Shown in pieces: positions 1-64,000 of a DNA stretch of 64,000 nt. The notes below the pieces were generated by a model. It made no database searches. It saw nothing but the letters and a program-made list of their open reading frames with translations, and was not told the DNA's origin. Source of the DNA: Desulfofundulus kuznetsovii DSM 6115 (GTDB taxonomy: Bacteria; Bacillota; Desulfotomaculia; Desulfotomaculales; Desulfovirgulaceae). Numbering within the stretch: the stretch's first letter is position 1; every line of letters starts with the position of its first letter. The stretch spans positions 2,115,001 through 2,179,000 of the forward strand of contig NC_015573.1 in the NCBI RefSeq assembly GCF_000214705.1. Direction: 5' to 3'. The position numbers were made by a program, and so were the translations under genes.

Positions 1-28
1 TCACCGGACTTCCCCCTTTGAGCCGGCA

Positions 29-466
29 CTAAATTAAATTTTTCTCCTGCAGGTACTCCATGAGCAGCCTGGCTGTATTTCCGGTAATCTTCAGGCAGTA
101 GCGCAGGTGTTCCGGTGTATCAAAGGGATGGGGGTTTAAGGCCCGGCAACAGGTAGCCCCAAACTTTTCTTCAAAGCGGTCGTGGAAATCTTTGGCCAGC
201 CCGTAGGCCCGGTAGCGGTCCTGCCGGTGATCGGTACGCCCGCAAAGCAGGCCGAGAACCATGGTGGAAGCGGTCAGCGCCCCGCAGAGGCACCCCGCGT
301 GTCCCAACCCGCCTCCAAAACCGGTGGCCAGACGGACGAGATCCCGCTCCACCTCCGGGACCACCAGTTCCCGGAAAGTCAAAAAAATGGACTCGGCACA
401 GTTATAGCCCTCACGGAAGTAGTTCCCCGCCCTGTTCCTTGCTTCAAGGGCCAGATCCTCAGCCAT
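29..466 (-). CDS. C_GCAxxG_C_C family redox protein
   Basis: 145-residue protein with the spaced-cysteine pattern that names the C_GCAxxG_C_C family. YNCAES lies near residue 21, the GHAGCLCGALTA core near residue 55 is preceded by a glycine run (GFGGGLGHAG), and later cysteines occur at ATCC and RYC. Family members are small, cytoplasmic, probably redox- or metal-active proteins of anaerobes; no reaction is established. The ATG at 466 follows a GGAGTGGTGG ribosome binding site. It is divergent from the superoxide dismutase gene across an AT-rich 160-bp gap, so a shared role in oxidative or redox stress is possible but inferred only from position. Confidence 0.85.
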   Translation of the reverse strand: MAEDLALEARNRAGNYFREGYNCAESIFLTFRELVVPEVERDLVRLATGFGGGLGHAGCLCGALTASTMVLGLLCGRTDHRQDRYRAYGLAKDFHDRFEEKFGATCCRALNPHPFDTPEHLRYCLKITGNTARLLMEYLQEKNLI

Positions 467-630
467 TTTCCACCACTCCGTTCTGATTAATTACATTGTT
501 GGTTTATTTCTCTAAACATTCTCTTATTCCTTTCTAAGCTGATTAAGAAGTTATTAACAATACTAGCAAGGAAACATCTGGAAAGGGAAACTCATATAAT
601 AACAAGAAATTTACGGGAGGGGATTTCCAC

Positions 631-1263
631 ATGGATGGCCAGATTACCGGGCGCTACGCCAGTGGAGCGTTCACCCCGGTTAGAGCCAAGCCGCTGCCTC
701 CGGAGTTACTGCGCTTAAGGGGCATTTCCGCCCGGACCATTCAGGAGCACTACAAACTTTATGAGGGTTATGTTAACAAAACCAACGAAATTCGTAACCG
801 CCTGCGTACAGTAGACCGTGCGTCGGCCAACTCCACCTACAGCCCCCTGCGGGAACTGAAGGTGGAAGAGAGCTACGCCACAAACGGTGTAAAGCTGCAC
901 GAGCTATATTTCGGCAACCTGGGAGGACCGGGAGGCCGGCCCACAGGCGCCCTTTATGAGGCTATTGTTTTCAGTTACGGCTCTTATGAGTTTTGGGAAA
1001 ACGATTTTAAAGCTTCGGGGCTGGCCTCACGGGGATGGGTGATCCTGTCCTACGACCAGGACGACGGCTTTTTACACAGCTACTCGGCCGACGCCCATAA
1101 TGTGGGGATTTTTGTCCGCATGCAGCCCATCCTCGTCCTGGATGTATATGAACATGCGTACTACATTGATTACGGCACCGACCGCCGGAGCTATATTGAA
1201 GCCTTCTTCCAGAACATAAACTGGGCCGTGGCCAGCGCCCGCTTTCATGCCCTGATCCGTTAA
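631..1263 (+). CDS. sodA: Fe/Mn-type superoxide dismutase
   Basis: 210 residues with the Fe/Mn SOD fold. A helical hairpin carries a first metal histidine in EHYKLYEGYVNK, a second in VKLHELYFGNLGGPGG (the usual NHxxxW is replaced by HELYFGN), and the C-terminal pair is in VLDVYEHAYYIDYG (the DxxxHxYxxxY signature). It should disproportionate superoxide in the cytoplasm. The N-terminal half is less typical than the C-terminal half, so metal choice and activity are uncertain. The ATG follows an excellent ACGGGAGGGG ribosome binding site, and a TATAAT box lies at 595-600, about 30 bp upstream of the ATG, without a good -35. A single SOD next to complex I in an anaerobe suggests oxygen defence. 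Confidence 0.85.
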   Translation: MDGQITGRYASGAFTPVRAKPLPPELLRLRGISARTIQEHYKLYEGYVNKTNEIRNRLRTVDRASANSTYSPLRELKVEESYATNGVKLHELYFGNLGGPGGRPTGALYEAIVFSYGSYEFWENDFKASGLASRGWVILSYDQDDGFLHSYSADAHNVGIFVRMQPILVLDVYEHAYYIDYGTDRRSYIEAFFQNINWAVASARFHALIR

Positions 1264-1318
1264 AGCGCTCAGGCACGGCTTGTCTACGCTTGCTCCTGTA
1301 CTCCACGCCGGCACAAGG

Positions 1319-1617
1319 TACTGTCGCAAAACCAGAAACGAAACGGGCGGCGGTCGTCCCTTAAGGAGCGACATTGCGGAGGGCCGGATACGAAACACGG
1401 CGCTGCCGAGGTTAGCGAACCGGCAGCGCGAATCGCGCTGGTAACAGTATCGATAGAACGATTGAGCTACTTATGCTGTAACTATCCATAAGGAGAAGAG
1501 ACTTCCGGCGCATATGCAGCGCTGCCAGGTTCGCTCCGAGGCAAGCCGATGTTTCGTCCGGCCCGTAGCACGGAGCGACGGGGGACGACCGCCGTCCCGG
1601 GTAGTTATGCGACAGTA
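1319..1617. repeat. 300-bp fold-back (MITE-like) element
   Basis: The ends are perfect 10-bp inverted repeats, TACTGTCGCA at 1319-1328 and TGCGACAGTA at 1608-1617. Inside, the arms keep pairing in blocks over about 100 nt: GGCGGTCGTCCC, GGGCCGGA-ACGAAACA, and GCGAACC-GGCAGCGC each recur as reverse complements. The roughly 80-bp centre is unpaired. There is no coding capacity and no obvious target duplication beyond the terminal TA. It lies between the convergent sod and nuoN genes. It resembles a non-autonomous fold-back or MITE element; the parent transposon is not in this window. Confidence 0.7.
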
Positions 1618-1634
1618 TCTATATTAAAAACAGT

Positions 1635-1662
1635 TAAAAAGCGGGGCGTTGAAACCCCGCTT
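1635..1662 (-). terminator. Intrinsic terminator of the nuo operon
   Basis: Read on the minus strand, AAGCGGGG and CCCCGCTT form an 8-bp GC-rich stem with an 8-nt loop, followed directly by a T run. It starts 30 bp after the nuoN stop codon, the expected place for the end of the nuo transcript. Confidence 0.85.
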
Positions 1663-1691
1663 CCGGTTTGTTGTGTACCTGCGGTCTATTC

Positions 1692-3116
1692 CTAAGGGAG
1701 GAAGAAGGAATGAGCCGCCGTGTTGACCACTTCTGACAGCGGTCCGGGATAAATGCCCAGCACCAGGGTGGCCACCATGGCGATGATCAGGGTCAGGGCC
1801 ACCGGGCCGCTCAAAGAAATGGGCGTATGATCAACCGGTTCGTCCCGGTACATGACCAGGGCCACCCGCAGGTAGTAGTAGACCGACACCATGCTCATGA
1901 TCAGGCCGATGAAGGCCAGCCACAGGTAATTGTCCACAATGGTCTTGAAGAGATAGAATTTGCCCACAAAGCCCGCCAGGGGCGGAATGCCGGCCATGGA
2001 GAGCATGGAGATGACCATTACCGCGGCCATCAAGGGGGAGCGCTGGCTCAAACCCGCATAATCCTTGATTTCATCACTGCCGGTTACATTGTAGAAATAG
2101 GCGGCCACGGTAAAGGCGCCGATGGTGGCAAAGACATACAGGAAAGCGTAGAACATTACGCCTTTAATCCCGGCTTCACTGGCGGTGACCAGACCGACCA
2201 GGATGTAGCCCGCCTGGGCGATACTGGAGTAGGCCAGCAGGCGCTTGATGTTGGTCTGGGGAATGGCCACCAGGTTGCCCACAATGATGGTGACGGCGGA
2301 AAGAATGGCCACCAGCATGGTCCAGTGGGCCCAGAGCCCCGGCAGGGCCGCTACAAACACCCGCAGCAGGATGGCAAAGGAGGCTGCCTTGGAGCCTACG
2401 GCCAGGAAGGAGGTCACCGGTGTGGGTGCCCCTTCGTACACGTCCGGTGTCCACATATGGAAGGGCACGGCGGAAATCTTGAAACCCAGGCCCGCCACCA
2501 GCATGGCCACGCCCAGGATCAGAGCGGGCACGGGCTCTGTGGTTACCGCCTGACCCACTTCGGAGATGACCACCGACCCGGTCACACCGTAAACCAGGCT
2601 CAGGCCGTACAGCAGCACCGCCGAGGACATTCCCGCCAGGAGGATGTATTTAATCCCGGCCTCCACCGACTTGGTTTCGGTACGGCGGAAGCACACCAGC
2701 ACGATAAAGGCAATGGTCATGAGCTCCAACCCCAGGTAGAGGGTCATGAAGTCTCCGGCCGAAGCCAGCACCATCATCCCCAGGGTGGCAAACAGCATCA
2801 TGCTGTAATACTCGCTTTGATCGCCCATCTCGTCAACGTAGCGCATACAGCCCAGGGTGACCAGAAAGGCCGCCGTGAGGAAGGTTATCTTGAAGAAGAT
2901 GGCATACCGGTCAACGATAAAGATGCCTTCATAAAGGGAACCCTGATTGTTCCACCCGGCGATGGTCAACCCCAGCACTCCCAGCAGCCCCAGGGCCGTA
3001 ACCCAGCCCAGGCCGTGACGGGAGCCTTTGGGAACGAGCAACCCCAGGATCAGTACACCAAGGCCCAGGATGGCCATGGCAATCTCAGGCGCCAACAACG
3101 AGAGATCCACATTCAT
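1692..3116 (-). CDS. nuoN: NADH-quinone oxidoreductase subunit N
   Basis: 474 residues and almost entirely transmembrane, with the antiporter-like proton channel domain of complex I. Seen are the TM5 glutamate region (FMTLYLGLELMT near residue 125) and the conserved KISAVPFHMWTPDVYEG segment near residue 215, followed by the TM7/TM8 lysine region. Length matches NuoN. It is the last gene of the eleven-gene operon; the nuoM stop lies directly before its start. It pumps protons in the membrane arm and is coupled to quinone reduction by NuoBCDI. A terminator follows. Confidence 0.95.
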   Translation of the reverse strand: MNVDLSLLAPEIAMAILGLGVLILGLLVPKGSRHGLGWVTALGLLGVLGLTIAGWNNQGSLYEGIFIVDRYAIFFKITFLTAAFLVTLGCMRYVDEMGDQSEYYSMMLFATLGMMVLASAGDFMTLYLGLELMTIAFIVLVCFRRTETKSVEAGIKYILLAGMSSAVLLYGLSLVYGVTGSVVISEVGQAVTTEPVPALILGVAMLVAGLGFKISAVPFHMWTPDVYEGAPTPVTSFLAVGSKAASFAILLRVFVAALPGLWAHWTMLVAILSAVTIIVGNLVAIPQTNIKRLLAYSSIAQAGYILVGLVTASEAGIKGVMFYAFLYVFATIGAFTVAAYFYNVTGSDEIKDYAGLSQRSPLMAAVMVISMLSMAGIPPLAGFVGKFYLFKTIVDNYLWLAFIGLIMSMVSVYYYLRVALVMYRDEPVDHTPISLSGPVALTLIIAMVATLVLGIYPGPLSEVVNTAAHSFFLP

Positions 3117-4634
3117 CTAAAAACTCCCCCCTAACTGAAGCGCACCGCTAATCTCGGCCATCAGGGGCACGATGCCGCTATTGACCATGTCGAAGAGCAG
3201 GAAGGGGAGAAGACCGCCCACCACCAGAACGGTACCCAGTACGGCCAGGGGCACCAGCTCGGGACCCCGGATGTCCTTCAGAGAGTCATACTCAGGACGG
3301 GGCGGCCCAAAAAGGGTGTTGGCACCGGCCCGCAGGGCATAAAGGGCGGTGATGATAATCCCGGCAATGGCCACCACGGCCAGGCCCCCGTAAACCTTGA
3401 AGGAGGCCACAAAGATGGTAAACTCGGGTATAAAGCTCACCAGGCCGGGCAGACCCAGGGAAGCCATGGCCGCCAGCATGAAGGCCACGGCCAGGCGGGG
3501 TGTCTGCCGGGCCAATCCGCCCAGATCGGGAATCCAGCGGGTATGGGTCTTTTCGTAAATGAAGCCGATGGTGGAGAAGAACAGTGCCGCCATGATACCG
3601 TGGGCAAACATGTTGGCCACGGCGCCGTTTAAGCCGACGACGTTCAGGGAAGCCACGGCCAGGAGCACATAACCCATGTGGCTCACGCTGGAGTAACCGA
3701 CGATATACTTGAGGTCTTTCTGGGCCAGGGCCGCCATAGCCGCATAAGCCACGCCACATACACCGAGCACGGCAATCACCGGTGCCCAGAATTTAGCGCC
3801 CACCGGCAGGACATAAAGGGCGATGCGAATTAAACCGTAACCACCGATCTTTTTCAGCACCCCGGCGTGAATCATACTCACCGCCGTGGGAGCGCCGGCG
3901 TAACCGTCGGGCGACCAGGAGTGGAAGGGCCACATGGAGAGAAGCGAACCAAAGCCAAAAAGCATCAGGGCAAAGAGCCATTTCTGGTCGAAATCGCTCA
4001 ACCCCTGGGCGGCCCGGGCCAGGCCCGTGAAGCTCATATCGGGCACGCCGGAAATGGCCGCAGTCTTCATAAACAGGGCGATCACGCCTACCAGCAGGAA
4101 GGCTGAACCAATCAAAAGGTAGATGGTCAGCTTCATACCGGCGTATTCCTTGGTTACCCGCTTGGTGCTACCCCAGATGATCACCAGGATGTAGATGGGA
4201 ATGACCACCACTTCGTAGAAGAGCAGGAAGATAAACAGGTCCTGGGCCACAAAGGTGCCCATCACACCGGTGATCAAGAGACACAGCAGGATGAAGAAAT
4301 CCCGCGGACGGTGGTCGACATTCCAGGAGGCAAAAACCGCCGAAAAACCAATCAGGTTGGTCAGCAACAGCATGGGCAGGCTGATACCGTCCACGCCCAG
4401 GAAGAAGGTGACACCCAGATCCTTAATCCAGGGCACCTGCTGCACAAACTGCAAACCGCCCAGGGATTGGTCGTAGGCAAAGTACACGTACAGGGACAGG
4501 GCCATGGAAATGAAGGTTCCCGTGGCCGCGATACACTTGATGAGCATGTGCTCCTCCCGGGGAATAAAGGCCATGATCACCGCTGCCACCACGGGAGCAA
4601 GCAGGATGGTTAGTAAAACGGGGAAGCCTTCCAT
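3117..4634 (-). CDS. nuoM: NADH-quinone oxidoreductase subunit M
   Basis: 505-residue polytopic membrane protein of the Mrp-antiporter-like family. FLLFYEVVVIPIYILV near residue 135 carries the conserved glutamate, and SMWPFHSWSPDGYAGAP near residue 230 is the NuoM signature, followed by the HMGYVLL region around residue 320. It abuts nuoL and nuoN with no gap, so the three antiporter-like subunits are translated in tandem. Proton translocation in the membrane arm of complex I is known for the family. Confidence 0.95.
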   Translation of the reverse strand: MEGFPVLLTILLAPVVAAVIMAFIPREEHMLIKCIAATGTFISMALSLYVYFAYDQSLGGLQFVQQVPWIKDLGVTFFLGVDGISLPMLLLTNLIGFSAVFASWNVDHRPRDFFILLCLLITGVMGTFVAQDLFIFLLFYEVVVIPIYILVIIWGSTKRVTKEYAGMKLTIYLLIGSAFLLVGVIALFMKTAAISGVPDMSFTGLARAAQGLSDFDQKWLFALMLFGFGSLLSMWPFHSWSPDGYAGAPTAVSMIHAGVLKKIGGYGLIRIALYVLPVGAKFWAPVIAVLGVCGVAYAAMAALAQKDLKYIVGYSSVSHMGYVLLAVASLNVVGLNGAVANMFAHGIMAALFFSTIGFIYEKTHTRWIPDLGGLARQTPRLAVAFMLAAMASLGLPGLVSFIPEFTIFVASFKVYGGLAVVAIAGIIITALYALRAGANTLFGPPRPEYDSLKDIRGPELVPLAVLGTVLVVGGLLPFLLFDMVNSGIVPLMAEISGALQLGGSF

Positions 4635-6566
4635 TTACTTCACACCCCCCACAATCAGGCTGGCAGCCGAAGGACCGGTAAAGGCCAGGAGAACGACCAC
4701 GGCCAGCACACCCAGGAAAAACACCAGGGCGTAGTTCTGGAGCCGGCCGGTGTTGGTCACCCGCAGGCCTTCGCCAAACAGGCAGGTCAGGGCGCCCAGG
4801 CCGTTGACGATAACACCGTCCACCACATAGATGTCGAACAGGTAGAACAGTTTGGCCGCACCATCAATGATGGTATGGTTGAACCAGAGGTAGATTTCAT
4901 CAATATAGTACTTGTTGTACAGGATGGTGTAGATGTGCTTGTAACGTTCGGCCAGTTCCTTTGCCCTGGCTTTGGTCTTATCCGCACAGTAGAGCTGGTA
5001 GGCCAGGTAAATGCCGGCTGCGGCCAGCACGATGGAGCCGATCATGACCCAGTAGTTGGGCTCTACGTGGTGAGGATGACCAAAGAAGATCCACTCGCCC
5101 CAGTAGGGCGCCCAGGGAGTCCCCACCAGGCCGCCAACGGCAGATAAAATAGCCAGGCCGATCAAGGGCAGGGTCATTACCGGAGGAGATTCGTGCGGGT
5201 GGTTCTCCGGATTCTCGTCGCCAAAGAAGGTCAGGAAGATCAGCCGCCACATGTAAAAGGCGGTCAGGAAAGCGGTAAAGGCAGCCATGACAAAGAGGAC
5301 ATAATGCCCGCTCTCCAGGGTCACGGCCAGGATTTCGTCCTTGCTCCAGAACCCGGCAAAGGGGGGAATACCGGCTATGGCCAGGCCACCAATGACAAAA
5401 GTCCAGCCGGTAATGGGCATTTTCTTGATCAGGCCGCCCATCTCCCACACGTCCGCCTTGTGGTGCAGGGCATGCAGCACGCTGCCGGCGCCCAGGAACA
5501 TGAGGGCTTTAAAGAAGGCATGGGTCCACATGTGGAACAGACTGGCCGTCATGCTGCCCACCCCCAGGGCCAGCATCATATAACCAATCTGGCTGACCGT
5601 GGAGTAGGCCAGAATGCGCTTGATTTCCCGCTGGGTGACGGCAATGGTGGCGGCAAACAGGGCCGTGAAACCACCGGTGATGGCCACCAGTTCCATGGCA
5701 TTGGGCACTTCGTGGAAGAGGAACATGGTCCGGGCCACCAGGTAGACACCAGCCACCACCATGGTAGCGGCGTGGATCAGGGCGCTGACCGGGGTGGGAC
5801 CTTCCATGGCATCCGGCAACCACACGTGCAGGGGGAACTGGCCCGACTTACCGATGGGCCCGATAAACACCAGCACGGCAATGAGGCTTAACACGCCGAA
5901 AGTGGTATATTGCTCGAAGTGGGCAATTTTTTCGGAAAGCTCCACCAGGTTCAAAGTGCCAAAGACAATTTGCAGCGACAAAAGCCCGAGCAATAAACCG
6001 AAGTCGGCAACACGACAGGTGATAAAGGCTTTCTTTGCCGCCTCCCGGGCGGAAATCTTGTGGCTGTAAAACCCGATCAACAGGTAGGAACACAGACCGA
6101 CCAGCTCCCACGCCACAAACATCTCCAGCAGGTTGCTGGAAATGGCCAGCAGGAGCATGGAGGCAGCAAACAGGGAAACATAGGAGAAGAACACCGAAAA
6201 GCCGGGATCGCCTTTCATGTAACCGATGGCGTAGATAAAGATCAGGGACGCCACCATGGAGACCATGAAAATCATCATGGCCGATACGGGATCAAGCTGC
6301 ACCCCTACGTCTATCTGCAGGCCGGGCATGGAAAACCACCGCACGGCGTAGACCAGGGGTTCTTCCTTAAATGCCGGATTGGTAAACACGCCGTATGCTG
6401 CCAGGGCCGAAACGATAAAGGAACCCACTATTCCGGCCACGGCCACCAGGGCGCTGAGCATGGGCCAGGGCCTGGTCAAAAAGACGATGGCTAAAAAGGC
6501 CAGAGCAGGCAGCAGGGGCACCAGCCAGGCGTGGTGCATCGCAAATTCAACCATCTCGTTGGACAC
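4635..6566 (-). CDS. nuoL: NADH-quinone oxidoreductase subunit L
   Basis: 643 residues, as expected for the largest, distal membrane-arm subunit. The N-terminal antiporter domain contains LEMFVAWELVGLCSYLLIGF (essential glutamate) and GKSGQFPLHVWLPDAMEGPT. A long C-terminal part contains the amphipathic lateral helix region (ILYNKYYIDEIY, typical of NuoL) and a final transmembrane segment. It stands between nuoK (9-bp gap) and nuoM (abutting). It is the terminal proton pump of complex I. Confidence 0.95.
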   Translation of the reverse strand: MSNEMVEFAMHHAWLVPLLPALAFLAIVFLTRPWPMLSALVAVAGIVGSFIVSALAAYGVFTNPAFKEEPLVYAVRWFSMPGLQIDVGVQLDPVSAMMIFMVSMVASLIFIYAIGYMKGDPGFSVFFSYVSLFAASMLLLAISSNLLEMFVAWELVGLCSYLLIGFYSHKISAREAAKKAFITCRVADFGLLLGLLSLQIVFGTLNLVELSEKIAHFEQYTTFGVLSLIAVLVFIGPIGKSGQFPLHVWLPDAMEGPTPVSALIHAATMVVAGVYLVARTMFLFHEVPNAMELVAITGGFTALFAATIAVTQREIKRILAYSTVSQIGYMMLALGVGSMTASLFHMWTHAFFKALMFLGAGSVLHALHHKADVWEMGGLIKKMPITGWTFVIGGLAIAGIPPFAGFWSKDEILAVTLESGHYVLFVMAAFTAFLTAFYMWRLIFLTFFGDENPENHPHESPPVMTLPLIGLAILSAVGGLVGTPWAPYWGEWIFFGHPHHVEPNYWVMIGSIVLAAAGIYLAYQLYCADKTKARAKELAERYKHIYTILYNKYYIDEIYLWFNHTIIDGAAKLFYLFDIYVVDGVIVNGLGALTCLFGEGLRVTNTGRLQNYALVFFLGVLAVVVLLAFTGPSAASLIVGGVK

Positions 6567-6575
6567 CCACCTTTC

Positions 6576-6893
6576 CTACCACTTAAGCCAGTCAAAGTCA
6601 TCCAGGTTAACCGATACCCTGTTGCGGTAGATGGCAATGATGATGGCCAACCCAACCCCCACTTCGGCAGCGGCCACCGTGATTACGAAAATGGCAAAGA
6701 GCTGACCCATGAAAAGGGTGGGGGTTATATACTTGCTGATGGCCACCAGGTTAATGTTCACGGCATTGAGCATCAACTCAATACAGATGAGCACTGCGAT
6801 GGCATTCCTTTTGGCCAGCACGCCAAAGAGACCGATACCAAAAAGCAGCGCCGATAGCACCATATAGTGGGTGAGGCTAATCGTTGTGAACAT
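6576..6893 (-). CDS. nuoK: NADH-quinone oxidoreductase subunit K
   Basis: 105 residues with three transmembrane helices. The conserved membrane glutamates are visible in IELMLNAVNIN and AAAEVGVGLAI, which belong to the hydrophilic axis that carries the coupling signal. Its start overlaps the end of nuoJ by 17 bp, a common arrangement that suggests translational coupling. Length and order (J-K-L) are standard. Confidence 0.95.
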   Translation of the reverse strand: MFTTISLTHYMVLSALLFGIGLFGVLAKRNAIAVLICIELMLNAVNINLVAISKYITPTLFMGQLFAIFVITVAAAEVGVGLAIIIAIYRNRVSVNLDDFDWLKW

Positions 6894-7395
6894 CGGCTTT
6901 TACCTCCTTGGCCAGGAAAATGGCTCCCACCAGGGCCACCAGCAGGAGAATGGCAGCTACTTCAAAGGGAATGACGTACTTGCTCAGCATAATTTCGGCT
7001 ATGCTTTCCACGGTTTTTTCCGGCACGGCCGCAGCCGGGCTCGCCCAGGGAGTGGTTGCGGCAAGATAACCGCAAACGACCAGCACCAGGGCCACCACCC
7101 CTGCCGCAGCTTTGGTCTGGTTGTTAAACAGGTTGGTGCTCCCCATGTCGCCGCGCTGGATGAGCATGATACCGAAGACCACCATGATACACACCGCACC
7201 GGCATACACCAGTACCTGCACCGCGGCCAGAAAATCGGCGTCCAGGGTCAGGAACAGACCGGCCATGGCCACAAAACACACCGCCAGCCAGAGCACCGAG
7301 TGCACGATGTTCCTGAGCACGACCACCAGGAGAGCCGATCCCAGGATGGTGGCGGCCAGCAGGTAGAAAGCGGCAGTCATCCAAATGCCTTCCAT
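6877..7395 (-). CDS. nuoJ: NADH-quinone oxidoreductase subunit J
   Basis: 172-residue membrane protein with about five helices. It has the characteristic VQVLVYAGAVCIMVVFGIML segment near residue 60, which includes the flexible third helix implicated in coupling. The ATG at 7395 lies 5 bp after the nuoI stop. Genes C to I show that this is the membrane arm of a minimal complex I, not an Mrp antiporter or an energy-converting hydrogenase. Confidence 0.94.
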   Translation of the reverse strand: MEGIWMTAAFYLLAATILGSALLVVVLRNIVHSVLWLAVCFVAMAGLFLTLDADFLAAVQVLVYAGAVCIMVVFGIMLIQRGDMGSTNLFNNQTKAAAGVVALVLVVCGYLAATTPWASPAAAVPEKTVESIAEIMLSKYVIPFEVAAILLLVALVGAIFLAKEVKADVHND

Positions 7396-7400
7396 ATAAA

Positions 7401-7898
7401 TTAACCCTCCTCGCCAGGAGCCTTGCCGGCGGCCACTTCTGCCCTGGCGGTCTTGGCCCGGGCCCCCGCCGGACGTTCGGCAGCGGCTTCCGCCGGCTCC
7501 TCCTCGGGTAAAGCTTCGGGAGCAGGACGATCTACCAGCACCAGGCGCACCTTGTCCCGGAAGAACTGGTTCATGTTGATTACATGGCTGAACTTAAGAG
7601 CGTCTTTATTGCATGACTCCACACACAACCCGCAGAACAGGCAATATTCGATACGCATGACATATTTGGTCAGGTACTGCTTTTTGCCCACCTTCTCCCT
7701 GGTAATCTGAATTACCTTATTGGGACAGGCGTTGGCACACAGGCCGCAGGCAATGCACTTATCCACATCCAGTTCAAAGCGACCGTGATAACGTTCAGGC
7801 AGGGGAACCTTTTCCTCTGGATATTGTACGGTAACCTTCCTGGTAAACAGTTCCTTCCAGGTGATGGCCAGGCCCTTTAATAGACCTTGTCCGAACAT
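7401..7898 (-). CDS. nuoI: NADH-quinone oxidoreductase subunit I (2x[4Fe-4S])
   Basis: 165 residues with two ferredoxin motifs, CIACGLCANACP near residue 48 and CLFCGLCVESC near residue 87, which bind clusters N6a and N6b. These pass electrons to N2 in NuoB. The tail after residue 125 is an Ala/Glu/Pro-rich, low-complexity extension not needed for the fold. With no nuoEFG in the operon, NuoI is the likely electron entry point, perhaps from reduced ferredoxin; that step is inference. Confidence 0.94.
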   Translation of the reverse strand: MFGQGLLKGLAITWKELFTRKVTVQYPEEKVPLPERYHGRFELDVDKCIACGLCANACPNKVIQITREKVGKKQYLTKYVMRIEYCLFCGLCVESCNKDALKFSHVINMNQFFRDKVRLVLVDRPAPEALPEEEPAEAAAERPAGARAKTARAEVAAGKAPGEEG

Positions 7899-7902
7899 TC
7901 AA

Positions 7903-8955
7903 TCACCACCCTATCGCCCGGTAGATGTACATGCCCACACCGGTAACAAATATGTTGGCCAGGGAAAGCGGCACCAGCACTTTCCATCCAAAGCCCATTA
8001 ACTGGTCAACCCGGATACGGGGGTAAGTCCAGCGGATCCACATGAAGATGAAGATCATGGCGTAGACCTTGATAAAGAACCAGAACCAGGAAGGCAGGAA
8101 GGTCCACCCGAAGGGAGCCAGCCAGCCGCCCAGGAACATGATGGTGCACATGCAGGAAATGACCATCATGCTGCCGTATTCCGCCAGCATGTACATGGCA
8201 TAGCCCATGCCGCTGTACTCGGTGTAGGGGCCGGCAATAATCTCCGACTCGCCTTCTACCAGGTCAAAGGGGGTACGGTTGACCTCGGATACCCCGGCAA
8301 TGAAGTAAATCAGGAAGGCCAGGGGCTGCGCAAAAATAAACCACGTGCTGCGCTGGGCATTGACAATCTCGGTGATGCTCAGGGTACCGGTGAGCATGAT
8401 TACTCCCAGCAGGGAAAGCACCAGGGGCAACTCGTAACTGACCATCTGGGCCACCACCCGCATGCCGCCCACCAGGGAGTATTTGTTGTTGGAGGACCAG
8501 CCGCCCATCCAGAAGATGATGGTGGAAAGGGAAGCAACGGCCAGCACGTAAAAAACGCCGATATTCAGGTCAATGGGGGCCATGCCCTCTCCCCAGGGGA
8601 TGACCGCGAAGGCCATCATCGGGGGAACAAACACAAGGACGGGAGCGGCCAGATAAACGACCTTATCCACCCGCCGCGGGATAATAATTTCCTTGGCCAG
8701 AAGTTTCACCACGTCTGCTACAGTCTGGAGCAGGCCCTTGGGACCAACCCGGTTGGGTCCGATCCGGCACTGGATATAAGCGGCGACCTTCCGCTCCATG
8801 TACACCAGCCAGACGACGTTGAGGGAAACAAATATAATAACTGCCAGTAGCTTAACGACCATGACGATAAATTCACTGGCCAAGGGAGGCACACCGGCAC
8901 CGGCCAGATAGGTTCGCAGGCCCGCGGCAATACCGGTAAAAATATTTTCACCCAT
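7903..8955 (-). CDS. nuoH: NADH-quinone oxidoreductase subunit H
   Basis: 350 residues with eight or so transmembrane helices. Family motifs visible are [21 protein letters not shown] near residue 54 (quinone-site loop) and [16 protein letters not shown] near residue 213. This subunit forms the quinone chamber with NuoB and NuoD and links it to the membrane arm. It stands between nuoD and nuoI as in other Firmicutes and cyanobacteria-type 11-gene operons. Confidence 0.95.
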
Positions 8956-8980
8956 GCCTCTTCTCCCCTAACTCCATTTT

Positions 8981-10075
8981 TTAGCAATCAACTTCACCCA
9001 GAACTATATCCAGACTGCCCAGGATGGCGATGACGTCGGCAATCTTCCAGCCCACCAGCAGTTCATCCAGATAGCCCAGATTAATGAAGGAGGGCCGGCG
9101 GAAGTGCACCCGGTAGGGCTTGGGACTGCCATCGCTGACCACATAGCAGCCCAGGATGCCCTTGGAGCTTTCAATTTCCGCATAAGCCTCCCCGGCCGGG
9201 GGTTTGATCACTTTGGGTATTTTGGCCATAATGGGACCCTCGGGCAGGCCCTCCACCGCCTGCTGAATAATGCGGGCCGACTGGCGGATTTCTTTGATCC
9301 GGCAGACAAAGCGGTCAAAGCAGTCCCCGTTTTTCCCCACCGGCACTTCAAAGTCAAAGCGGTCGTATACGCCGTAGGGGCGCACCTTGCGCAGGTCATA
9401 GGGAATACCGCTGCCCCTTAAAACAGGACCGCTCAGGCTGTAATTGATACCCATCTCGGGAGTGATGATCCCGACGTATTTTGTACGGGCCTGGAAGATC
9501 TCGTTGCCCGTGATCAGGCCGTCGTATTCGTCGCACAGGGAGGGCAGATCTTTTAAGAATTTTTGCAGGGGCGGGAAAAACTCGGGGGGTAAATCATCGG
9601 CTACGCCGCCAATGCGGAAGTAGCTGAAAGTCATGCGGGAACCGGAAACCATTTCCAGAAGATCCAGCACCCGCTCCCGGTCCCGGAAGCAATAAAGAAA
9701 TCCGGTAAACCCGCCGATGTCCACGCTGTAGGTGCCTACGGCCACCAAATGGCTGGCAATCCGGGAAAGCTCACCCACAATGACCCGAATATATTCAGCC
9801 CTCTCGGGCACTTCGACACCCATCAGCTTTTCCACCGCCGCCACATAACCCCAGTTCATGAGCATCGAAGCCAGGTAGTCCATGCGGTCGGTGTAGGGAA
9901 TTACCTGGGTGTAGGTCCGGGCTTCCGCCAGCTTTTCAATACCCCGGTGCAGGTAGCCGGGAACGGAAGTGGCCTTCACCACCACCTCGCCGTCCAGTTC
10001 CAGGATGATCCGGAAAACACCGTGGGTACTGGGATGCTGGGGACCCATGTTGAGCACGTAAGTTTGTGTTTTCAT
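8981..10075 (-). CDS. nuoD: NADH-quinone oxidoreductase subunit D
   Basis: 364 residues, homologous to the large subunit of [NiFe]-hydrogenases but without the nickel cysteines. It begins with the signature [14 protein letters not shown], has HRGIEKLAE near residue 45, and ends with DIVLGEVDC (normally ..GEVDR in NuoD). The quinone-site histidine is in GPQHPSTHG. It is separate from nuoC, not fused as in enteric bacteria. A hydrogenase large subunit is excluded by the missing CxxC pairs. Confidence 0.95.
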
Positions 10076-10103
10076 TTACACACCTCCCGAAAATCGTGGA
10101 AGG

Positions 10104-10562
10104 CTACTCCCTGCCACCTTCCCATTGGAAATCCTTGCGCAAGGGGTGGCCCTTGAAGCTATCGTCCAGGAGGATGCGGGTGGGATGGCCGGGATAACCC
10201 GTGAAGTTGATCCCCATCAAATCGTATACCTCCCGTTCCTGCCATTTGGCCCCACCCCAGAGCGGGCACAGGGAAGGTGCGGCAGGATTCTCCTTGTCCT
10301 CCAGCTTCACCTTGACCATCAGGGTGTAATTGTGTTTCAGGGAAACCAGGTTGTAAACAACTTCAAAATGATCCGGGTAATCAGCTGCCGTGAGGTTGGT
10401 TAGAAAATCAAAAGCGTAGTCGGGGTTTTCCTTTAATTCGGTTATCACAGGGATGAGATCGGCAGTGGAAACAAGGAGCACCCCTTCCCCGGCGATCTCG
10501 ATGGCGGGGAATTTTTCCTTCAGCGCTTCCAGCAACTGTACAGGCGGTTCATAACTAGCCAC
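10104..10562 (-). CDS. nuoC: NADH-quinone oxidoreductase subunit C
   Basis: 152 residues, the 30-kDa subunit fold. The conserved segment [20 protein letters not shown] near residue 108 is diagnostic, followed by the [17 protein letters not shown] motif. It helps attach the peripheral arm and overlaps the nuoB stop by 8 bp, which suggests coupled translation. It contains no cofactor motif, as expected. Confidence 0.94.
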
Positions 10563-11094
10563 GGGGCAGTGTCACCACCTTTGGATTCTTGATTTTGTCC
10601 CGCAGCATTATAAAACCTTCGATGACGGCCTCGGGCCGGGGCGGGCAGCCGGGCACGTATACATCCACCGGCAAAAGCTTATCCACGCCGGGAACAACAT
10701 AATAGGAATCCACAAAGGGCCCCCCGGAAATGGCACAGCTCCCCACGGCAATGACCCACTTGGGCTCACTCATCTGCTCATAGAGCCGCACCACAAAGGG
10801 AGCCGCCTTTTTGGTCACCGTACCCGCCACAACCATCACATCGGCCTGCCGCGGGGTTCCGCGCATCACCTCGTATCCGAAACGGGAGAGATCGAAGCGT
10901 GAAGCGTTGGTAGCCATCAGGGCCTCAATGGCACAGCAGGCCAGGCCGAAGCCCAGCGGCCACAGGGAATGGGCCCGGGCAATATTCAGGAGCTTTTCCA
11001 AAGGTGCGATATGAACCAATCGCTTGACCTCACCGACAACTGCCGGGTCCTTCGTCAGTTTTTCCACCGGGTGGTTATCCTTGGTCACTTCCAT
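10555..11094 (-). CDS. nuoB: NADH-quinone oxidoreductase subunit B (cluster N2)
   Basis: 179 residues. The N2 [4Fe-4S] ligands are visible: the tandem cysteines in [10 protein letters not shown] near residue 53, [10 protein letters not shown] near residue 119 and [10 protein letters not shown] near residue 149. It is the last electron carrier before quinone. It overlaps nuoA by 10 bp and nuoC by 8 bp. Confidence 0.96.
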
Positions 11095-11441
11095 TCTAAC
11101 GCTCCTTCCTTCCAGGCATACCAGAGGCCCACAATTAAAATGAAGAGGAAGATAATCATTTCAATAAAAGCAAACAACCCCAGGCTCTGGAACTTGACGG
11201 CCCATGGATACAGGTAAATTGTTTCCACGTCGAAAATGACAAAAAGCAAAGCGTAGAGGAAATAGCTGGTCTTGAACTGCACCCAGGTGGGGCCGATGGT
11301 GTCCACGCCGCACTCATAGGGCTCATATTTCTGCCCCTGGTAACGACGCGGGTGAATCAAATAACTGGTTACTATAGCTCCGCCACCAACAAGCAACCCA
11401 CCGATGAGAAATAACAGTACCCCCGTCCATTCCGAAAGCAC
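11085..11441 (-). CDS. nuoA: NADH-quinone oxidoreductase subunit A
   Basis: 118 residues from a GTG at 11441, which is preceded by a strong AAAGGGGGGAG ribosome binding site. An ATG at 11483 in frame lacks one, so the shorter form is preferred. There are three transmembrane helices, with [16 protein letters not shown] (the quinone-site loop between helices 1 and 2) near residue 40 and the [14 protein letters not shown] membrane-acid segment. First gene of the nuo operon. The 80-bp upstream gap to rnhB contains a hairpin. Confidence 0.92.
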
Positions 11442-11483
11442 CCTTATCTCCCCCCTTTCCCAAGTAAATTCACTCCACATCAA

Positions 11484-11506
11484 ACCGGGCTGTTTCAGGG
11501 CCCGGT
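11484..11506 (-). terminator. Hairpin between rnhB and nuoA
   Basis: ACCGGGC and GCCCGGT form a perfect 7-bp stem with a 9-nt loop. On the minus strand only three T residues follow, so it may be a weak terminator or attenuator that separates the nuo operon from the upstream translation block. Confidence 0.45.
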
Positions 11507-11566
11507 AAAAAATGACTTGTGAATTCTGTAACTCCCCGGCGCAGGGATTTTATCCGCCTGCAAAAA

Positions 11567-12172
11567 CTACCGCACTCCACGGAAGCCGGCCCGGTGCAGA
11601 GGGCACGGCCCCCAGCGGGCCAGAGCCTGCCGGTGGGCGGAAGTGGGATAACCCTTGTGGCGGTCAAAGCCGTATTGCGGGTAGAGATGGTGGCAAACCT
11701 GCATGAGCTGGTCCCTGGTAACCTTGGCCAGAATAGATGCCGCGGCAATAGAAGCACTGGAGGCGTCTCCCCCCACCAGGGCTCGCTGGGGCAAAGATAA
11801 ATTCAGAGGAAAGCGGCCATCTACGAGCAAGAACTGCGGCACCACCGATAAACCCTGTACTGCCCGGCGCATGGCCAAAAGGGAGGCAAAATGAATGTTT
11901 AAAAGCTCTATCTCGTTAACGGTAGAGATACCGATGGCCCAATCCAAAGCCACCTGTTTAATCCGGTGAGCCAGGTCCTCCCTCCGCTCGGGGGAAATCT
12001 TCTTGGAGTCGTTTAACCCGGGGAGGAACACCCGGCCAGGTAAAATCACGGCCGCCGCCACCACCGGGCCGGCCAGGGGACCCCGCCCGGCTTCGTCCAC
12101 CCCGGCCACCAGGGAATAACCCTGGTACAAAAGCTCTTCTTCGTAACGGTACCAGTTCTCCAGGCTATCCAA
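11567..12172 (-). CDS. rnhB: Ribonuclease HII
   Basis: 201 residues. The catalytic GVDEAGRGPLAGPV motif sits near residue 24 (Asp-Glu pair), followed by NDSKKIS near residue 54 and the later acidic residues. It cleaves the RNA strand of RNA-DNA hybrids and single ribonucleotides in DNA. A TTG at 12172 preceded by GAAAGG is the probable start. It follows rbgA (ylqF), an order conserved in Firmicutes. Confidence 0.93.
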   Translation of the reverse strand: MDSLENWYRYEEELLYQGYSLVAGVDEAGRGPLAGPVVAAAVILPGRVFLPGLNDSKKISPERREDLAHRIKQVALDWAIGISTVNEIELLNIHFASLLAMRRAVQGLSVVPQFLLVDGRFPLNLSLPQRALVGGDASSASIAAASILAKVTRDQLMQVCHHLYPQYGFDRHKGYPTSAHRQALARWGPCPLHRAGFRGVR

Positions 12173-12299
12173 AGAAAGTCAGGCCTTTCTTTAGCTTTAA
12201 CTATATTACTTCAGACCACATAATATACTTAAGTAAATTTTTCGCGGTTTAGACACAAATCCCTCCCCGGGGGAAAGATTTTTTACTCCCTTTTTTTCA

Positions 12300-13148
12300 T
12301 TATTCAGGCGGGACATCCAGTGTAAACCGCCCCAGGCGGCCTTCCCGAAATTCCTTTAACAGGTGAACGGCGGCCCGGTAGCTGTCCACGACACCTCCCG
12401 GTCCCACCAGCCCCCTTCTGGCACCAATCAGTTCCACCACCCGGTGACCCTGAGCCGGAAGCTCTTCCAAACGGTAACGCTCCTTTAAAGAAGCGGGAAA
12501 TGATTGCAACAGCCACTCCGCCAGCCAGGCGGCAACCTCCTCTACATCAAAAACCTCTTCTTTAATCGCACCGGTGGCGGCCAATTTCAAGCCTACCCGG
12601 GGATCATCAAATTTAGGCCAGAGCACCCCGGGGGTATCCAGCAGTTCCACCTCCCTGGCGAGACGGACCCATTGCTGCCCCCTGGTAACGCCGGGGCGGT
12701 TGCCCGTGCGGGTAACCCGGGAACCTGCCAGGGCGTTAATAAAAAAGGATTTGCCCACATTGGGTATACCCACCACCATACAGCGGGGATTGGGAGGGCG
12801 CCTGCCGCGGGCGGCCAGGGAAGCCATCTTATCTTCCACCAGGCGTCTTACCAGCATGGGAACTTCCGCCACGCCTTTCCGGCGGGTAGAGTCTACCGCC
12901 AGGGCCGGCAGGCCACGGCCACGAAACCAGTCCAGCCAGAGGCGGGTAAGATGCGGGTCGGCCAGATCCTCCTTATTCAGCACCACCAGGTGGGGTTTCC
13001 CGCCCACGATTTTACCGATGAGCGGGTTGCGGCTGCTGGCCGGAATCCGGGCATCCAACAGTTCAATGACCACATCCACCAGTTTCAGGTTTTCCTGAAC
13101 CAGCCGCCTTGCCCTGGCCATATGGCCGGGGTACCACTGAATGGACAT
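12300..13148 (-). CDS. rbgA: Ribosome biogenesis GTPase RbgA (YlqF)
   Basis: 282 residues with circularly permuted GTPase motifs: G4 LNKED near residue 57 comes before G1 GIPNVGKSFF near residue 127 and G3 LDTPG near residue 170. The C-terminal ~90 residues form the helical RNA-binding domain. RbgA acts in late assembly of the 50S subunit. It begins with the family start MSIQWYPGHMA. It lies 13 bp after lepB and before rnhB. Confidence 0.95.
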   Translation of the reverse strand: MSIQWYPGHMARARRLVQENLKLVDVVIELLDARIPASSRNPLIGKIVGGKPHLVVLNKEDLADPHLTRLWLDWFRGRGLPALAVDSTRRKGVAEVPMLVRRLVEDKMASLAARGRRPPNPRCMVVGIPNVGKSFFINALAGSRVTRTGNRPGVTRGQQWVRLAREVELLDTPGVLWPKFDDPRVGLKLAATGAIKEEVFDVEEVAAWLAEWLLQSFPASLKERYRLEELPAQGHRVVELIGARRGLVGPGGVVDSYRAAVHLLKEFREGRLGRFTLDVPPE

Positions 13149-13161
13149 ATTTGATCACCTT

Positions 13162-13728
13162 TTAATGCAGCAACCCGATGCGTTCAAGGGGCCAGTAGAC
13201 CAGGATGGCCTTTCCAACGATGTTCTGCCGGGGAAGGGGACCCCAGACCCGGCTGTCATCGCTGTTGTTGCGGTTGTCGCCCAGCATTAAATAATAGCCG
13301 GGAGGAACCTGCACGGGACCGAAATCGGCAAAATGGATGTCCTGGGGTAAATAATCTTCGGTCACCAGGCGCCCGTTAATATAAAGGCGGTTGTTACGCA
13401 GGGCCACCGTTTCTCCGGGCAAACCAATGAGCCGTTTTACGAAATCCCGGCTGGGATCCAAAGGGTACTTGAAGACCACAATATCACCGCGCCGGGGTTC
13501 GCCAAAACGGTAGGCAAGCTTGCTGACAATGATGCGGTCTCCTATTTGCAGGGTCGGCTCCATGGAACCCGACGGGATATAAAAGGGAGCTAAAATAAAA
13601 AGCCTGATTACGGCAGCCAGAAGAACAGCTACAACTACCGACTCGAGAATTTCCCCGAAAGTAGATTTTTTGCCTTCCGGTTGCCGGGCTGTTTCGGCCA
13701 GGTTCGTCTCGCGTTCCACTTCCTCCAT
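13162..13728 (-). CDS. lepB: Signal peptidase I
   Basis: 188 residues from an ATG at 13728, chosen because GGGAGGGAAGC precedes it; an in-frame ATG at 13746 overlaps that ribosome binding site. One N-terminal membrane anchor (residues about 28-48) is followed by the catalytic PSGSMEPT box (nucleophile Ser55) and the general-base lysine in DFVKRLIGLPG. GDNRNNSDDSR is the conserved box E. It cleaves signal peptides on the outer face of the membrane. Confidence 0.95.
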   Translation of the reverse strand: MEEVERETNLAETARQPEGKKSTFGEILESVVVAVLLAAVIRLFILAPFYIPSGSMEPTLQIGDRIIVSKLAYRFGEPRRGDIVVFKYPLDPSRDFVKRLIGLPGETVALRNNRLYINGRLVTEDYLPQDIHFADFGPVQVPPGYYLMLGDNRNNSDDSRVWGPLPRQNIVGKAILVYWPLERIGLLH

Positions 13729-13760
13729 TGATCGCTTCCCTCCCATCAGGCGTAAAAGCC

Positions 13761-13785
13761 AAAAAGGGACTGTCGCGGCAGTCCC
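13761..13785 (-). terminator. Intrinsic terminator after rplS
   Basis: On the minus strand GGGACTG and CAGTCCC form a 7-bp stem with a 6-nt loop followed by TTTTTGG. It lies 15 bp after the rplS stop codon and before lepB, so lepB-rbgA-rnhB may depend on readthrough or their own promoter. Confidence 0.8.
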
Positions 13786-13799
13786 CTGGGTGAAAACAA

Positions 13800-14141
13800 C
13801 TATCTTCTGTCCCGAATGCGGGCGGCCTTACCCCGCAGCTGACGCAGGTAATAAAGCCTGGCCCGGCGCACATGGCCCCGCCGTACCACCTCGATGCGTT
13901 CAATCCTCGGAGAATGCAGGGGAAAAGTCCTTTCCACTCCCACACCGTAGGAAACCCGGCGTACGGTAAAGGTTTCGCTCAGGCCGCCGCCACGGCGACG
14001 GATAACTACCCCTTCAAATACCTGAATCCGTTCCCGGTTTCCTTCCACCACCTTCACATGCACCCTTACGGTGTCCCCGGGACGGAAATCGGGAATATCC
14101 GTTTTCATTTGCTCCTGTTCCAGGGATTGAATCAGGTTCAT
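13800..14141 (-). CDS. rplS: 50S ribosomal protein L19
   Basis: 113 residues, the full family length. The typical segments [20 protein letters not shown] near residue 18, [11 protein letters not shown], and [12 protein letters not shown] near residue 65 are present. It contacts 16S/23S rRNA at the subunit interface. It is separated from trmD by a 385-bp gap with a fold-back element, although trmD-rplS is normally compact. Confidence 0.96.
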
Positions 14142-14269
14142 TTAACGCCCCCCTTTCCTGCTGGACGACGGTCATATGATAAGTCCAACACCGGACCGTC
14201 CGTAAATCAACAGAATAAATTATAGCACAGCGATTACCAGCAAAGCAAGGCTTACTGGAATACCCGCCT

Positions 14270-14474
14270 GCCGTTTTGCACACGCTCGCTCCGATGAGCC
14301 TCGCAGGCCAAACTAGCGCTCGACCTCGGGCTCCGGCGGGGTTCCCGGCCCATTCGGCATCCATGCCTCAGGGGCCGGCCTCGGGCATCCGTGCCCTCGG
14401 CCCCGCCTCCGCCCTCGTTCTCGCCAAGTTTGGCATCTGCTCGGCTCAAGGTCGCTCGCTTCGTGCAAAACGGC
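14270..14474. repeat. 200-bp fold-back element between trmD and rplS
   Basis: GCCGTTTTGCAC at 14270-14281 recurs as its reverse complement GTGCAAAACGGC at 14463-14474. Further inside, GAGCC, GCAG-GCCAAACT and GGCGGGG blocks repeat in inverted order with small gaps, so about 80 nt on each side can pair. The interior is very GC-rich and encodes nothing. It has the form of a MITE-like insertion in a normally tight ribosomal operon. A second role as an mRNA structure cannot be excluded. Confidence 0.65.
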
Positions 14475-14526
14475 GGTCATTTGTAACGTTGAATGCGTTA
14501 TGTACGCCTACACAAATTTCACGGTC

Positions 14527-15273
14527 CTAAATCAGGCTTTTTATTTCTTCCAGAACCGAGGCCAGGATTTTCCTGTCTTCCCCGGTCAGGGAGGCCCTGG
14601 CCAGCAGGTCGGGACGGCTGGCCAGGGTGCGCAGCAAAGACTGGCGCCGCCGCCAGAGGCGGATTTTTTCGTGATGACCGCTTAAAAGCACTTCCGGTAC
14701 TCTGTAGCCCCGGTATTCCCTGGGCCTGGTGTAGTGGGGATATTCCAGCAGGCCGTCAGCAAAGGACTCTTCCTGTGCCGAGGCTCTTTCCCCGAGCACC
14801 CCGGGAATCAGGCGGCATACGGCATCCACCACCACCATGGCCGGCAGTTCCCCGCCGGTGAGCACATAATCGCCAATGGAAATCTCGTCCGTGACCAGGT
14901 GTTCCGCCACCCGCTCGTCAATGCCCTCGTAATGACCACAGATGAGGACCAGGTGTTTCTCCCGGGCCAGTTCCGCCGCCACCTCCTGGTTGAAGGGGCG
15001 GCCGGCCGGACACAGCAAAATGACCCTGCCGGGTTCTCCCCGCCGGGCACGGATCCAGTCCATGGCCTCAAACAGGGGTTCCGCGGCCATCACCATGCCC
15101 GCCCCACCCCCGTAAGGGGTGTCATCCACGGTACGGTGTTTATTCCGGGAAAAATCCCTGATGTTGATCAGGTTGATCTCTACAAGTCCCTTCTCCCGGG
15201 CCCTTTTAATAATGCTGGCGTCGAAGGGGCCGGTAAACATTTCCGGGAAAAGGGTTAATATATCTACCACCAT
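14527..15273 (-). CDS. trmD: tRNA (guanine37-N1)-methyltransferase
   Basis: 248 residues from the ATG at 15273, which gives the family start [17 protein letters not shown] at 15288, overlapping the rimM stop codon by one base, would add five residues. The SPOUT knot motifs are visible: [13 protein letters not shown] near residue 55, [12 protein letters not shown] near residue 110 and [14 protein letters not shown] near residue 130. It methylates G37 of tRNAs and prevents frameshifting. Confidence 0.95.
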
Positions 15274-15287
15274 TTTTGGTTCACCCA

Positions 15288-15797
15288 CTAGTCCCGCAGG
15301 CCCGGAGGAAGGTCCACCACCATGCGTTTCCGGTCCAGGTCGATATTGCGGACCACGCTTTTCAATGCCGGTATCAGCAGGGGGCGTTTGCCCTCCTCCT
15401 GCACCACATATACATCATTGGCACCGGTGGTTAATACATCGGTAACTTTTCCCAACCACTCACCACCCAGGGTATATACATCCAGGCCGATAATCTCAAA
15501 GATGTAGTACGTGTCTTCGGGAAGGGCAACCAGCTGTTCCGTGGTTACCTGCAGGAAGGCCCCTTTCAGAGCCAGGGCCGCATTCATGTCCGGCACTTCC
15601 CTGAATTTAAGGATAATAAAGCCCTTGTGGCGCCTGGTTTTCTCAATGTGATAGATTTTTCTTTCCCCGTTGTGGTAGATTAACACCTCGTCCATACGGT
15701 CAAAGCGCTCGGGGAAATCGGTGAGGGGAAGGACCCGCACTTCCCCGCGGTGACCCTGGGTGGTGACGATCTTGCCGATGTTAATGTAATCAACCAT
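15288..15797 (-). CDS. rimM: 16S rRNA processing protein RimM
   Basis: 169 residues from the ATG at 15797 ([20 protein letters not shown]), the usual N-terminus; an upstream in-frame ATG at 15869 lies inside ylqD and is not credible. There is an N-terminal RimM beta-barrel and a C-terminal PRC-barrel ([13 protein letters not shown] near residue 97). It assists 30S head assembly with S19. It overlaps ylqD by 8 bp. Confidence 0.94.
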
Positions 15798-16221
15798 CGA
15801 GGGCATTCCCTCCGGTTGGCCGGATCTCCATGACCACACCATCCTCCAGGATGACTTCCATACCGGCAACCTCCTGCCAGTTGTCCCCGACTTTCAATTC
15901 CACCAAACTTTGAAGCTGCCCGTGGACTACCTCTTCCCCGGGAGCCAGCCGGGCTACTTCCTTTAGTTTATCCAGGAGCTTTTGCCGGGCCTCCAGCCGG
16001 CGGGCGCGCTCCTGTTCAATTTGCTGCCGGGCGGCAGGTACACCCTGGGGATTTTTCTTTTCCAGCTCGGCCACCACGCGCCGGGCCTGGAATTCCAGGT
16101 GCTGCATCTGCACATCGATCTGGCGGATGGCTTGCTGGATATCGGTGCTTAATTTTTGTTTGTATCCTTCGGTAACTCTAACCTTAACCAACACGGGGCA
16201 AATGATGGTCAATTTATGCAT
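15790..16221 (-). CDS. ylqD: YlqD family protein
   Basis: 143 residues. A long, highly charged central helix (about residues 20-85, rich in Gln, Glu and Arg) is predicted to be coiled coil, then a short beta segment with GDNWQEVAGMEVILEDG. The family is conserved in the rpsP-rimM-trmD operon of Firmicutes; its function is not known. It overlaps the start of rimM, so translation is probably coupled. Confidence 0.85.
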   Translation of the reverse strand: MHKLTIICPVLVKVRVTEGYKQKLSTDIQQAIRQIDVQMQHLEFQARRVVAELEKKNPQGVPAARQQIEQERARRLEARQKLLDKLKEVARLAPGEEVVHGQLQSLVELKVGDNWQEVAGMEVILEDGVVMEIRPTGGNALDG

Positions 16222-16283
16222 AAGTTTATCGCCTCACCGACGGGCAAAAAAACGCATGTACAGGGGAGGGTAACATCCCTCCC

Positions 16284-16517
16284 CTATACTATCTCCACAG
16301 TTACCTTTTTACGCTGCCTGGCGGCCGCAGCCTTGGCCACGGTGCGGATGGCCCTGGCAATACGGCCCTGTTTGCCAATTACCTTGCCCATGTCTTCCGG
16401 GGCTACCTTAAGTTCTATCAGGCATGATTTTTCTTTTTCAATCATATTGACGCTAACCTTATCCGGTTGATCCACCAGGGCCTTGGCCAGGATCTCCACT
16501 ACTTCCTTCATACACAT
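16284..16517 (-). CDS. khpA: KH-domain RNA-binding protein KhpA (YlqC)
   Basis: 77 residues, a single type-II KH domain with the loop GKVIGKQGRIARAIRT (GxxG) near residue 43. KhpA pairs with KhpB/Jag to bind mRNAs and influences cell elongation in other Firmicutes. AGGGAGG precedes two alternative ATGs two codons apart. It lies between rpsP and ylqD, the conserved position. Confidence 0.92.
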   Translation of the reverse strand: MCMKEVVEILAKALVDQPDKVSVNMIEKEKSCLIELKVAPEDMGKVIGKQGRIARAIRTVAKAAAARQRKKVTVEIV

Positions 16518-16534
16518 TAGACCTCCCTAAAACC

Positions 16535-16801
16535 CTACTGGCTCTCCCCGGCGGGCTTATTCAGCAACCCGGCTTTCTGGAACAACGCCCGGGCGGTATC
16601 GGTAAGCTGGGCACCGTTCCTGAGCCATTTCAGTGCCCTGGCTTCGTCAATCTTGATTTCAGCCGGATCCTTCAAGGGATCATAATACCCCAGTTCTTCC
16701 ACAAACCGGCCGTCCCGGGGGGAACGGGAATCCGCCACCACAATACGGTAAAAAGGGTTTTTCTTGGCCCCCATCCTTCTCAATCTGATCTTAACGGCCA
16801 C
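16535..16801 (-). CDS. rpsP: 30S ribosomal protein S16
   Basis: 88 residues from the GTG at 16801 ([20 protein letters not shown]), preceded by AGGAGGTG at ideal spacing. An upstream ATG would place 30 unrelated residues encoded by a palindromic element in front and is rejected. The S16 signatures [19 protein letters not shown] and GYYDPLK are present. First gene after ffh in the block. Confidence 0.96.
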
Positions 16802-16828
16802 AGGTACTTCACCTCCTTGAATGGGTAT

Positions 16829-16908
16829 ATATTCAGTGAACCTGGTTGGATGCGGCGCTGTCACGCGCCGACAGCACCGCATCTTCCTCATAACGGTTTA
16901 CTGAATAT
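16829..16908. repeat. 80-bp palindromic element with TTCAGTRAACC ends
   Basis: ATATTCAGTGAACC at 16829-16842 and GGTTTACTGAATAT at 16895-16908 are inverted repeats matching at 13 of 14 bases. Between them, GATGCGG-GCTGTC pairs with GACAGC-CCGCATC as a second perfect hairpin. The element fills the ffh-rpsP gap and ends about 20 bp before the rpsP ribosome binding site. A related end, GTTCAGT, bounds the element at 26857-27004. Confidence 0.7.
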
Positions 16909-16915
16909 TTATATC

Positions 16916-18286
16916 TTAAAATAAGGGGTTGTCTTTACCCAGGAACAAGTTTTTGGGCAGCTTGCCCCCCTTTTTGCCTCCCTTGCCCATTTCAGCCAGC
17001 TGGCGCATCATTTTGCGCGTCTGCTCAAACTGTTTTAAAACGCTGTTAACCTTCTGCACCGTAGTTCCGCTGCCCCGGGCAATGCGCCGGCGGCGGCTGC
17101 CGTTGATCTCGTGGGGATGGGCCCGTTCCCAGGGGGTCATGGATTTGATAATGGCTTCCACATAAACCAGTTCCCTGTCGTCAATATCCCCCAGTTCCTT
17201 CAGCTTCTTCATATTGCCCAGCCCGGGGATCATGCTGATGATCTGCTGGATGGGCCCCAACTTCTTCACTTCCTGGAGCTGCTCCAGGAAATCATCCAGA
17301 GTAAAATCGGCACTGCGGATCTTTTTATTCAGCCGGGCCACCTGTTCGGCGTCGAAATTGGCCTGGGCCTTTTCAATGAGGGTGAGTACATCCCCCATGC
17401 CCAGAATCCGGTCGGCCATGCGGTCGGGGTGGAAGGGTTCCAGGGCATCCAGCTTCTCACCCACCCCCACAAATTTAATGGGACAGCCGGTAACGGCCTT
17501 GATGGACAGGGCCGCCCCACCCCGGGTGTCACCATCCAGTTTGGTAAGCACCACCCCGTCCAGTCCCAGCCGTTTATTGAAAGTCTCGGCTATATTAACC
17601 GCCACCTGGCCGGTCATGGCATCCACCACCAGCAAAATCTCGTGGGGACGCACGGCAGCTTTGAGGGTCTCCAGCTCGGCCATCATCTCTTCATTTATTT
17701 CCAACCTTCCGGCTGTATCAATGATCACCAGGTCCCGGCCCTGTTTTACGGCGTGTTCTACGGCCGCCCGGGCAATATCCACCGGGGTATGCCGGTCCCC
17801 CATGGAAAATACAGGGATACCCAGTTGCTCCCCCAGCACCTGCAATTGTTTGATGGCCGCCGGGCGGTAGACGTCGCCCGCCACCAACATGGGGCGGCGT
17901 CCCTGTTTGCGCATCAGGTTGGCCAGTTTGGCCGCCGTGGTGGTTTTCCCCGCCCCGTGCAACCCCACCATCATCACTATGGTGGGCGGCTTGGGAGCCA
18001 AGTTGAGCTTGCTCTGGGTCCCACCCATCAAACCGGCCAGCTCATCCCGTACAATTTTAATAACCTGCTGCGCCGGTGTTAAACTGGACAGAACATCCTG
18101 ACCCACCGCCCGCTCCTTAACCCGGGCAACGAAAGATTTTACCACCTGGAAATTCACGTCGGCGGCCAGAAGGGCCCGGCGCACTTCTTTCATAGCCTCG
18201 TCCACATCGGCTTCCGTAAGCCGGCCTTTACTTTTTAACTTGCGGAAGGTTTCCTGCAACTTTTCAGCCAGGCCTTCAAATACCAT
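16916..18286 (-). CDS. ffh: Signal recognition particle protein Ffh
   Basis: 456 residues with NG-domain GTPase and C-terminal M domain. G1 GLHGAGKTTTAAKLA lies near residue 108 (usually GLQGSGKTT), DTAGR near residue 190 and TKLDGD near residue 247. The methionine-rich M domain ends with KLPKNLFLG. It binds 4.5S RNA and signal sequences and delivers ribosomes to FtsY. It follows ylxM by 4 bp. Confidence 0.96.
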   Translation of the reverse strand: MVFEGLAEKLQETFRKLKSKGRLTEADVDEAMKEVRRALLAADVNFQVVKSFVARVKERAVGQDVLSSLTPAQQVIKIVRDELAGLMGGTQSKLNLAPKPPTIVMMVGLHGAGKTTTAAKLANLMRKQGRRPMLVAGDVYRPAAIKQLQVLGEQLGIPVFSMGDRHTPVDIARAAVEHAVKQGRDLVIIDTAGRLEINEEMMAELETLKAAVRPHEILLVVDAMTGQVAVNIAETFNKRLGLDGVVLTKLDGDTRGGAALSIKAVTGCPIKFVGVGEKLDALEPFHPDRMADRILGMGDVLTLIEKAQANFDAEQVARLNKKIRSADFTLDDFLEQLQEVKKLGPIQQIISMIPGLGNMKKLKELGDIDDRELVYVEAIIKSMTPWERAHPHEINGSRRRRIARGSGTTVQKVNSVLKQFEQTRKMMRQLAEMGKGGKKGGKLPKNLFLGKDNPLF

Positions 18287-18290
18287 AATC

Positions 18291-18626
18291 TCACCCCATT
18301 ACACCCCGCAGGATTTCCCGTACCCGCGATAGAGTTTCCTCGTTCATCGAACTATTTTCATCCAGCAGCGCCAGGGCTTCGCCCAGGCGGCGCCGCTGTT
18401 CCATAAATTTGGCCACCAGGCCCAGTTTTTCCTCATACCGGGTGAGAATGTGCTCCGCCCTTTTCAGCACGTCGTGAACTGCCTGGCGACTGACACCAAA
18501 TTGTTCGGCAATCTCGCCCAGGGAAAGATCATGGGCGTAGTAAAGTTCCACAAACTTTTGCTGACGCTGGGTCAACAGCTGCCCGTAAAAATCATAAAGG
18601 AGGTTCATCCAGGCCAGCTTCTCCAT
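18291..18626 (-). CDS. ylxM: YlxM family HTH protein (SRP operon)
   Basis: 111 residues with a sigma-factor region-4-like helix-turn-helix, QRQQKFVELYYAHDLSLGEI followed by AEQFGVSRQAVHDVLKR near residue 45. YlxM/UPF0122 proteins are encoded just before ffh and bind or modulate the SRP. First gene of the minus-strand translation/secretion block; divergent from the aminotransferase. Confidence 0.92.
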   Translation of the reverse strand: MEKLAWMNLLYDFYGQLLTQRQQKFVELYYAHDLSLGEIAEQFGVSRQAVHDVLKRAEHILTRYEEKLGLVAKFMEQRRRLGEALALLDENSSMNEETLSRVREILRGVMG

Positions 18627-18796
18627 GCCCCGTCCTCCTGCTGACCCCAGCTGGAAAACTGGAGTAAAGCCTATAAAGGATAGACACTTTACACTAAATT
18701 TTATCGGATCCCCCCGGCCCTGTCAAGCGGAATGCATTTGACAGCAATCCCCAGCGGTGATAATATTGCAGTATAACCGGTGAGAGGTGAAGATAA

Positions 18797-20215
18797 TTGA
18801 CGAAAAACACCAAACCTGTAGCGGACCAACCCGCAGGACTTTTGGATCTCCAGGAAGCCCTCTCCCTGGACAGGACACAGGTTAAGGATTTCCATAAAAA
18901 GTACCTCAACGCCGGCCTGGCCACCATGCTGGAACTTTTAAGCTTTGACAGGCTGTTCGTGCGGGCGCAGGGCATCTCGGTGTGGGATAGCCAGGGCCGG
19001 GAATACCTCGATTTTTTGGGCGGCTATGGTGCCCTCAACCTGGGACACAACCACCCCAAGGTCCTGGCCGCCCTGCAGCGGGTCCAGGCATTGCCCAACA
19101 TTCTCCAGGCTTCCCTGGGGATTCTTACCGCCGCCCTGGCCCACAATCTTGCCCTGATAACCCCCGGCAGGCTGCAACGCTCCTTTTTTTGCAACAGCGG
19201 AGCGGAAGCCGTGGAAGGGGCAATCAAACTGGCCCGGGCGGCTACGGGCCGCAGCGGCGTGATTTACTGCCAGGGTTCCTTCCACGGGAAAACCATGGGA
19301 GCTCTTTCAGTCACCGGCCGGGAAAAATATCAAAAACCCTTTGCTCCCCTGTTACCCCAGTGCCAGGCCATACCCTTCGGGGATTTACAGTCCCTGGAAA
19401 AGGCCCTGCAGTCCCGGCAGGCCGCGGCCTTTATAGTGGAACCAATTCAGGGGGAAGGCGGAATCAACGTGCCCCCACCGGGATACCTGAGAAAGGCCCG
19501 GGAGCTTTGCAGCCGTTACGGCACCCTTTTCATTGCCGATGAAGTGCAGACCGGCTTTGGCCGCACGGGTTATATGTTTGCCTGCGAGGCGGAAAATGTG
19601 GAACCGGACATCATGTGCCTGGCCAAATCCCTGGGCGGCGGAATGATGCCCATGGGGGCCTACATCACCACGGACGAAATCTGGAAAAAAGCCTACGGCG
19701 GGATGGAAAAGGCCCTTTTACATACTTCCACCTTCGGGGGCAATACTATGGCCTGCGCCGCAGCCCTGACCGCTATCCAGGTAATTTACGAGGAAAACCT
19801 GGTGGAACAGGCCCGGGAAAAGGGCGCCTACTTCCTGGCCCGGCTCAAAGAACTGCAGGAACGCTTCCCTCTGCTGAAAGAGGTGCGGGGACGGGGCCTG
19901 ATGATCGGCCTGGAATTCAACCAACCCGGCGGCCTGGCCTCCAAAGTTACTTTCGGGCTGGCCACCAGGCTGGCTGAAGAATATACGGGCAGTCTGGTTG
20001 CCGGGGAACTTTTAAATAACCACGGTATTATTACTGCCTATACCCTGAACAACCCCAATGTTATCCGCCTGGAGCCCCCCCTTTGCGTTACCCGGGAACA
20101 AATCGACCGGGTGGTAACCGCTCTGGAGGAGATCTTCAAACGACACCGGGGCTTTATGAGCATGGCCACTTCCGGGGTAAAAACCATCTTTAAATCCCTG
20201 ACCCAAAAGGAGTAG
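18797..20215 (+). CDS. Class III PLP aminotransferase (putrescine/acetylornithine type)
   Basis: 472 residues from a TTG preceded by GAGAGGTGA. Fold-type I features: EYLDFLGGYGALNLGHNHP near residue 75, FCNSGAEAVEGAIKLARAAT (cofactor phosphate site) near residue 132, IADEVQTGFGRTG near residue 250, and the Schiff-base lysine in CLAKSLGGGMMPMGAY near residue 275. The N-terminal extension with KKYLNAGLATMLELL resembles putrescine aminotransferase (PatA/YgjG), but the amine donor cannot be fixed from sequence alone. Single-gene transcript, ended by a strong terminator and convergent with acsB. Confidence 0.85.
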   Translation: MTKNTKPVADQPAGLLDLQEALSLDRTQVKDFHKKYLNAGLATMLELLSFDRLFVRAQGISVWDSQGREYLDFLGGYGALNLGHNHPKVLAALQRVQALPNILQASLGILTAALAHNLALITPGRLQRSFFCNSGAEAVEGAIKLARAATGRSGVIYCQGSFHGKTMGALSVTGREKYQKPFAPLLPQCQAIPFGDLQSLEKALQSRQAAAFIVEPIQGEGGINVPPPGYLRKARELCSRYGTLFIADEVQTGFGRTGYMFACEAENVEPDIMCLAKSLGGGMMPMGAYITTDEIWKKAYGGMEKALLHTSTFGGNTMACAAALTAIQVIYEENLVEQAREKGAYFLARLKELQERFPLLKEVRGRGLMIGLEFNQPGGLASKVTFGLATRLAEEYTGSLVAGELLNNHGIITAYTLNNPNVIRLEPPLCVTREQIDRVVTALEEIFKRHRGFMSMATSGVKTIFKSLTQKE

Positions 20216-20232
20216 ATTGACTACTACACGAC

Positions 20233-20266
20233 AGCCGGGCTTCATAAAAAAAAGCCCGGCTTTTTT
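20233..20266 (+). terminator. Intrinsic terminator of the aminotransferase gene
   Basis: AGCCGGGCTT and AAGCCCGGCT make a 10-bp stem with a 9-nt A-rich loop, followed by TTTTT. It starts 18 bp after the stop codon. The A run before the stem could also let it act on the minus strand. Confidence 0.9.
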
Positions 20267-20323
20267 AATGCGCCGGGCCACACAACATTTGTAGCGGGAT
20301 GGAAAGCCCTCGAAAGGGAGGTA

Positions 20324-20356
20324 TCCGGCATGGAGAAGGGCGAGCTCCATGCCGGA
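20324..20356. repeat. Perfect 12-bp hairpin in the aminotransferase-acsB gap
   Basis: TCCGGCATGGAG (20324-20335) and CTCCATGCCGGA (20345-20356) pair perfectly with a 9-nt loop. It has no T tail on either strand, so it is not a classical terminator. A second inverted pair, TTCCCGGCC and GGCCGGGGAA, follows at about 20375-20412. The 318-bp gap contains no coding sequence. Confidence 0.5.
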
Positions 20357-20478
20357 ACAGCCAAGGAGATTTATTTCCCGGCCATTAGCGTGCTCGCAAC
20401 GGCCGGGGAAGGTTAAAGCTCTGCCAAGGGAGCTTAACCCCTTTAGAAAACCGAAAGCACAGAACTGGTATTCTTAAC

Positions 20479-20503
20479 GGGATTGGCCCCGAAGGCCAAT
20501 CCC
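20479..20503 (-). terminator. Hairpin downstream of acsB
   Basis: GGGATTGGCC and GGCCAATCCC form a 10-bp stem with a 5-nt loop about 30 bp after the acsB stop. The T tail on the minus strand is poor, so it may be an mRNA-stabilising or weak terminator structure. Confidence 0.5.
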
Positions 20504-20533
20504 CTCTTAATCCCACTTCCAACATCCCACTTC

Positions 20534-22732
20534 TCAAAGCAGCGGCGGGAGGCTCAGGGCCGGATGCCCCTTCTCCTCCAGGAAGGGCAGGATCTCTTCG
20601 CCGCTGGTGCCCACAGTTTCATCGGCAATCTTATCCACAAAGTCCTTGCCCAGGCCGGCTGCTTCGGCGGCTTCTTCCAGTTGCGGTCGCAGCTGGTCTT
20701 TCAGCGCCTTGGGCATCCACACCACCCGGGCCAGGCCGCCGTCGGCCGGGACAAACTTGCGGGATGCCAGGTAGGACTTACTGATACCCATGAACCCGGG
20801 CATCTGGGCACCGCCGCCAATGGTGCCGGCCATGGTGGAGAAGGTCATCCCCGACGGGGTCATGCCGCCGTGCTCCCGGTTGACCACCATAAAGCCGTTA
20901 CACTCCGGCACCATGGCCAGGATGCATTCGAAGCAGCCGCAGGAAGTCATGGGATATTCCATGATGGTGTAGAAGTTGACCGCCTCGATGGTCCGTTGGG
21001 AGTTAGCGTGAACAAATTCGTTGACCGACTTCCACTGTCCTTTGACCGGATCTATGAGCCCCTCCAGCTTGATGGGCTGGTTTGGCCCGTGGGGGTTGAT
21101 TTCATAGGAAGCCTTGGCGTCCAGCCAGCTCACCGCACCGCACAGGCCCGTCCGTTCGGGAGGAACGATGCACACGTGGGTGGGGGCAAAGGACTGGCAC
21201 AAGGTGCAGGAGTAGAAGGTGTCCACGGTTTCATCCTTCAACTCCTTCAACCGGTCATCCCGTTTCTTGTAGTACTGCCGGGCCAGTTCCCGCATCTCCA
21301 GTACCTTTTGCTCGTCGGTGTAAATGGTTACCTGTACCCGGTCCACCACCGCGGCAAATTCCGATTTGAACTTGGCGTAGAGGATATTGCCCAGGTGTTT
21401 TAAGCGGAAGCCTTTGGCAAAAGCGCCGTTGCTTATGCGCACCCACATGATGTCCCGCTGGGCCACGTGCCACAGACCTTCCCCGTAGTTGGTGAAGTAG
21501 TGGATGCGCCGCTCCAGCACGGGCTCGAAGTCTTCCTGCATCTTACGCCCGTAAACATCCACGATGATACCCAGGGGCATGGCGCTTCCCGGTTGTACGG
21601 TGTCGATGTCGGGACCAATAACCTCCACCTTGCCGTCTTCCACTTCGTCCGGGCCGGCCATGCGCACCAGTTCGAAGCTGGGAGTCCTGGTGCCGCCGAA
21701 TTCCACATACATGTCCTTCTTGCGGATGGACTCACCCTCGAAGGCCGGGCCGACGGTGATGGGTGCATCGATTTCTATGCTGGTAATCTTAATTTCGCGC
21801 AGCTCCATGCCCAGCTGGATGGCTTTTTCCAGATCCGGCTCGTAGATAAACCAGTCCTTTATTTGCTTGTCTTCAGGCAGGGGCTGGTCGGTGATAATGG
21901 GAATGCCGATGTTGATTGCCCCCATGCAGGCGGCCGTCTTGACCATGTCGTGCTCGCCCAGGTAGAGCACGAAAGCACGGATCCGCCGGCGCTGGTAGTC
22001 CCTCTGGGCATCCCTCAAGCCCGGCTTGATGCCGCCGAACATCATGCCGGCCCGCAGGGCGTAGTTGGCGCAGTGGACCACCTGGGTGAAGTTGCCCAGG
22101 GGGTAGGCAATCAGATCGACGCCCAGCTTGACCCCTTCCTCCAGCAGCTGTTCGATAACCTCGTCACAGAGGAAAAGCATGAAGCCCATGCCCATTAACT
22201 TATTGACCACCCGGGCCAGTTCCCTGGGGTCCCTGGCCCGGCCCAGGATCAGGACTTCGCCGGGGATGGTCCAGTCCACCATCTTGGTGCCGTACTGGCG
22301 CACCACCGGGTCGCCGATAAAGCCGGTCCAGGGTGGGACGTGCAGGGGGTTCTCCGGGCTATACTGAAGGTAGCGAATGGCCTCGATAATGTCCGCCGCG
22401 TACCAGGTGGATTCCCCCCACTGCCGGGCATTGGCAAAGGTTTTCTCTTCCTTTATGGCTGCCCGGGCACGGTTCAATACCGGTACGCAGTCGCCCAGGG
22501 TCTTGATCTCCTCGCCGCTTAAGCAGCGAATGACGGGCAGGTAATAAGCGGTATCGGGGTATCCTACGGGATGATCCTTGCCGTACCGGCGAATAGCCTG
22601 GTTAAGCAAAATCTCAGCATAACTTACAGCGGTAATAGCCCCTTCGTAGGCTTCCTTAAAAAGTCTCTTTGGCTCCTTGCCCGGTTCAACAGCCCCTTCA
22701 AATATCTGGTCAAAATTAATGGCTTCGGCCAT
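20534..22732 (-). CDS. acsB: CO dehydrogenase/acetyl-CoA synthase, ACS subunit
   Basis: 732 residues, the size of bacterial AcsB. A-cluster ligands are in place: Cys509, 512, 521 and 531 (CTLC, HVC, GLCG) for the [4Fe-4S] cluster, with Cys598-Gly-Cys600 (TSCGCFEC) for the distal nickel; each is three residues later than in Moorella numbering. The N-terminal third binds the CODH subunit and carries the CO tunnel. It condenses CO, a methyl group from the corrinoid protein and CoA to acetyl-CoA. It lies 24 bp after cooS. The corrinoid protein, methyltransferase and CooC/AcsV genes are not in this window, so the acs cluster is split or elsewhere. Confidence 0.97.
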   Translation of the reverse strand: MAEAINFDQIFEGAVEPGKEPKRLFKEAYEGAITAVSYAEILLNQAIRRYGKDHPVGYPDTAYYLPVIRCLSGEEIKTLGDCVPVLNRARAAIKEEKTFANARQWGESTWYAADIIEAIRYLQYSPENPLHVPPWTGFIGDPVVRQYGTKMVDWTIPGEVLILGRARDPRELARVVNKLMGMGFMLFLCDEVIEQLLEEGVKLGVDLIAYPLGNFTQVVHCANYALRAGMMFGGIKPGLRDAQRDYQRRRIRAFVLYLGEHDMVKTAACMGAINIGIPIITDQPLPEDKQIKDWFIYEPDLEKAIQLGMELREIKITSIEIDAPITVGPAFEGESIRKKDMYVEFGGTRTPSFELVRMAGPDEVEDGKVEVIGPDIDTVQPGSAMPLGIIVDVYGRKMQEDFEPVLERRIHYFTNYGEGLWHVAQRDIMWVRISNGAFAKGFRLKHLGNILYAKFKSEFAAVVDRVQVTIYTDEQKVLEMRELARQYYKKRDDRLKELKDETVDTFYSCTLCQSFAPTHVCIVPPERTGLCGAVSWLDAKASYEINPHGPNQPIKLEGLIDPVKGQWKSVNEFVHANSQRTIEAVNFYTIMEYPMTSCGCFECILAMVPECNGFMVVNREHGGMTPSGMTFSTMAGTIGGGAQMPGFMGISKSYLASRKFVPADGGLARVVWMPKALKDQLRPQLEEAAEAAGLGKDFVDKIADETVGTSGEEILPFLEEKGHPALSLPPLL

Positions 22733-22756
22733 TATTTTCCCTCCTCCGCCCCAGGT

Positions 22757-24778
22757 TTACCAGTTTTGACAGAGAGCGGTTTCAAAGTCTTCTGCTACTT
22801 TACGATGCACACCCAGCTTCCAGGTACGGTACTCCAGGGCATTGAGCAGTTTTTGTATGGCCACCTCGATATCGGGTTCCAGGATGAAGTAACCCCCAAA
22901 TACATCGCTGGCAATCTGCGTCAAAATACTGTAGATCAGGTCGGAACCCTCCACCGGCGGCATGGTTCCCACATGGGTGGGCAGGCCGATGGTTACAGCC
23001 CATGTACCAATACTGGTGGCCTTACCGCTCATAGCTTCCGGGGCCGAGGCGACAAAGGGTACTTTGGGGGTATCTACGCCAAGATCTTCGGCCATCAGCA
23101 TCAGGAGTTCGGCTGCCCGGGAGTTGTCGACACAGGAACCAATGTGGAATACCGGCGGCAGGCCGTATTTCAGATCGGCCTTTTCACTGATACGCTGGAA
23201 GAATTTCTTCAACCCGGGACCACAGAACTCATCCACTTTGGCCGGATCCATCAGGCCCGCCTTCGCGCACGCCTGGGCATTACAGCCGGTGGAAATAACA
23301 AAAACGTCATTTTTCAGCATGGCTTTGGTGATTTCCAGGTGGGCCTGATCCTGGAAGGTTTTCAGGTTGTTGCACCCGGCCATAAGGATGACGCCCTTCA
23401 GTTCCCCGGAAAGAATGGCTTCGTTGAGCACCCGTACCGGGTTATCGGGGTTAACAGTCTTGAAGAGCTCAAAGATAGCCTCCAAACTCCAGCCTGCCAC
23501 CACTTTGTTCTTTACATTGGGAATGTGCACCGGACGGGTTCCCCGTTCTTTAAAGGCTTCAATGGCCTGGCGGATCACGTCTTTAGCGTTGGCCATGGCC
23601 GTTGCTTCCTGATAGTCAATGTGTATGCTGCCGGGAATCTTCACAATATCCGAAGTGGTAATCAACCTGGTTCCGAAGCACTGGGCCACCGTGTTTAAAC
23701 CGGGCATGATGCACTGCACGTCCACCACCATGGCATCAACCGCACCGGTACAGATGGCCAGTTCCTGGGAGGAAAAGGAGGTCACTATGGGAATGCCCTG
23801 GCGCATGAGCACTTCGTTCCCCGTACAGCAAATCCCGGCCAGATTAATACCGGCCGCACCGGCGGCCCTGGCTTCATCTTCCAGTTCCCGGGCCGCAGCC
23901 ACAATCATTTCGCTTAAAAGGGGATTATGGCCGTGCACAACGATATTGACCTTTTTAGGATCTAAAACCCCCATATTGGCTTCACTTACAACAGGCTGGG
24001 GAGTACCAAAAATAATGTCGGAAAGGTCGGTGGCAATCCACTTGCCGGCCAGGTCGGCCAGGCCTACCCGTACGGCGCTGAATACCAGGTTTACCGGGTC
24101 GTTATCCATCCCCACGTGGGCCTGGGTAACCAGGTCGGAAATGGTGGCATGAATCCCGTGGGGCATGACCATGTGGCTTCTGTACCTTTCTACCCGGGCA
24201 GGTATTTGCTGCTTCACTACCCAGGTAGTTTCCCCTTCGCCCTTCAGGCGACGGAAGTCTTCCAGGGCTGTTTCAGCCAGCTCTTTCGCCAGAGCCAGAG
24301 TTTCTTTACCTTCGGTTTCAATCCCCACTTTTTTACAAATGCGCACCAGTTTCTCGGGGTCCTTAATGGAGTAGTCGGGAGCTTTCCCCTCCGCAATCAT
24401 TTCCAGCGTGTGGGCTATATGGTTGCCGTGCTGAGCATGGGAGGCACAGCCGGTGAGGATCATTACACCCACACTGCGGGCCACAATGGTCCAGGAATTG
24501 GCACCGCATATGCCCCTGCTCGCCGGCCCTTCTTCCGCTTTAATCCGGCAGGGACCCATCATGCAGATGCGGCAGCAAATGCCCTTATAACCAAACTGGC
24601 ACTGGGGCTGCTGGGCCACCACCCGGTCAAAGGCGGTAATCACACCCTGCTCTTGGGCTACATCAATCATTTCCAGGACGGCCGGATCAACGGAACGCCT
24701 GACACTCTTGGGATCAATGACCCGCGGGGTCTTATCCGAAGGCCGGCTGGTTAGCTGGGGATCCCTAAACCTTGGCAT
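22757..24778 (-). CDS. cooS: Ni-containing CO dehydrogenase catalytic subunit
   Basis: 673 residues. Cluster-D and cluster-B ligands are visible at Cys60, Cys68/69, Cys72, Cys77 and Cys91 (CQFGYKGICCRICMMGPC and GICGAN). The C-cluster histidine lies in VVHGHNPLLSEM near residue 280, with later cysteines in ICCTGNE, GCNNLK, STGCNAQAC and IGSCVDN. It interconverts CO and CO2 with ferredoxin and, beside acsB, acts as the acetyl-CoA synthase partner (AcsA). The start is followed by a long, gene-free leader region that shares about 130 bp with the region upstream of the Fe-S gene at 28925. Confidence 0.97.
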   Translation of the reverse strand: MPRFRDPQLTSRPSDKTPRVIDPKSVRRSVDPAVLEMIDVAQEQGVITAFDRVVAQQPQCQFGYKGICCRICMMGPCRIKAEEGPASRGICGANSWTIVARSVGVMILTGCASHAQHGNHIAHTLEMIAEGKAPDYSIKDPEKLVRICKKVGIETEGKETLALAKELAETALEDFRRLKGEGETTWVVKQQIPARVERYRSHMVMPHGIHATISDLVTQAHVGMDNDPVNLVFSAVRVGLADLAGKWIATDLSDIIFGTPQPVVSEANMGVLDPKKVNIVVHGHNPLLSEMIVAAARELEDEARAAGAAGINLAGICCTGNEVLMRQGIPIVTSFSSQELAICTGAVDAMVVDVQCIMPGLNTVAQCFGTRLITTSDIVKIPGSIHIDYQEATAMANAKDVIRQAIEAFKERGTRPVHIPNVKNKVVAGWSLEAIFELFKTVNPDNPVRVLNEAILSGELKGVILMAGCNNLKTFQDQAHLEITKAMLKNDVFVISTGCNAQACAKAGLMDPAKVDEFCGPGLKKFFQRISEKADLKYGLPPVFHIGSCVDNSRAAELLMLMAEDLGVDTPKVPFVASAPEAMSGKATSIGTWAVTIGLPTHVGTMPPVEGSDLIYSILTQIASDVFGGYFILEPDIEVAIQKLLNALEYRTWKLGVHRKVAEDFETALCQNW

Positions 24779-24934
24779 TTATCTGACCTCCTTAAACATT
24801 AAACAGGTTAATTGCAGGAAGACGTTAAGAACCTCTCATAAAGCTTTTCCCGCCCCTTTGAACCTTTTCTCCCGGGCTGTACGAAAATGCGTCCCCCCTC
24901 CGCAATAATTTAAGATTTAGTAAAACATTGTGAT

Positions 24935-25060
24935 TATTAGTTCTACTTTACCAGAGGCTCGACTAACGGACAAATGTTAATTATGACCATATTCTTCCCC
25001 ATTAAGGCATGTAATGAATTTATGTTCGATTTATAAGGGTATATGTTCTTTAACATAATT
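24935..25060 (-). promoter_or_regulatory. Upstream regulatory block of cooS-acsB, shared copy 1
   Basis: The block from about 24935 to 25060 aligns with 30208-30335 in order. CTTTA-CA-AGG, then ACG-NN-CAAAYGTTAATTATGRCCAT (24971-24990, 18 of 20 identical), then TTATG-TC-A-TTTA-AGGG and ATAT-TTCT all recur with similar spacing. Both copies lie upstream of minus-strand genes, roughly 150-280 bp (here) and 30-160 bp from the start codon. Binding protein unknown; the sigma-54 activator and the Fur-family protein encoded between them are candidates. The rest of the 405-bp gap holds no gene. Confidence 0.65.
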
Positions 25061-25183
25061 TCACTAAGACAGGCCGCTCTTTACCAAAGTACCGGGGCAA
25101 TTATCATATCGTTAAGGCTATAACCTTTGCTCGGTCGGCGAAACCTGCTGCCTGTCCATAGGGAACCGAATTGCGGAGGACCG

Positions 25184-25687
25184 CTAACAACCAGATATTC
25201 CCTTGTTCATCCCCTGTTCCGCCACTACCTGTGCCCCGGGGGGATCAAAGAACGGTACTTTTTGCCCCTGCGCGCAGCATTGCGGACAAAAACCAAAGAG
25301 CTTTAAGGAGGCACCGATAATTTGAAAACCCTGTCTTTGGGAAGGAGATAGTTCCACCACCGGTGAGGCTTCCAGTTCAAAAACCCGGCCACAGCCCAGG
25401 CAAATGAAATGGGCATGGGGATCACCGTTTATTTCGTAACGGAAGGAACCGTCCATTAGCTGCAGGCGACGTACCAAACCCAGCCGGTGGAAAAGCCTTA
25501 ACGTACGGTAAACGGTAGCCCGCCCGATACCGGGGCATTTTTGCCTGGCTTCCTCGTATAAATCTTCCGCGCTGGGATGCTCACTGCTCTTGGCCAGTAA
25601 AGCGTTTAAAATCACTTCCCGCTGAACAGTTAATCGTATTCCATTCTTTTTCAAACGTTCGATTCTTGCGGCCGTTCCTTTCTCCAA
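25184..25687 (-). CDS. Fur/PerR family metalloregulator
   Basis: 167 residues from a TTG at 25687 preceded by AAGAGGTGAGTTCC; an ATG 51 bp upstream is possible but has no ribosome binding site. The N-terminal winged helix has RLTVQREVILNAL and GRATVYRTLRLFHRLGLV; the C-terminal dimerisation domain has HAHFICLGCGRVFE and FGFCPQCC, two CxxC pairs for structural zinc. It may sense iron or peroxide. An unusual ~30-residue tail follows the last CxxC. It has its own sigma-A promoter and lies directly upstream of cooS. Fur, PerR and Zur cannot be separated here. Confidence 0.88.
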   Translation of the reverse strand: MEKGTAARIERLKKNGIRLTVQREVILNALLAKSSEHPSAEDLYEEARQKCPGIGRATVYRTLRLFHRLGLVRRLQLMDGSFRYEINGDPHAHFICLGCGRVFELEASPVVELSPSQRQGFQIIGASLKLFGFCPQCCAQGQKVPFFDPPGAQVVAEQGMNKGISGC

Positions 25688-25743
25688 GGAACTCACCTCT
25701 TTTCTTTTAAAAAACAGCTCCCCGCAGCTTTTGGTCATATGTT

Positions 25744-25773
25744 ATTTTAAAGGGATATATGAACTATTGTCAA
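25744..25773 (-). promoter_or_regulatory. Sigma-A promoter of the fur-family gene
   Basis: On the minus strand TTGACA (25773-25768) and TAAAAT (25749-25744) are separated by 18 bp. They lie about 60 bp upstream of the TTG start, within the gap after the DUF5320 gene. Confidence 0.7.
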
Positions 25774-25852
25774 TAACAGATTGACATAAAAATGCCTGTA
25801 GTTAGTCCGGTAAAAATATGCCGGCAGCTTTAACACTACCGGCTTTGCTTGA

Positions 25853-26200
25853 TTATTCCTGTTCCGCTTGTCCTTTGCTCCTCTCTTGAATTTGCTCCAG
25901 GCGCTGCTTAAAACCCTGGAGGATATTTTCGAGATGGGAGATCTGTGCTTTTAACACACCGGCCTCATTTTCAGGAGGAGCCGGGAAATAGGGCACATAT
26001 GGCGCACCCATGGCCGGGGGAAGACCACCCCACCAGAAACGGCCACGGCGCCCCGCACCCCAGCCGGGACCCCGGCGGGGACGGCACCACCACCCCGGCG
26101 CACTGGCAAAGCCGGGCAGGTTGTACCCGGCACAATAACCCATCCCCCTGCCGGTCATCGGACCCATACCCCAGGGACCTGTCCTGTCTCCACGCGGCAT
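25853..26200 (-). CDS. DUF5320 protein with Gly/Trp/Arg-rich N-terminus
   Basis: 115 residues. The N-terminus MPRGDRTGPWGMGPMTGRGM is the DUF5320 signature, continuing into a Gly/Arg/Trp-rich, disordered middle. Residues 78-115 form a charged coiled coil (NEAGVLKAQISHLENILQGF). DUF5320 proteins occur beside NifX/NifB-type iron-molybdenum cofactor proteins in anaerobes; no function is established. It is downstream of a shorter paralogue and of the NifX-like gene, probably in one transcript. Confidence 0.8.
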   Translation of the reverse strand: MPRGDRTGPWGMGPMTGRGMGYCAGYNLPGFASAPGWWCRPRRGPGWGAGRRGRFWWGGLPPAMGAPYVPYFPAPPENEAGVLKAQISHLENILQGFKQRLEQIQERSKGQAEQE

Positions 26201-26214
26201 TTCACACCAACCTC

Positions 26215-26427
26215 CTAACCCATAAACCTGTTTTTGTTTTTTCTCCCGTAAGTGCAGAGTCCAAAGAGAAATTTCCTCCTAATCCTACCCCTGCCACCTT
26301 TAGCTTTAGACGGCCTCAGGGCAGGAATCTGAGACAAGCCTCCCGTTAAGGGAACGATGCAATAGCCCTGACCTCGACCGGTCATGGGACCGGCTCCCCG
26401 GGGGCCACTTCCATCAAACCCGGGCAT
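26215..26427 (-). CDS. Small DUF5320 protein
   Basis: 70 residues beginning MPGFDGSGPRGAGPMTGRGQ, the same signature as the next gene, followed by a basic tail with GGRGRIRRKFLFGLC. It lacks the coiled coil of its neighbour. It lies 6 bp after the NifX-like gene and 14 bp before the longer DUF5320 gene, so the three form an operon. Function unknown. Confidence 0.75.
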   Translation of the reverse strand: MPGFDGSGPRGAGPMTGRGQGYCIVPLTGGLSQIPALRPSKAKGGRGRIRRKFLFGLCTYGRKNKNRFMG

Positions 26428-26433
26428 CTGTTT

Positions 26434-26808
26434 TCACCTCCCCCACCGCCCCCCGCGGTGGCGATGCCGCCACCTGCGGCAACCGGGCATGGCAAATCTT
26501 TCCTGGTATAACTGGCCTTGAAGATAGGCCTGTAAAACCTCTTCCACATCACCGGTCACCCAGGGAATTACCTGGATTCCCCGGGCGACTACCTGATGAT
26601 AAAGAAAGTTGCTTATGCCGCCGCAAATAAGCACTCTTACGCCAAGATGAACCAGTTGCTCAACCCGGGAAGGCCAGCCCAAATCATCCAGCTTTACTTG
26701 CCTTCGAGAAATGAGCCGTCCCCGGCTTATTTCCACCACCAGCGTTTCTTGAGCCACATCGAAGAGGGGAGATATGCGATTGCCCCACCTGGCGAGAGCA
26801 ACTCTCAT
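26434..26808 (-). CDS. NifX/NifB-type (dinitrogenase Fe-Mo cofactor) family protein
   Basis: 124 residues. MRVALARWGNRISPLFDVA is the standard beta-strand start of the NifX/NafY/VnfX-like fold, and GVRVLICGGISNFL near residue 58 is the second conserved strand-loop. The C-terminal 20 residues are Arg/His-rich (CRRWRHRHRGGRWGR) and may bind metal. Family members carry or store Fe-S or Fe-Mo clusters. No nitrogenase gene is present here, so a different cluster or metal-sensing role is likely. First gene of the DUF5320 operon. Confidence 0.82.
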   Translation of the reverse strand: MRVALARWGNRISPLFDVAQETLVVEISRGRLISRRQVKLDDLGWPSRVEQLVHLGVRVLICGGISNFLYHQVVARGIQVIPWVTGDVEEVLQAYLQGQLYQERFAMPGCRRWRHRHRGGRWGR

Positions 26809-26856
26809 TAAACCTTACACCCCGTTAGATTAGAGCCTGTTTTAAAACAGGTGAGT

Positions 26857-27004
26857 GTTCAGTCAACCACAGTCACAGTTCATCATGCGTCCTCGAGAGC
26901 CGAGCCGGTAGCCTCGCTTCACCGGGTGCTGTTACCGGCGCTCCGCAAAATCGTTCGCTCTGGACAACGCCGTTCCTTTGCAGTTAACGGCGGTTTTACT
27001 GAAC
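26857..27004. repeat. 150-bp palindromic element with GTTCAGT ends
   Basis: GTTCAGTCAACCAC (26857-26870) and GCGGTTTTACTGAAC (26990-27004) are imperfect inverted repeats, resembling the ends of the 16829-16908 element (ATATTCAGTRAACC). Inside, GCCGGTA and TACCGGC form another stem. It sits in the 408-bp gap between the NifX-like gene and the sigma-54 activator gene, which otherwise holds only the terminator at 27158-27182. Confidence 0.5.
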
Positions 27005-27157
27005 TTTTACTAAAACTGTTTACCCTTTGCCGCCTGGCTGCATAATTTTTTGCCCGCAAAACTTATGCCAACAAAACAATGCCTCTAAAAAACCTGGATA
27101 AAATAGCTGCCCCTGGCTTTCGCCGAACGTTCCTTCCGGGTGATAATACTGGGGAAA

Positions 27158-27182
27158 ACAAAAAAAGGTGCAAAATGCACCC
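27158..27182 (-). terminator. Intrinsic terminator of the sigma-54 activator gene
   Basis: On the minus strand GGTGCA-TTT-TGCACC is followed by TTTTTTTGTTTT. It lies 36 bp after the stop codon. A similar TTGCATTTTGCAA palindrome, at about 27202-27214, overlaps or immediately follows the stop. Confidence 0.85.
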
Positions 27183-27216
27183 GGATTAACCACCTTAACC
27201 ATTGCAAAATGCAACG

Positions 27217-28575
27217 TTATTCTGCCCTGTTCAAATAGTCACTGGTTGGAATTTTTATGCCGTATCGCTTAATTTTCCGCCACAGGGTAGTCTTATCAAT
27301 ACCCAGTTCCCTGGCCGCCAGACTGCGTTTGCCCCGGTTCCGAACAAGCGCCTCATAAATCATCCGGGCTTCCATTTCGGCCAGGGTTTTGCCTTTCCCG
27401 GAACAGGAGCGGTCAGCAGCAGCCTGCAGATAAGCGGGCAGGTGCTCCGGCTTGATGAGCCCGCCTTTGCACAGGATAAAGGCATGTTCGATGATGTTTT
27501 CCAGTTCCCTGATATTTCCTGGAAAGTCATGCTGCCATAACAGGGCCAGGGCCTCTTCAGAAATCCCGTCAATGGCTTTACCCCGCAGGATGTTTAACCT
27601 GTCGATAAAATGCTCTACGAGCAAGGGAATATCTTCCTTACGTTCGGATAAGGGGGGTAACGTAATTTTAATTACATTGATCCGGTAGTACAAATCCTGA
27701 CGAAACAACCCCTTTTCCACCAGCCCGGCCAGATCTTTATTGGTAGCCGCCAGTACCCGCACATCGGCCTTCACCGGGCGCACGGCACCCAGGGGCTCAA
27801 ACTCTTTCTCCTGTAAAACCCGCAGGAGTTTAACCTGCAGAGCCGGGGAAATATCGCCAATCTCATCCAGGAAAAGGGTGCCCCCCTGGGCACGGGCAAA
27901 ACGACCGGGCTTACTCCTTCTGGCATCAGTAAAGGCCCCTGCCTCATAACCGAAAAGCTCCGATTCCAGCAAGGTGTCAGGAAGGGCGGCGCAATTTACG
28001 GCCACCAGGGGTTTGTCCCTGCGCGGGCTTAAATTGTGTATGGCTCGTGCCAAAAGTTCCTTCCCCGAACCGGTCGGCCCTTCAATTAACACCGTGCTAT
28101 CACTTTCCGCTATGTCCGGAAGAAGGGAGAAAATTTGCTGCATCCGGTGGTTTTTGCTAATGATATCGGCAAAAGTATACCGCCCCCGCAATTCTCTGCG
28201 TAATTCCTCCACCAGGGAGAGATCCCGGAAGGTTTCCACACCACCAATCACCTGCTGGCACTCATCCCTCAGTATACCGGTGCTTATACTGATGGGAACC
28301 TTTTTACCGTAAGCATTGACAATATAAACAGCCCTGTTCACTACCGGGCAACCGGTTTCCAGGGTGTATTTCAACGCACATTCCCTCTCGCAAATACTGG
28401 CCCGAAAAACTTCCCAGCAAAAACGCCCGACGGCTTCTTCCCGGGGTACGCCGGTAATTTCCTCCGCAGCCCGGTTGAAAAAGGTAATGCGCCAATCGGA
28501 ATTAACTGTAAAAACACCATCACTAATGCTGTTTAAAATAACCGGGATAATGTTTTGCTCAGCTGTGACATTCAT
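27217..28575 (-). CDS. Sigma-54-dependent transcriptional activator (PAS-AAA-Fis)
   Basis: 452 residues. A PAS domain (1-115) carries a cysteine-rich insert (Cys54, 62, 66, 76 in RFCWEVFRASICERECALK), which could hold an Fe-S cluster or sense redox. The AAA+ domain has Walker A GPTGSGKE (166-173), the sigma-54 contact loop as GAFTDA (213-218; canonical GAFTGA), and Walker B GGTLFLDEIGD. A Fis-type helix-turn-helix ends the protein (SLAARELGIDKTTLWRKIKR). It stands between the CODH/ACS genes and the Fe-S oxidoreductase, whose upstream regions share sequence, so it may control them. No convincing -24/-12 element was found. Confidence 0.92.
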   Translation of the reverse strand: MNVTAEQNIIPVILNSISDGVFTVNSDWRITFFNRAAEEITGVPREEAVGRFCWEVFRASICERECALKYTLETGCPVVNRAVYIVNAYGKKVPISISTGILRDECQQVIGGVETFRDLSLVEELRRELRGRYTFADIISKNHRMQQIFSLLPDIAESDSTVLIEGPTGSGKELLARAIHNLSPRRDKPLVAVNCAALPDTLLESELFGYEAGAFTDARRSKPGRFARAQGGTLFLDEIGDISPALQVKLLRVLQEKEFEPLGAVRPVKADVRVLAATNKDLAGLVEKGLFRQDLYYRINVIKITLPPLSERKEDIPLLVEHFIDRLNILRGKAIDGISEEALALLWQHDFPGNIRELENIIEHAFILCKGGLIKPEHLPAYLQAAADRSCSGKGKTLAEMEARMIYEALVRNRGKRSLAARELGIDKTTLWRKIKRYGIKIPTSDYLNRAE

Positions 28576-28716
28576 ACCTATTCCAGCCCTCGATCTATTT
28601 TACATATGTCCATATTAACACCCCTTAAGCAAAGAAGCAATAGCTCCAACCGCAGAAGTTGTTTTTCTGAGTCAATGCGGCATCCTTGCCGTTGCCCGGA
28701 TCACGCCCAGAAGTGC

Positions 28717-28749
28717 AAAAAAAAAGCCCGGCAAAAGCACCGCCGGGGC
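28717..28749 (-). terminator. Intrinsic terminator after the Fe-S oxidoreductase gene
   Basis: On the minus strand CCCGGC and GCCGGG form a stem followed by CTTTTTTTTT. It lies about 175 bp after the stop of the gene at 28925 and about 140 bp before the sigma-54 activator start. Confidence 0.75.
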
Positions 28750-28799
28750 CAGATTAAATCATTGTGGGATGGTGAAGCGCCCTTTGAAGGAAGGTTTCC

Positions 28800-28857
28800 G
28801 GCCGGGGTAAGGGCAGGTCTCCCCTGCCGGAACGACCAGGAGAATTCTCCCCCGGCC
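28800..28857. other. Structured GC-rich intergenic segment
   Basis: GGCCGGGG (28800-28807) pairs with CCCCGGCC (28850-28857), enclosing GGCAGG/CCTGCC (28812-28828) and a GAGAATTCTC palindrome. It sits between the Fe-S gene and its terminator and has no coding signal. It may be a 3' UTR structure, a leader of the activator gene, or a decayed element. I do not recognise a known RNA class. Confidence 0.4.
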
Positions 28858-28924
28858 GTTTTACGAAATCCACATTAAAAAGTCCTGACTGGCCATCACC
28901 CGCCTTTCACCATGGAATGTTATG

Positions 28925-30178
28925 TTACTTTAATTGTTCCCTTTCGGCCTGGCTGGGTAAAATAAGGGCATTGCTCACCAGATGATGGATATGTCTCACC
29001 TTGCAGTCCAGCTTGTAATACTTGATGATGTCGGTCAGCTGGTCGTAGCAGTTATGGCAGGGTGTAACTACGATTTTAGCACCGGTGGCCTGGATTTGCT
29101 CGGCTTTCAGCTTGCCCTTGGCCATCCGGTAGGGATAAATTTCCTTACCCATGGCCAGCAGGCCGCCACCGCCGCCGCAGCAGTAGTTGTACTGGCGGTT
29201 GGGCCACATTTCGACAAAGTCCATGCACACCTGCTGCAGGCAGTAGCGGGGCTCTTCCACAACTCCCTCTTTGCGCACCAGGTTGCAGGGATCGTGGAAG
29301 GTAACCCGTTCGGTGTTTCTGGTGCGGTCAACTTTAATGCGGCCCTCCCGGATCCACTCGGCCTGCAGCTGTACAAAGCTACGGACGGGGTAGGTGGCAC
29401 CATTAAGCCACACAATGCGGCCCCAGCGCTGCGCCCTGAAGGCATGCCCGCATTCGGTAATGATAACTTCCTTCACTTTTAACCGTTCAAACTCTTCCAT
29501 GGTACGCCGTACCATAGTGGTCGAATCTTCATCGTCACCATTGAACAGGGCGTAATGGGTGGCGTCCCACCAGCGGCTGCTGACGGTCCAGCTGGCCCCG
29601 GCGGCCCACATAATTTTGGCAATGCTCTGTACATCCTGAGGATAATATTTAATTTCCCGGGGGTCCCACATGAAGAGGAACTCCGCCCCTTCCTGGTCCA
29701 CGGGTATTCTGGCATTGGGGTCTCCCACTTCCTGCTGCAGCTCTTCCTCCATCCACTCCAGGGTTTCGAGATATTCCTCTGTGGTTACCTCCATCTGGTT
29801 GCCGGTGCGGATCTGCGCATCCACCACGTCCTGCAAAAATCCCGGTGCCCTGAGGCCGAAGTTTTTGGGACTGCGGATGGTTCTCACCAAACCGGCAATA
29901 TCTACATTCATCGGACAATGGAAAGTGCAACGCCCGCACATTGTACAGGCCCATATAAAAGTAGAGGCAAGCACCTCGTCTCGCATCCCCAGGACTACCT
30001 GGCGGATAAACTTGCGCGGGTCTGCATGATCGTGCACTCCGTTATAGGGGCAGCCGGCACTGCACATGCCGCAGGTGAGGCAGTTGTATAAATCCGCCGG
30101 GTCCTTGTCCGTCCTGAATTTGGAGACAACCTCGCTCATGAAGGTTGGGTCCAGCTTGCTGGCCGCTATTGCTTCCAC
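28925..30178 (-). CDS. HdrD/GlpC-like (Fe-S)-binding oxidoreductase
   Basis: 417 residues. Two [4Fe-4S] ferredoxin motifs are at Cys33/36/39/43 (CLTCGMCSAGC) and Cys78/81/84/88 (CTMCGRCTFHC). The C-terminal CCG domain has FHDPCNLVRKEG near residue 290 and YCCGGGGGLLAMG near residue 330. This is the architecture of HdrD, DsrK, TmcB and related subunits that pass electrons to thiols or membrane carriers. No membrane or flavin partner is adjacent. Its upstream region is homologous to that of cooS, which suggests a link to acetyl-CoA pathway electron flow. Confidence 0.88.
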   Translation of the reverse strand: MEAIAASKLDPTFMSEVVSKFRTDKDPADLYNCLTCGMCSAGCPYNGVHDHADPRKFIRQVVLGMRDEVLASTFIWACTMCGRCTFHCPMNVDIAGLVRTIRSPKNFGLRAPGFLQDVVDAQIRTGNQMEVTTEEYLETLEWMEEELQQEVGDPNARIPVDQEGAEFLFMWDPREIKYYPQDVQSIAKIMWAAGASWTVSSRWWDATHYALFNGDDEDSTTMVRRTMEEFERLKVKEVIITECGHAFRAQRWGRIVWLNGATYPVRSFVQLQAEWIREGRIKVDRTRNTERVTFHDPCNLVRKEGVVEEPRYCLQQVCMDFVEMWPNRQYNYCCGGGGGLLAMGKEIYPYRMAKGKLKAEQIQATGAKIVVTPCHNCYDQLTDIIKYYKLDCKVRHIHHLVSNALILPSQAEREQLK

Positions 30179-30207
30179 GCGGCTTCCTCCCCCCGCAAAA
30201 TCTTATG

Positions 30208-30335
30208 GTTATTATCATAACTTTATCAAAGGCCTGTACTTACGAGCAAACGTTAATTATGGCCATTACCTTCCTTTTTCGAACAATATTGCGATTTTAT
30301 GCTCAAATTTAAAGGGAATGGGATATTTCTGAACA
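30208..30335 (-). promoter_or_regulatory. Upstream regulatory block of the Fe-S oxidoreductase gene, shared copy 2
   Basis: This 128-bp stretch aligns with 24935-25060 upstream of cooS. The best core is CAAACGTTAATTATGGCCAT at 30247-30266, with 18 of 20 bases shared, and flanking blocks keep order and spacing. Similarity in a non-coding upstream region points to a shared regulator or to duplication of a promoter region. The other half of the 332-bp gap holds only the ribosome binding site of the next plus-strand gene. Confidence 0.65.
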
Positions 30336-30510
30336 CACGGGCGATTTAACTGGTGAACCCTGTGCAAAAGCAACTTGCAGCTTCCGGAGATTTTGTCCGC
30401 CCGGGTAGGTCACCGATACCGTTCCCCAACAGTTGACTGCAGAAGCAATGAGTGCTACAGTTAGCCTAGAGAAGTCATGTGTTAATCTAATTGCAGGGGT
30501 GCATAGGGTG

Positions 30511-31359
30511 ATGGTTAAAATAACCGTTCTAAGCGAAAATACCGTGGGCGTACCCCGGGGTTTGACGGGAGAATGGGGGTTGGCCCTGCTGGTGGAAACG
30601 GCCGGAACAAAGATTCTTTTGGACACCGGTGAACGGGGAAATATCCTGGCCAACGCCGCCGCCCTGGGGATAAACCTGCGGGAGGTAGACGCCCTGGTAA
30701 TGAGCCACGGCCATTACGATCACAGCGGGGGCATGCGGGATTTCCTGCGCCTGCGGGGCCGCTTGCCCGTCTACGTTCATCCCGACTTTTTTGCCCTGCA
30801 CTACGTTTCCCAGCCCCGGGAACAATACATCGGGGTGCCCTACTGCCGGGAGGAACTGGAAAGCCTGGGGGCCGATTTCATCTTTGAACAGGAACCGCAG
30901 CAAATCGCGCCCGGCCTGTGGGTCAGCGGTGAGGTCCCGCGCAAGACCACTTTCGAAAAGGGAGACAGCCGCCTCTTTGCCCTGGAAAACGGTAACAAGG
31001 TGGCAGACCCCTTCCGGGACGACATGAGCCTGTACTGTGTCACCGGGGAAGGAGTGGTGATAATCCTGGGGTGCGCCCATGCGGGGGTGGTAAATATCGT
31101 GGAACACGCCCGGCAGGTAACCGGCGTCGACCGCATATACGGCATCATCGGCGGTACCCACCTGGGCCCGGCGACTAAAGAGCAACAGGAGGCCACCATT
31201 GCTTATCTGAAAAACCTGGACTTAAAGTTCCTGGCAGCCAATCACTGCACCGGCCTGCCTGTCGCAGCCCGTCTTGCCGCTATCTTCGGTTCCGTCTTTC
31301 ATTTTGCGCCGGCCGGCGCCAGCTTTACCCTGCCCCTGGAAGAGGGTGGTGGGAAATGA
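30511..31359 (+). CDS. MBL-fold metallohydrolase (COG1237 type)
   Basis: 282 residues from the ATG at 30511, preceded by AGGGGTGCATAGGGTG; an upstream in-frame ATG has no ribosome binding site. The metal motif SHGHYDHSGG lies near residue 68, with further ligands in LGCAHAGVVN and the final AANHCTG. It resembles the COG1237 group that includes a dihydropterin-phosphate synthase of methanopterin synthesis, but the substrate is not known. Its stop overlaps the next start (ATGA), so it is translated with the XRE gene. Confidence 0.87.
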   Translation: MVKITVLSENTVGVPRGLTGEWGLALLVETAGTKILLDTGERGNILANAAALGINLREVDALVMSHGHYDHSGGMRDFLRLRGRLPVYVHPDFFALHYVSQPREQYIGVPYCREELESLGADFIFEQEPQQIAPGLWVSGEVPRKTTFEKGDSRLFALENGNKVADPFRDDMSLYCVTGEGVVIILGCAHAGVVNIVEHARQVTGVDRIYGIIGGTHLGPATKEQQEATIAYLKNLDLKFLAANHCTGLPVAARLAAIFGSVFHFAPAGASFTLPLEEGGGK

Positions 31360-31601
31360 GCCTGGAAGACGTAAGGAAGACCCAGGGCCTCACGGCGGCA
31401 GCCATGGCCACCCGGGTGGGAATTACCGTCCGGGAGTTGCTGGCCATTGAAAGGGGCCAGCAATACCCCCGTTTATGCGTGGCCCAGAAATGGGCCAATG
31501 CCCTGGGGTTGAGTTTCGAGGAATTTTCCCGCCACTTTTATGAAAAAGCGGATCCGGCCCAACTGCTTCAATGCGACCTGGAAAATCAACAGGAGGGTTA
31601 A
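31356..31601 (+). CDS. XRE-family DNA-binding protein
   Basis: 81 residues. A helix-turn-helix of the Cro/CI type covers residues 5-60 (TQGLTAAAMATRVGITVREL then LAIERGQQYPRLCVAQKWAN). It overlaps the MBL gene by 4 bp and precedes a 94-residue unknown protein by 3 bp. It may be an autoregulator of this three-gene operon; its operator was not identified. Confidence 0.82.
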   Translation: MSLEDVRKTQGLTAAAMATRVGITVRELLAIERGQQYPRLCVAQKWANALGLSFEEFSRHFYEKADPAQLLQCDLENQQEG

Positions 31602-31604
31602 AAT

Positions 31605-31889
31605 GTGAACATGACCATTGAAGAAGCAGTGGAATTTTTTGTGGAAAACTGGGACCTGATCCCGGTACTTACCACCATCAAAGGAGACTATGCCGTCCCG
31701 GTTAAACCCAAGCGCGATGTATACCTGGTGGTGGAAAAAAACGCTCCGGGGATCTTTCTGGCCCGCCTGTCCCCGGATTTGATGCGCTTAAAACCGCTGG
31801 ACGAGCCGGATAGCGATGAGGCTCGCCAGTTCATTTACCGTCGTTTGAAAGAGGCCAATCTTGTAAAAGAGACCAGCTTTACTCAGTAA
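31605..31889 (+). CDS. Conserved-looking small protein of unknown function
   Basis: 94 residues from a GTG, preceded by CAGGAGGG. It is acidic with no membrane segment. The middle has a YAVPVKPKRDVYLVVEK beta region and the end is helical. I do not recognise a domain. Its tight spacing to the MBL and XRE genes suggests that the three work together. A weak stem-loop (GCCCCGG/CCGGGGC at about 31954-31973) follows between it and the convergent deacetylase gene. Confidence 0.65.
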   Translation: MNMTIEEAVEFFVENWDLIPVLTTIKGDYAVPVKPKRDVYLVVEKNAPGIFLARLSPDLMRLKPLDEPDSDEARQFIYRRLKEANLVKETSFTQ

Positions 31890-31979
31890 TCTTCTTCAAG
31901 CATGAACACTGTCCCTCAAAGGTTCAAGGTGTTGGGTAAAGGGATTAATTTTTAAGCCCCGGAGGTTTCCGGGGCAACC

Positions 31980-32732
31980 CTATTCTTGCTCCAGCCCTCT
32001 CAGCAGAGCATTTGCATTTTTCCCCAGCACGTCGCTGTTGTAACCGCCTTCAAGGACGGCAAATACCCTTCCCCGGCATTTTTGCCGGGCAAAAGTGCCG
32101 ATTATTTTTCCGGCGGCTTCATAATCTTCTGTTTTCAACAAACGGCCCCAATCCGCTTCGTGCCGGTCAAAGCCGGCTGATATGGCCACCAGATCAAATT
32201 CCCCCCGGCAGGTGAGCTCCAAATCGCGCAAAAACCTTTCCCGGCTGATCCCTTCCACGTGATGGTAGGTCACTTCCGGTACGCCAGCAAAAATATTGGC
32301 CGTACCATCACCGTAATGCAAGTCAATGTCGATGATCAACGCCCTGTTGATTTCTCCCCGGCGTCTCAGCCTTTCCACAGCTATGGCGATGTTATTAAAC
32401 CAGCAAAAACCCCAGCTGGAACCGGGACTGGCGTGGTGCCCGGGCGGTCTAATCAAACCGAAAGCCATTTCTCCCTGCATGGCCAGCTCCGAGGCTAAAA
32501 TGGCTCCGCCAGCTGCCAGAAGGGCAATTTCGCAGGTATGAGGCCGCTGTTTGACTCTTTCCAGGTGTCCCGGGGTGTGTACCAGCAGCACATCATCGTC
32601 TGTTGCCGGCGCTGGTTCAACAAAAGGAAACGATCCAGCCAGTTCTTCCACCATCAGGTCCAATCTCCCCGCTGCCGCCGCCGGGTCGGAAGCATAAACT
32701 TCCTTATAACGTTCGTGAAAGACCACCTTCAA
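31980..32732 (-). CDS. Histone-deacetylase-like amidohydrolase (AcuC/HDAC class)
   Basis: 250 residues from a TTG at 32732 with GGGAGGGAAAGG before it; the in-frame upstream ATG is poorly placed. Zinc-dependent deacetylase motifs are present: RPPGHHASPGSSWGFCWFNN near residue 117, DIDLHYGDGT near residue 150 (metal Asp and His) and SAGFDRHEADWG near residue 197. It probably removes acyl groups from small molecules or from acetyl-CoA synthetase (as AcuC does). At 250 residues it is shorter than the 300-plus of typical bacterial members. Single minus-strand gene; may share transcription with DUF1848. Confidence 0.88.
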   Translation of the reverse strand: MKVVFHERYKEVYASDPAAAAGRLDLMVEELAGSFPFVEPAPATDDDVLLVHTPGHLERVKQRPHTCEIALLAAGGAILASELAMQGEMAFGLIRPPGHHASPGSSWGFCWFNNIAIAVERLRRRGEINRALIIDIDLHYGDGTANIFAGVPEVTYHHVEGISRERFLRDLELTCRGEFDLVAISAGFDRHEADWGRLLKTEDYEAAGKIIGTFARQKCRGRVFAVLEGGYNSDVLGKNANALLRGLEQE

Positions 32733-32785
32733 TGTCCTTTCCCTCCCCCCAATGTTTAAAAACATTATACCTGATTCTATCAACG

Positions 32786-33577
32786 TCAAACAGCACTGTT
32801 GGCGTAACAGTAAAGGCAACCGGAGGGACAGGTCATGTTGTACCAGCCGATATCTATGGAATGGGTGCAACCGCACAAAGCCCTTTGACCTTTAGCTTTA
32901 TCTACGCGGCACCTTTCCCCCGCCGGGTGCAGGGCGCTTAAAAGTTCGCCGTCAATACAGCGGGAAACCGGCGTCCCCGGAACGCAGCAGCCATAAAGGA
33001 CGGCCCCTGTGGCCGCCGCTGCGGCAGAAAGTTTTTCCCAAACCCGCTCCCGTTCTTCAGGCGTAAGGCGCACAGCCTCCCACCCGCGGCGCAAAAGGCG
33101 CCGCTGCACTTTGGGATAAAGCTCCACAAAGGAAGCGGAAAAAGCGGTCACGCCCATGGCCGCGGCCGCCCGGATCACTTGCACCGCCGTTTCCAGGTTT
33201 GAAAAAACCTCCCCATTTCGCCTCAACATTACCAGAGGATCGGTCCTTACCCTCAGGCGCCGGGGATCACCCAAAAACTCAACGAGGGGCGGAATTTGCG
33301 CCAGCACCGCCTCCGGGCGGGCAACCCGGGGTTCCACCAGTGTGCCGCCCAGTCCCGTCACCGTGAGGTGTACATACACTTGAGAGTACATACTGAGCAC
33401 CGTACGCAATTTGAGCAGCACCGTTTCTGGAAACTTGGTCCAGACCACTACGGTATGTACCCGCTCAGGCGGGTAACGGGCCAGAAGAAGGGCGGCAAGC
33501 CTTTCGGCATAAAAATAAGGCTCGGTCCGGCGGGAGAGGCTGAGTACTACTCTGGACCCTTGAGTTGTCCCGCACAC
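32786..33577 (-). CDS. DUF1848 family protein
   Basis: 263 residues from a GTG preceded by GGGAGG. It begins with VVLSLSRRTEPYFYAE, as in DUF1848, and ends with the cysteine cluster CGCTHSIDIGWYNMTCPSGC then LYCYAN, which could bind an Fe-S cluster in the manner of radical SAM enzymes although CxxxCxxC is C-terminal here. Biochemical function unknown. It lies 54 bp upstream of the deacetylase gene. Confidence 0.88.
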   Translation of the reverse strand: MCGTTQGSRVVLSLSRRTEPYFYAERLAALLLARYPPERVHTVVVWTKFPETVLLKLRTVLSMYSQVYVHLTVTGLGGTLVEPRVARPEAVLAQIPPLVEFLGDPRRLRVRTDPLVMLRRNGEVFSNLETAVQVIRAAAAMGVTAFSASFVELYPKVQRRLLRRGWEAVRLTPEERERVWEKLSAAAAATGAVLYGCCVPGTPVSRCIDGELLSALHPAGERCRVDKAKGQRALCGCTHSIDIGWYNMTCPSGCLYCYANSAV

Positions 33578-33705
33578 TTGAAATCTTCCTCCCAGATTTT
33601 TCGGTAAAGCACACGTAAAACTTAAAGAAGGAATTGTGCCAGGGATAACGAATTAAGAAAGAAGCTGGACAACAACTTTTTAATTTGATTGGAGGCAATT
33701 AGAAA

Positions 33706-34611
33706 GTGAATTTAGAGACCAGTATAAACAAAACCCGGGCGGATTTCCGGACTACTGTACTGGCATACCTGGAAGTAACCAAGCCCCGTTCCGTAGTCCT
33801 GCTGGTCTTTACGGCACTGGCTACCATGGTGGTGGCAAGTGCCATAAACGGGCCTGTACCGACTTTTCAGTTTGTGGCTGCCATAGCGGCTGTAACTCTG
33901 GCCTGCGCCGGCGCCAATGCCGTCAGCTGTTACATCGACCGGGATCTCGACGCTAGTATGACCCGGACCCAAAAACGCCCCATTCCTGACGGGAGAATTA
34001 ATCCACCGGTGCGGGCCCTGTACTGGGGGCTGCTGCTCTTTGTTTCTTCCCTCTTCCTCGGCTGGAGGGTAAACCCCGTTGCTTTCGCCTGCCTCTGGGG
34101 AGGCATGATCGGATACGTCGGCATCTACAGCCTCTGGCTGAAGCGCAGGAGTTCCTGGAATATCATCCTGGGCGGATTTTCCGGCGGCCTGCCCGCACTC
34201 TTCGGCTGGACTGCCGTAACGGGCAAGGTTGATTTGCTGCCTCTTCTCATAGCCGCCCTGGTCGTATTGTGGATTCCCAACCATATTTGGAGCCTGGCCA
34301 TCTTTTACAAGGAGGACTACGCTAAAGTAAAAGTTCCCATGCTCCCCGTGGTCTGTGAAATAAAAAAGGCCCTGCACTGTCTTTTAAGCACGGTCATTTT
34401 GATGGTTTTATTCTCCATACTGATCTATTTTGCCGGGTCCTGGGGAACAATTTACATCATGACGGCAATTCTCACAGGCCTGGCCGCCATCGGGTTAAGC
34501 ACTTACGTATATTTTCACCCCACACCCAAAAACGCCTGGCTCCTCTTCAAGTTTTCCAGTCCCTACCTGTTCCTTCTCTTTTTGGGTATGATGGCCGACG
34601 CCTGGCTGTAA
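33706..34611 (+). CDS. ctaB: Protoheme IX farnesyltransferase (heme o synthase)
   Basis: 301 residues, UbiA-type prenyltransferase with about nine membrane helices. The first aspartate-rich motif is in YIDRDLDASMTRTQKRP near residue 85 and the second is in the PNHIWSLAIFYKEDYAKVKVPML segment near residue 210, both diagnostic of CtaB. It farnesylates heme b. It starts with GTG after TTGGAGG. There is no oxidase gene nearby and the organism looks anaerobic, so heme o may serve an undetected bd/oxidase module or the gene may be inherited. Confidence 0.9.
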   Translation: MNLETSINKTRADFRTTVLAYLEVTKPRSVVLLVFTALATMVVASAINGPVPTFQFVAAIAAVTLACAGANAVSCYIDRDLDASMTRTQKRPIPDGRINPPVRALYWGLLLFVSSLFLGWRVNPVAFACLWGGMIGYVGIYSLWLKRRSSWNIILGGFSGGLPALFGWTAVTGKVDLLPLLIAALVVLWIPNHIWSLAIFYKEDYAKVKVPMLPVVCEIKKALHCLLSTVILMVLFSILIYFAGSWGTIYIMTAILTGLAAIGLSTYVYFHPTPKNAWLLFKFSSPYLFLLFLGMMADAWL

Positions 34612-34667
34612 CCTGGCTTGGAACAGGAAGGCAAGCACCCGGCAATCCAACAACGGCGCATAACTGC

Positions 34668-34701
34668 AACCAGCCCTGAGACGGCAGGGCTGGTTTCGTT
34701 T
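34668..34701. terminator. Bidirectional terminator between ctaB and the ABC ATPase gene
   Basis: AACCAGCCCTG (34668-34678) and CAGGGCTGGTT (34685-34695) form an 11-bp stem with a 6-nt loop, followed on the plus strand by TCGTTTTT. It lies between two convergent genes. Confidence 0.85.
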
Positions 34702-35511
34702 TTAACTCCCGCTTAAAAGCACCCGGTCGTAAGTAAAGGCATTACCGCTGGCCTGTTCAAACATCTTCAGGAGATCCGCCACAGTAGTTTTTTCCCTTTC
34801 CGGTCCATATAGATCCAGAATGATCCTCCCCTCGTGCATCATCACCGTGCGGTTGCCGGTGTGCAGTGCCTGCGCCAGATTGTGGGTAACCATGAGGGTA
34901 GTAAGCCGGTGCCGGGCGATAATTCTTTCCGTTAACTCCAGGACCGTGGCGGCAGTGCGCGGGTCCAGGGCAGCGGTGTGCTCGTCCAGCAAAAGTATTT
35001 TGGGGGTGGCAATGGTAGCCATCAGCACGGTCAGGGCCTGGCGCTGGCCGCCGGATAATAGACCCACCCTGGTAGTCAGGCGGTTCTCCAGGCCCAACCC
35101 CAAAAGGGCCAGGCGTTCCTTGAAGAGCTGCCGCTCCGCCTGGGTAATCCCCCGGCGCAAACGGCGGGGACGGCCCCGGCGCAAGGCCAGGGCCAGATTT
35201 TCTTCAATGGTCATGGAAGCAGCCGTACCCCGCAAGGGATCCTGGAAAACGCGGCCGATATGGGCCGCCCGGATATGTTCGGGCCAGCGCGTAATATCCT
35301 GGTTGTCCAGGATCACCTTCCCCGCATCAACCTCGTATACCCCGGCCACAACGTTTAAGAGAGTGGATTTGCCGGCACCGTTGCTGCCGATGATGGTTAC
35401 CACGTCTCCCGGCCGGACATGCAGGGTAACACCCCTTAAGGCCACCTTTTCATTAACTCCGCCGGGATGAAAGATCTTGTGCACATTGTCCAGTTTCAGC
35501 AACCTGCTCAC
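34702..35511 (-). CDS. ABC transporter ATP-binding protein (TrpZ/COG1101 type)
   Basis: 269 residues. Walker A GSNGAGKST near residue 42, signature LLSGGQRQAL near residue 152 and Walker B KILLLDEHTAALDP near residue 173. The residue after the Walker B Asp-Glu is His, as usual for COG1101. It overlaps the permease gene by 59 bp, so translation is coupled. With its partners it forms a COG2984-COG4120-COG1101 importer, a set often under tryptophan or other amino-acid control in Firmicutes; substrate not provable here. Confidence 0.9.
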   Translation of the reverse strand: MSRLLKLDNVHKIFHPGGVNEKVALRGVTLHVRPGDVVTIIGSNGAGKSTLLNVVAGVYEVDAGKVILDNQDITRWPEHIRAAHIGRVFQDPLRGTAASMTIEENLALALRRGRPRRLRRGITQAERQLFKERLALLGLGLENRLTTRVGLLSGGQRQALTVLMATIATPKILLLDEHTAALDPRTAATVLELTERIIARHRLTTLMVTHNLAQALHTGNRTVMMHEGRIILDLYGPEREKTTVADLLKMFEQASGNAFTYDRVLLSGS

Positions 35512-36397
35512 TCCTCAAACGTAATGACCGAAATCCCAAACGCTGCCTCACCAGGGGGAAGGCCAGGGCAGCCACCACAATTAACGAAGTGAGTAATTTC
35601 AGATCCGTCGCCGGCATGCCCAGTTGCAAAACCAGGCTAATCACGGTCCGGTAGACAATGGAACCGACGATAACCGCCAGCAAAGCCCGGAAAAGGGTAT
35701 GGTTGCCAACCAGTGCTTCACCAATAATGACCGAGGCCAGGCCGGCAATAATCATCCCGATGCCCATACCGATATCGGCAAAACCCTGGTACTGAGCCAC
35801 CAGGCTACCCGAAAGCGCCACCAGGGCATTCCCGATGGTCAACCCCACCAGTTTCATGGTACTTGTATTTACCCCCAGGCTACGGATCATTTGCTCGTTA
35901 TCTCCAGTGGCCCTTACAGACATGCCCAACTCTGTTTGCAAAAAAAGGTAGAGAAGGCCAACAACCACAATCACTACCATCAAGCCCAGCAGAACCGGTC
36001 CCCATGGCCCCAGCAAGGTCATGTCCCTGACCTGGGTAAAAATTGTCTGTTCACGAAGAAGGGACAGGTTAGCCTGTCCCATAATTCGCAAATTGATGGA
36101 ATAAAGGGCAATCATGGTTAGAATACCCGAAAGCAAAGGAGCCACCCTTAAGCCGGTGTGCAATAGACCAGTAACCAGACCCGCCAGCGCGCCGCAGATT
36201 ATGGCCCCCAGGACGGCCTGCCAGGGGCTATTGCCGAGCAAGATATACTGCGCCGTTACAGCCGCCCCCAGGGTAAATGCACCGTCAACCGTCAAATCGG
36301 GGTAATCAAGCACCCTGAAGGTCATATACACCCCCAGGACCATGGCTCCCCACAACAAGCCCTGCTCCAGGGATCCCAACCAGATGCTCAACGACAT
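35453..36397 (-). CDS. ABC transporter permease (TrpY/COG4120 type)
   Basis: 314 residues with about nine membrane helices, of the branched-chain amino acid permease superfamily. Start MSLSIWLGSLEQGLLWGAMV is typical. It has the DLTVDGAFTLGAA motif near residue 33 and the coupling loop ATGDNEQMIRSLGVN near residue 172. It stands between the binding protein and the ATPase gene and overlaps the latter. Confidence 0.9.
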   Translation of the reverse strand: MSLSIWLGSLEQGLLWGAMVLGVYMTFRVLDYPDLTVDGAFTLGAAVTAQYILLGNSPWQAVLGAIICGALAGLVTGLLHTGLRVAPLLSGILTMIALYSINLRIMGQANLSLLREQTIFTQVRDMTLLGPWGPVLLGLMVVIVVVGLLYLFLQTELGMSVRATGDNEQMIRSLGVNTSTMKLVGLTIGNALVALSGSLVAQYQGFADIGMGIGMIIAGLASVIIGEALVGNHTLFRALLAVIVGSIVYRTVISLVLQLGMPATDLKLLTSLIVVAALAFPLVRQRLGFRSLRLRSEQVAETGQCAQDLSSRRS

Positions 36398-36407
36398 GAT
36401 GCTTCAC

Positions 36408-37400
36408 CTACTCAATAATTTTGCTGGCTTTCTTTTTCAATTCTTCCGGAATGGTCACGCCAAAGGCCGCCGCCGCTTTGGCATTTAAAACGATGCTCAA
36501 GTCCTTTTGTTTCTCAACAGGCATATCCTGGGGTTTTTCTCCCTTTAGAACCCTCAAGGCCATCTCACCGGTCTGCTGGCCCAGCTTGTAATAATCAATA
36601 CCGATAGTACCCAGGGCACCGGCCTCCACCGTATTGCTCTCCCCGGCAATTACCGGAAGTTTATGCTTCTCGGCCACCTGGATTACCCCCGCCACGGACG
36701 AGACTACCGTATTATCCGTGGGTACGTAAATGGCATCCACCCGCCCCACCAGGGACTGGGCGGCCTGGACCACCTCGCTGCTGGCGGTAACCGGGGCTTC
36801 TACCACGGTCAGGCCCAGCGCCGGTGCCTCCTGCTTCACGATTTTCACCTGAACCTGGGAATTTACCTCGCTGGAGTTATAGATGACCCCCACCTTTTTG
36901 GCGTCTGGTACCAGCTCCTTGAGCAACTGCAACTGCTCCTTAATCGGGTTCATATCAGTGGTACCGGTAACATTGGTGCCCGGTTTTTCCATGCTCTTAA
37001 CCAGTTTTGCTTCCACGGGATCTGTCACGGCGGTGATTAAAATCGGAATATCCTTGGTTTCATTGGCCATGGCCATGGCGGAAGGAGTGGCGATGGCCAG
37101 AATGAGGTCTTTCTTATCCTGGACAAACTTGCGGGCAATGGCCTGGAGGGTAGATTGATCACCCTGGGCGTTTTGGAAGTCTACCTGCAGATTCTTCCCT
37201 TCCACGTAGCCGTTGGCCGCCAGTGTTTCCAAAAAACCTTTCCGGGCCGCATCCAGAGCCGGGTGCTCCACAATCTGGATAATGCCGAGCTTCACCGCTT
37301 TTGCTTCACTTTTGACGCCCTGCTTACTTCCTCCTGAGCCACACCCTGCCATTAAAAAAGCCAACCCCAGTACAAGCACCGGCAAAAGCCATTTTTTCAT
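36408..37400 (-). CDS. ABC transporter substrate-binding lipoprotein (TrpX/COG2984 type)
   Basis: 330 residues from the ATG at 37400, preceded by AAAGGAGGC; longer in-frame starts are excluded by the signal sequence. A lipoprotein signal ends in LAFLMAGC, so the mature protein is anchored by Cys20 or so. The two-lobed periplasmic-binding fold shows KLGIIQIVEHPALD near residue 40 and GVIYNSSEVNSQ near residue 165. First gene of the importer operon; the leader carries an attenuator-like hairpin. Confidence 0.92.
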   Translation of the reverse strand: MKKWLLPVLVLGLAFLMAGCGSGGSKQGVKSEAKAVKLGIIQIVEHPALDAARKGFLETLAANGYVEGKNLQVDFQNAQGDQSTLQAIARKFVQDKKDLILAIATPSAMAMANETKDIPILITAVTDPVEAKLVKSMEKPGTNVTGTTDMNPIKEQLQLLKELVPDAKKVGVIYNSSEVNSQVQVKIVKQEAPALGLTVVEAPVTASSEVVQAAQSLVGRVDAIYVPTDNTVVSSVAGVIQVAEKHKLPVIAGESNTVEAGALGTIGIDYYKLGQQTGEMALRVLKGEKPQDMPVEKQKDLSIVLNAKAAAAFGVTIPEELKKKASKIIE

Positions 37401-37459
37401 TTTCCTGCCTCCTTTTCTTTGACCGGTTGACGAGGCAGCAAAAAACAACGGGCAGCAAT

Positions 37460-37482
37460 AAAAATGCTCCCGGCGGGAGCAC
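37460..37482 (-). promoter_or_regulatory. Attenuator-like hairpin in the importer leader
   Basis: On the minus strand TGCTCCC-GCC-GGGAGCA is followed by TTTTTATT, a good intrinsic terminator, yet it is about 60 bp upstream of the first gene of the operon. GGCCCGCCGG and GGCAGGATGGCAGGAGG segments just before it could form a competing structure. A T-box or riboswitch class was not recognised. Confidence 0.6.
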
Positions 37483-37602
37483 ATTGCCCACCTCCTGCCA
37501 TCCTGCCGTGTTACCTCTTCCGGCGGGCCAACCGGCTGCTTATTTAAGTTAACTTTATCTTATGGTGAAGGGGTGGCGGCTGTCAATAATTTTTCAGTTC
37601 GC

Positions 37603-38043
37603 TTAAAGAGGGACCGGTGTCCGCAGGAGGTAGATGATCACCAGTACCGTAACCAGCAGCAGCATGGCGGCCAGCAACATATCGGCGGTGAGCGAATGCC
37701 GGTAAGTACCCTCGTTAATCTGGCAGCGGGTCTGCCGGTAACGGACGGCGGCCAGGACGACCACCAGCCCGGCCATGACACTGGAGCCTATCCCCAGATA
37801 GGCGGCCGATCCCCTGGACGGCGCAGTAACCATGCCCGCCTGCCACTCCAGCAGCCGCAAATAGAACGAAAATTTTTCAATGACAAAACCAAAGGCCAGA
37901 ATGGCCACGGCCGTACGGATCCAGGACAGGAAGGTGCGCTCGTTGGCCAGGTGTTCCTGGATGTGTTGCCGGTCACCGGTACGGTCGCATTTTTGCTCTT
38001 CTTTTTCCTTTCCGTTCAATTCCAGCTTCCCCTCTGTTACCAT
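37603..38043 (-). CDS. DUF202 membrane protein
   Basis: 146 residues. A charged N-terminus with HLANERTFLSWIRTAVAI (DUF202 signature, residues 31-48), then three transmembrane helices. Function unknown; the YidH/VTC-associated family is widespread. It overlaps the end of the FmdE gene upstream by 7 bp, an arrangement that suggests co-translation. Confidence 0.85.
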   Translation of the reverse strand: MVTEGKLELNGKEKEEQKCDRTGDRQHIQEHLANERTFLSWIRTAVAILAFGFVIEKFSFYLRLLEWQAGMVTAPSRGSAAYLGIGSSVMAGLVVVLAAVRYRQTRCQINEGTYRHSLTADMLLAAMLLLVTVLVIIYLLRTPVPL

Positions 38044-38645
38044 CCCCTGGTATATTCGCCGGCACAGGGGATGCAGGCAAATTTGCCGTCCCGCACCCTG
38101 GCCCGGGCCTCGGACACCGGTTCGCCGCAGAAGGCACAGATTACGGAATTAAAAATGCGCGCTTTCGGCGGCAGTTCAACCTTTACATGTTGCACTGCAC
38201 AAAGCTCCTCCGGCGAAGCTTCGAGGATATACCGGGTGCGCTGTTCTTGATGCTCCCGGAAGAGCTGCCGTTCCCTCTCATCGGCGGTGCCGGCAAATAC
38301 CTTTTCCCTTAAGGCCCGGAACTCATCGTTTTGCCGCCACGCGCCCCCCTTGACCGAAACGCGTACCGCCTTCCCGCTTTCCCGGCAGATAAAGGTAAAC
38401 ACATGCTTGCCGTGATCCCGGTACAGCAAATTGCCCTTACCCAGGGTGCAGCCGGTAAGTACCATCACCGCATCCACACCGCAGGCATCGTTCTCCACAA
38501 TGGCCACCAGTTCTTCGTCCTCCGCCCGGTGCCCGGCCAGCTCTTGCAGGCCGATTTTCGCCGCCCGGTAGCCCACGGCCAGGCCGGGGCAGGAGTGCCC
38601 GTGAAACTCCACGCACTTTTCCCAATCTCCTTTATCTGTATACAT
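38037..38645 (-). CDS. FmdE family protein with C-terminal zinc ribbon (copy 1)
   Basis: 202 residues. The FmdE domain (1-150) has EFHGHSCPGLAVGYRA near residue 13 and the conserved Cys in ENDACGVDAV and LTGCTLGKGN. The C-terminal ribbon has CAFCGEP and CIPC, two pairs for zinc. FmdE is named for a gene of formylmethanofuran dehydrogenase operons; its exact role in tungsten/molybdenum enzyme metabolism is not settled. It is the first of three paralogues here. Confidence 0.9.
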   Translation of the reverse strand: MYTDKGDWEKCVEFHGHSCPGLAVGYRAAKIGLQELAGHRAEDEELVAIVENDACGVDAVMVLTGCTLGKGNLLYRDHGKHVFTFICRESGKAVRVSVKGGAWRQNDEFRALREKVFAGTADERERQLFREHQEQRTRYILEASPEELCAVQHVKVELPPKARIFNSVICAFCGEPVSEARARVRDGKFACIPCAGEYTRGW

Positions 38646-38755
38646 TTCAACTCACTCCCTGTTACTGGTATTCACGTGTATTATTCGCTTTCATTTTTAA
38701 TTACCCTTTTTCAGGGCAAAATAAAAACGGTTCTAAACCAAGGGGTGTTGGTAAA

Positions 38756-39970
38756 ATGAAGAGATACGGAAAATATATCCTGATCCCGGTTATAATTTTT
38801 ACCGCCTTTATTTTCCTGTCCGGTGGAAATAAAGCAATTCTTCCTGTTCAGGGTTTGCAACGACACTTCCATCCCGTTGATGACGAACTGGGCGCAGGAA
38901 AAGCATCCACAATTTACGATGAAAAGGGCAATCTGGTGACCATGATATCCCGCCGGGTGAGCGTTGGAGATGAAATTTTCACTGCCGGTGGGAAACATTA
39001 CCGGGTGATAAAAGTAGATGGCAACCTGGCCACGGCCCGCGATTTGGGAATGGACAGGCAGCTGATGACTTATAATGAACTTTTTTCTAAAATGGAGATA
39101 CCGGCGGCAGCAGTTCGCAATAATCACCGGCCCGTGGCTATTTATCATACCCACAGCGACGAATCTTATCTCCCTTCCGACGGCAGCGCCTCCATTCCTT
39201 TCCGCGGCGGGATTTTTCAGGTCGGTGATTCCTACACGCATAGTTTAGCCAGTGATGGGGCCAGAGTCCTGCATGATAAAACCCCCCACGATCCCCACGA
39301 CGACAACGCTTACTACCGGTCGCGCCGGACGGCAGTGCAGTTACTGCAAAAGAACCCCATCGCCATCTTTGATGTCCATCGTGATGGGGTGGATGACCCC
39401 GAATTCTACCGGAGAATCGTTTCCAATGAACAGGTGGCCCAGATGCGCTTTGTCGTGGGGCGAGAAAACCCCCACATGCAGGCCAACCTGGATTTCGCCA
39501 AACGGTTGATGGCTTATGCCAATAAAATGCACTGGCCGATTGCTAAGGACATCTTTGTGGCTGAAGGAAATTATAACCAGGATCTCCTGCCCACCGCCAT
39601 TTTAATTGAAGCCGGCACCTACACCAATCGCAAAGAAGAAGCCATGCGCGGGATTGACCTGCTGGCGGATGCAGTCCCGGTAATCCTGGGCATTACCGGG
39701 CCGGCCAGCCGTCCGGAAGCCCCTGAATACGAAAAACCCGTGACCGACCCGACAGCCCGTCGACCGGGCGTATGGTCCAGCCTGGTATGGGTGATCATCA
39801 TCACCCTAATTGGTGGAGGCATCTTTGTGCTCATCAGTTCCGGCAGTTATGAAAAGGCAAAAGAGCGGCTGGCGCACTTCTTCGGCCGGGAACTGGCCGA
39901 TATCTGGGAAATAAAGGCAAAGAAAAGGGATCTGGAAAGGCAGGAGGAAAACGGGGGGAAGCGGGGCTGA
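38756..39970 (+). CDS. spoIIP: Stage II sporulation protein P
   Basis: 404 residues. An N-terminal membrane anchor (residues 5-22) is followed by the SpoIIP amidase/endopeptidase domain with AIYHTHSDESYLPSDG near residue 130 and FDVHRDG near residue 205; a second membrane segment lies near residue 345 (WVIIITLIGGGIFVLI). It hydrolyses septal peptidoglycan during engulfment with SpoIID and SpoIIM. Downstream of the catalytic part, the extra membrane segment and charged tail are not part of the B. subtilis protein's core. ATG follows CCAAGGGGTG. Confidence 0.92.
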   Translation: MKRYGKYILIPVIIFTAFIFLSGGNKAILPVQGLQRHFHPVDDELGAGKASTIYDEKGNLVTMISRRVSVGDEIFTAGGKHYRVIKVDGNLATARDLGMDRQLMTYNELFSKMEIPAAAVRNNHRPVAIYHTHSDESYLPSDGSASIPFRGGIFQVGDSYTHSLASDGARVLHDKTPHDPHDDNAYYRSRRTAVQLLQKNPIAIFDVHRDGVDDPEFYRRIVSNEQVAQMRFVVGRENPHMQANLDFAKRLMAYANKMHWPIAKDIFVAEGNYNQDLLPTAILIEAGTYTNRKEEAMRGIDLLADAVPVILGITGPASRPEAPEYEKPVTDPTARRPGVWSSLVWVIIITLIGGGIFVLISSGSYEKAKERLAHFFGRELADIWEIKAKKRDLERQEENGGKRG

Positions 39971-40234
39971 CAGCAGTTCCACAGGGGTAAGCCGTCCGGA
40001 ATCCAGGGCACGGATACGGTAGTAATAATTTAGCCGTGTTCTCTTGTTCCCTTAAGTCTCTAAGGACCTTCGCCTTGTATCTCAGAAGCCGGAAAAGTAA
40101 ACCCCGCACCGCTGTAGACACCCACCAGTTGATGTCTCACGGGTCCGGCAGGACCCGTTTTTCGTTTCTTCTAAAAATTTTTGCTTGCTGTAACCAGCTT
40201 TCCCTGATATGCTGGAAACAGAGGGTGATTTATT

Positions 40235-40789
40235 ATGGAAGAAGTAAAAAAAGAGATTGCCGCCACTTCCGATGAGCAGGATTACCGCCGGGAAGGACAG
40301 ATGTTTTTCCTGGGGAGCTGGGTACAGGGTGAAATACGGGATTTGCGCAATGAAATCCGCGAATTGCGCAAGGAAATGGCGGAAAAAGAAACCGGACTAA
40401 GACAGGAGATAAATACCGGAATTAGTTTGCTTCGTCAAGAAATTAAAACCGTAGAAAACAACCTGCGCCAGGAAATGAAAACCGAAAACAACAACCTGCG
40501 CCACGAAATGAAAACCGAAAACAATAACCTGCGCCAGGAAATTGCCGCCCTGCGGCAGGAAACCAAATCCCTGGAGAACAACCTGCGCCAGGAAATTGCC
40601 GCACTTCACCAGGAAATGAAAACCGAAAACAACAACCTGCGCCAGGAAACCAAATCCCTGGAGAACAACCTGCGCCAGGAAATTGCCGCGCTGGCTCATG
40701 GAATCAAAAGTTTATTCTGGGCCACCATCGGCATCGCCGTGGCCACCCTGGCTGTAACCATCAGTGTGGCCATTAAGGTATGGCGGTAA
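40235..40789 (+). CDS. Hendecad-repeat coiled-coil membrane protein
   Basis: 184 residues. Residues 40-150 consist of 11-residue units with the consensus NNLRQEMKTEN and the related NNLRQEIAAL / RQETKSLE, repeated about six times. The 11-residue period suggests a right-handed coiled coil. The last 25 residues form one membrane helix (SLFWATIGIAVATLAVTISV). I do not recognise a family; it resembles tail-anchored DUF1640-type proteins. Repeats are also direct at DNA level, with codon-identical units, so their number probably varies. The ATG follows GAGGGTGATTT. Confidence 0.75.
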   Translation: MEEVKKEIAATSDEQDYRREGQMFFLGSWVQGEIRDLRNEIRELRKEMAEKETGLRQEINTGISLLRQEIKTVENNLRQEMKTENNNLRHEMKTENNNLRQEIAALRQETKSLENNLRQEIAALHQEMKTENNNLRQETKSLENNLRQEIAALAHGIKSLFWATIGIAVATLAVTISVAIKVWR

Positions 40790-40951
40790 CCGATACACGT
40801 TAACCCTGTCCCCGCAAAACCACTCCAGGAACCGCGCGGCATTTTGAAGGTTTGGACCACTTAACAGCATCGTCAGTAAGCTCTTATGCTATGCCCAGCT
40901 TTGAAGGTTGAAAACGTAACAGCTGTGTTAAGCCATCCTCGCAGGCCAGTT

Positions 40952-42433
40952 TCACATGTTATTCCGGCTGGAACCACAGTGGTTCGTTTTTCCTTCAGTT
41001 ATGAAAGACAAATTTTCCGCACACCGGATCAGTACCGCCTTCTTGCCCCGGCGCTTGCCCTCTAAAAGAAGCTGGTCAGCGAAGCCGATGAGCCGTTCCA
41101 GGTCGCGGTCGTCATCAATTAAAACACGTCCGGCAATTGCTCCACCCATGCTGACGGAGACATTCAGTTCCGGTTCCGGCACGGAAGCCAGCACAGAGGA
41201 AAGAGAGGTAAAAATGCGCCGGGCAAGGACATTAAATTCTCCCGGTTGGTTAACGAGAAAGAACAGGACAAATTCATCACCCCCGTACCGCCCCACCAGA
41301 TCATCCTTCCTGACCTGATGTCTCAACAATTCCCCTACTTTTTTCAGGACCATATCGCCCACCGGATGCCCGTAACAATCATTTATGGTTTTAAAATTAT
41401 CCACGTCCATCATCAAAACGGCCACGTGGGGAAACTCTCCCCCCGCTTCCTTAATTAAATACAAGCACCGCTCCATAAAAGACCTGCGGTTAAGAACGCC
41501 TGTAAGGGGATCATAGCTGGCCAGCCATTCCAGCCGCCGCCGGGCCTGGTGGAGGAGTTCGTTTTTTTCCTCCAGTTCTTTTACTTTCTGCTCCAATTCG
41601 GACAGAGTGTCCCGTACCCGTAAGGCCATATTGTTAAAGGAAGAAGCAATCCCGGTCAATTCACTGGTCTGAAATTTGCTCCCTGCAAAGATATCCTCTT
41701 TTTTTGCCGGATCGAAGCGGGACAAGCGTTCAGCCAGATTTTTCAAGGGATATACTATTTGTGCCGCAGCCAGGGGATAAAGGAGGGTTGACAGCAATAT
41801 CACCAGGATAAGTGTACCGCCGAGAGGAACACACAATTGCCGCAAAGGTTCCTCCACAAGTCCTCCCACTGAAGCCCAAACCCTTACCCTGAGATTGGTT
41901 CCCGGTACCGGCGCGCCGACCTCCAGGTTTTCTTTTAATCCGAAGGCCTTAAGCAACAACCTATCCCCGGAGGAGGGTTTTTCTTTTTTCCCGGCCAGAT
42001 AAAGAACAGCACCATTACTATCTTCCAGGTAAATAACCGGCATTTCCCTGAGCCGCAGTTTGGGCTGGTAACCAAATCCAAAAAGAAATCTGGGGGCAAA
42101 AATTTGGGCAGGCTCCGGTTCCACCGGAAACAAAGGCCCGAGTTGAGCCGGGTCTATTCTTTTTACCAGCCCGCCTTTACTGGCTGCAATCCCCTCTCCC
42201 TGGAAAGAGAAGAAAAATCCATCTTCTCCCAGAGTGTGCTTCAGGGAAAGGGAAATAATCTGGCTTTCGTATAAAGCCATCTGGGTCAGGTATCTATTTG
42301 CCCAGGCAACGGTTTGTAAGGTGAGGTACTTGGCCGTAGCATAAACAGCCAGTAAGGTGGGAACCAGGGCGAGGGCAAAGAACCAGATGGTAAATACTTG
42401 AATTATACTGCGCCTTTTCCCACTCCCTGACAT
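40952..42433 (-). CDS. Diguanylate cyclase (membrane sensor, HAMP, GGDEF)
   Basis: 493 residues from the ATG at 42433 (a TTG just upstream is possible), preceded by AAGGAGG. It has an N-terminal membrane helix (about 13-32), an extracellular sensor region to about residue 200, a second helix (about 205-228), a HAMP-like linker, a coiled coil, and a GGDEF domain with GGDEF at 385-389 (of the longer form) and the inhibitory RxxD site (RKDD) five residues before it. It makes c-di-GMP from GTP. The ATG overlaps the stop codon of the HD-GYP remnant upstream, so a hydrolase-cyclase operon existed. Confidence 0.92.
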   Translation of the reverse strand: MSGSGKRRSIIQVFTIWFFALALVPTLLAVYATAKYLTLQTVAWANRYLTQMALYESQIISLSLKHTLGEDGFFFSFQGEGIAASKGGLVKRIDPAQLGPLFPVEPEPAQIFAPRFLFGFGYQPKLRLREMPVIYLEDSNGAVLYLAGKKEKPSSGDRLLLKAFGLKENLEVGAPVPGTNLRVRVWASVGGLVEEPLRQLCVPLGGTLILVILLSTLLYPLAAAQIVYPLKNLAERLSRFDPAKKEDIFAGSKFQTSELTGIASSFNNMALRVRDTLSELEQKVKELEEKNELLHQARRRLEWLASYDPLTGVLNRRSFMERCLYLIKEAGGEFPHVAVLMMDVDNFKTINDCYGHPVGDMVLKKVGELLRHQVRKDDLVGRYGGDEFVLFFLVNQPGEFNVLARRIFTSLSSVLASVPEPELNVSVSMGGAIAGRVLIDDDRDLERLIGFADQLLLEGKRRGKKAVLIRCAENLSFITEGKTNHCGSSRNNM

Positions 42434-42590
42434 CAAACCGCTTCCTCCTTAAAACGGGCCAGGAAAACCCGCGCTTTTTGAAACAGGTGGGGATCCAGTC
42501 TTTTACCCCCCATTTCTGCCATCACTTTAAGAGCTTCCCCCGAACTCAAGGGAGAACGGTAGGGCCGGGGAGAGGTTAGAACTGTGCATC
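42433..42590 (-). pseudogene. HD-GYP phosphodiesterase remnant
   Basis: The minus strand encodes TSPRPYRSPLSSGEALKVMA and then GGKRLDPHLFQ, the typical C-terminal end of HD-GYP domains. It ends in a TGA that overlaps the diguanylate cyclase start. Upstream, GIADA (from the preceding ADAYDALTS motif) is in another frame and followed by a stop, so at least one frameshift is present and the HD and GYP catalytic parts are missing. Confidence 0.75.
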
Positions 42591-42714
42591 AGCAATTCCG
42601 GGAAAACAGCAAGTTCGGGGAAAAAGCGTTCTAAAAAAGGGTAAATCGTTGACAACGAAGGGGTTTCACCGGCCGGGAGAACATTCACAAATATCCCCTC
42701 CCCCCAAAAATTAA

Positions 42715-42763
42715 GGCCACAAAGGCTCCTCTCCAAAAAGCTAGAGAACCAGCCTTCGTGGCC
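42715..42763. repeat. GGCCACG long hairpin, copy A
   Basis: GGCCAC-AAAGGCT and AGCC-TTCGTGGCC form a 13-bp stem with one mismatch enclosing a CTCT/AGAG stem. On the minus strand a T-rich stretch follows. It lies between znuB and the HD-GYP remnant and may terminate the znu operon. Two further copies lie at 46381 and 52433. Confidence 0.6.
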
Positions 42764-42903
42764 TAATTAATAATCCGCAGTTTTAAACCCGGGTTCAGTC
42801 GGGAAAGCTCCGGCTTTCTGCCGTCAAAAGTTCCATAAGTTTTTTATTTTTTAATTCGACGTTATCTACAAAATTCCTTTGCTGTCCGGTACTCTTTTAC
42901 GGG

Positions 42904-43764
42904 CTATTTGAAAAGAGCTTTTCCAGGACCTGTCGATACCTCTTCCTCCCACTTTTTTACTTTGCGCTTGGGAGAAAAGGAAGCCGTGATAACAAAGATA
43001 ACCGCGGAGACAATTACAATGGTGGCTCCACTGGGTAAATCAAACATGGCGGAAAGAAAAAGGCCCGTCCAGGTGGAAAGAACACCAAACAACGAAGATA
43101 AAATAAACATCAACCGCAGGTTATAAGTCAGCTGGTAGGCTGCAGCCGCAGGGTTTAAGATCAGGTTAAAAATAAGCAGGCCGCCGATGCTGCGTAAAGA
43201 AGCAGTAATTACCGAACCGGTTAAAAAGAGCAGGCCGTAAAAAATCAGGCTGGCCGGAATGCCTACGGCCAGGGCAACTTCCCGGTGAAAAATCACAGCC
43301 TGTATTTCTTTAAAAAAGAGCACCACCAGGCTCACTACGACCGCCGCTACAACAGCCAGCAAAAGCAGGTCGCGGTCGTTCACTGTAAGGATGCTTCCCC
43401 ACAAAAGCTCCAGGGCCTGGGTTTTCGGGCCGGGCAAAAGGCCCATAAACAGGAAAGCCATCCCCATCGTAACGGAAAAAATAATACCAATGGGTGTATC
43501 GGGGTTAAACTCTCCCCGGTCGGCCAGCGGCCCGATTACCACTGCTGCCACCAGACTGAACAGGAAAGCCCCGGCCAGCGGATTAAAACCCAGCCAGGCC
43601 CCGCAGAGCGCCCCGGCAAAAGCGGCGTGGGAAATGGCCACCCCGATAAAAGAAAGGTTCATCGTGACAACGAAAACCCCGATGAGAGAACAGGCCACGC
43701 CCCCAAGCAGACCGGCCAGAATGGCATTTTGCATGAACTGATAACTCAGAATAGAAAGATCCAA
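42904..43764 (-). CDS. Metal ABC transporter permease (ZnuB-like)
   Basis: 286 residues, eight or nine membrane helices of the metal-type (ZnuB/TroC) permease family. GVACSLIGVFVVTMNLSFIG near residue 20 and LRSIGGLLIFNLILNPAAAA near residue 190 are family blocks. It pairs with the ATPase and binding protein upstream (43835, 44649). Zinc, manganese or another divalent metal cannot be distinguished by this subunit. Confidence 0.9.
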   Translation of the reverse strand: MDLSILSYQFMQNAILAGLLGGVACSLIGVFVVTMNLSFIGVAISHAAFAGALCGAWLGFNPLAGAFLFSLVAAVVIGPLADRGEFNPDTPIGIIFSVTMGMAFLFMGLLPGPKTQALELLWGSILTVNDRDLLLLAVVAAVVVSLVVLFFKEIQAVIFHREVALAVGIPASLIFYGLLFLTGSVITASLRSIGGLLIFNLILNPAAAAYQLTYNLRLMFILSSLFGVLSTWTGLFLSAMFDLPSGATIVIVSAVIFVITASFSPKRKVKKWEEEVSTGPGKALFK

Positions 43765-43834
43765 AATATAACGCCCCCGGTTGCAGCCACCCGGCTACCT
43801 CTTTTTGGCAATGATTATTTTGGAGTCCAATGCG

Positions 43835-44605
43835 TCACTGAAGAGCGACCGCATTTACTATCATATTTTCTCCGCCGAACAGGAGGTCCAGAACCCCTTC
43901 CCGCAGCACTTCCGCGGGCGTGCCCTGGGCCCAGATGCGACCCTCCTTCATTAAAATCAGCCGGTCGCAAACTGCTGCCGCCGTTTTCAGCTCGTGGGTC
44001 ACCATCAGGGTGGTCAGGTGGCGGGAGCGGTGGATTTCACTGACCAGGGTCATGATCTCCACCCGCGCCCGGCGGTCCAGGGCCGCGGTCGGCTCGTCCA
44101 GAAGAAGGATCTCCGGCTCCTGGGCCAGGGCACGGGCAATGGCCACCCGCTGCTGCTCGCCTCCTGAAAGATGGCCGATGGGGCGAGTGGCAAGGTGGCT
44201 CACGCCTACCAGCCGCAACATGCTGTCCACCACCCGCCTGTCGGCCGGTCCGGGCCGGCGCAGCAGGCCCAGGCGGCCGTAGCGCCCCATCATGACCACT
44301 TCCCGCACACTCACCGGCATCCGGGGATCAATGTTCTGAATTTGCGGCACGTAGCCAATCCGCCGGCGCAAAAAGGCCGGGCAGCCCTTTTGAAGCGGGT
44401 AGCCCAGCACTTCCACCCGCCCCTGGAGGAGTTTACCCAGCCCGTTCACCAGGGTGAGGAGGGTAGTTTTACCGGCCCCGTTCGGCCCGATGATGCCGAC
44501 CAGCTCGCCCTTTCCAACTGACAGCGAAACGCCCCGTAAAGCTACATCTTCACGGTAGGAAACGACGGCATCTTCTATCTTTATTAGAGCAGCCCCGTTG
44601 AACAT
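43835..44605 (-). CDS. Metal ABC transporter ATP-binding protein (ZnuC-like)
   Basis: 256 residues from the ATG at 44605; longer in-frame starts would run into the binding-protein gene. Walker A GPNGAGKTTLL near residue 42, signature HLSGGEQQRVAIA near residue 145 and Walker B ILLLDEPTAALD near residue 165. It is 43 bp after the binding-protein stop and powers uptake with the permease at 42904. Confidence 0.9.
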   Translation of the reverse strand: MFNGAALIKIEDAVVSYREDVALRGVSLSVGKGELVGIIGPNGAGKTTLLTLVNGLGKLLQGRVEVLGYPLQKGCPAFLRRRIGYVPQIQNIDPRMPVSVREVVMMGRYGRLGLLRRPGPADRRVVDSMLRLVGVSHLATRPIGHLSGGEQQRVAIARALAQEPEILLLDEPTAALDRRARVEIMTLVSEIHRSRHLTTLMVTHELKTAAAVCDRLILMKEGRIWAQGTPAEVLREGVLDLLFGGENMIVNAVALQ

Positions 44606-44648
44606 CCCATTTTCCGGAATACTGTTCCAGCGTCCAGCGAGACTAATT

Positions 44649-45494
44649 TCACTTTGCCTCCTTAAGCGCATCCAAAAGCAACTCCACATTTTTGTCCAGG
44701 GCGGCGCTCCAGGTATCCGTTTGCGGCAACCCTCCCGGGAAATTGGAGATGGTCACCTGTGCCGCCCCCAATTCTTTCGCCATAACTTTGCCTGCGTCCG
44801 GGCCGCTCTGCAGGTTATCCACCACCAGCTTTACTCCCGCCTGTTTCCCTTTGTTGATAAGCTCCTGCATTTTCTGCGGGCTAAGCTCCTCCGGCCGGCC
44901 ATAAGCAGCCACCACGTCAAAGCCGGCCCATTTTAAAAACCCCTGCTGCATATCGGAACAGAGTACCTTCACGCCGCCTGCGCCGGCAGCCTGAAGCCTG
45001 GACAGGGTTTCTTGGCCTTTTGCCTCAATCTGTGAAACCAGGCGGTCGGCATTTTGCTCGTAATAAGTCCTGTTAGATGGATCTTTTTCCATCAATATTC
45101 CGGCAATTTTTGTAACCGCCTCCTTTTGCACCGGGGGTGCCATCCAGTTGCCGGCCACGGCAACTTCAACCACCTGCAGGTCCTTATTATGCACCGATTC
45201 TATCAGTTCTTTGGTAAACATCTTCCCCTGCCAGTCGTGGCGCAAAAATAGCCTGGCCTCGGCCAGCTTTTGTACATCGCCCGGCTTCAGGTCAAAATGC
45301 CCCGGGCAGGCAGCAGGGGGGACAATATTCACGGTCTCTACTTTATCACCGCCGACATTTTTGACAATATCAGCAATCAATGACGTACCCGTAGCAACTT
45401 TTAGCTTCGGACTTTCTTTCGCCGCACATCCAGAGATAGCCAACAAAAAAATTACCAGAATAATTGCCGTAATGCGCGAATAAACCCTTTTCAA
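44649..45494 (-). CDS. Metal ABC transporter substrate-binding lipoprotein
   Basis: 281 residues from the TTG at 45494, preceded by GGAGGAGGG. The signal sequence ends in LLAISGCAAKE (lipobox). The TroA/ZnuA fold is recognisable in VNIVPPAACPGHFDLKPGDV then QKLAEARLFLRHDWQGKMF. The first ligand His and usual HxYEPT motif are replaced by PGHFDLKPGD, and the His-rich loop of ZnuA is absent. Specificity may therefore not be zinc. First gene of the importer operon; the 200-bp leader holds a large hairpin. Confidence 0.85.
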   Translation of the reverse strand: MKRVYSRITAIILVIFLLAISGCAAKESPKLKVATGTSLIADIVKNVGGDKVETVNIVPPAACPGHFDLKPGDVQKLAEARLFLRHDWQGKMFTKELIESVHNKDLQVVEVAVAGNWMAPPVQKEAVTKIAGILMEKDPSNRTYYEQNADRLVSQIEAKGQETLSRLQAAGAGGVKVLCSDMQQGFLKWAGFDVVAAYGRPEELSPQKMQELINKGKQAGVKLVVDNLQSGPDAGKVMAKELGAAQVTISNFPGGLPQTDTWSAALDKNVELLLDALKEAK

Positions 45495-45546
45495 CGCGAT
45501 GGACCCTCCTCCATTGTAAATGTTCAGTGAACCAGCCCGGGTGCCG

Positions 45547-45643
45547 CCCAGCACTCACCACAATATGGCTCTGCTCCTGATATTTCAGGTTCAATTGGTA
45601 CCTCTGGTTTTACGAAGACCTGATATATCCAGTAAGTGCTGGG
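45547..45643. promoter_or_regulatory. 97-nt hairpin in the metal importer leader
   Basis: CCCAGCACT (45547-45555) pairs with AGTGCTGGG (45635-45643), and inside it GATATTTCAGGT pairs with ACCTGATATATC (11 of 12). The structure lies 50-150 bp upstream of the TTG start. TTCAGTGAACC just outside at about 45523 matches the end motif of the palindromic elements at 16829 and 26857, so it is either a relic of such an element or a leader RNA. Confidence 0.55.
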
Positions 45644-45696
45644 TCCACGCTCACTCCCTGGCTTTCGCGCTGACAGCATTCCATATTTATTCCCGG

Positions 45697-46308
45697 TTAA
45701 CTTTTTAAAACGGGTTTACGTGCTTTCAAAACATATTTCTCCCTTGTATTGATAATTTCAATCTCCACTAGTCCGCACTGCCTGCACAATTCCTGCATTT
45801 TATCATCGTCGGGAATCAGATCGTTGGCAACCACCCCCCCTAACGACCGGTGCAAGTCGTTTACTGCCTCCCTGCTCATGGCATGGCAGATGACCAGCCT
45901 CCCGCCAGGCTTTAAAATGCGGGCCATTTCGGCCAGCGCACGGGGTTTATCGGTAACATGAGGAAAACAGGAGTTGCAGATGATCTCATCGAAAGTATCT
46001 TCCTGAAATGGCGTACAGCTTATGTCCGCCAGTACAAATTCCACATTCCCCGGATTTTTCGCCCTGGCTCTGGCCAGCATCTCTTCAGCAATGTCCAGCG
46101 CCACCACTTTGCCTTCCGGACCGGCCGCTTCAACAAGAAAAGGTAAAAGAACCCCCGTACCGGTACCTGCGTCCAGAATAAAGCTCCCGGGTCTGATGGC
46201 AAGCTCATCGATGATTTTTTTCAACCGCTCCAATGTCTCACCGGTCAATAAATTGTCCCAAATGGGCGCCTTTTGGTTAAAATAATCCCGGTGTGCATCA
46301 GCCATCAA
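45697..46308 (-). CDS. Class I SAM-dependent methyltransferase
   Basis: 203 residues. Motif I VLDAGTGTGVL appears as ILDAGTGTGVLLPF near residue 43, the acidic motif II in KVVALDIAEEML near residue 67, and post-I motifs in FVLADISCTPF and LKPGGRLVICH near residue 130. It resembles the UbiE/Methyltransf_11 group; substrate unknown. It lies upstream of the metal importer in the same direction with a ~200-bp leader between them. The leader contains hairpin copy B. Confidence 0.87.
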   Translation of the reverse strand: MMADAHRDYFNQKAPIWDNLLTGETLERLKKIIDELAIRPGSFILDAGTGTGVLLPFLVEAAGPEGKVVALDIAEEMLARARAKNPGNVEFVLADISCTPFQEDTFDEIICNSCFPHVTDKPRALAEMARILKPGGRLVICHAMSREAVNDLHRSLGGVVANDLIPDDDKMQELCRQCGLVEIEIINTREKYVLKARKPVLKS

Positions 46309-46380
46309 CTTCCACCTCCCATATTAACGGCCGCTTTAATAACCTGCGGATAAAGGGAATCCCAGCCCCAAAAAACAAAA

Positions 46381-46435
46381 GCCACGGGCACCCTCCTTAC
46401 CCTTTCTGGGAAGGAAACCGGGGGCCTCCGTGGCC
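46381..46435. repeat. GGCCACG long hairpin, copy B
   Basis: GCCACGG (46381-46387) pairs with CCGTGGC (46428-46434); the interior has CCTCCTTACCC / GGGAAGGA pairing and a TTTCT loop. On the minus strand CCGTGGCTTTTGTTTTTT-like T runs follow, about 75 bp before the methyltransferase start. Related to copies at 42715 and 52433. Confidence 0.6.
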
Positions 46436-46622
46436 TTTTGTATCATTACCTTTTCGGTTGAGGTCCAGCTTGTCCGCTCTGATCCCGTCTTCGTTACGGG
46501 GCTAAAGTTTCAGCAAAACCGATATTCCTCAGTTTTTATGGTTGTGAACTAATAGTTTGTTTACTAAACTATTGTTTAAACCATTGTAAGACAATTGAGA
46601 GAAAATGTCAATAAAAATTCTT

Positions 46623-46651
46623 TTGACATTCAACCATTTTAACTGTAAAAT
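46623..46651 (+). promoter_or_regulatory. Sigma-A promoter of the MNT antitoxin gene
   Basis: TTGACA (46623-46628) and TAAAAT (46646-46651) are 17 bp apart, about 75 bp before the ATG at 46726. An inverted repeat, AATAGTTT-GTTTACT-AAACTATT, lies about 50 bp upstream at 46549-46571 and could be an operator for this promoter or for the divergent methyltransferase gene. Confidence 0.8.
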
Positions 46652-46725
46652 TAAGGGATACCATAAATTTTTTCTCCAACTATATTCCCTGATGCGAAAC
46701 AGCTTCCGGTAGGGAGGTTTTCTTG

Positions 46726-47064
46726 ATGGCTTTGGATCGCCTAAACAAACGGGACAAAGCTGCTCTTAGCCGGTTTTGTAAGCTTATCCGGAGCACCCTC
46801 CGCCAAAATCTAGAAGAGGTCCGGCTTTTTGGTTCTAAAGCCCGGGGTGATGATGATCCATATTCAGACATTGACGTTCTTGTTGTGGTAAAAAACCGTC
46901 ATCCGGAAGTAGATGACTTAGTTTTGGACGCCGCTTTTGAAGTCAGCCTGGACTATGACGTTGTTTTGTCCCCGGTGGTTTTTTCCCATAACGAGTACTA
47001 TGCGCCCCTTACCCGGAAAACCCTTTTTTACCAGAATACACGGGAGGAAGGGGTGCCGCTATGA
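46726..47064 (+). CDS. Minimal nucleotidyltransferase (MNT antitoxin type)
   Basis: 112 residues from the ATG at 46726, preceded by AGGGAGG. The nucleotidyltransferase motif is LFGSKARGDDDPYSDIDVLV near residue 39 (GSxxRGxxxxxSDxD), with the third acidic residue in SLDYDVVLSPV near residue 85. MNT proteins neutralise HEPN RNases by adding AMP to a tyrosine. Its partner, starting 4 bp before the stop, is only a remnant (47061-47208), so this antitoxin is an orphan. Confidence 0.87.
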   Translation: MALDRLNKRDKAALSRFCKLIRSTLRQNLEEVRLFGSKARGDDDPYSDIDVLVVVKNRHPEVDDLVLDAAFEVSLDYDVVLSPVVFSHNEYYAPLTRKTLFYQNTREEGVPL

Positions 47065-47208
47065 AAGAAAACCTTGATTTGGAACTGGCTTCAGAAACGA
47101 AGGTGATTACCAGGACTTCCGCGAATTTAAACATGAGGAAATAGTGGACTCCAAAAAGAATGCTCCACTTTTATTAAAGAAGTAAGCACTTATCTTTCCT
47201 CGTTTTGA
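47061..47208 (+). pseudogene. Internally deleted HEPN toxin gene
   Basis: The reading frame starts MKENLDLELASET in the place of HEPN N-termini, overlapping the MNT stop by 4 bp. About 13 codons later it jumps into a C-terminal HEPN sequence in another frame: GDYQDFREFKHEEIVDSKK and then, after a second shift, CSTFIKEVSTYLSSF and a stop. About 80 codons, including the RX4-6H active site, are missing. Confidence 0.8.
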
Positions 47209-47242
47209 CCATTAGAAAGCGCGGTTTGTTCTGGCATCTTTC

Positions 47243-47854
47243 CTATTTCCAGGCCCCGGCCCGGCGCAAAAGGCTTGCCGCCCATAGAAAAGCATTTTCA
47301 TAAATCACTTCCCGATCAAGCGGTTCAAGAAGGGCGACCTGCCTGATCCTCTCATTAACTTCCTCCACGCCTACCAGTTCCACAGGCAAGCCCTCTTCCC
47401 CGGCTTTAGTCACGGTTTCCGTTACTAATTTGTTAGGAGGCATAAAACACCAGATCTCGTAAGCTACCTGGTATTTCATCTGCATTTGTTTTTCCGCAAA
47501 ATCGGCATAGCGCTGGAGTCCTTCAACTTTTTTCCGGACCCGGCGCAACCGGGTGGACAACTTCTCTTTTTCGGCAAAATGATAAGTGCTGGAAAAATCC
47601 ATCCCGTATAATTCGCCTGGTTTATGGGCAAAAGCCACCACCGGCACGATGTTTTGTTCCGGCAGATCCAGGCTAACCGCACAACCTTTCACCAATTCAT
47701 AGTAGGCCAGGATCAACCCCCGCTCCACATCCGCTTTTAAAAATTTCGGTAATCTTCTGCCCATCTCCATGTCTCCCCAATTAGCTTCCGAAGGCTTTCC
47801 CCAGGTAGTGGAAGTAAGCGGTAATCCTGGAGGCAACTTTTCTTTTTTCTTCAC
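47243..47854 (-). CDS. Unknown protein
   Basis: 203 residues, soluble, rich in charged residues with a helical central part (STRLRRVRKKVEGLQRYADF near residue 110) and WCFMPPNKLVTETVTKA near residue 145. I do not recognise a domain. It starts after AAGGAAGAG just behind the feoA stop, so the two may be cotranscribed and iron-regulated. Its end carries a compact helix (NAFLWAASLLRRAGA). Confidence 0.6.
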   Translation of the reverse strand: MKKKEKLPPGLPLTSTTWGKPSEANWGDMEMGRRLPKFLKADVERGLILAYYELVKGCAVSLDLPEQNIVPVVAFAHKPGELYGMDFSSTYHFAEKEKLSTRLRRVRKKVEGLQRYADFAEKQMQMKYQVAYEIWCFMPPNKLVTETVTKAGEEGLPVELVGVEEVNERIRQVALLEPLDREVIYENAFLWAASLLRRAGAWK

Positions 47855-47868
47855 AAAATCTCTTCCTT

Positions 47869-48228
47869 CTAAACCTTGGGTTTAGTTTCGACATTTTTTC
47901 CAAAAATCCTTTTCCGGAGAATATATGCGTCACACTGCATAACAATATCTTCTCTCCCATACAGGCCACAACTTTTCTGCCACTTCCACCAGCACGGCGT
48001 CAAACTGTTTGCCTCTTCTTTTCGCAAAGTCAACCGGAAACCTCGAAAAACGATCTCCATTGGATCGCCCAGCGGCGCCCTGCCTTGAACAGTGATCTCC
48101 ACCCCGGGCACCAGCCCCATAGTCAGGATGCGCCGGCGCAAACTACCTTGAGCATTAACCCGTACGACCCGGCACCTTGTTCCCTGGGTCAATTCACCAA
48201 GCAATTTAATACTGCTTGATTCATTCAT
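47869..48228 (-). CDS. feoA: FeoA-domain protein with a probable C-terminal frameshift
   Basis: 119 residues in the open frame from the ATG at 48228 (preceded by GGGGGTGGGGG). The FeoA SH3-like fold is complete through RVVRVNAQGSLRRRILTMGL near residue 18, PGVEITVQGRAPLGDPMEI and GFRLTLRKEEA. Then the frame turns into non-FeoA sequence, while a shift near 48005 restores KQFDAVLVEVAEKLW, a plausible FeoA ending, stopping at 47930. FeoA supports FeoB in Fe2+ uptake; no feoB is adjacent. Two Fur-box-like repeats precede it. A sequencing error would explain the shift equally well. Confidence 0.75.
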   Translation of the reverse strand: MNESSSIKLLGELTQGTRCRVVRVNAQGSLRRRILTMGLVPGVEITVQGRAPLGDPMEIVFRGFRLTLRKEEANSLTPCWWKWQKSCGLYGREDIVMQCDAYILRKRIFGKNVETKPKV

Positions 48229-48251
48229 GATCCCCCACCCCCTTGAAGCAT

Positions 48252-48302
48252 TGTGAATGAGTCTCATTCTCATTGGATTAAGACAATGATTTTCATTCTC
48301 AT
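48252..48302 (-). promoter_or_regulatory. Two Fur-box-like operators upstream of feoA
   Basis: AATGAGTCTCATT and AATGATTTTCATT are two overlapping-style inverted repeats (about 48256-48276 and 48284-48302), each close to the GATAATGATAATCATTATC consensus. They lie 25-75 bp upstream of the feoA start, so iron-dependent repression is likely. Confidence 0.7.
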
Positions 48303-48449
48303 GTTAATCATATGATAATTCCTGTCCCCTGTCAACCCCTTTTTAAAGCAGAGCCAATCCTTGCATCTGCAAATCCTTGCCAGCTACTGCCGCCTGGTGT
48401 AAACTTGAAGATAGAAACGATACGAAATGTAAAAGGGCGGGTGTCCAGG

Positions 48450-48839
48450 ATGTGCGAGTATAATGAGGCGTCCCGGTATGAAGAATATCTGGCAGGCCAC
48501 AAAAGGCGAGCCAGGCTGGAAGAAAAATCCCTGGCCGCCCGTAAAAGAGAGGCCTGGGAAAAAGCTAAGCAGCTGGCGGAAGAACTGCCGCTTCTTTTCC
48601 CGCTACGCCGGATCTATCTGTTCGGTTCCCTGACCGGTGGATACTTTACCACCCTCTCGGATATAGATATTGCTCTGGAAGGCCTGGAGGAAAAAGATCA
48701 TTTAAAGGCGTTAACGGCTGCAGAAAATATCGCCCGTCCTTTCCAGGTGGATGTGATCCTGCTGGAAGAAGCCCCCTTATCCCTGAAGAAAAAAATATAC
48801 AACCAGGGTGTGATTATTTATGAGCGAGGAAAAGATTAA
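48450..48839 (+). CDS. MNT-type nucleotidyltransferase (antitoxin)
   Basis: 129 residues from the ATG at 48450; a GTG at 48441 is also possible. An N-terminal helical stretch (EYLAGHKRRARLEEKSLAAR) precedes the catalytic motif IYLFGSLTGGYFTTLSDIDI near residue 53 (GSxxxGxxxxxSDxD) and a VDVILLEEAP strand with the third acid. It overlaps the HEPN gene by 20 bp, so the pair is translated together. Confidence 0.87.
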   Translation: MCEYNEASRYEEYLAGHKRRARLEEKSLAARKREAWEKAKQLAEELPLLFPLRRIYLFGSLTGGYFTTLSDIDIALEGLEEKDHLKALTAAENIARPFQVDVILLEEAPLSLKKKIYNQGVIIYERGKD

Positions 48840-49329
48840 TGCCTACCTGGGTTTAATAGGTGATCTGGAAGATAAAATGCCCTACATAGAGAATATCGCA
48901 GGCAAAATTCATTCCCTGGGTCAGGAAATAAACCGTATTTCCGGCAAGATTCCCGAAGAAAAGCTAATGGCCCTGGCTGGCTACCTGCACCACTTTTACA
49001 CCGGAATAGAAGACATTTTAGCGCGGATAATCAAAACAGTGGACGGGTACATGCCCCGGTCCGGAGACTGGCATTCGGAATTGCTCTATATTAGTTCGCG
49101 GAAAACACCCGGTGTAAGGCCGGCCATAATCTCGGCTGAAATGCACGAGATTTTGACTGACTACAAGGCGTTCAGACACCTTTACCGTCACGCCTATGCC
49201 AAAGAACTGCGGTGGAAAAAGATGGATCACCTGGCCCTTAATATACAGGATGTCTGGATGGCATTTAAAAAAAGTATCACGGCAGTTATTCAATTCCTGC
49301 AAAAAATAATAAACGATCTGGAAAAATGA
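48820..49329 (+). CDS. HepT-like HEPN ribonuclease toxin
   Basis: 169 residues, all-helical. The HEPN active site RX4-6H is visible as RHLYRHAYAKELRW near residue 125. It resembles the HepT group whose Tyr (RxxxxHxY) is AMPylated by MNT antitoxin. It probably cleaves RNA when free. Gene order antitoxin-toxin with a 20-bp overlap is typical. It is complete, unlike the pair at 46.7 kb. Confidence 0.85.
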   Translation: MSEEKINAYLGLIGDLEDKMPYIENIAGKIHSLGQEINRISGKIPEEKLMALAGYLHHFYTGIEDILARIIKTVDGYMPRSGDWHSELLYISSRKTPGVRPAIISAEMHEILTDYKAFRHLYRHAYAKELRWKKMDHLALNIQDVWMAFKKSITAVIQFLQKIINDLEK

Positions 49330-49400
49330 AACTAAAGAGGATAACCAAAAACCCCCACTACGGAGATAAAAGCGGGGGCATGGAAAAACAGGAACGTCAG

Positions 49401-49742
49401 CTATGCGTAGTCATGAGTTCCCTTGATTACTTTAACCCCAAACTTTTCCGTAATCTTTTTGGCAAGCTCGTCCACATCCCTGTAGGGGCAGGCCGGCCAG
49501 GCGTTAACCATACAGGTGGAAAGGTGGATAACATCAAAATCTACATTCTTCTTAACACAACCGATGTTTGGAATCAAAGATCTCCCCGGACATTCACAAG
49601 TCAGGAAACCTACCACATTCACAGAATCATAATCCTTGAAGTTTCCTTCCCGGTCCCGGGCGGCTTTAAAACATTTCCACTCGCCGGGACAGCCATAACC
49701 CTGGGATACGTAGGAACCACAACTTACAATGAGTACATTCAC
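49401..49742 (-). CDS. CGGC-domain metal-binding protein
   Basis: 113 residues from the GTG at 49742, preceded by AAAGGAGTG. Cysteine motifs are ILIVSCGSYVSQGYGCPGEW-type (VSCGSYVSQGYGCPG), GFLTCECPGR near residue 56, GCVKKN and STCMVNAWPACP near residue 80. CGGC-domain proteins are small cytoplasmic proteins with many cysteines that probably bind metal or Fe-S. Monocistronic; a GGGGG/CCCCC hairpin at about 49350-49375 follows. Confidence 0.82.
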   Translation of the reverse strand: MNVLIVSCGSYVSQGYGCPGEWKCFKAARDREGNFKDYDSVNVVGFLTCECPGRSLIPNIGCVKKNVDFDVIHLSTCMVNAWPACPYRDVDELAKKITEKFGVKVIKGTHDYA

Positions 49743-49840
49743 CTTCCAAATCACTCCTTTTTTTGGTTTTGTTATAACATACCACTTATCATATGTCAAT
49801 TAATTGCTTCATCACTTGTCAATAAATCCTCCAAACGGGT

Positions 49841-50587
49841 TCACCGTACACCAAAAAGGCTCAGCGTGGCGCTGTACACCTTTTTGTCGTACTCGTCTTC
49901 CCGGCCCAGGGTTTCGTCGGCAACCCGGGTGTAAAAAAGCCAGTGCCCGGGATTGCTCAAGATAAACTTCACCCGTCCTGCATCATCAGTTTTTGCGCTT
50001 AGCCCCCAGTCATCTTCTTCCCGCAGGCTCCAGGTCGCCTTCACTTCTGTCCCCGGTAAAGGCCGGCCGCGATAAAGAACTTCCAGAATTACTTCGTCCC
50101 CCACCCGGTAAGCACCGGGGGTAAGAATCAGTTCCAGGTCGTGGGCCAGGTTGATGATTTCCGGTGGTTGCACCACCGGGCCGCAGGCGGCACAGAAATG
50201 CCCCACCTGCACATATGTCCTGGCATACTGGTAGAAGTAGCCCACTTCCCGGGCATCCGGGTAGTCTTTACGCGTCCCGGAGCGGTAAAAACCGTCCGCG
50301 GTAATCGCCACCGGCCCGACGTCGTACTCCACTGTCACGGGCCAGAACCCCTCCCGGTCGGGCGTAAACGCCACCAGGTAAAAGCGGTCATCTCCCGCTT
50401 CTATTTTCAAGGGAAGCCTCTCCCCACCGGGAGTCAAAACCCAGGCTGAAAGGCGCGCCAGATCCGCCAGGCCGTCCGGACGCATGGCGTGCCCGTAAAA
50501 AATCCGGCACCGGGTTTCATGTCCTTCGTGACCATGACTTCCCTCGGGTAGAACCCAAATTTCGTGACCCTGCACTACCTTCAACAT
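49841..50587 (-). CDS. DUF4198/NikM-like metal uptake protein
   Basis: 248 residues. HEIWVLPEGSHGHEGHETRC at the start is His-rich, and the fold follows DUF4198 (GHAMRPDGL, then beta-rich domain with VGDEVILEVLYRGRPL near residue 160 and DDAGRVKFILSNPGHWLFYT near residue 200). DUF4198 proteins are periplasmic or membrane-linked components of Co/Ni uptake. This protein has no signal peptide and begins in the mature part, so its location and role are uncertain. Two cysteines (CAACGP) may bind metal. Confidence 0.8.
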   Translation of the reverse strand: MLKVVQGHEIWVLPEGSHGHEGHETRCRIFYGHAMRPDGLADLARLSAWVLTPGGERLPLKIEAGDDRFYLVAFTPDREGFWPVTVEYDVGPVAITADGFYRSGTRKDYPDAREVGYFYQYARTYVQVGHFCAACGPVVQPPEIINLAHDLELILTPGAYRVGDEVILEVLYRGRPLPGTEVKATWSLREEDDWGLSAKTDDAGRVKFILSNPGHWLFYTRVADETLGREDEYDKKVYSATLSLFGVR

Positions 50588-50686
50588 GAAGAACTTCTCC
50601 CCTGGTTTAAGTGGTATACTTTTAATGAGAGGACCAATTTGCTAACATTCCTTAATTTTAAAAACACTCGCCCTGGAGGTGATTTA

Positions 50687-51238
50687 ATGTCCTCTATTCC
50701 TGAGCACCTCAAGTTCACCTACGAAGATTACCTGCTTTTGCCTGAAGACAGGCGGTATGAAATTATCGGAGGCGATCTTTTCATGACTCCTTCCCCCAAG
50801 CGGGCGCATCAGAAGATAAGTTTAAACCTGGCTACCATTTTATGGTCATTCGCCAAAGCCCACGGCCTGGGAGAAGTTTACGAGGCGCCATTTGATGTGC
50901 TTTTCAGCCGCCACGATGTGGTGCAGCCGGATGTGCTCTTCGTGAGCCGCGAGAACCTTTCGATTGTGGGGGAAAACAACATTCAAGGGGCACCCGACCT
51001 GATCATCGAGATTTTATCGCCTTCTACTGCCGAAAGAGACCTTGACCTGAAGAAAAAGCTGTACGCCCGCCATGCCGTCAAAGAATACTGGATTGTGGAC
51101 CCCGACGCCCGGAAAGTGACGGTATACCTGTGGAAGGATAATGATTACGTAAAAATCGGAGTTTACGGCGAAGAGGATAGCTGGCAACCTCATCTTTTGC
51201 CCGGTCTCACCATCAAGGGCAAGGAAATATTTGCATAA
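50687..51238 (+). CDS. Uma2/DUF820 family PD-(D/E)xK nuclease-like protein
   Basis: 183 residues from the ATG at 50687, preceded by CTGGAGGTG. KFTYEDYLLLPEDRRYEIIG near residue 9 is the family N-terminus; catalytic-like residues lie in VVQPDVLFVS, GAPDLIIEILSPSTAERD near residue 100 and KKLYARHAVKEYWIVDP near residue 123 (E-x-K). Family members resemble restriction-type nucleases and are often in mobile contexts. It is divergent from the NikM-like gene. Confidence 0.87.
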   Translation: MSSIPEHLKFTYEDYLLLPEDRRYEIIGGDLFMTPSPKRAHQKISLNLATILWSFAKAHGLGEVYEAPFDVLFSRHDVVQPDVLFVSRENLSIVGENNIQGAPDLIIEILSPSTAERDLDLKKKLYARHAVKEYWIVDPDARKVTVYLWKDNDYVKIGVYGEEDSWQPHLLPGLTIKGKEIFA

Positions 51239-51373
51239 GGACAACCATCAAGGAATATTGTTGGCGTGAGCAACCTGACCGATAGCCGGACAGTCCACTC
51301 AGAAAAATTTCCGGCAATGGATGTGCTGGCAGAAAGGTTCTTGCTGCATTTCTGTAAAGAAACTGACTTTACT

Positions 51374-52288
51374 TCAAACTATTTTTCTGGCCGCGCAGAT
51401 CTGACATAAAAGCTCATCTTCTCCCACTACGGTTTTCTGCACTGCCACCACCTCGCCACAGCAGGAACATTTAATGTAGTCGCGGCGGCAGGCCGTTTGC
51501 GGCGGCCGCAGCGAGACCCTGGTCTTTACGAACAAGCTCTCATCGGGAATGCTCAATATCTCCCGCACGGCATCGTCAATGGCCTGCTGGTATTCTTCTA
51601 AATCGGCTGCACTGGCCCGGCCGGCAACGATCCTCTTTTCAATTTCACCCTGGCGGCTGAGGTCAACAATTGGGTTAATTAAAGCCACCCGCAGGGCCTC
51701 CTGCCGGGGTTCAGAACCAGCAGGGAAACTACCAAAGTAATAAACGTGTTTACCCAGATCGTAGGCAAAAAAGTTCTGATTTCCTATGGTACAGCCCGTC
51801 ATGAACTGTAAGGCATCTATGGCAGAGGTCATGTTTTCTGCCAAAACAAAGAAATCCTTTGCCGTTTCGCGCGTAAGGCCCAGTTCTTTTTGAGCAACCA
51901 GTCCGACCCGGTAGCCCACGGCCAGTTCCGGGCAAAGATGCCCGTGGTAATAAACGATGTTTAAAAGGGGCACGGGAACCGCCATCAACTTGCTTGTCCC
52001 CTGCGGCAAAGGAGAAGAATTGTTGCTGCGGTTTACTGGATACAAAGGAATCACGTTGCTAAAACCATGATTTTCTTTTTTAGCAGGAACATCGTCCTTC
52101 ACCCGGTACCTCAAAACCCACATGCTTTTACAAAAAGGATAATCCTCTTTTTCGCGTACCAGAGTCAAGTTAAAGACGCCTCCATCGGTGAGCAAAAGGT
52201 AGTGCAGGTGACCTCCTGTGGATCTGGTTACCAAGATAGGCTCCAGCACCTCGTAGTGTTTGTTGCGCCATTGAAACCCCAGGGGCAT
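51374..52288 (-). CDS. FmdE family protein with N-terminal DUF6504-like domain (copy 2)
   Basis: 304 residues from the ATG at 52288. The frame stays open upstream to a CTG at 52381 preceded by AAGGGAGTGAG; with that start it would have 335 residues and an N-terminus (KIHQDQITIIQEEVSVQFDN) in keeping with the domain. Residues 1-95 form a DUF6504-like beta domain (GFQWRNKHYEVLEPILV), then FmdE (YYHGHLCPELAVGYRVG, here CPEL instead of CPGL; FMTGCTIGNQ), then a zinc ribbon (CSCCGEV, CQIC). Its promoter and long structured leader (hairpin C, palindrome) suggest controlled expression. Confidence 0.85.
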   Translation of the reverse strand: MPLGFQWRNKHYEVLEPILVTRSTGGHLHYLLLTDGGVFNLTLVREKEDYPFCKSMWVLRYRVKDDVPAKKENHGFSNVIPLYPVNRSNNSSPLPQGTSKLMAVPVPLLNIVYYHGHLCPELAVGYRVGLVAQKELGLTRETAKDFFVLAENMTSAIDALQFMTGCTIGNQNFFAYDLGKHVYYFGSFPAGSEPRQEALRVALINPIVDLSRQGEIEKRIVAGRASAADLEEYQQAIDDAVREILSIPDESLFVKTRVSLRPPQTACRRDYIKCSCCGEVVAVQKTVVGEDELLCQICAARKIV

Positions 52289-52407
52289 CTGCTGGTGGTT
52301 ATCGAACTGAACCGATACCTCTTCCTGGATGATGGTAATCTGATCCTGGTGGATCTTTGATAAAATTTTCCTGATATCCAGGGCAACTCACTCCCTTCAC
52401 TTGAAAA

Positions 52408-52424
52408 TTTGCACCTGGTGCAAA
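52408..52424. promoter_or_regulatory. Perfect palindrome upstream of the FmdE copy-2 gene
   Basis: TTTGCACC-T-GGTGCAAA is a 17-bp perfect inverted repeat with a one-base centre. It lies about 30 bp before the candidate CTG start at 52381 and just after hairpin C in transcript order. It could be an operator or a small stem-loop that affects ribosome access. Confidence 0.55.
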
Positions 52425-52432
52425 AAGAAAAA

Positions 52433-52483
52433 GCCACGGTGACCCTTTCCTTCGTGAAAAGGAAGTTGTGGGCCTTCGTGGCC
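52433..52483. repeat. GGCCACG long hairpin, copy C
   Basis: GCCACGG (52433-52439) and TTCGTGGCC (52475-52483) form the outer stem, with CTTTCCTT/AAGGAAG inside. On the minus strand the sequence is GGCCACGAAGGCCC... GTGGCTTTTTCTTTTT, so it can terminate transcription before the FmdE gene. It shares ends and layout with copies A and B. Confidence 0.6.
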
Positions 52484-52614
52484 GTTTATTTTCGCCCGCT
52501 TAAATTTATTCTTAAATTAAGGCTTAACCGGTGCTGCACCTGTCCCGGTTAAAAAGGGTCGTTAAACGGAACCGGCTTCTGTACGCGGCAAATTTTTCTT
52601 TCTTTCTCAACTCC

Positions 52615-52643
52615 AGTTTAAACTAACCGTTAGAAAGTGTCAA
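52615..52643 (-). promoter_or_regulatory. Sigma-A promoter upstream of the FmdE copy-2 leader
   Basis: On the minus strand TTGACA (52643-52638) and TAAACT (52620-52615) are 17 bp apart. Transcription from here would give a leader of roughly 230-320 nt containing AACCGG-rich structure and hairpin C. The remaining 220 bp up to the insertion sequence holds nothing recognisable. Confidence 0.7.
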
Positions 52644-52811
52644 CAAAAATGTTGCTCGAGCTATTTGCGTTGTAAGCATTTTACCCTCTGGGAGGCTAAC
52701 GCCCATATCAGACAGAGACGTTTTCCAGGCCACAGGACAGGGAGATTAACTAATATTTGGGGCCAATGGCTTATATATCCTTAACTACTCCTGTCAAAGG
52801 GCATACTTAAC

Positions 52812-54320
52812 CTGACACCCCCCTTAGGGCGCCCTTTTAGCAGTGTAGTTTCTCCGATTGGTCCTTGTCAGGCCGCTTTTACCAGGCTCCTCAAATTCAT
52901 TCCTTGTTTTTGTCGTAGCCGGCCCACGGCCATCGCCAGCATCACCATCAGGGCCAGTGCACAACGCAGCTTCATCTTTTTCAGGCCCCGGATAAAATGC
53001 TTTTCAAATCCATAGACCTCATCCAAACGGGCATTTACCCTTTCCACGGCCGTACGCTTCTTATAGGTTGCCTTCCATTTGTAACTGGACCGCGCTAAGG
53101 GCGTGAAGACCCGCCGGTCCTCTGCCAGGGGAATACGTACTCCACCCGTTGCGGAACACTGCTCCATTCCCCGGCACTTCACCCCGTAGTGCCGGGCAGG
53201 ACAGCGATATTTCAAGGTTCCCCGGTCCTTTTCAAATCCCCCGAAAGCCATCTCGCGACGTTTATTTGTTTCGAGACAGTGGCAATAAACAGTTCCACAG
53301 TAGTCGTAAACAATGTTCTCTTTACCGGTCACCAGCCGCGTCTCTTCGCCATCCCGCCATAGATTACGGATGTCAATTACGGGCTTGATCTGGTATTCGT
53401 CCCACAGCTTCATGATTAGTTTGCTGTCATCATAGCCTTTATCCGCCACTAATGTCTCACAGCGTTCTATAATCTCCGGATTTTGTTCGGCCACCCGTTC
53501 AATCAGCTTACGCCCCTCTTTCACGTCACTGGCTGATGCTCTTGTCACCGTAAGGCCTACGGGTAGCTCATATACAGCATCAACTATGAGATGAAGCTTG
53601 TAGCCAAACCAGGAAATTACTTTTTCCCATAGAGTACCGTCTTTTCTGCACCCACGGTACGTTTTCTTACCAAAGTCGGCATCGGTGTCGCGGCGCCCAT
53701 CAGGCTTCGGGACCTTTTCTTCTTCATCCCGCTTTTTGCCCCGGGCCAGACTGTGAATAGCTTTACTGTCCAGGGCCAGCACCCGCCCGAAATCCGGCAA
53801 CAGCGTACTTATTTCATCCACCAGCCGCGTAAATATTTTTTCCACTTCACCGGCGTGAAGCATCAACTTCACCAGGATGCGGCTGTACACATAAGAAGGT
53901 GGAACGGCATCCTCCCCCCGAACCGGATCAAATCCACATTGTTCCCGTAACTGGGCATTCCGCTTCAGTTCCCGCCGCAGGCTCTCAACAGAGGTGTGCT
54001 GAAATACGACCCCGGCCAGGATTGAGTTCCAGACCGCCCGTAGCGGGTAATCGTTGCGGCCGTGCCCACGTTCCCGCTCCAGCTTTTGCATGAGTTCCTC
54101 GTCGGGTAGATATTCGAGAACCAGGACCAGGCGTTCCAAATCTCCCAGTTCGTCAATTTCCCGCCACCCAAAAAGTCGTTGTTGTGGTATAATAGCCATA
54201 AGGGAAACCTCCTCTGGTTCTTTTTGGGGGATATAAAAAAGATTTCGCCAGAAAAGGAGGGTTCCCTTCTTATTTCTCCTCCTTTTTCACTATTCCTCTG
54301 TTTTTCTTCTTTGGGGTCAG
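52812..54320 (-). mobile_element. Insertion sequence, IS4/IS1182-like
   Basis: A 443-codon DDE transposase gene is flanked by possible short inverted ends: CTGACACCCC at 52812-52821 and GGGGTCAG at 54313-54320 (8 of about 10 bases). No target-site duplication was found, so both ends are tentative. It sits between two FmdE genes. Base composition is similar to the neighbourhood. Confidence 0.6.
52868..54199 (-). CDS. DDE transposase
   Basis: 443 residues. A helical N-terminal part (residues 1-130, typical of IS1182/IS4 group with DYPLRAVWNSILAG) is followed by the catalytic core: first Asp in VLALDSKAIHS near residue 142, second Asp in LVADKGYDDSK near residue 250 and Glu in TAVERVNARLDEVYGFEKHF near residue 395. 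A cysteine-containing insertion (YDYCGTVYCHC, CPARHYGVKC, MEQC) may bind zinc. No internal stops or frameshifts, so it could be active. Confidence 0.9.
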   Translation of the reverse strand: MAIIPQQRLFGWREIDELGDLERLVLVLEYLPDEELMQKLERERGHGRNDYPLRAVWNSILAGVVFQHTSVESLRRELKRNAQLREQCGFDPVRGEDAVPPSYVYSRILVKLMLHAGEVEKIFTRLVDEISTLLPDFGRVLALDSKAIHSLARGKKRDEEEKVPKPDGRRDTDADFGKKTYRGCRKDGTLWEKVISWFGYKLHLIVDAVYELPVGLTVTRASASDVKEGRKLIERVAEQNPEIIERCETLVADKGYDDSKLIMKLWDEYQIKPVIDIRNLWRDGEETRLVTGKENIVYDYCGTVYCHCLETNKRREMAFGGFEKDRGTLKYRCPARHYGVKCRGMEQCSATGGVRIPLAEDRRVFTPLARSSYKWKATYKKRTAVERVNARLDEVYGFEKHFIRGLKKMKLRCALALMVMLAMAVGRLRQKQGMNLRSLVKAA

Positions 54321-54465
54321 TTTTGCTAAAACGCTCCCTGCCCATGCCCGCAACCCGCATAAATCCTGATCCGTACCGGGGTAAAATATTTTTGCCACTG
54401 CCCTAAAACGGCCTATTCATCTCTACTTCCGAACATCGCAATTGGCTCTGCTCAGGGTGAATAAT

Positions 54466-55044
54466 CTACACTGAGCAACCCTTACAGACCGGACGTCCAT
54501 CCTGAAAAATGGTATGATCCCTCATCATTTCTTCGCCGCAGCGGCTGCAGGTTATCATCTCCAGGCAGAGCTCGGGAAGACGTATTTCTGAATTTACAAA
54601 TTGCATTTCAAAAATTTCTTCCGCCGGGCCTTCCAGGATGTACTTCATCAGGGGTTCCTGGCGGTGGTAAAACTCCTCCCGCTCCTCTTCTGTAGCTACG
54701 CCGTTGGCCACCTTTTCCATGAGGGTTACAAAATCATCACCTTCCCTGCTCAGCACCCCTGCCTTCAAGCTTACCCGCAAAGCTTGCCGCTCTCCCATGC
54801 GGGCAAAGGTAAAGACGTATTTGCCGTTGTCCCTGTAGACGAAGTTCCTCTTACCAAAGGTGCAACCCGACATCACCTGCACTGCGTCAGCGGCACAGGT
54901 ACGGTTTTCCACCACGGCCACCAGGTCGTGCCCGGGAACACCAGCACCCAGTTTTTCCAAAGCAACTTTTGTTGCCCGGTACCCGATGGCCAGCAAACAA
55001 CAGGGGTGCCCATGAAAGGCAATTACTTTTTCCCAATCGGTCAT
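54466..55044 (-). CDS. FmdE family protein with C-terminal zinc ribbon (copy 3)
   Basis: 192 residues. The usual FHGHxCPGLAxGYRA motif is FHGHPCCLLAIGYRA here, with Pro-Gly replaced by Cys-Leu. VENRTCAADAVQVMSGCTFG near residue 45 keeps the conserved cysteines; the ribbon is CSRCGEE and CKGC. It lies 36 bp downstream of the radical SAM gene and was probably in one transcript with CobN. Role unknown; the altered active-site cysteine pair suggests a changed metal site. Confidence 0.88.
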   Translation of the reverse strand: MTDWEKVIAFHGHPCCLLAIGYRATKVALEKLGAGVPGHDLVAVVENRTCAADAVQVMSGCTFGKRNFVYRDNGKYVFTFARMGERQALRVSLKAGVLSREGDDFVTLMEKVANGVATEEEREEFYHRQEPLMKYILEGPAEEIFEMQFVNSEIRLPELCLEMITCSRCGEEMMRDHTIFQDGRPVCKGCSV

Positions 55045-55080
55045 CTGAAAGCCCCTCCTCTCTTGTTTAAAAGTATTCTC

Positions 55081-56142
55081 CTATTTTAACAAAAGATAGA
55101 CTTTCCTTAACAGGCAATCTGCCTCACAGGCACGGTCCACCCGGCCGGTAAAGGCATAAGCACGGGCGGGGCAACCGCCGCCGCATGAGAATCTATCCGG
55201 ACAGTCCCGGCAACCGGACACTCTTTCCACGGTACGTCCCGGGAGCGGCGTTCCGGCCAGCGCTTCGGCCAGGGAAAACCTCCCGTCCGTGATCCGGCCC
55301 AGGTAAAATTCTGCCAGGCCGCAAAGGGAAGCACAGGGATAAACTGAGCCGTCGGGCGCAACGGCCAGTGACTGCCCCGTGGTGGCATAACAGTAATGCT
55401 GCCTGGCCACACCCCGGCACAGCTGGTATTTCAACCTTTCCACTTCCCGAAAGCGGATCAATGGCCCGCCCAGCCGGGCTATTTCCTCTGCCCGCTTTAT
55501 GGCTGCTTTGACCTGCTGGTTCAGAAGCTCCGGCTCCGGCGGTGCTACGCGCCCCTCCCGACCCCTGCCCAGGGGGCGCAGCAAGTCCAGAGAAATCCCG
55601 TAGACATTCCCCAGGTAAGCAGCCAGTTCCACCAGCTGAGTCAACCCCGCCGTGCTTTCAGCCGTTAAAACTACCGTCAGACCTACCTTGATTCCTTCTG
55701 CAGCCAGGTTTTGCAGTCCCCGGATTACGGCCAGGGTAGAACCCCCACCCCCGGCAAAAGGGCGCAGCCGGTCGTTAATCTCCGGACGGCCGTCCAGGCT
55801 CACCCCCAGCGCCACGCCCAGGGACTTTAATTCCCGAGCCACTGCGGGGGTGATCAGCGTTCCGTTGGTCTGCAGCTGTAATTTAACGGAAAGCCGGCGT
55901 GACCGAACGTAGGCCGCCACCTCTTTTACCAGGGGCAGGTTTAACAGGGGCTCGCCGCCGGAAAACTGGATCTTGAAGGATTTGCTCCGGGCGGCAGCGT
56001 AATCCACCGCCTGCCGGGCCACCTCCCAGGACATATGCCTTTTGCTTTCGCCTCCCCGGGCATAGCAATAAACGCAGCGCAGGTTGCAATCACCGGTTAC
56101 CAGCAATACCAGGAGCTTGATTTCTTTCGTCATTTGCCCCAC
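55081..56142 (-). CDS. Radical SAM-SPASM enzyme
   Basis: 353 residues. The radical SAM cluster motif is CNLRCVYCYA near residue 19, with the GGEPLL segment near residue 62. The C-terminal SPASM domain has CASLCG near residue 272, then CRDCPDRFSCGGGCPARAYA near residue 312 and a final CEADC, enough for two auxiliary [4Fe-4S] clusters. Such enzymes modify peptides or proteins (as in AnSME, PqqE) or help build cofactors. No precursor peptide gene was seen nearby. It lies 26 bp after cobN and before FmdE. Confidence 0.88.
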   Translation of the reverse strand: MGQMTKEIKLLVLLVTGDCNLRCVYCYARGGESKRHMSWEVARQAVDYAAARSKSFKIQFSGGEPLLNLPLVKEVAAYVRSRRLSVKLQLQTNGTLITPAVARELKSLGVALGVSLDGRPEINDRLRPFAGGGGSTLAVIRGLQNLAAEGIKVGLTVVLTAESTAGLTQLVELAAYLGNVYGISLDLLRPLGRGREGRVAPPEPELLNQQVKAAIKRAEEIARLGGPLIRFREVERLKYQLCRGVARQHYCYATTGQSLAVAPDGSVYPCASLCGLAEFYLGRITDGRFSLAEALAGTPLPGRTVERVSGCRDCPDRFSCGGGCPARAYAFTGRVDRACEADCLLRKVYLLLK

Positions 56143-56167
56143 CCGTCCAGTTTTTTACTTTAAAGTA

Positions 56168-59100
56168 CTATTCCGTCCGGGCCTCCAGTTCCCCTTCTAT
56201 TTCCAGGTAAAGTTCTCTTAATGCCTCGTTCATTTCCGGTGCTGCCTGCCACATTCCCCTTTCAATGGCTTCCAGCAAGTGTTCGACAATGTTCTGCAAA
56301 GCCCAGGGATTGACTTCTTTAAACCAATCCTGCATGGATGGATCCAGGGCATACTTATGTGCCAGAGCCTCGTAAAGCCAGTCCTCCAGCACCCCGGCGG
56401 TGGCGTCCCAGCCGAAAGCCACCTCCACCAGGTGGGAAAGGTCCCCCGCTCCTTTATAGCCGTGGCGTTTCATACTTTCAATCCATTTGGGATTGAGTAC
56501 CCGGGCCCGGAAAATATGCCTGGTTTCCTCATCCAGAGTACGCACCCGTACCCTTGCCGGATCCGAACTGTCGCCGCTGAAAGACATGGGCGGCTCCCCC
56601 TTTATTGCCTTTACCGCCGCCACCATGCCGCCGTGGTAGGAGTAAAAGTCATCGCTGTCGTACATATCGATCTCGCGGGTATCCTCATTTTTCACGGTAG
56701 CTTCCACCAGGGCCAGGCGCTGCCGGAAAGCAGGCCGGGCATCTTTACCAAAAGAGCGCCGGCTGTAAGCATAACCACCCCAGGTGACGTAGACTTCCCC
56801 CAGGTCTTTCTCGTCCCGCCAGTTCCTGGCGGTTATGAGGTTGCTTACTCCCGCCCCGTAACACCCCGGGGGATCGCTGAAAATACGCCACAGGGCTTCT
56901 TCCCGGGCCTGTTCCGGATTTATCCCCTGAGCTACTTTTTCTGCCACCTCCTGACGCACGTGGGCAGCTACAAAATTCAAATCTTCCGGCTCGTCCAGAT
57001 TGGCCACCATTTCCACTGCCTGGTCAATCAAGTGGATGACATTTAAAAAGGCATCGCGGAACATGCCGCTGGCCCTTATGGTCACGTCTATCCGGGGCCG
57101 TCCCAGCTCCTCCAGGGGGATTACAGCCAGTCCCTTAATTCTCCCGCTTTTTTCATCCCATACCGGCCGGACTCCCATTAAGTACAACGCCTGGGCTATA
57201 TCGTCGCCCCCTGTGCGCATGTTGCTGGTAGCCCATACCACAATGCCAACACTCCCGGGATAGGTTCCCTTCTCCTGCCTGTACCGTTCCAGCAGGGCAT
57301 CAGCCAGGGAGCAGCCCACCTGCCAGGCCGCACGGCTGGGAACAGCCTGGGGATCGACAGAGTAAAAATTGCGCCCGGTAGGGAGAATGTCAGCCATGCC
57401 ACGGGTAGGAGCTCCCGAAGGTCCAGGGGGCACAAAACCCCCGGCTAAAGCGTTGAGGCAGTTGTCCAGTTCCTGCTTTGTTGCGGCCAGAGCCGGCACC
57501 AGTGTATTGACTGCGTATTCAAGCACCCGGCAAATCTCCTCATTTTGTTTTCCCAGGAGCTTTTGCACTATAAAGGGCGCTTCATCTACCGTATAACCGC
57601 CATTTACGAAGGCTTCCAGCAACCGGCGGGCCAGGTTATCAATTTCATCCAGCATTTCTCCATATGTACGTCCCCGATCTGGATCGAAATAGCCGGGATT
57701 TGACAGGAGTGCTTCATAGTTGAACCCTTTTATACCGGCTACCTGCTCCCGCAAGGAAGGGACCGGACCGTTGGGCAGGCGGGTTAGGGCCAGGAGCATT
57801 TCCACCAGGGCTTCGCCTGCCGGCGGCTGGCCCAAAATGTGCAGGCCGTCCCGGATCAACGTATCTTTTATCTCGTGCAGGTACGAATGCAGGTGCTCCA
57901 GAAAATCCTCCCAGTCTTTTTCTGCTGCCTCCCGGGTTATTTTTAAATCTCGATCCAGATGAGTAAGTGCCACTTTTTCCCAGATCAGGTTATGCAGGGA
58001 GGGCAGCCTGGAAGCGTCCATCATCTTTGCTTCGTTATATTCCTTCAAGATAACCTCAATTTCGGCCAGTTCATCATATGACCCGGCCCTGGTCATGACC
58101 GGCACCAGGTGGTCAATAATGCAGGCATGGGAACGGCGCTTGGCCTGGGTGCCTTCCCCTGGATTGTTTACAATATACGGGTAAACGTGAGGCAGATCGT
58201 TAATAGCCAGGTCCGGGAAGCAGGCCGCGGAAAGTCCCACCCCCTTGCCGGGAAGCCACTCCAGTGAGCCATGCTTACCAATATGAAAGACAATATCTGC
58301 TTGAAAAACATCCCGCAACCACCGGTAATAGGCCAGGTAGTGATGTGGCGGGGAAAGATCCGGGCTGTGGTAGATTTTCGACGGGTCTTCCAAAAAGCCT
58401 CGCGGCGGTTGCACGCCCAGAAACACGTTGCCCAGAAATATCCCGGGTACCAGCAAATGATCTCCGTAATAGAAAACCTCACCGGGAGGAGGCCCCCAGT
58501 CCCGCTCCAGGTGCTCCTGTGAGTTCTCAGGAAAAGCGGAAAACCACTCCCTGTAAGTACCTTTCTCCACCCGGGCAACTGCCCGGCGCTCCAGTTCCCG
58601 GGGCTCCAGCCAGCCCCGCTCGTTGGTTAAACCGGCTAAAATTTTCTCCATCAGGGCGGTCCCGTCAGGGGGCAGGTCTTCCACCTGGTAACCGGCTTCC
58701 CGCATGGCAAGTAGCAAACGGTGCACGCTGGCCGGCGTATCCAGGCCGAAGGCGTTGCCGATGCGGTCGTTGCGGGGCGGGTAATTGTGCAGGATAATGG
58801 CCACTTTTTTCTCGCGGTTGGGCTTGCGCCTCAACCTTGCCCAGCGTAAGGCGAGGGAGGCCACTTTTTGCATTCGTTCGGCAACGGGCACATATTTAAT
58901 TGGAGCTGCCCCGGTAAGGGGATCTCTTTCCAATTCCTCCCGGGTGGCCACCGGCACAGTAATCAGATCGCCGTCAAACTCCGGCAGGGCCACGCTCATA
59001 ACAACGTCCAGCGGGCCGAGACCCTGCTGGCTGTTTTCCCATTCGCTACGGGACGCTACGGAAATGATGGCTTTGATTAAGGGCACGCCCAGGCGCAGGT

Positions 59101-59926
59101 AGAGATCCTTTTCTTCAACCCGGCTGAAGGTTGGCGTGGCCATGGTTTGGGCAAACATGAGAGTGTTTACCACCACATCCACCAGCGGCCGGCCCTGGCG
59201 ACTAAAGTAATTTTCCACCACCCAGGCTATCCCCCGGCTACCCAGCTCATCGTTTCTGGTCGCATACAGGAATACCGGCAGGGCTACACCACCCTGGTTT
59301 TCTATTTGATTGATCAGCTCGTCCACAAAGCCGGTGTTGCCGGTTACCCGGTAACTCTGGTAGAAAAGAATACCCACCACGGGTTTACCTTCCTTTAGTT
59401 TTTCTTCAAGAAGGGCCGCTGCCTGGGCCTCACTCTGACACCCCGGGTAGTATAACCCTTCCCAGGGGAGGGGTTTGGGCTCCGGTACAGGGTAAAACTT
59501 TTTTAAATAACGGTTAATTGACCAGATGAGTAAATTTTTGAGGTTCTCCTCCCCGCCGTAACAAACATATAACCGGACAAGCCGGTAATCTTCTTCAGAA
59601 AGGTTGCTCAAGCCCAGGAGCGCCCGGGTATCATCCCCCGCCGAAGGCAGAACGGCCAGAGGTATGGCCTGTTCTCTGGCCAGGGCCGTTACCCGGTCGA
59701 AAGAGGGTAAGGAGTCCGGCCCACCCATCAGGTGCAGGATCACCAGGTGGCAGCAGGGAACCGTATCCAGTAACTCTGCTTGCTTTTCCGGGCCGGTTAA
59801 ATCCCGCTTCGCGTATGCCAGAACTTCCACCAGGGGTCCGTATTCCCTGTGCACGCTCCTGACGGCATTACTGAGGCTGCCCAATTCACCCTCAATGGCC
59901 GTGTAAAACAATATTCTAAGCTTCAT
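56168..59926 (-). CDS. cobN: CobN-type cobaltochelatase large subunit
   Basis: 1252 residues, full-length for CobN/BchH-type chelatases. Conserved blocks include VVNNPGEGTQAKRRSHACII near residue 600, IVVWATSNMRTGGDDIAQAL near residue 910 and GAGVSNLI near residue 1022. CobN needs ATPase partners (CobS/CobT or ChlI/D-type), which are not in the window. Cobalt insertion in the corrin pathway is the known role, but anaerobes usually use CbiK/CbiX, so another metal or tetrapyrrole is possible. It overlaps a nitrilase remnant by 11 bp. Confidence 0.92.
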   Translation of the reverse strand: MKLRILFYTAIEGELGSLSNAVRSVHREYGPLVEVLAYAKRDLTGPEKQAELLDTVPCCHLVILHLMGGPDSLPSFDRVTALAREQAIPLAVLPSAGDDTRALLGLSNLSEEDYRLVRLYVCYGGEENLKNLLIWSINRYLKKFYPVPEPKPLPWEGLYYPGCQSEAQAAALLEEKLKEGKPVVGILFYQSYRVTGNTGFVDELINQIENQGGVALPVFLYATRNDELGSRGIAWVVENYFSRQGRPLVDVVVNTLMFAQTMATPTFSRVEEKDLYLRLGVPLIKAIISVASRSEWENSQQGLGPLDVVMSVALPEFDGDLITVPVATREELERDPLTGAAPIKYVPVAERMQKVASLALRWARLRRKPNREKKVAIILHNYPPRNDRIGNAFGLDTPASVHRLLLAMREAGYQVEDLPPDGTALMEKILAGLTNERGWLEPRELERRAVARVEKGTYREWFSAFPENSQEHLERDWGPPPGEVFYYGDHLLVPGIFLGNVFLGVQPPRGFLEDPSKIYHSPDLSPPHHYLAYYRWLRDVFQADIVFHIGKHGSLEWLPGKGVGLSAACFPDLAINDLPHVYPYIVNNPGEGTQAKRRSHACIIDHLVPVMTRAGSYDELAEIEVILKEYNEAKMMDASRLPSLHNLIWEKVALTHLDRDLKITREAAEKDWEDFLEHLHSYLHEIKDTLIRDGLHILGQPPAGEALVEMLLALTRLPNGPVPSLREQVAGIKGFNYEALLSNPGYFDPDRGRTYGEMLDEIDNLARRLLEAFVNGGYTVDEAPFIVQKLLGKQNEEICRVLEYAVNTLVPALAATKQELDNCLNALAGGFVPPGPSGAPTRGMADILPTGRNFYSVDPQAVPSRAAWQVGCSLADALLERYRQEKGTYPGSVGIVVWATSNMRTGGDDIAQALYLMGVRPVWDEKSGRIKGLAVIPLEELGRPRIDVTIRASGMFRDAFLNVIHLIDQAVEMVANLDEPEDLNFVAAHVRQEVAEKVAQGINPEQAREEALWRIFSDPPGCYGAGVSNLITARNWRDEKDLGEVYVTWGGYAYSRRSFGKDARPAFRQRLALVEATVKNEDTREIDMYDSDDFYSYHGGMVAAVKAIKGEPPMSFSGDSSDPARVRVRTLDEETRHIFRARVLNPKWIESMKRHGYKGAGDLSHLVEVAFGWDATAGVLEDWLYEALAHKYALDPSMQDWFKEVNPWALQNIVEHLLEAIERGMWQAAPEMNEALRELYLEIEGELEARTE

Positions 59927-60170
59927 CCCATTCTCTCCCCTCTTCTAAATGGACTGCGGTGTTATAATAAATACCCGATTTTAAATCCACTTCCGGTAGC
60001 CCCAGGCAAATATAGACCCCGTACCGGCGGGCCAGGGCACCGAACAATTCCGTGGTCGGCCCGGGAACGGTCTCCACAAAGGGGGAAATGTCCCTTCTGC
60101 TTTCAAAGGCATAACCCGTGGTGGCCAGCTCGGGATTTATAATGATCCGGGCCGGGAAGTTTTTCGACAT
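59916..60170 (-). pseudogene. Nitrilase-family remnant fused against the cobN start
   Basis: 84 codons matching the N-terminal half of carbon-nitrogen hydrolases: IIINPELATTGYAFESR (catalytic Glu of the first motif), VETVPGPTTELFGALARRYG and YICLGLPEV. The first ~30 residues and everything after GIYYNTAVHL, including the Lys and Cys of the catalytic triad, are missing. The frame ends in a TAG inside the first codons of cobN, so the deletion endpoint lies at the cobN start. Confidence 0.8.
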
Positions 60171-60208
60171 CCAATTTGCAGGATAGATGGCAAAATAGAT
60201 TTTCCGCT

Positions 60209-61318
60209 TCAGGGTAGAAAAGCTTTTTCTTGTTTCGTAATTATTTCATTAACCGCTCTGATAAACATCTTAATCAGGTAATTAACCGGCTCGCTTCCCT
60301 TTCCCTCATCAACAGCTGCAGAAGGTACATATGCCCGGATAAAGTTCCTTCCTGCCTCTAACGTCGCCCCGCCGGACAGCAGGCCCCATTCATATTCGTC
60401 AAGCAAATGCAGTAACGTGGCCGCCAGGGCGACCAGTCTTTCGTCTGTAGCCAGGCGACGCAACCGTTCCAGATATAACTCCCGGGGAAGCCCGATCCCA
60501 TCAGATTGTGCCAGGCGCCAGAAGTCGTCAAGACCAATCACGTACCTCTCCAGGCGGACCAGAAAATTGCACTGGCGCAGGGGATTAAGGCCGGTCTGTT
60601 TATCCAGTGCCTCTTTAACTGCTACCTTAACCGCCCTCCCGATCAGCTCACCCAGTTTGGAATGCTTCCCGGCATCTGTGAAGCTATGCCGGCACTGCAC
60701 GTTGGAAACGGCAATAATTTGATCGGTGCCTGACCCGGTGGCGATCCCGTGAGAATAACGGCTGGGAGCAACCAGTTCCTGCAGGGCAGCCGCCTTGGCC
60801 TCAGTGGCTGTAACAATGGCGCGCACAAGCGTGTGGGGAGGCAGGTTGCCATCGATAAGCAGGATGATATTTATGGTGCCGCCGACGAAAGTCCACTGGC
60901 CGTCCAGTTCGTAGTGCCGGGCGGGATCTCCGGCCCGTCCCCCGTTTACCTCTACTCCGCCGGTAACCACAGCTGTCACCGCCAGCTCACGATAATCAGC
61001 CGTTTTTATAGAAGCATTTTCCATTCTGGCCGCAGTCAATAGCCCGGCAGTGTGACGGTAGGGCAAATTCAAACGGCCGGTCAGGTACTCCAGGTATCCC
61101 TCCACGCTGCCTCCCGGCAAATCGGCAGGCTTGTGATCACCGGGAGGGATGTGGTGGTTAAATACCGCCTGTAAGTCTTCTCGATAGCCGCCGTTGAGCC
61201 TGGCCGTACTGACCACCCGGCGTGGTCCGGGAAAATAAACGATGATGCTATCGTCACGCCGGTAAATTTTTTCCCCGCTGCTCGTTTCATAAATGAGCAA
61301 TATACCACCCACTCTCAT
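60209..61318 (-). CDS. cbiZ: Adenosylcobinamide amidohydrolase CbiZ (extended)
   Basis: 369 residues from the ATG at 61318; a TTG at 61300 has a better GGGTGG ribosome binding site. The CbiZ domain (about 1-240) shows GGTINIILLIDGNLPPHTLV near residue 147 and YSHGIATGSGTDQIIAVSN near residue 185. The last ~130 residues are a helical extension (YVIGLDDFWRLAQSDGIGLP) not found in the archaeal core. It removes the aminopropanol arm of cobinamide for salvage. It is next to a B12-type importer. Confidence 0.9.
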   Translation of the reverse strand: MRVGGILLIYETSSGEKIYRRDDSIIVYFPGPRRVVSTARLNGGYREDLQAVFNHHIPPGDHKPADLPGGSVEGYLEYLTGRLNLPYRHTAGLLTAARMENASIKTADYRELAVTAVVTGGVEVNGGRAGDPARHYELDGQWTFVGGTINIILLIDGNLPPHTLVRAIVTATEAKAAALQELVAPSRYSHGIATGSGTDQIIAVSNVQCRHSFTDAGKHSKLGELIGRAVKVAVKEALDKQTGLNPLRQCNFLVRLERYVIGLDDFWRLAQSDGIGLPRELYLERLRRLATDERLVALAATLLHLLDEYEWGLLSGGATLEAGRNFIRAYVPSAAVDEGKGSEPVNYLIKMFIRAVNEIITKQEKAFLP

Positions 61319-61354
61319 TCAATATAATTCGCCATCATTAAATGTCCATCTTTC

Positions 61355-62563
61355 TCAACCGGTGGCATGCGCATTAGAGGTCAACTTCTCCAGCAGATCC
61401 CCCAGGCTATGACAATGAATGAACCGGCTTCCGGCCTCCCCGTACAGCTCTTCCGTTTCCCTCTTGCCGCGCAAGGTATAGACCGTCCGGCCCTGCGCCA
61501 GCACCAGCCGGATCAGGTCGAGGTTGCGCAGGTTCAGCGATCCCACAGGAAAGCCGGCGTCAATCACCCGTGCAGCCCGGCGTATTAATTCGACTGCACG
61601 CTCAAAGGACGAATCACCAATCTCTTCAAACGGCTGTTCCTCAATCAGCGTGGCCCCGATGGCCTTACCAACATGGTAATCCACGTCGTTTTCGTGAATA
61701 ACACCGGTCACGACGCCAAAACCATGTTTGCTCAACATGCGGTAAACACGTGCCCCACTGCCGGCACCGCCCAGCACATAGACCAGCGTTCCGCCGTTGT
61801 TTCTAAGCTCCATGCCGCCCAGGCAATCGCTGAAATAAGCGGAATCAATATCGTATAGTTCAGTCACCGTATCCTCGTCCAACACCTCCTCTGGTGGGCC
61901 GCAGGCCAGGATTTTCCCTTCCTTAACGAGCATAGCGATAGCACAACTCTTCAAGGCCAGATCAATTTCATGCAGGGAAAGAATTACAGTAATCCCCTTT
62001 TCCCGGGTTAGCTGCCGGAGAATGGCCATTACTTCCAGCCGGTGCTTTACGTCCAGATGGGTGGTTGGCTCGTCCAAAATGATCAGTTCCGGTTCTTGTG
62101 CCAGCGCCCGCGCCAGCATAACCTTCTGCTTTTCGCCGTCGCTTAGCTCGGCAAAATACCTGGTGGCAAGATTCTCCCCATTTACCAGGCGCAGAGCCTC
62201 TTGAGTTTTGCACCGATCTTTTTCGGTGAGGTGCCCCCAGAAGTCCGTGTAAGGGTAACGTCCCATGGCTACCACTTCAAAGGCCGTGAGCAGCCCCGGA
62301 GAAAGGCGTTCCGTGAGAACCACAGCCATGGTCCTTGCCAGATCCCCAGGCCCCAGGGTATAAAGCTGGTTTCCCTTTAGATATACCGAACCCCTCAAAG
62401 GGGCCAAAAGTCCGGCCAGGCAGCGCAAGATGGTAGACTTCCCGGAACCGTTAGGTCCTAGAAGGCAGATAAATTGACCCTTTAAAGCATCCAGATTAAT
62501 GTCATTTACCACCGTCCTGGTACCATAGCCCACGGCCAGATCGCAGGCCTGTAACACTTTCAT
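61355..62563 (-). CDS. ABC transporter ATP-binding protein (BtuD/FecE-like) with C-terminal domain
   Basis: 402 residues. The first ~250 are a standard ATPase: Walker A GPNGSGKST near residue 36, signature ELSDGEKQKVMLA near residue 137, Walker B LIILDEPTTHLD near residue 157. Residues 255-402 form an extra domain (LVYVLGGAGSGARVYRMLSK near residue 260) with nucleotide-binding-like glycines. The cobalamin context suggests corrinoid import. Four bases overlap the permease stop. The extra domain has no known role. Confidence 0.9.
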   Translation of the reverse strand: MKVLQACDLAVGYGTRTVVNDINLDALKGQFICLLGPNGSGKSTILRCLAGLLAPLRGSVYLKGNQLYTLGPGDLARTMAVVLTERLSPGLLTAFEVVAMGRYPYTDFWGHLTEKDRCKTQEALRLVNGENLATRYFAELSDGEKQKVMLARALAQEPELIILDEPTTHLDVKHRLEVMAILRQLTREKGITVILSLHEIDLALKSCAIAMLVKEGKILACGPPEEVLDEDTVTELYDIDSAYFSDCLGGMELRNNGGTLVYVLGGAGSGARVYRMLSKHGFGVVTGVIHENDVDYHVGKAIGATLIEEQPFEEIGDSSFERAVELIRRAARVIDAGFPVGSLNLRNLDLIRLVLAQGRTVYTLRGKRETEELYGEAGSRFIHCHSLGDLLEKLTSNAHATG

Positions 62564-63588
62564 AGAGCGGTCCTCCTTTTCAACAACAGCCCGATAACAA
62601 TAGGTGCACCAAAAAATGACGTAATGGCGCTAATCGGCAGCTCCACAGGTGACAGGGCCATCCTTGCCACCAGATCACATAAACTGGCAACAGTAGCCCC
62701 CAGTAAAATGGTTGCCGGCAGGAGCGCTCTGTTATCTGAAGTGCCCAAAGAAAGCCTGGCCATGTGTGGCACAGCGAGGCCAATAAAGGCCACCGGCCCG
62801 GCAAAAGCAGTAACCAAACCGGCCAGGGCGCTGGCCAGCATCACAATGGCCACCCGAAAACACCGGATGTTCACCCCCATGCTCCGGGCATAATCTTCCC
62901 CCAGTAAAAAAGCGTTAAGGGGCTTGCAGAGCAGGAGAGAACACAGGAGCAGCGGCCCGCTCAACCCCATCAGGACCACCAGTTCATCCCAGGTAAACCC
63001 GGAAAAGCTGCCCAGCGTCCAGAGGACAAAGCCGTGCACCTTTTCCTTTTCCGCCAGAGCAATTAAAATGCTGCTTACCGCGCTGCACAAATAACCCATC
63101 ATCAAGCCGACGACCAGCAGAGTAACCACATTTCTTACCCGGTTGGCCACGGCCAGGACGAGTATCATCACTAAAAGGGCACCGAGAAAAGCAGCCATGC
63201 TCAGGGCAAAAGGATGGAGGGTCAGGCCCACGGAAAGGCTGGTGAGCATGACCAGCGCCACAAGCAGGGTGGCCCCGGAAGAAATGCCCAGCACGTAAGG
63301 CCCCACAATGGGGTTGCGGAAAAAGATCTGCAACAGCAATCCTCCAGTGGCCAAAGCCGCCCCGCCAAAAAGGGTGGCCAGGGAGCGGGGAAGACGAATC
63401 TTCCAGATCACCGCTTGAAAGGTGGTATTATCAACAGGCTGGTGCAGGACGACCCGGTAGACCTCTTTTAGCGGTACGGGTACTGAGCCTAAACTAAGAT
63501 TTAAGAGAAACAGGGCCCCCACCAAGAAGGCAAAAATAATGGTAAAGATATAATATCGGCCTGTCTTTTCCTTGAAAAACACCTTCAC
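62560..63588 (-). CDS. FecCD-family permease (BtuC-like)
   Basis: 342 residues, about ten membrane helices. LFGGAALATGGLLLQIFFRNP near residue 74, LGISSGATLL, and FIGLAVPHMARLSLGTSDNR near residue 270 are BtuC/FhuB signatures. With the ATPase and the binding protein it forms an importer for cobinamide or cobalamin, judging by the adjacent cbiZ. Siderophore transport cannot be excluded. ATG-type start (GTG) follows GGGAGATGAG. Confidence 0.92.
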   Translation of the reverse strand: MKVFFKEKTGRYYIFTIIFAFLVGALFLLNLSLGSVPVPLKEVYRVVLHQPVDNTTFQAVIWKIRLPRSLATLFGGAALATGGLLLQIFFRNPIVGPYVLGISSGATLLVALVMLTSLSVGLTLHPFALSMAAFLGALLVMILVLAVANRVRNVVTLLVVGLMMGYLCSAVSSILIALAEKEKVHGFVLWTLGSFSGFTWDELVVLMGLSGPLLLCSLLLCKPLNAFLLGEDYARSMGVNIRCFRVAIVMLASALAGLVTAFAGPVAFIGLAVPHMARLSLGTSDNRALLPATILLGATVASLCDLVARMALSPVELPISAITSFFGAPIVIGLLLKRRTAL

Positions 63589-63602
63589 TCATCTCCCTGA
63601 TT

Positions 63603-63630
63603 ACCGGGACCCGGCAGGCCGGGTCCCGGT
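63603..63630. repeat. Strong palindrome between btuF-like and btuC-like genes
   Basis: ACCGGGACCCGGC and GCCGGGTCCCGGT are perfect reverse complements separated by two bases. It can form a very stable hairpin between the binding-protein stop and the permease start, and may adjust the ratio of the two proteins as seen in other importer operons. Confidence 0.65.
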
Positions 63631-63640
63631 GGTACAACAC

Positions 63641-64000
63641 TTACTTTTCCGGCAAACTCATAAAATGCCTGGGTTGGTAACCAGACCAGGAAACAGGGTA
63701 AAATATAGCAGCCAGGTCCTCAATTTGCTCGTCTGTTTTATCCATTGATTGATAGTACCAGGGCTGAACACACCAGATCCTTTTTTCTTTTACCGGCTTG
63801 ATATCTGCCAGGACCGGTGCTTGTTCTAGAAGTTTGGCAATGGAGGTGATGCCGGTTGACTGGGGGCTGAAAGGTATAATGAAAATATCTGCATCCTTGC
63901 CTCTGGCATAAAATTCCTCCAGGGTGATATTGGCATTGCCCGTAGCCGAACCGCCAAGGTCCTTGAAGACGTAATCGCCCCCGGCCATTTCAATCATCCT
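63641..64000 (-). CDS. Periplasmic corrinoid/siderophore-binding protein (BtuF-like), partial
   Basis: The frame runs off the right edge; 119 or so C-terminal residues are seen, including EMAGGDYVFKDLGGSA, YARGKDADIFIIPF and RIWCVQPWYYQSMDK. These match the C-terminal lobe of FecB/BtuF-like binding proteins. The true start, signal peptide and any cobalamin riboswitch lie outside the window. Confidence 0.85.
   Translation of the reverse strand, partial: RMIEMAGGDYVFKDLGGSATGNANITLEEFYARGKDADIFIIPFSPQSTGITSIAKLLEQAPVLADIKPVKEKRIWCVQPWYYQSMDKTDEQIEDLAAIFYPVSWSGYQPRHFMSLPEK

What the first reader, a model, noticed from the sequence alone, without database searches (positions are those of the whole stretch)
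1319..1617. 300-bp fold-back element with TACTGTCGCA ends
Perfect 10-bp termini and block-wise complementary arms over about 100 nt each make a long hairpin, with no coding. It lies between convergent genes. It may be a MITE of an IS not present here, or a structured RNA.
Basis: seen in the sequence. Interest (0 to 1): 0.5.

Follow-up and report, generated by a model that had tools for sequence, protein, structure and literature searches.

The report
Foldback MITE with IS1182-type ends
The 300-base hairpin is a small, gene-less jumping element present in many places in this bacterium, very probably moved by the transposase of a larger element whose best-kept copies were seen only in sister species; its hairpin body is unusually well kept, is shared with other genera, and in some copies holds smaller repeats.

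Summary
The fold-back is real (303 bp, window 1317-1619; MFE -168 kcal/mol, z -12) and holds no gene. The same 3.6-Mb genome has 17 nearly full copies plus fragments; all five congeners searched have relatives. Three features make it a MITE: ends G[AG]TACTGTCGC; a 5-bp direct repeat around copies (96 of 145 letters, null 52.9+-5.0, 0 of 5000 shuffles); and absence of the element from this site in 8 of 8 relatives, one of which keeps an end remnant. The likely mobiliser is an IS1182-family IS of sister species with ends GATACAGTCGCWAAACC and, it appears, the same 5-bp duplication; only pieces were found in the window's genome. The RNA reading is unlikely: no Rfam match, no orientation bias, no clear strand bias by events (66 G.T, 51 A.C), though cell counts lean to G.T (140, 87). 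Less ordinary: the arms covary between genera (24 of 66 pairs, shuffles 11.3+-2.1) and differ less among copies than the loop (2-4% against 16%), the body carries other ends elsewhere, and ~94-bp repeats sit at fixed junctions inside some copies. New member of a known kind.

The parts
1317..1619 (+). whole element, 303 bp, orientation as
   Evidence: boundaries from the alignment of copies and the TSD test
1317..1327 (+). left terminal inverted repeat GGTACTGTCGC
1609..1619 (-). right terminal inverted repeat GATACTGTCGC (read on the - strand)
1312..1316 (.). left flank where the 5-bp target duplication lies in sister copies (CACAA here; only 2 of 5 letters match the right flank, so decayed or lost at this copy)
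1620..1624 (.). right flank of the 5-bp duplication (TATAT here)
1345..1440 (+). 5' arm of the palindromic body, conserved also in other genera
1441..1505 (+). variable loop (limits approximate)
   Evidence: 16% mean pairwise difference against 2-4% in the arms, 14 own copies
1506..1597 (+). 3' arm of the palindromic body
1372..1378 (.). junction where a ~94-bp CCAGCACTCAC repeat sits in sister copies (empty in the window)
   Evidence: L015/L026, L034, L041, L042
1399..1405 (.). second such junction (empty in the window)
   Evidence: L018, L042, L051; about the same position in L168 of another family (placed by eye)

Best explanation
It is a non-autonomous transposable element (MITE) with ends of the IS1182 type. 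A DDE transposase of a related IS1182-family IS bound the G[AG]TACTGTCGC ends, moved or copied the element, and inserted it into mostly A/T-rich intergenic sites, duplicating 5 bp. Shown: copies, ends, 5-bp duplication around the copies, absence at this site in relatives, an IS with matching ends in sister species whose end flanks pair up as 5-bp duplications, and only pieces of that IS found here. Inferred: that this transposase mobilises the MITE; that the window copy is now stranded; that the hairpin body is kept because a foldable palindrome helps the element spread or be tolerated.
For: 17 of the 81 matches in the own genome cover at least 246 of 316 query bases, 81-100% identical. TSD test 1: 53 of 75 letters, null 30.3+-3.6, 0 of 2000, and nothing at lengths 3, 4, 6-9 (15 of 17 copies, L010 and L015 left out). 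Test 2, automatic boundaries: 29 elements, 96 of 145, null 52.9+-5.0, 0 of 5000, 8 perfect. The element is absent from this site in 8 of 8 relatives; G002 keeps an end remnant. IS in G004/G005: left end GATACAGTCGCAAAACC, 16 of 17 like the commoner MITE end and 15 of 17 like the window's; right end GATACAGTCGCTAAACC, 13 of 17 like the window's right end; transposase with DUF772 and DDE_Tnp_1, best NCBIfam model IS1182. In G005 the 5-mers outside 4 of 5 left ends have an identical partner outside one of 6 right ends, 0 of 5 at each of 11 other offsets. Pieces of this IS in the own genome.
Against: The window copy matches only 2 of 5 TSD letters. A sixth, variant left end in G005 (L256) was left out of the 4 of 5; its 5-mer has no partner. 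No contig held a complete copy of the partner IS; its transposase is cut at a contig end and scores 228.7 against an NCBIfam cut-off of 270. G004 and G005 lack all or most of the neighbouring superoxide dismutase gene too, so their lack of the element says less than that of G001 and G003. Two open-frame IS1182-family elements of the own genome have ends GAGCCTGTTGC and CTAG on both sides, so the family is not uniform. The IS-derived ~305-bp element at L216 shows 1 of 5 TSD letters. No homology of the MITE body to the IS was seen.
Confidence: 0.92

Rival explanations
1. A structured regulatory RNA, kept for its fold and present in many copies.
For: Strong fold. Arms covary between genera: 24 of 66 pairs changed on both sides, shuffles 11.3+-2.1, 0 of 500. 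Arms 1.8% and 3.6% different against 16% in the loop among 14 copies. Counting cells instead of events, G.T exceeds A.C, 140 to 87 (sums; binomial p 0.0005, but cells share descent).
Against: No Rfam match up to E 1. Counted as events on a strand-neutral pair list, 66 G.T against 51 A.C (p 0.20), 27 against 21 in the own genome, 7 against 11 in G007: no clear preference for one strand. Orientation to the nearest ORFs 7 ++, 6 --, 3 +-, 1 -+ among 17 copies (crude ORF picking). No promoter-like site. TSDs and absence in relatives. The diverged copy L017 has changes in both arms.
Confidence: 0.06
2. The palindromic body is an element of its own, which in Desulfofundulus happens to have acquired IS1182-type ends; these ends move it now, the body had another vehicle elsewhere. 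(Compatible with the best explanation; it concerns the body's history.)
For: The body, without the TACTGTCGCA ends, occurs in another genus of the family (G007, ends near AAGGTGGTGGCCGTACC) and in another family of the order (G043, 13 matches, ends near CGCTGSCGTTTGTCCC).
Against: No target duplication could be shown for eight G043 copies (best fit 0.50, reached by 15 of 200 shuffles). The ends could simply have diverged beyond recognition.
Confidence: 0.35
3. Chance palindrome or ordinary long terminator between convergent genes.
For: Convergent genes flank it.
Against: 17 near-full copies; a separate terminator-like hairpin already lies at 1637-1664, and a similar GC-rich hairpin sequence is seen at that place in the five congeners that lack the element (by eye).
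Confidence: 0.01

Closest known systems
IS1182 family insertion sequences (with IS1272)
   Same: Terminal repeats nearly identical to those of an IS1182-family IS of sister species; apparently the same 5-bp duplication.
   Different: No transposase; body unrelated as far as seen. Staphylococcal IS1272, named there as a member of the IS1182 family, is reported to make no TSD and to replace stem-loops at its target (PMC5678879, passages read); copies of the MITE here are flanked by a 5-bp duplication.
Prokaryotic MITEs, type II, e.g. Chunjie of Geobacter uraniireducens and QMITE2 of Coxiella burnetii (PMC10969869: outline, its section 2 'Prokaryotic MITEs' and passages read)
   Same: Under 500 bp, TIRs within 4-30 bp, direct repeats, intergenic, stem-loop forming, many partial copies.
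   Different: The window copy is 59% G+C in a 54% G+C window rather than A+T-rich, and its fold-back body is conserved across genera with compensatory changes and different ends.
ERIC-type enterobacterial palindromes (recalled, not looked up)
   Same: Imperfect palindrome dispersed in intergenic DNA; I recall that ERIC copies can carry extra blocks at fixed internal positions.
   Different: ERIC lacks an obvious partner IS with matching ends (recalled); size and sequence differ.

Membership tests
MITE | terminal inverted repeats | tested here: met
   G[AG]TACTGTCGC at both ends, with mismatches in some copies
MITE | target-site duplication | tested here: met
   5 bp; 96 of 145 letters, 0 of 5000 shuffles; not readable at the window copy itself (2 of 5)
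MITE | short, no transposase gene | tested here: met
   303 bp; ORF list
MITE | dispersed copies, and sites without the element in relatives | tested here: met
   17 near-full copies; absent from this site in 8 of 8 relatives, one with an end remnant; no exact empty target recovered
MITE | autonomous partner with matching ends | tested here: met
   IS1182-family IS in G004/G005, left end 15-16 of 17, right end 13 of 17, paired 5-mers at its ends; no complete copy on one contig
MITE | transposition in trans by the partner | not testable with these tools
   needs an assay
IS1182 family | IS1182 transposase | tested here: not met
   no such gene in the element; so it is a non-autonomous relative by its ends, not an IS1182 IS
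Rfam structured RNA | match to a described family | tested here: not met
   0 matches at E up to 1
Structured RNA | strand-specific constraint (G.T over A.C) | tested here: inconclusive
   events 66 against 51 (p 0.20); cells 140 against 87
Structured RNA | covariation of the helix | tested here: met
   24 of 66 pairs against 11.3+-2.1; does not separate RNA from a DNA hairpin

The most novel reading that the evidence does not exclude
The body is a long-lived palindromic scaffold that exists apart from any one transposon: it is re-equipped with new ends in different genera, its arms are held complementary by selection on a DNA hairpin or cruciform, and its helix junctions are preferred docking sites for ~94-bp palindromic cassettes that replace a few bases instead of duplicating them, much as IS1272 of the IS1182 family is reported to replace stem-loops.
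Probability: 0.2. Interest if true: 0.7.

Novelty: new member of a known kind. Interest (0 to 1): 0.4.

Why it matters
As a MITE it is ordinary, though no paper on it turned up in the three searches named below. What matters is the body: a mobile palindrome whose arms stay complementary across genera while the loop drifts suggests that the hairpin itself is under constraint. Together with an IS family in which stem-loop replacement has been reported, it offers a testable case of structure-directed transposition in a bacterium that I take to be a thermophile (recalled).

Tried and rejected
Rfam: no match for the element nor, at gathering threshold, for seven loci with nested repeats. Idea that it is related to insertions in 16S rRNA genes (recalled for D. 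kuznetsovii): the SSU family search of the own genome found 0 matches, which cannot be biology, so these genes are probably masked or missed; idea dropped untested. Autonomous IS with the same ends inside the own genome: no opposed pair of ends 1-3 kb apart noticed by eye among the listed TIR hits (the list was cut for G005). TIR 18-mer in named genomes: 29 stretches; the 5 of Desulfofundulus thermosubterraneus and 2 of a 'Desulfovirgula' MAG continue into sequence like the element's or a variant of it, the other 22 look like chance by eye (the own genome may be left out there). Solitary arm beside a transposase-like ORF in G002 (L043): read by eye only, not pursued. General palindromic flanks for the 94-bp cassettes: flank-duplex energies no better than random places of the window (2 of 29 beyond the 5% tail), so 'they always land in hairpins' is not shown. 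TSD for the G043 copies: not shown. Literature: searches on MITE with IS1182, with Desulfotomaculum/Pelotomaculum and with Desulfofundulus/kuznetsovii listed nothing that names such an element in title or abstract start; the papers listed were not opened, save the two cited.

Full report
What is there. The fold-back is real: ends TACTGTCGCA at 1319-1328 and 1608-1617, arms 88-94% complementary, MFE -168.4 kcal/mol, z -11.96. The repeated unit is 303 bp, 1317-1619. The neighbours are convergent: a superoxide-dismutase-like gene (PF02777, 89.8 bits) and a Proton_antipo_M subunit (252.4 bits; NuoN-like, my reading). A separate terminator-like hairpin stands at 1637-1664.

Where it lives. The window is part of one 3,601,386-bp contig. 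In support, four contigs of the same-genus relative G005 (265,828; 135,698; 78,636; 11,990 bases) equal in length contigs named D. thermosubterraneus DSM 16057.

Copies. The own genome has 81 matches at E up to 10; 17 cover at least 246 of 316 query bases. Of 60 genomes searched (the own one and 59 relatives) 10 match at E up to 0.001: the own, all five of the same genus, two of three other members of the family, and two genomes of another family of the order, in which only inner parts match. At the window's site the element is absent from 8 of 8 relatives. G002 keeps a short right-end remnant at this very place, which fits slippage deletion of a palindrome. G001 and G003 keep both neighbouring genes and show none of it; G004 and G005 lack all or most of the superoxide dismutase gene as well. 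No exact empty target was recovered: G001, G003 and G005 also lack the ~55 bases left of the element. As G001 is closer to the window genome (97-99% in the flanks) than G002 (91-92%), the history may include loss as well as gain. Some other insertions are shared by G000 and G001 (loci dropped as repeats).

Ends and target. A hand-made comparison of 15 of 17 copies gave 53 of 75 matching letters at length 5 (null 30.3+-3.6, 0 of 2000) and nothing at lengths 3, 4 and 6-9. An automatic one over 37 loci kept 29 elements (5 dropped because their end context was already counted, 3 without a pair of ends): 96 of 145, null 52.9+-5.0, 0 of 5000; 8 perfect, 16 with at least 4 of 5. Four pairings in that run (L008, L016, L031, L033) look wrong and were left in; locus L002 yielded its neighbour copy. 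The left 5-mers are 74% A+T. The window copy matches in 2 of 5 letters only.

Partner. G004 and G005 hold an IS whose left end reads GATACAGTCGCAAAACCCCC, followed 230 bp inside by a transposase start (DUF772, 82.5 bits; DDE_Tnp_1, 38.5; best NCBIfam model IS1182, 228.7 bits, cut-off 270, the frame being open to the contig end). A right end reads GATACAGTCGCTAAACCCC. In G005 the 5-mers outside 4 of 5 left ends have an identical partner outside one of 6 right ends; at each of 11 other offsets 0 of 5 do. A sixth, variant left end (L256) was not included; its 5-mer has no partner. So the IS most likely duplicates 5 bp too, though no copy with both ends on one contig was seen. In the own genome I found only pieces: coding fragments at 3264710-3264919 and 1143152-1143283 and, at 1985217-1985521, a 305-bp element with both IS ends but no middle, i.e. 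an IS-derived MITE; its flanking 5-mers agree in 1 of 5. Two other IS1182-family elements of the own genome (536-codon open frames) have other ends and CTAG flanks.

The body. Alignment A1 (32 sequences: 16 own, 7 of G001-G004 and G006, 7 of G043, 2 of G007; the interrupted copies L015 and L168, L185 and partial copies left out) shows both arms conserved. RNAalifold: 40 pairs, 19 with changes on both sides. On a structure taken from the window copy: 90.3% of cells paired, 24 of 66 pairs with changes on both sides (shuffles 11.3+-2.1, 0 of 500; slid versions 5 to 13). Most changes separate G043 and G007 from the rest, so events are fewer than cells. Within 14 own copies the arms differ by 1.8% and 3.6% and the loop by 16%; with the diverged L016 and L017 added, 3.5%, 5.5% and 22%. 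Strand preference: on a strand-neutral list of 81 pairs, 66 G.T against 51 A.C events (p 0.20), but 140 against 87 cells; the cells share descent, so I rest on the events and call the test inconclusive. Copies lie in both orientations relative to nearest ORFs (7 ++, 6 --, 3 +-, 1 -+ of 17). I read this as constraint on a DNA hairpin or on the ability to spread, rather than on an RNA; that is inference.

Nested repeats. A family with ends CCAGCACTCAC / GTGAGTGCTGG has 29 paired copies of 77-97 bp in the own genome and 17, 8, 55, 41 and 58 in G001-G005 (the pattern allowed 77-102 bp). It sits inside some copies of the fold-back at fixed junctions, with a few bases of the host replaced (by eye). 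A similar one (CCAGCACTCAG ends) sits at about the same junction of the body in G043, another family (L168). A published precedent for stem-loop replacement is IS1272 (PMC5678879, passages read), named there as an IS1182-family member. Which enzyme moves the 94-bp repeats is unknown.

Verdict. A MITE with IS1182-type ends, very probable; ordinary in kind, unusual in its conserved palindromic body.

Noticed in passing
own genome, 29 places, e.g. G000:C1:183414-183508 (L188); also L042, L121: A ~94-bp palindromic repeat family with invariant ends CCAGCACTCAC/GTGAGTGCTGG but several unlike interiors; it recurs at the same junction inside several different composite repeats and in several places comes in pairs about 57 bp apart. 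8 to 58 paired copies in each of the five congeners.
   Followed up: partly
L216:1501-1805 (G000:C1:1985217-1985521): A 305-bp element with both ends of the partner IS1182-family IS and no transposase: an IS-derived MITE.
   Followed up: partly
L120:590-674 (G002) and the corresponding place in L121 (G004): An 85-bp MITE with the same kind of ends and a perfect CAGTG duplication in G002; in G004 the same place holds two 94-bp repeats around a third module.
   Followed up: partly
L027 (G000:C1:2515433-2515507): A 75-bp derivative with perfect TAAAA duplication whose sequence crosses from one arm to the other, as if made by template switching inside the palindrome (reading by eye).
   Followed up: no
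L017 (G000:C1:928851-929152): A diverged copy whose changes look mostly like C-to-T and G-to-A, many at CpG, on both arms and without compensation (by eye).
   Followed up: no
window 1265-1315: The DNA just left of the element (GGCACGGC...GCTTGCTCCTGTACTCCACGCCGGCAC) resembles another dispersed palindromic repeat; it is present in G002 but not seen in G001, G003, G004 and G005 (by eye).
   Followed up: no
own genome: The Rfam small-subunit rRNA search found no match in the complete own genome, probably because these genes are masked or missed.
   Followed up: no
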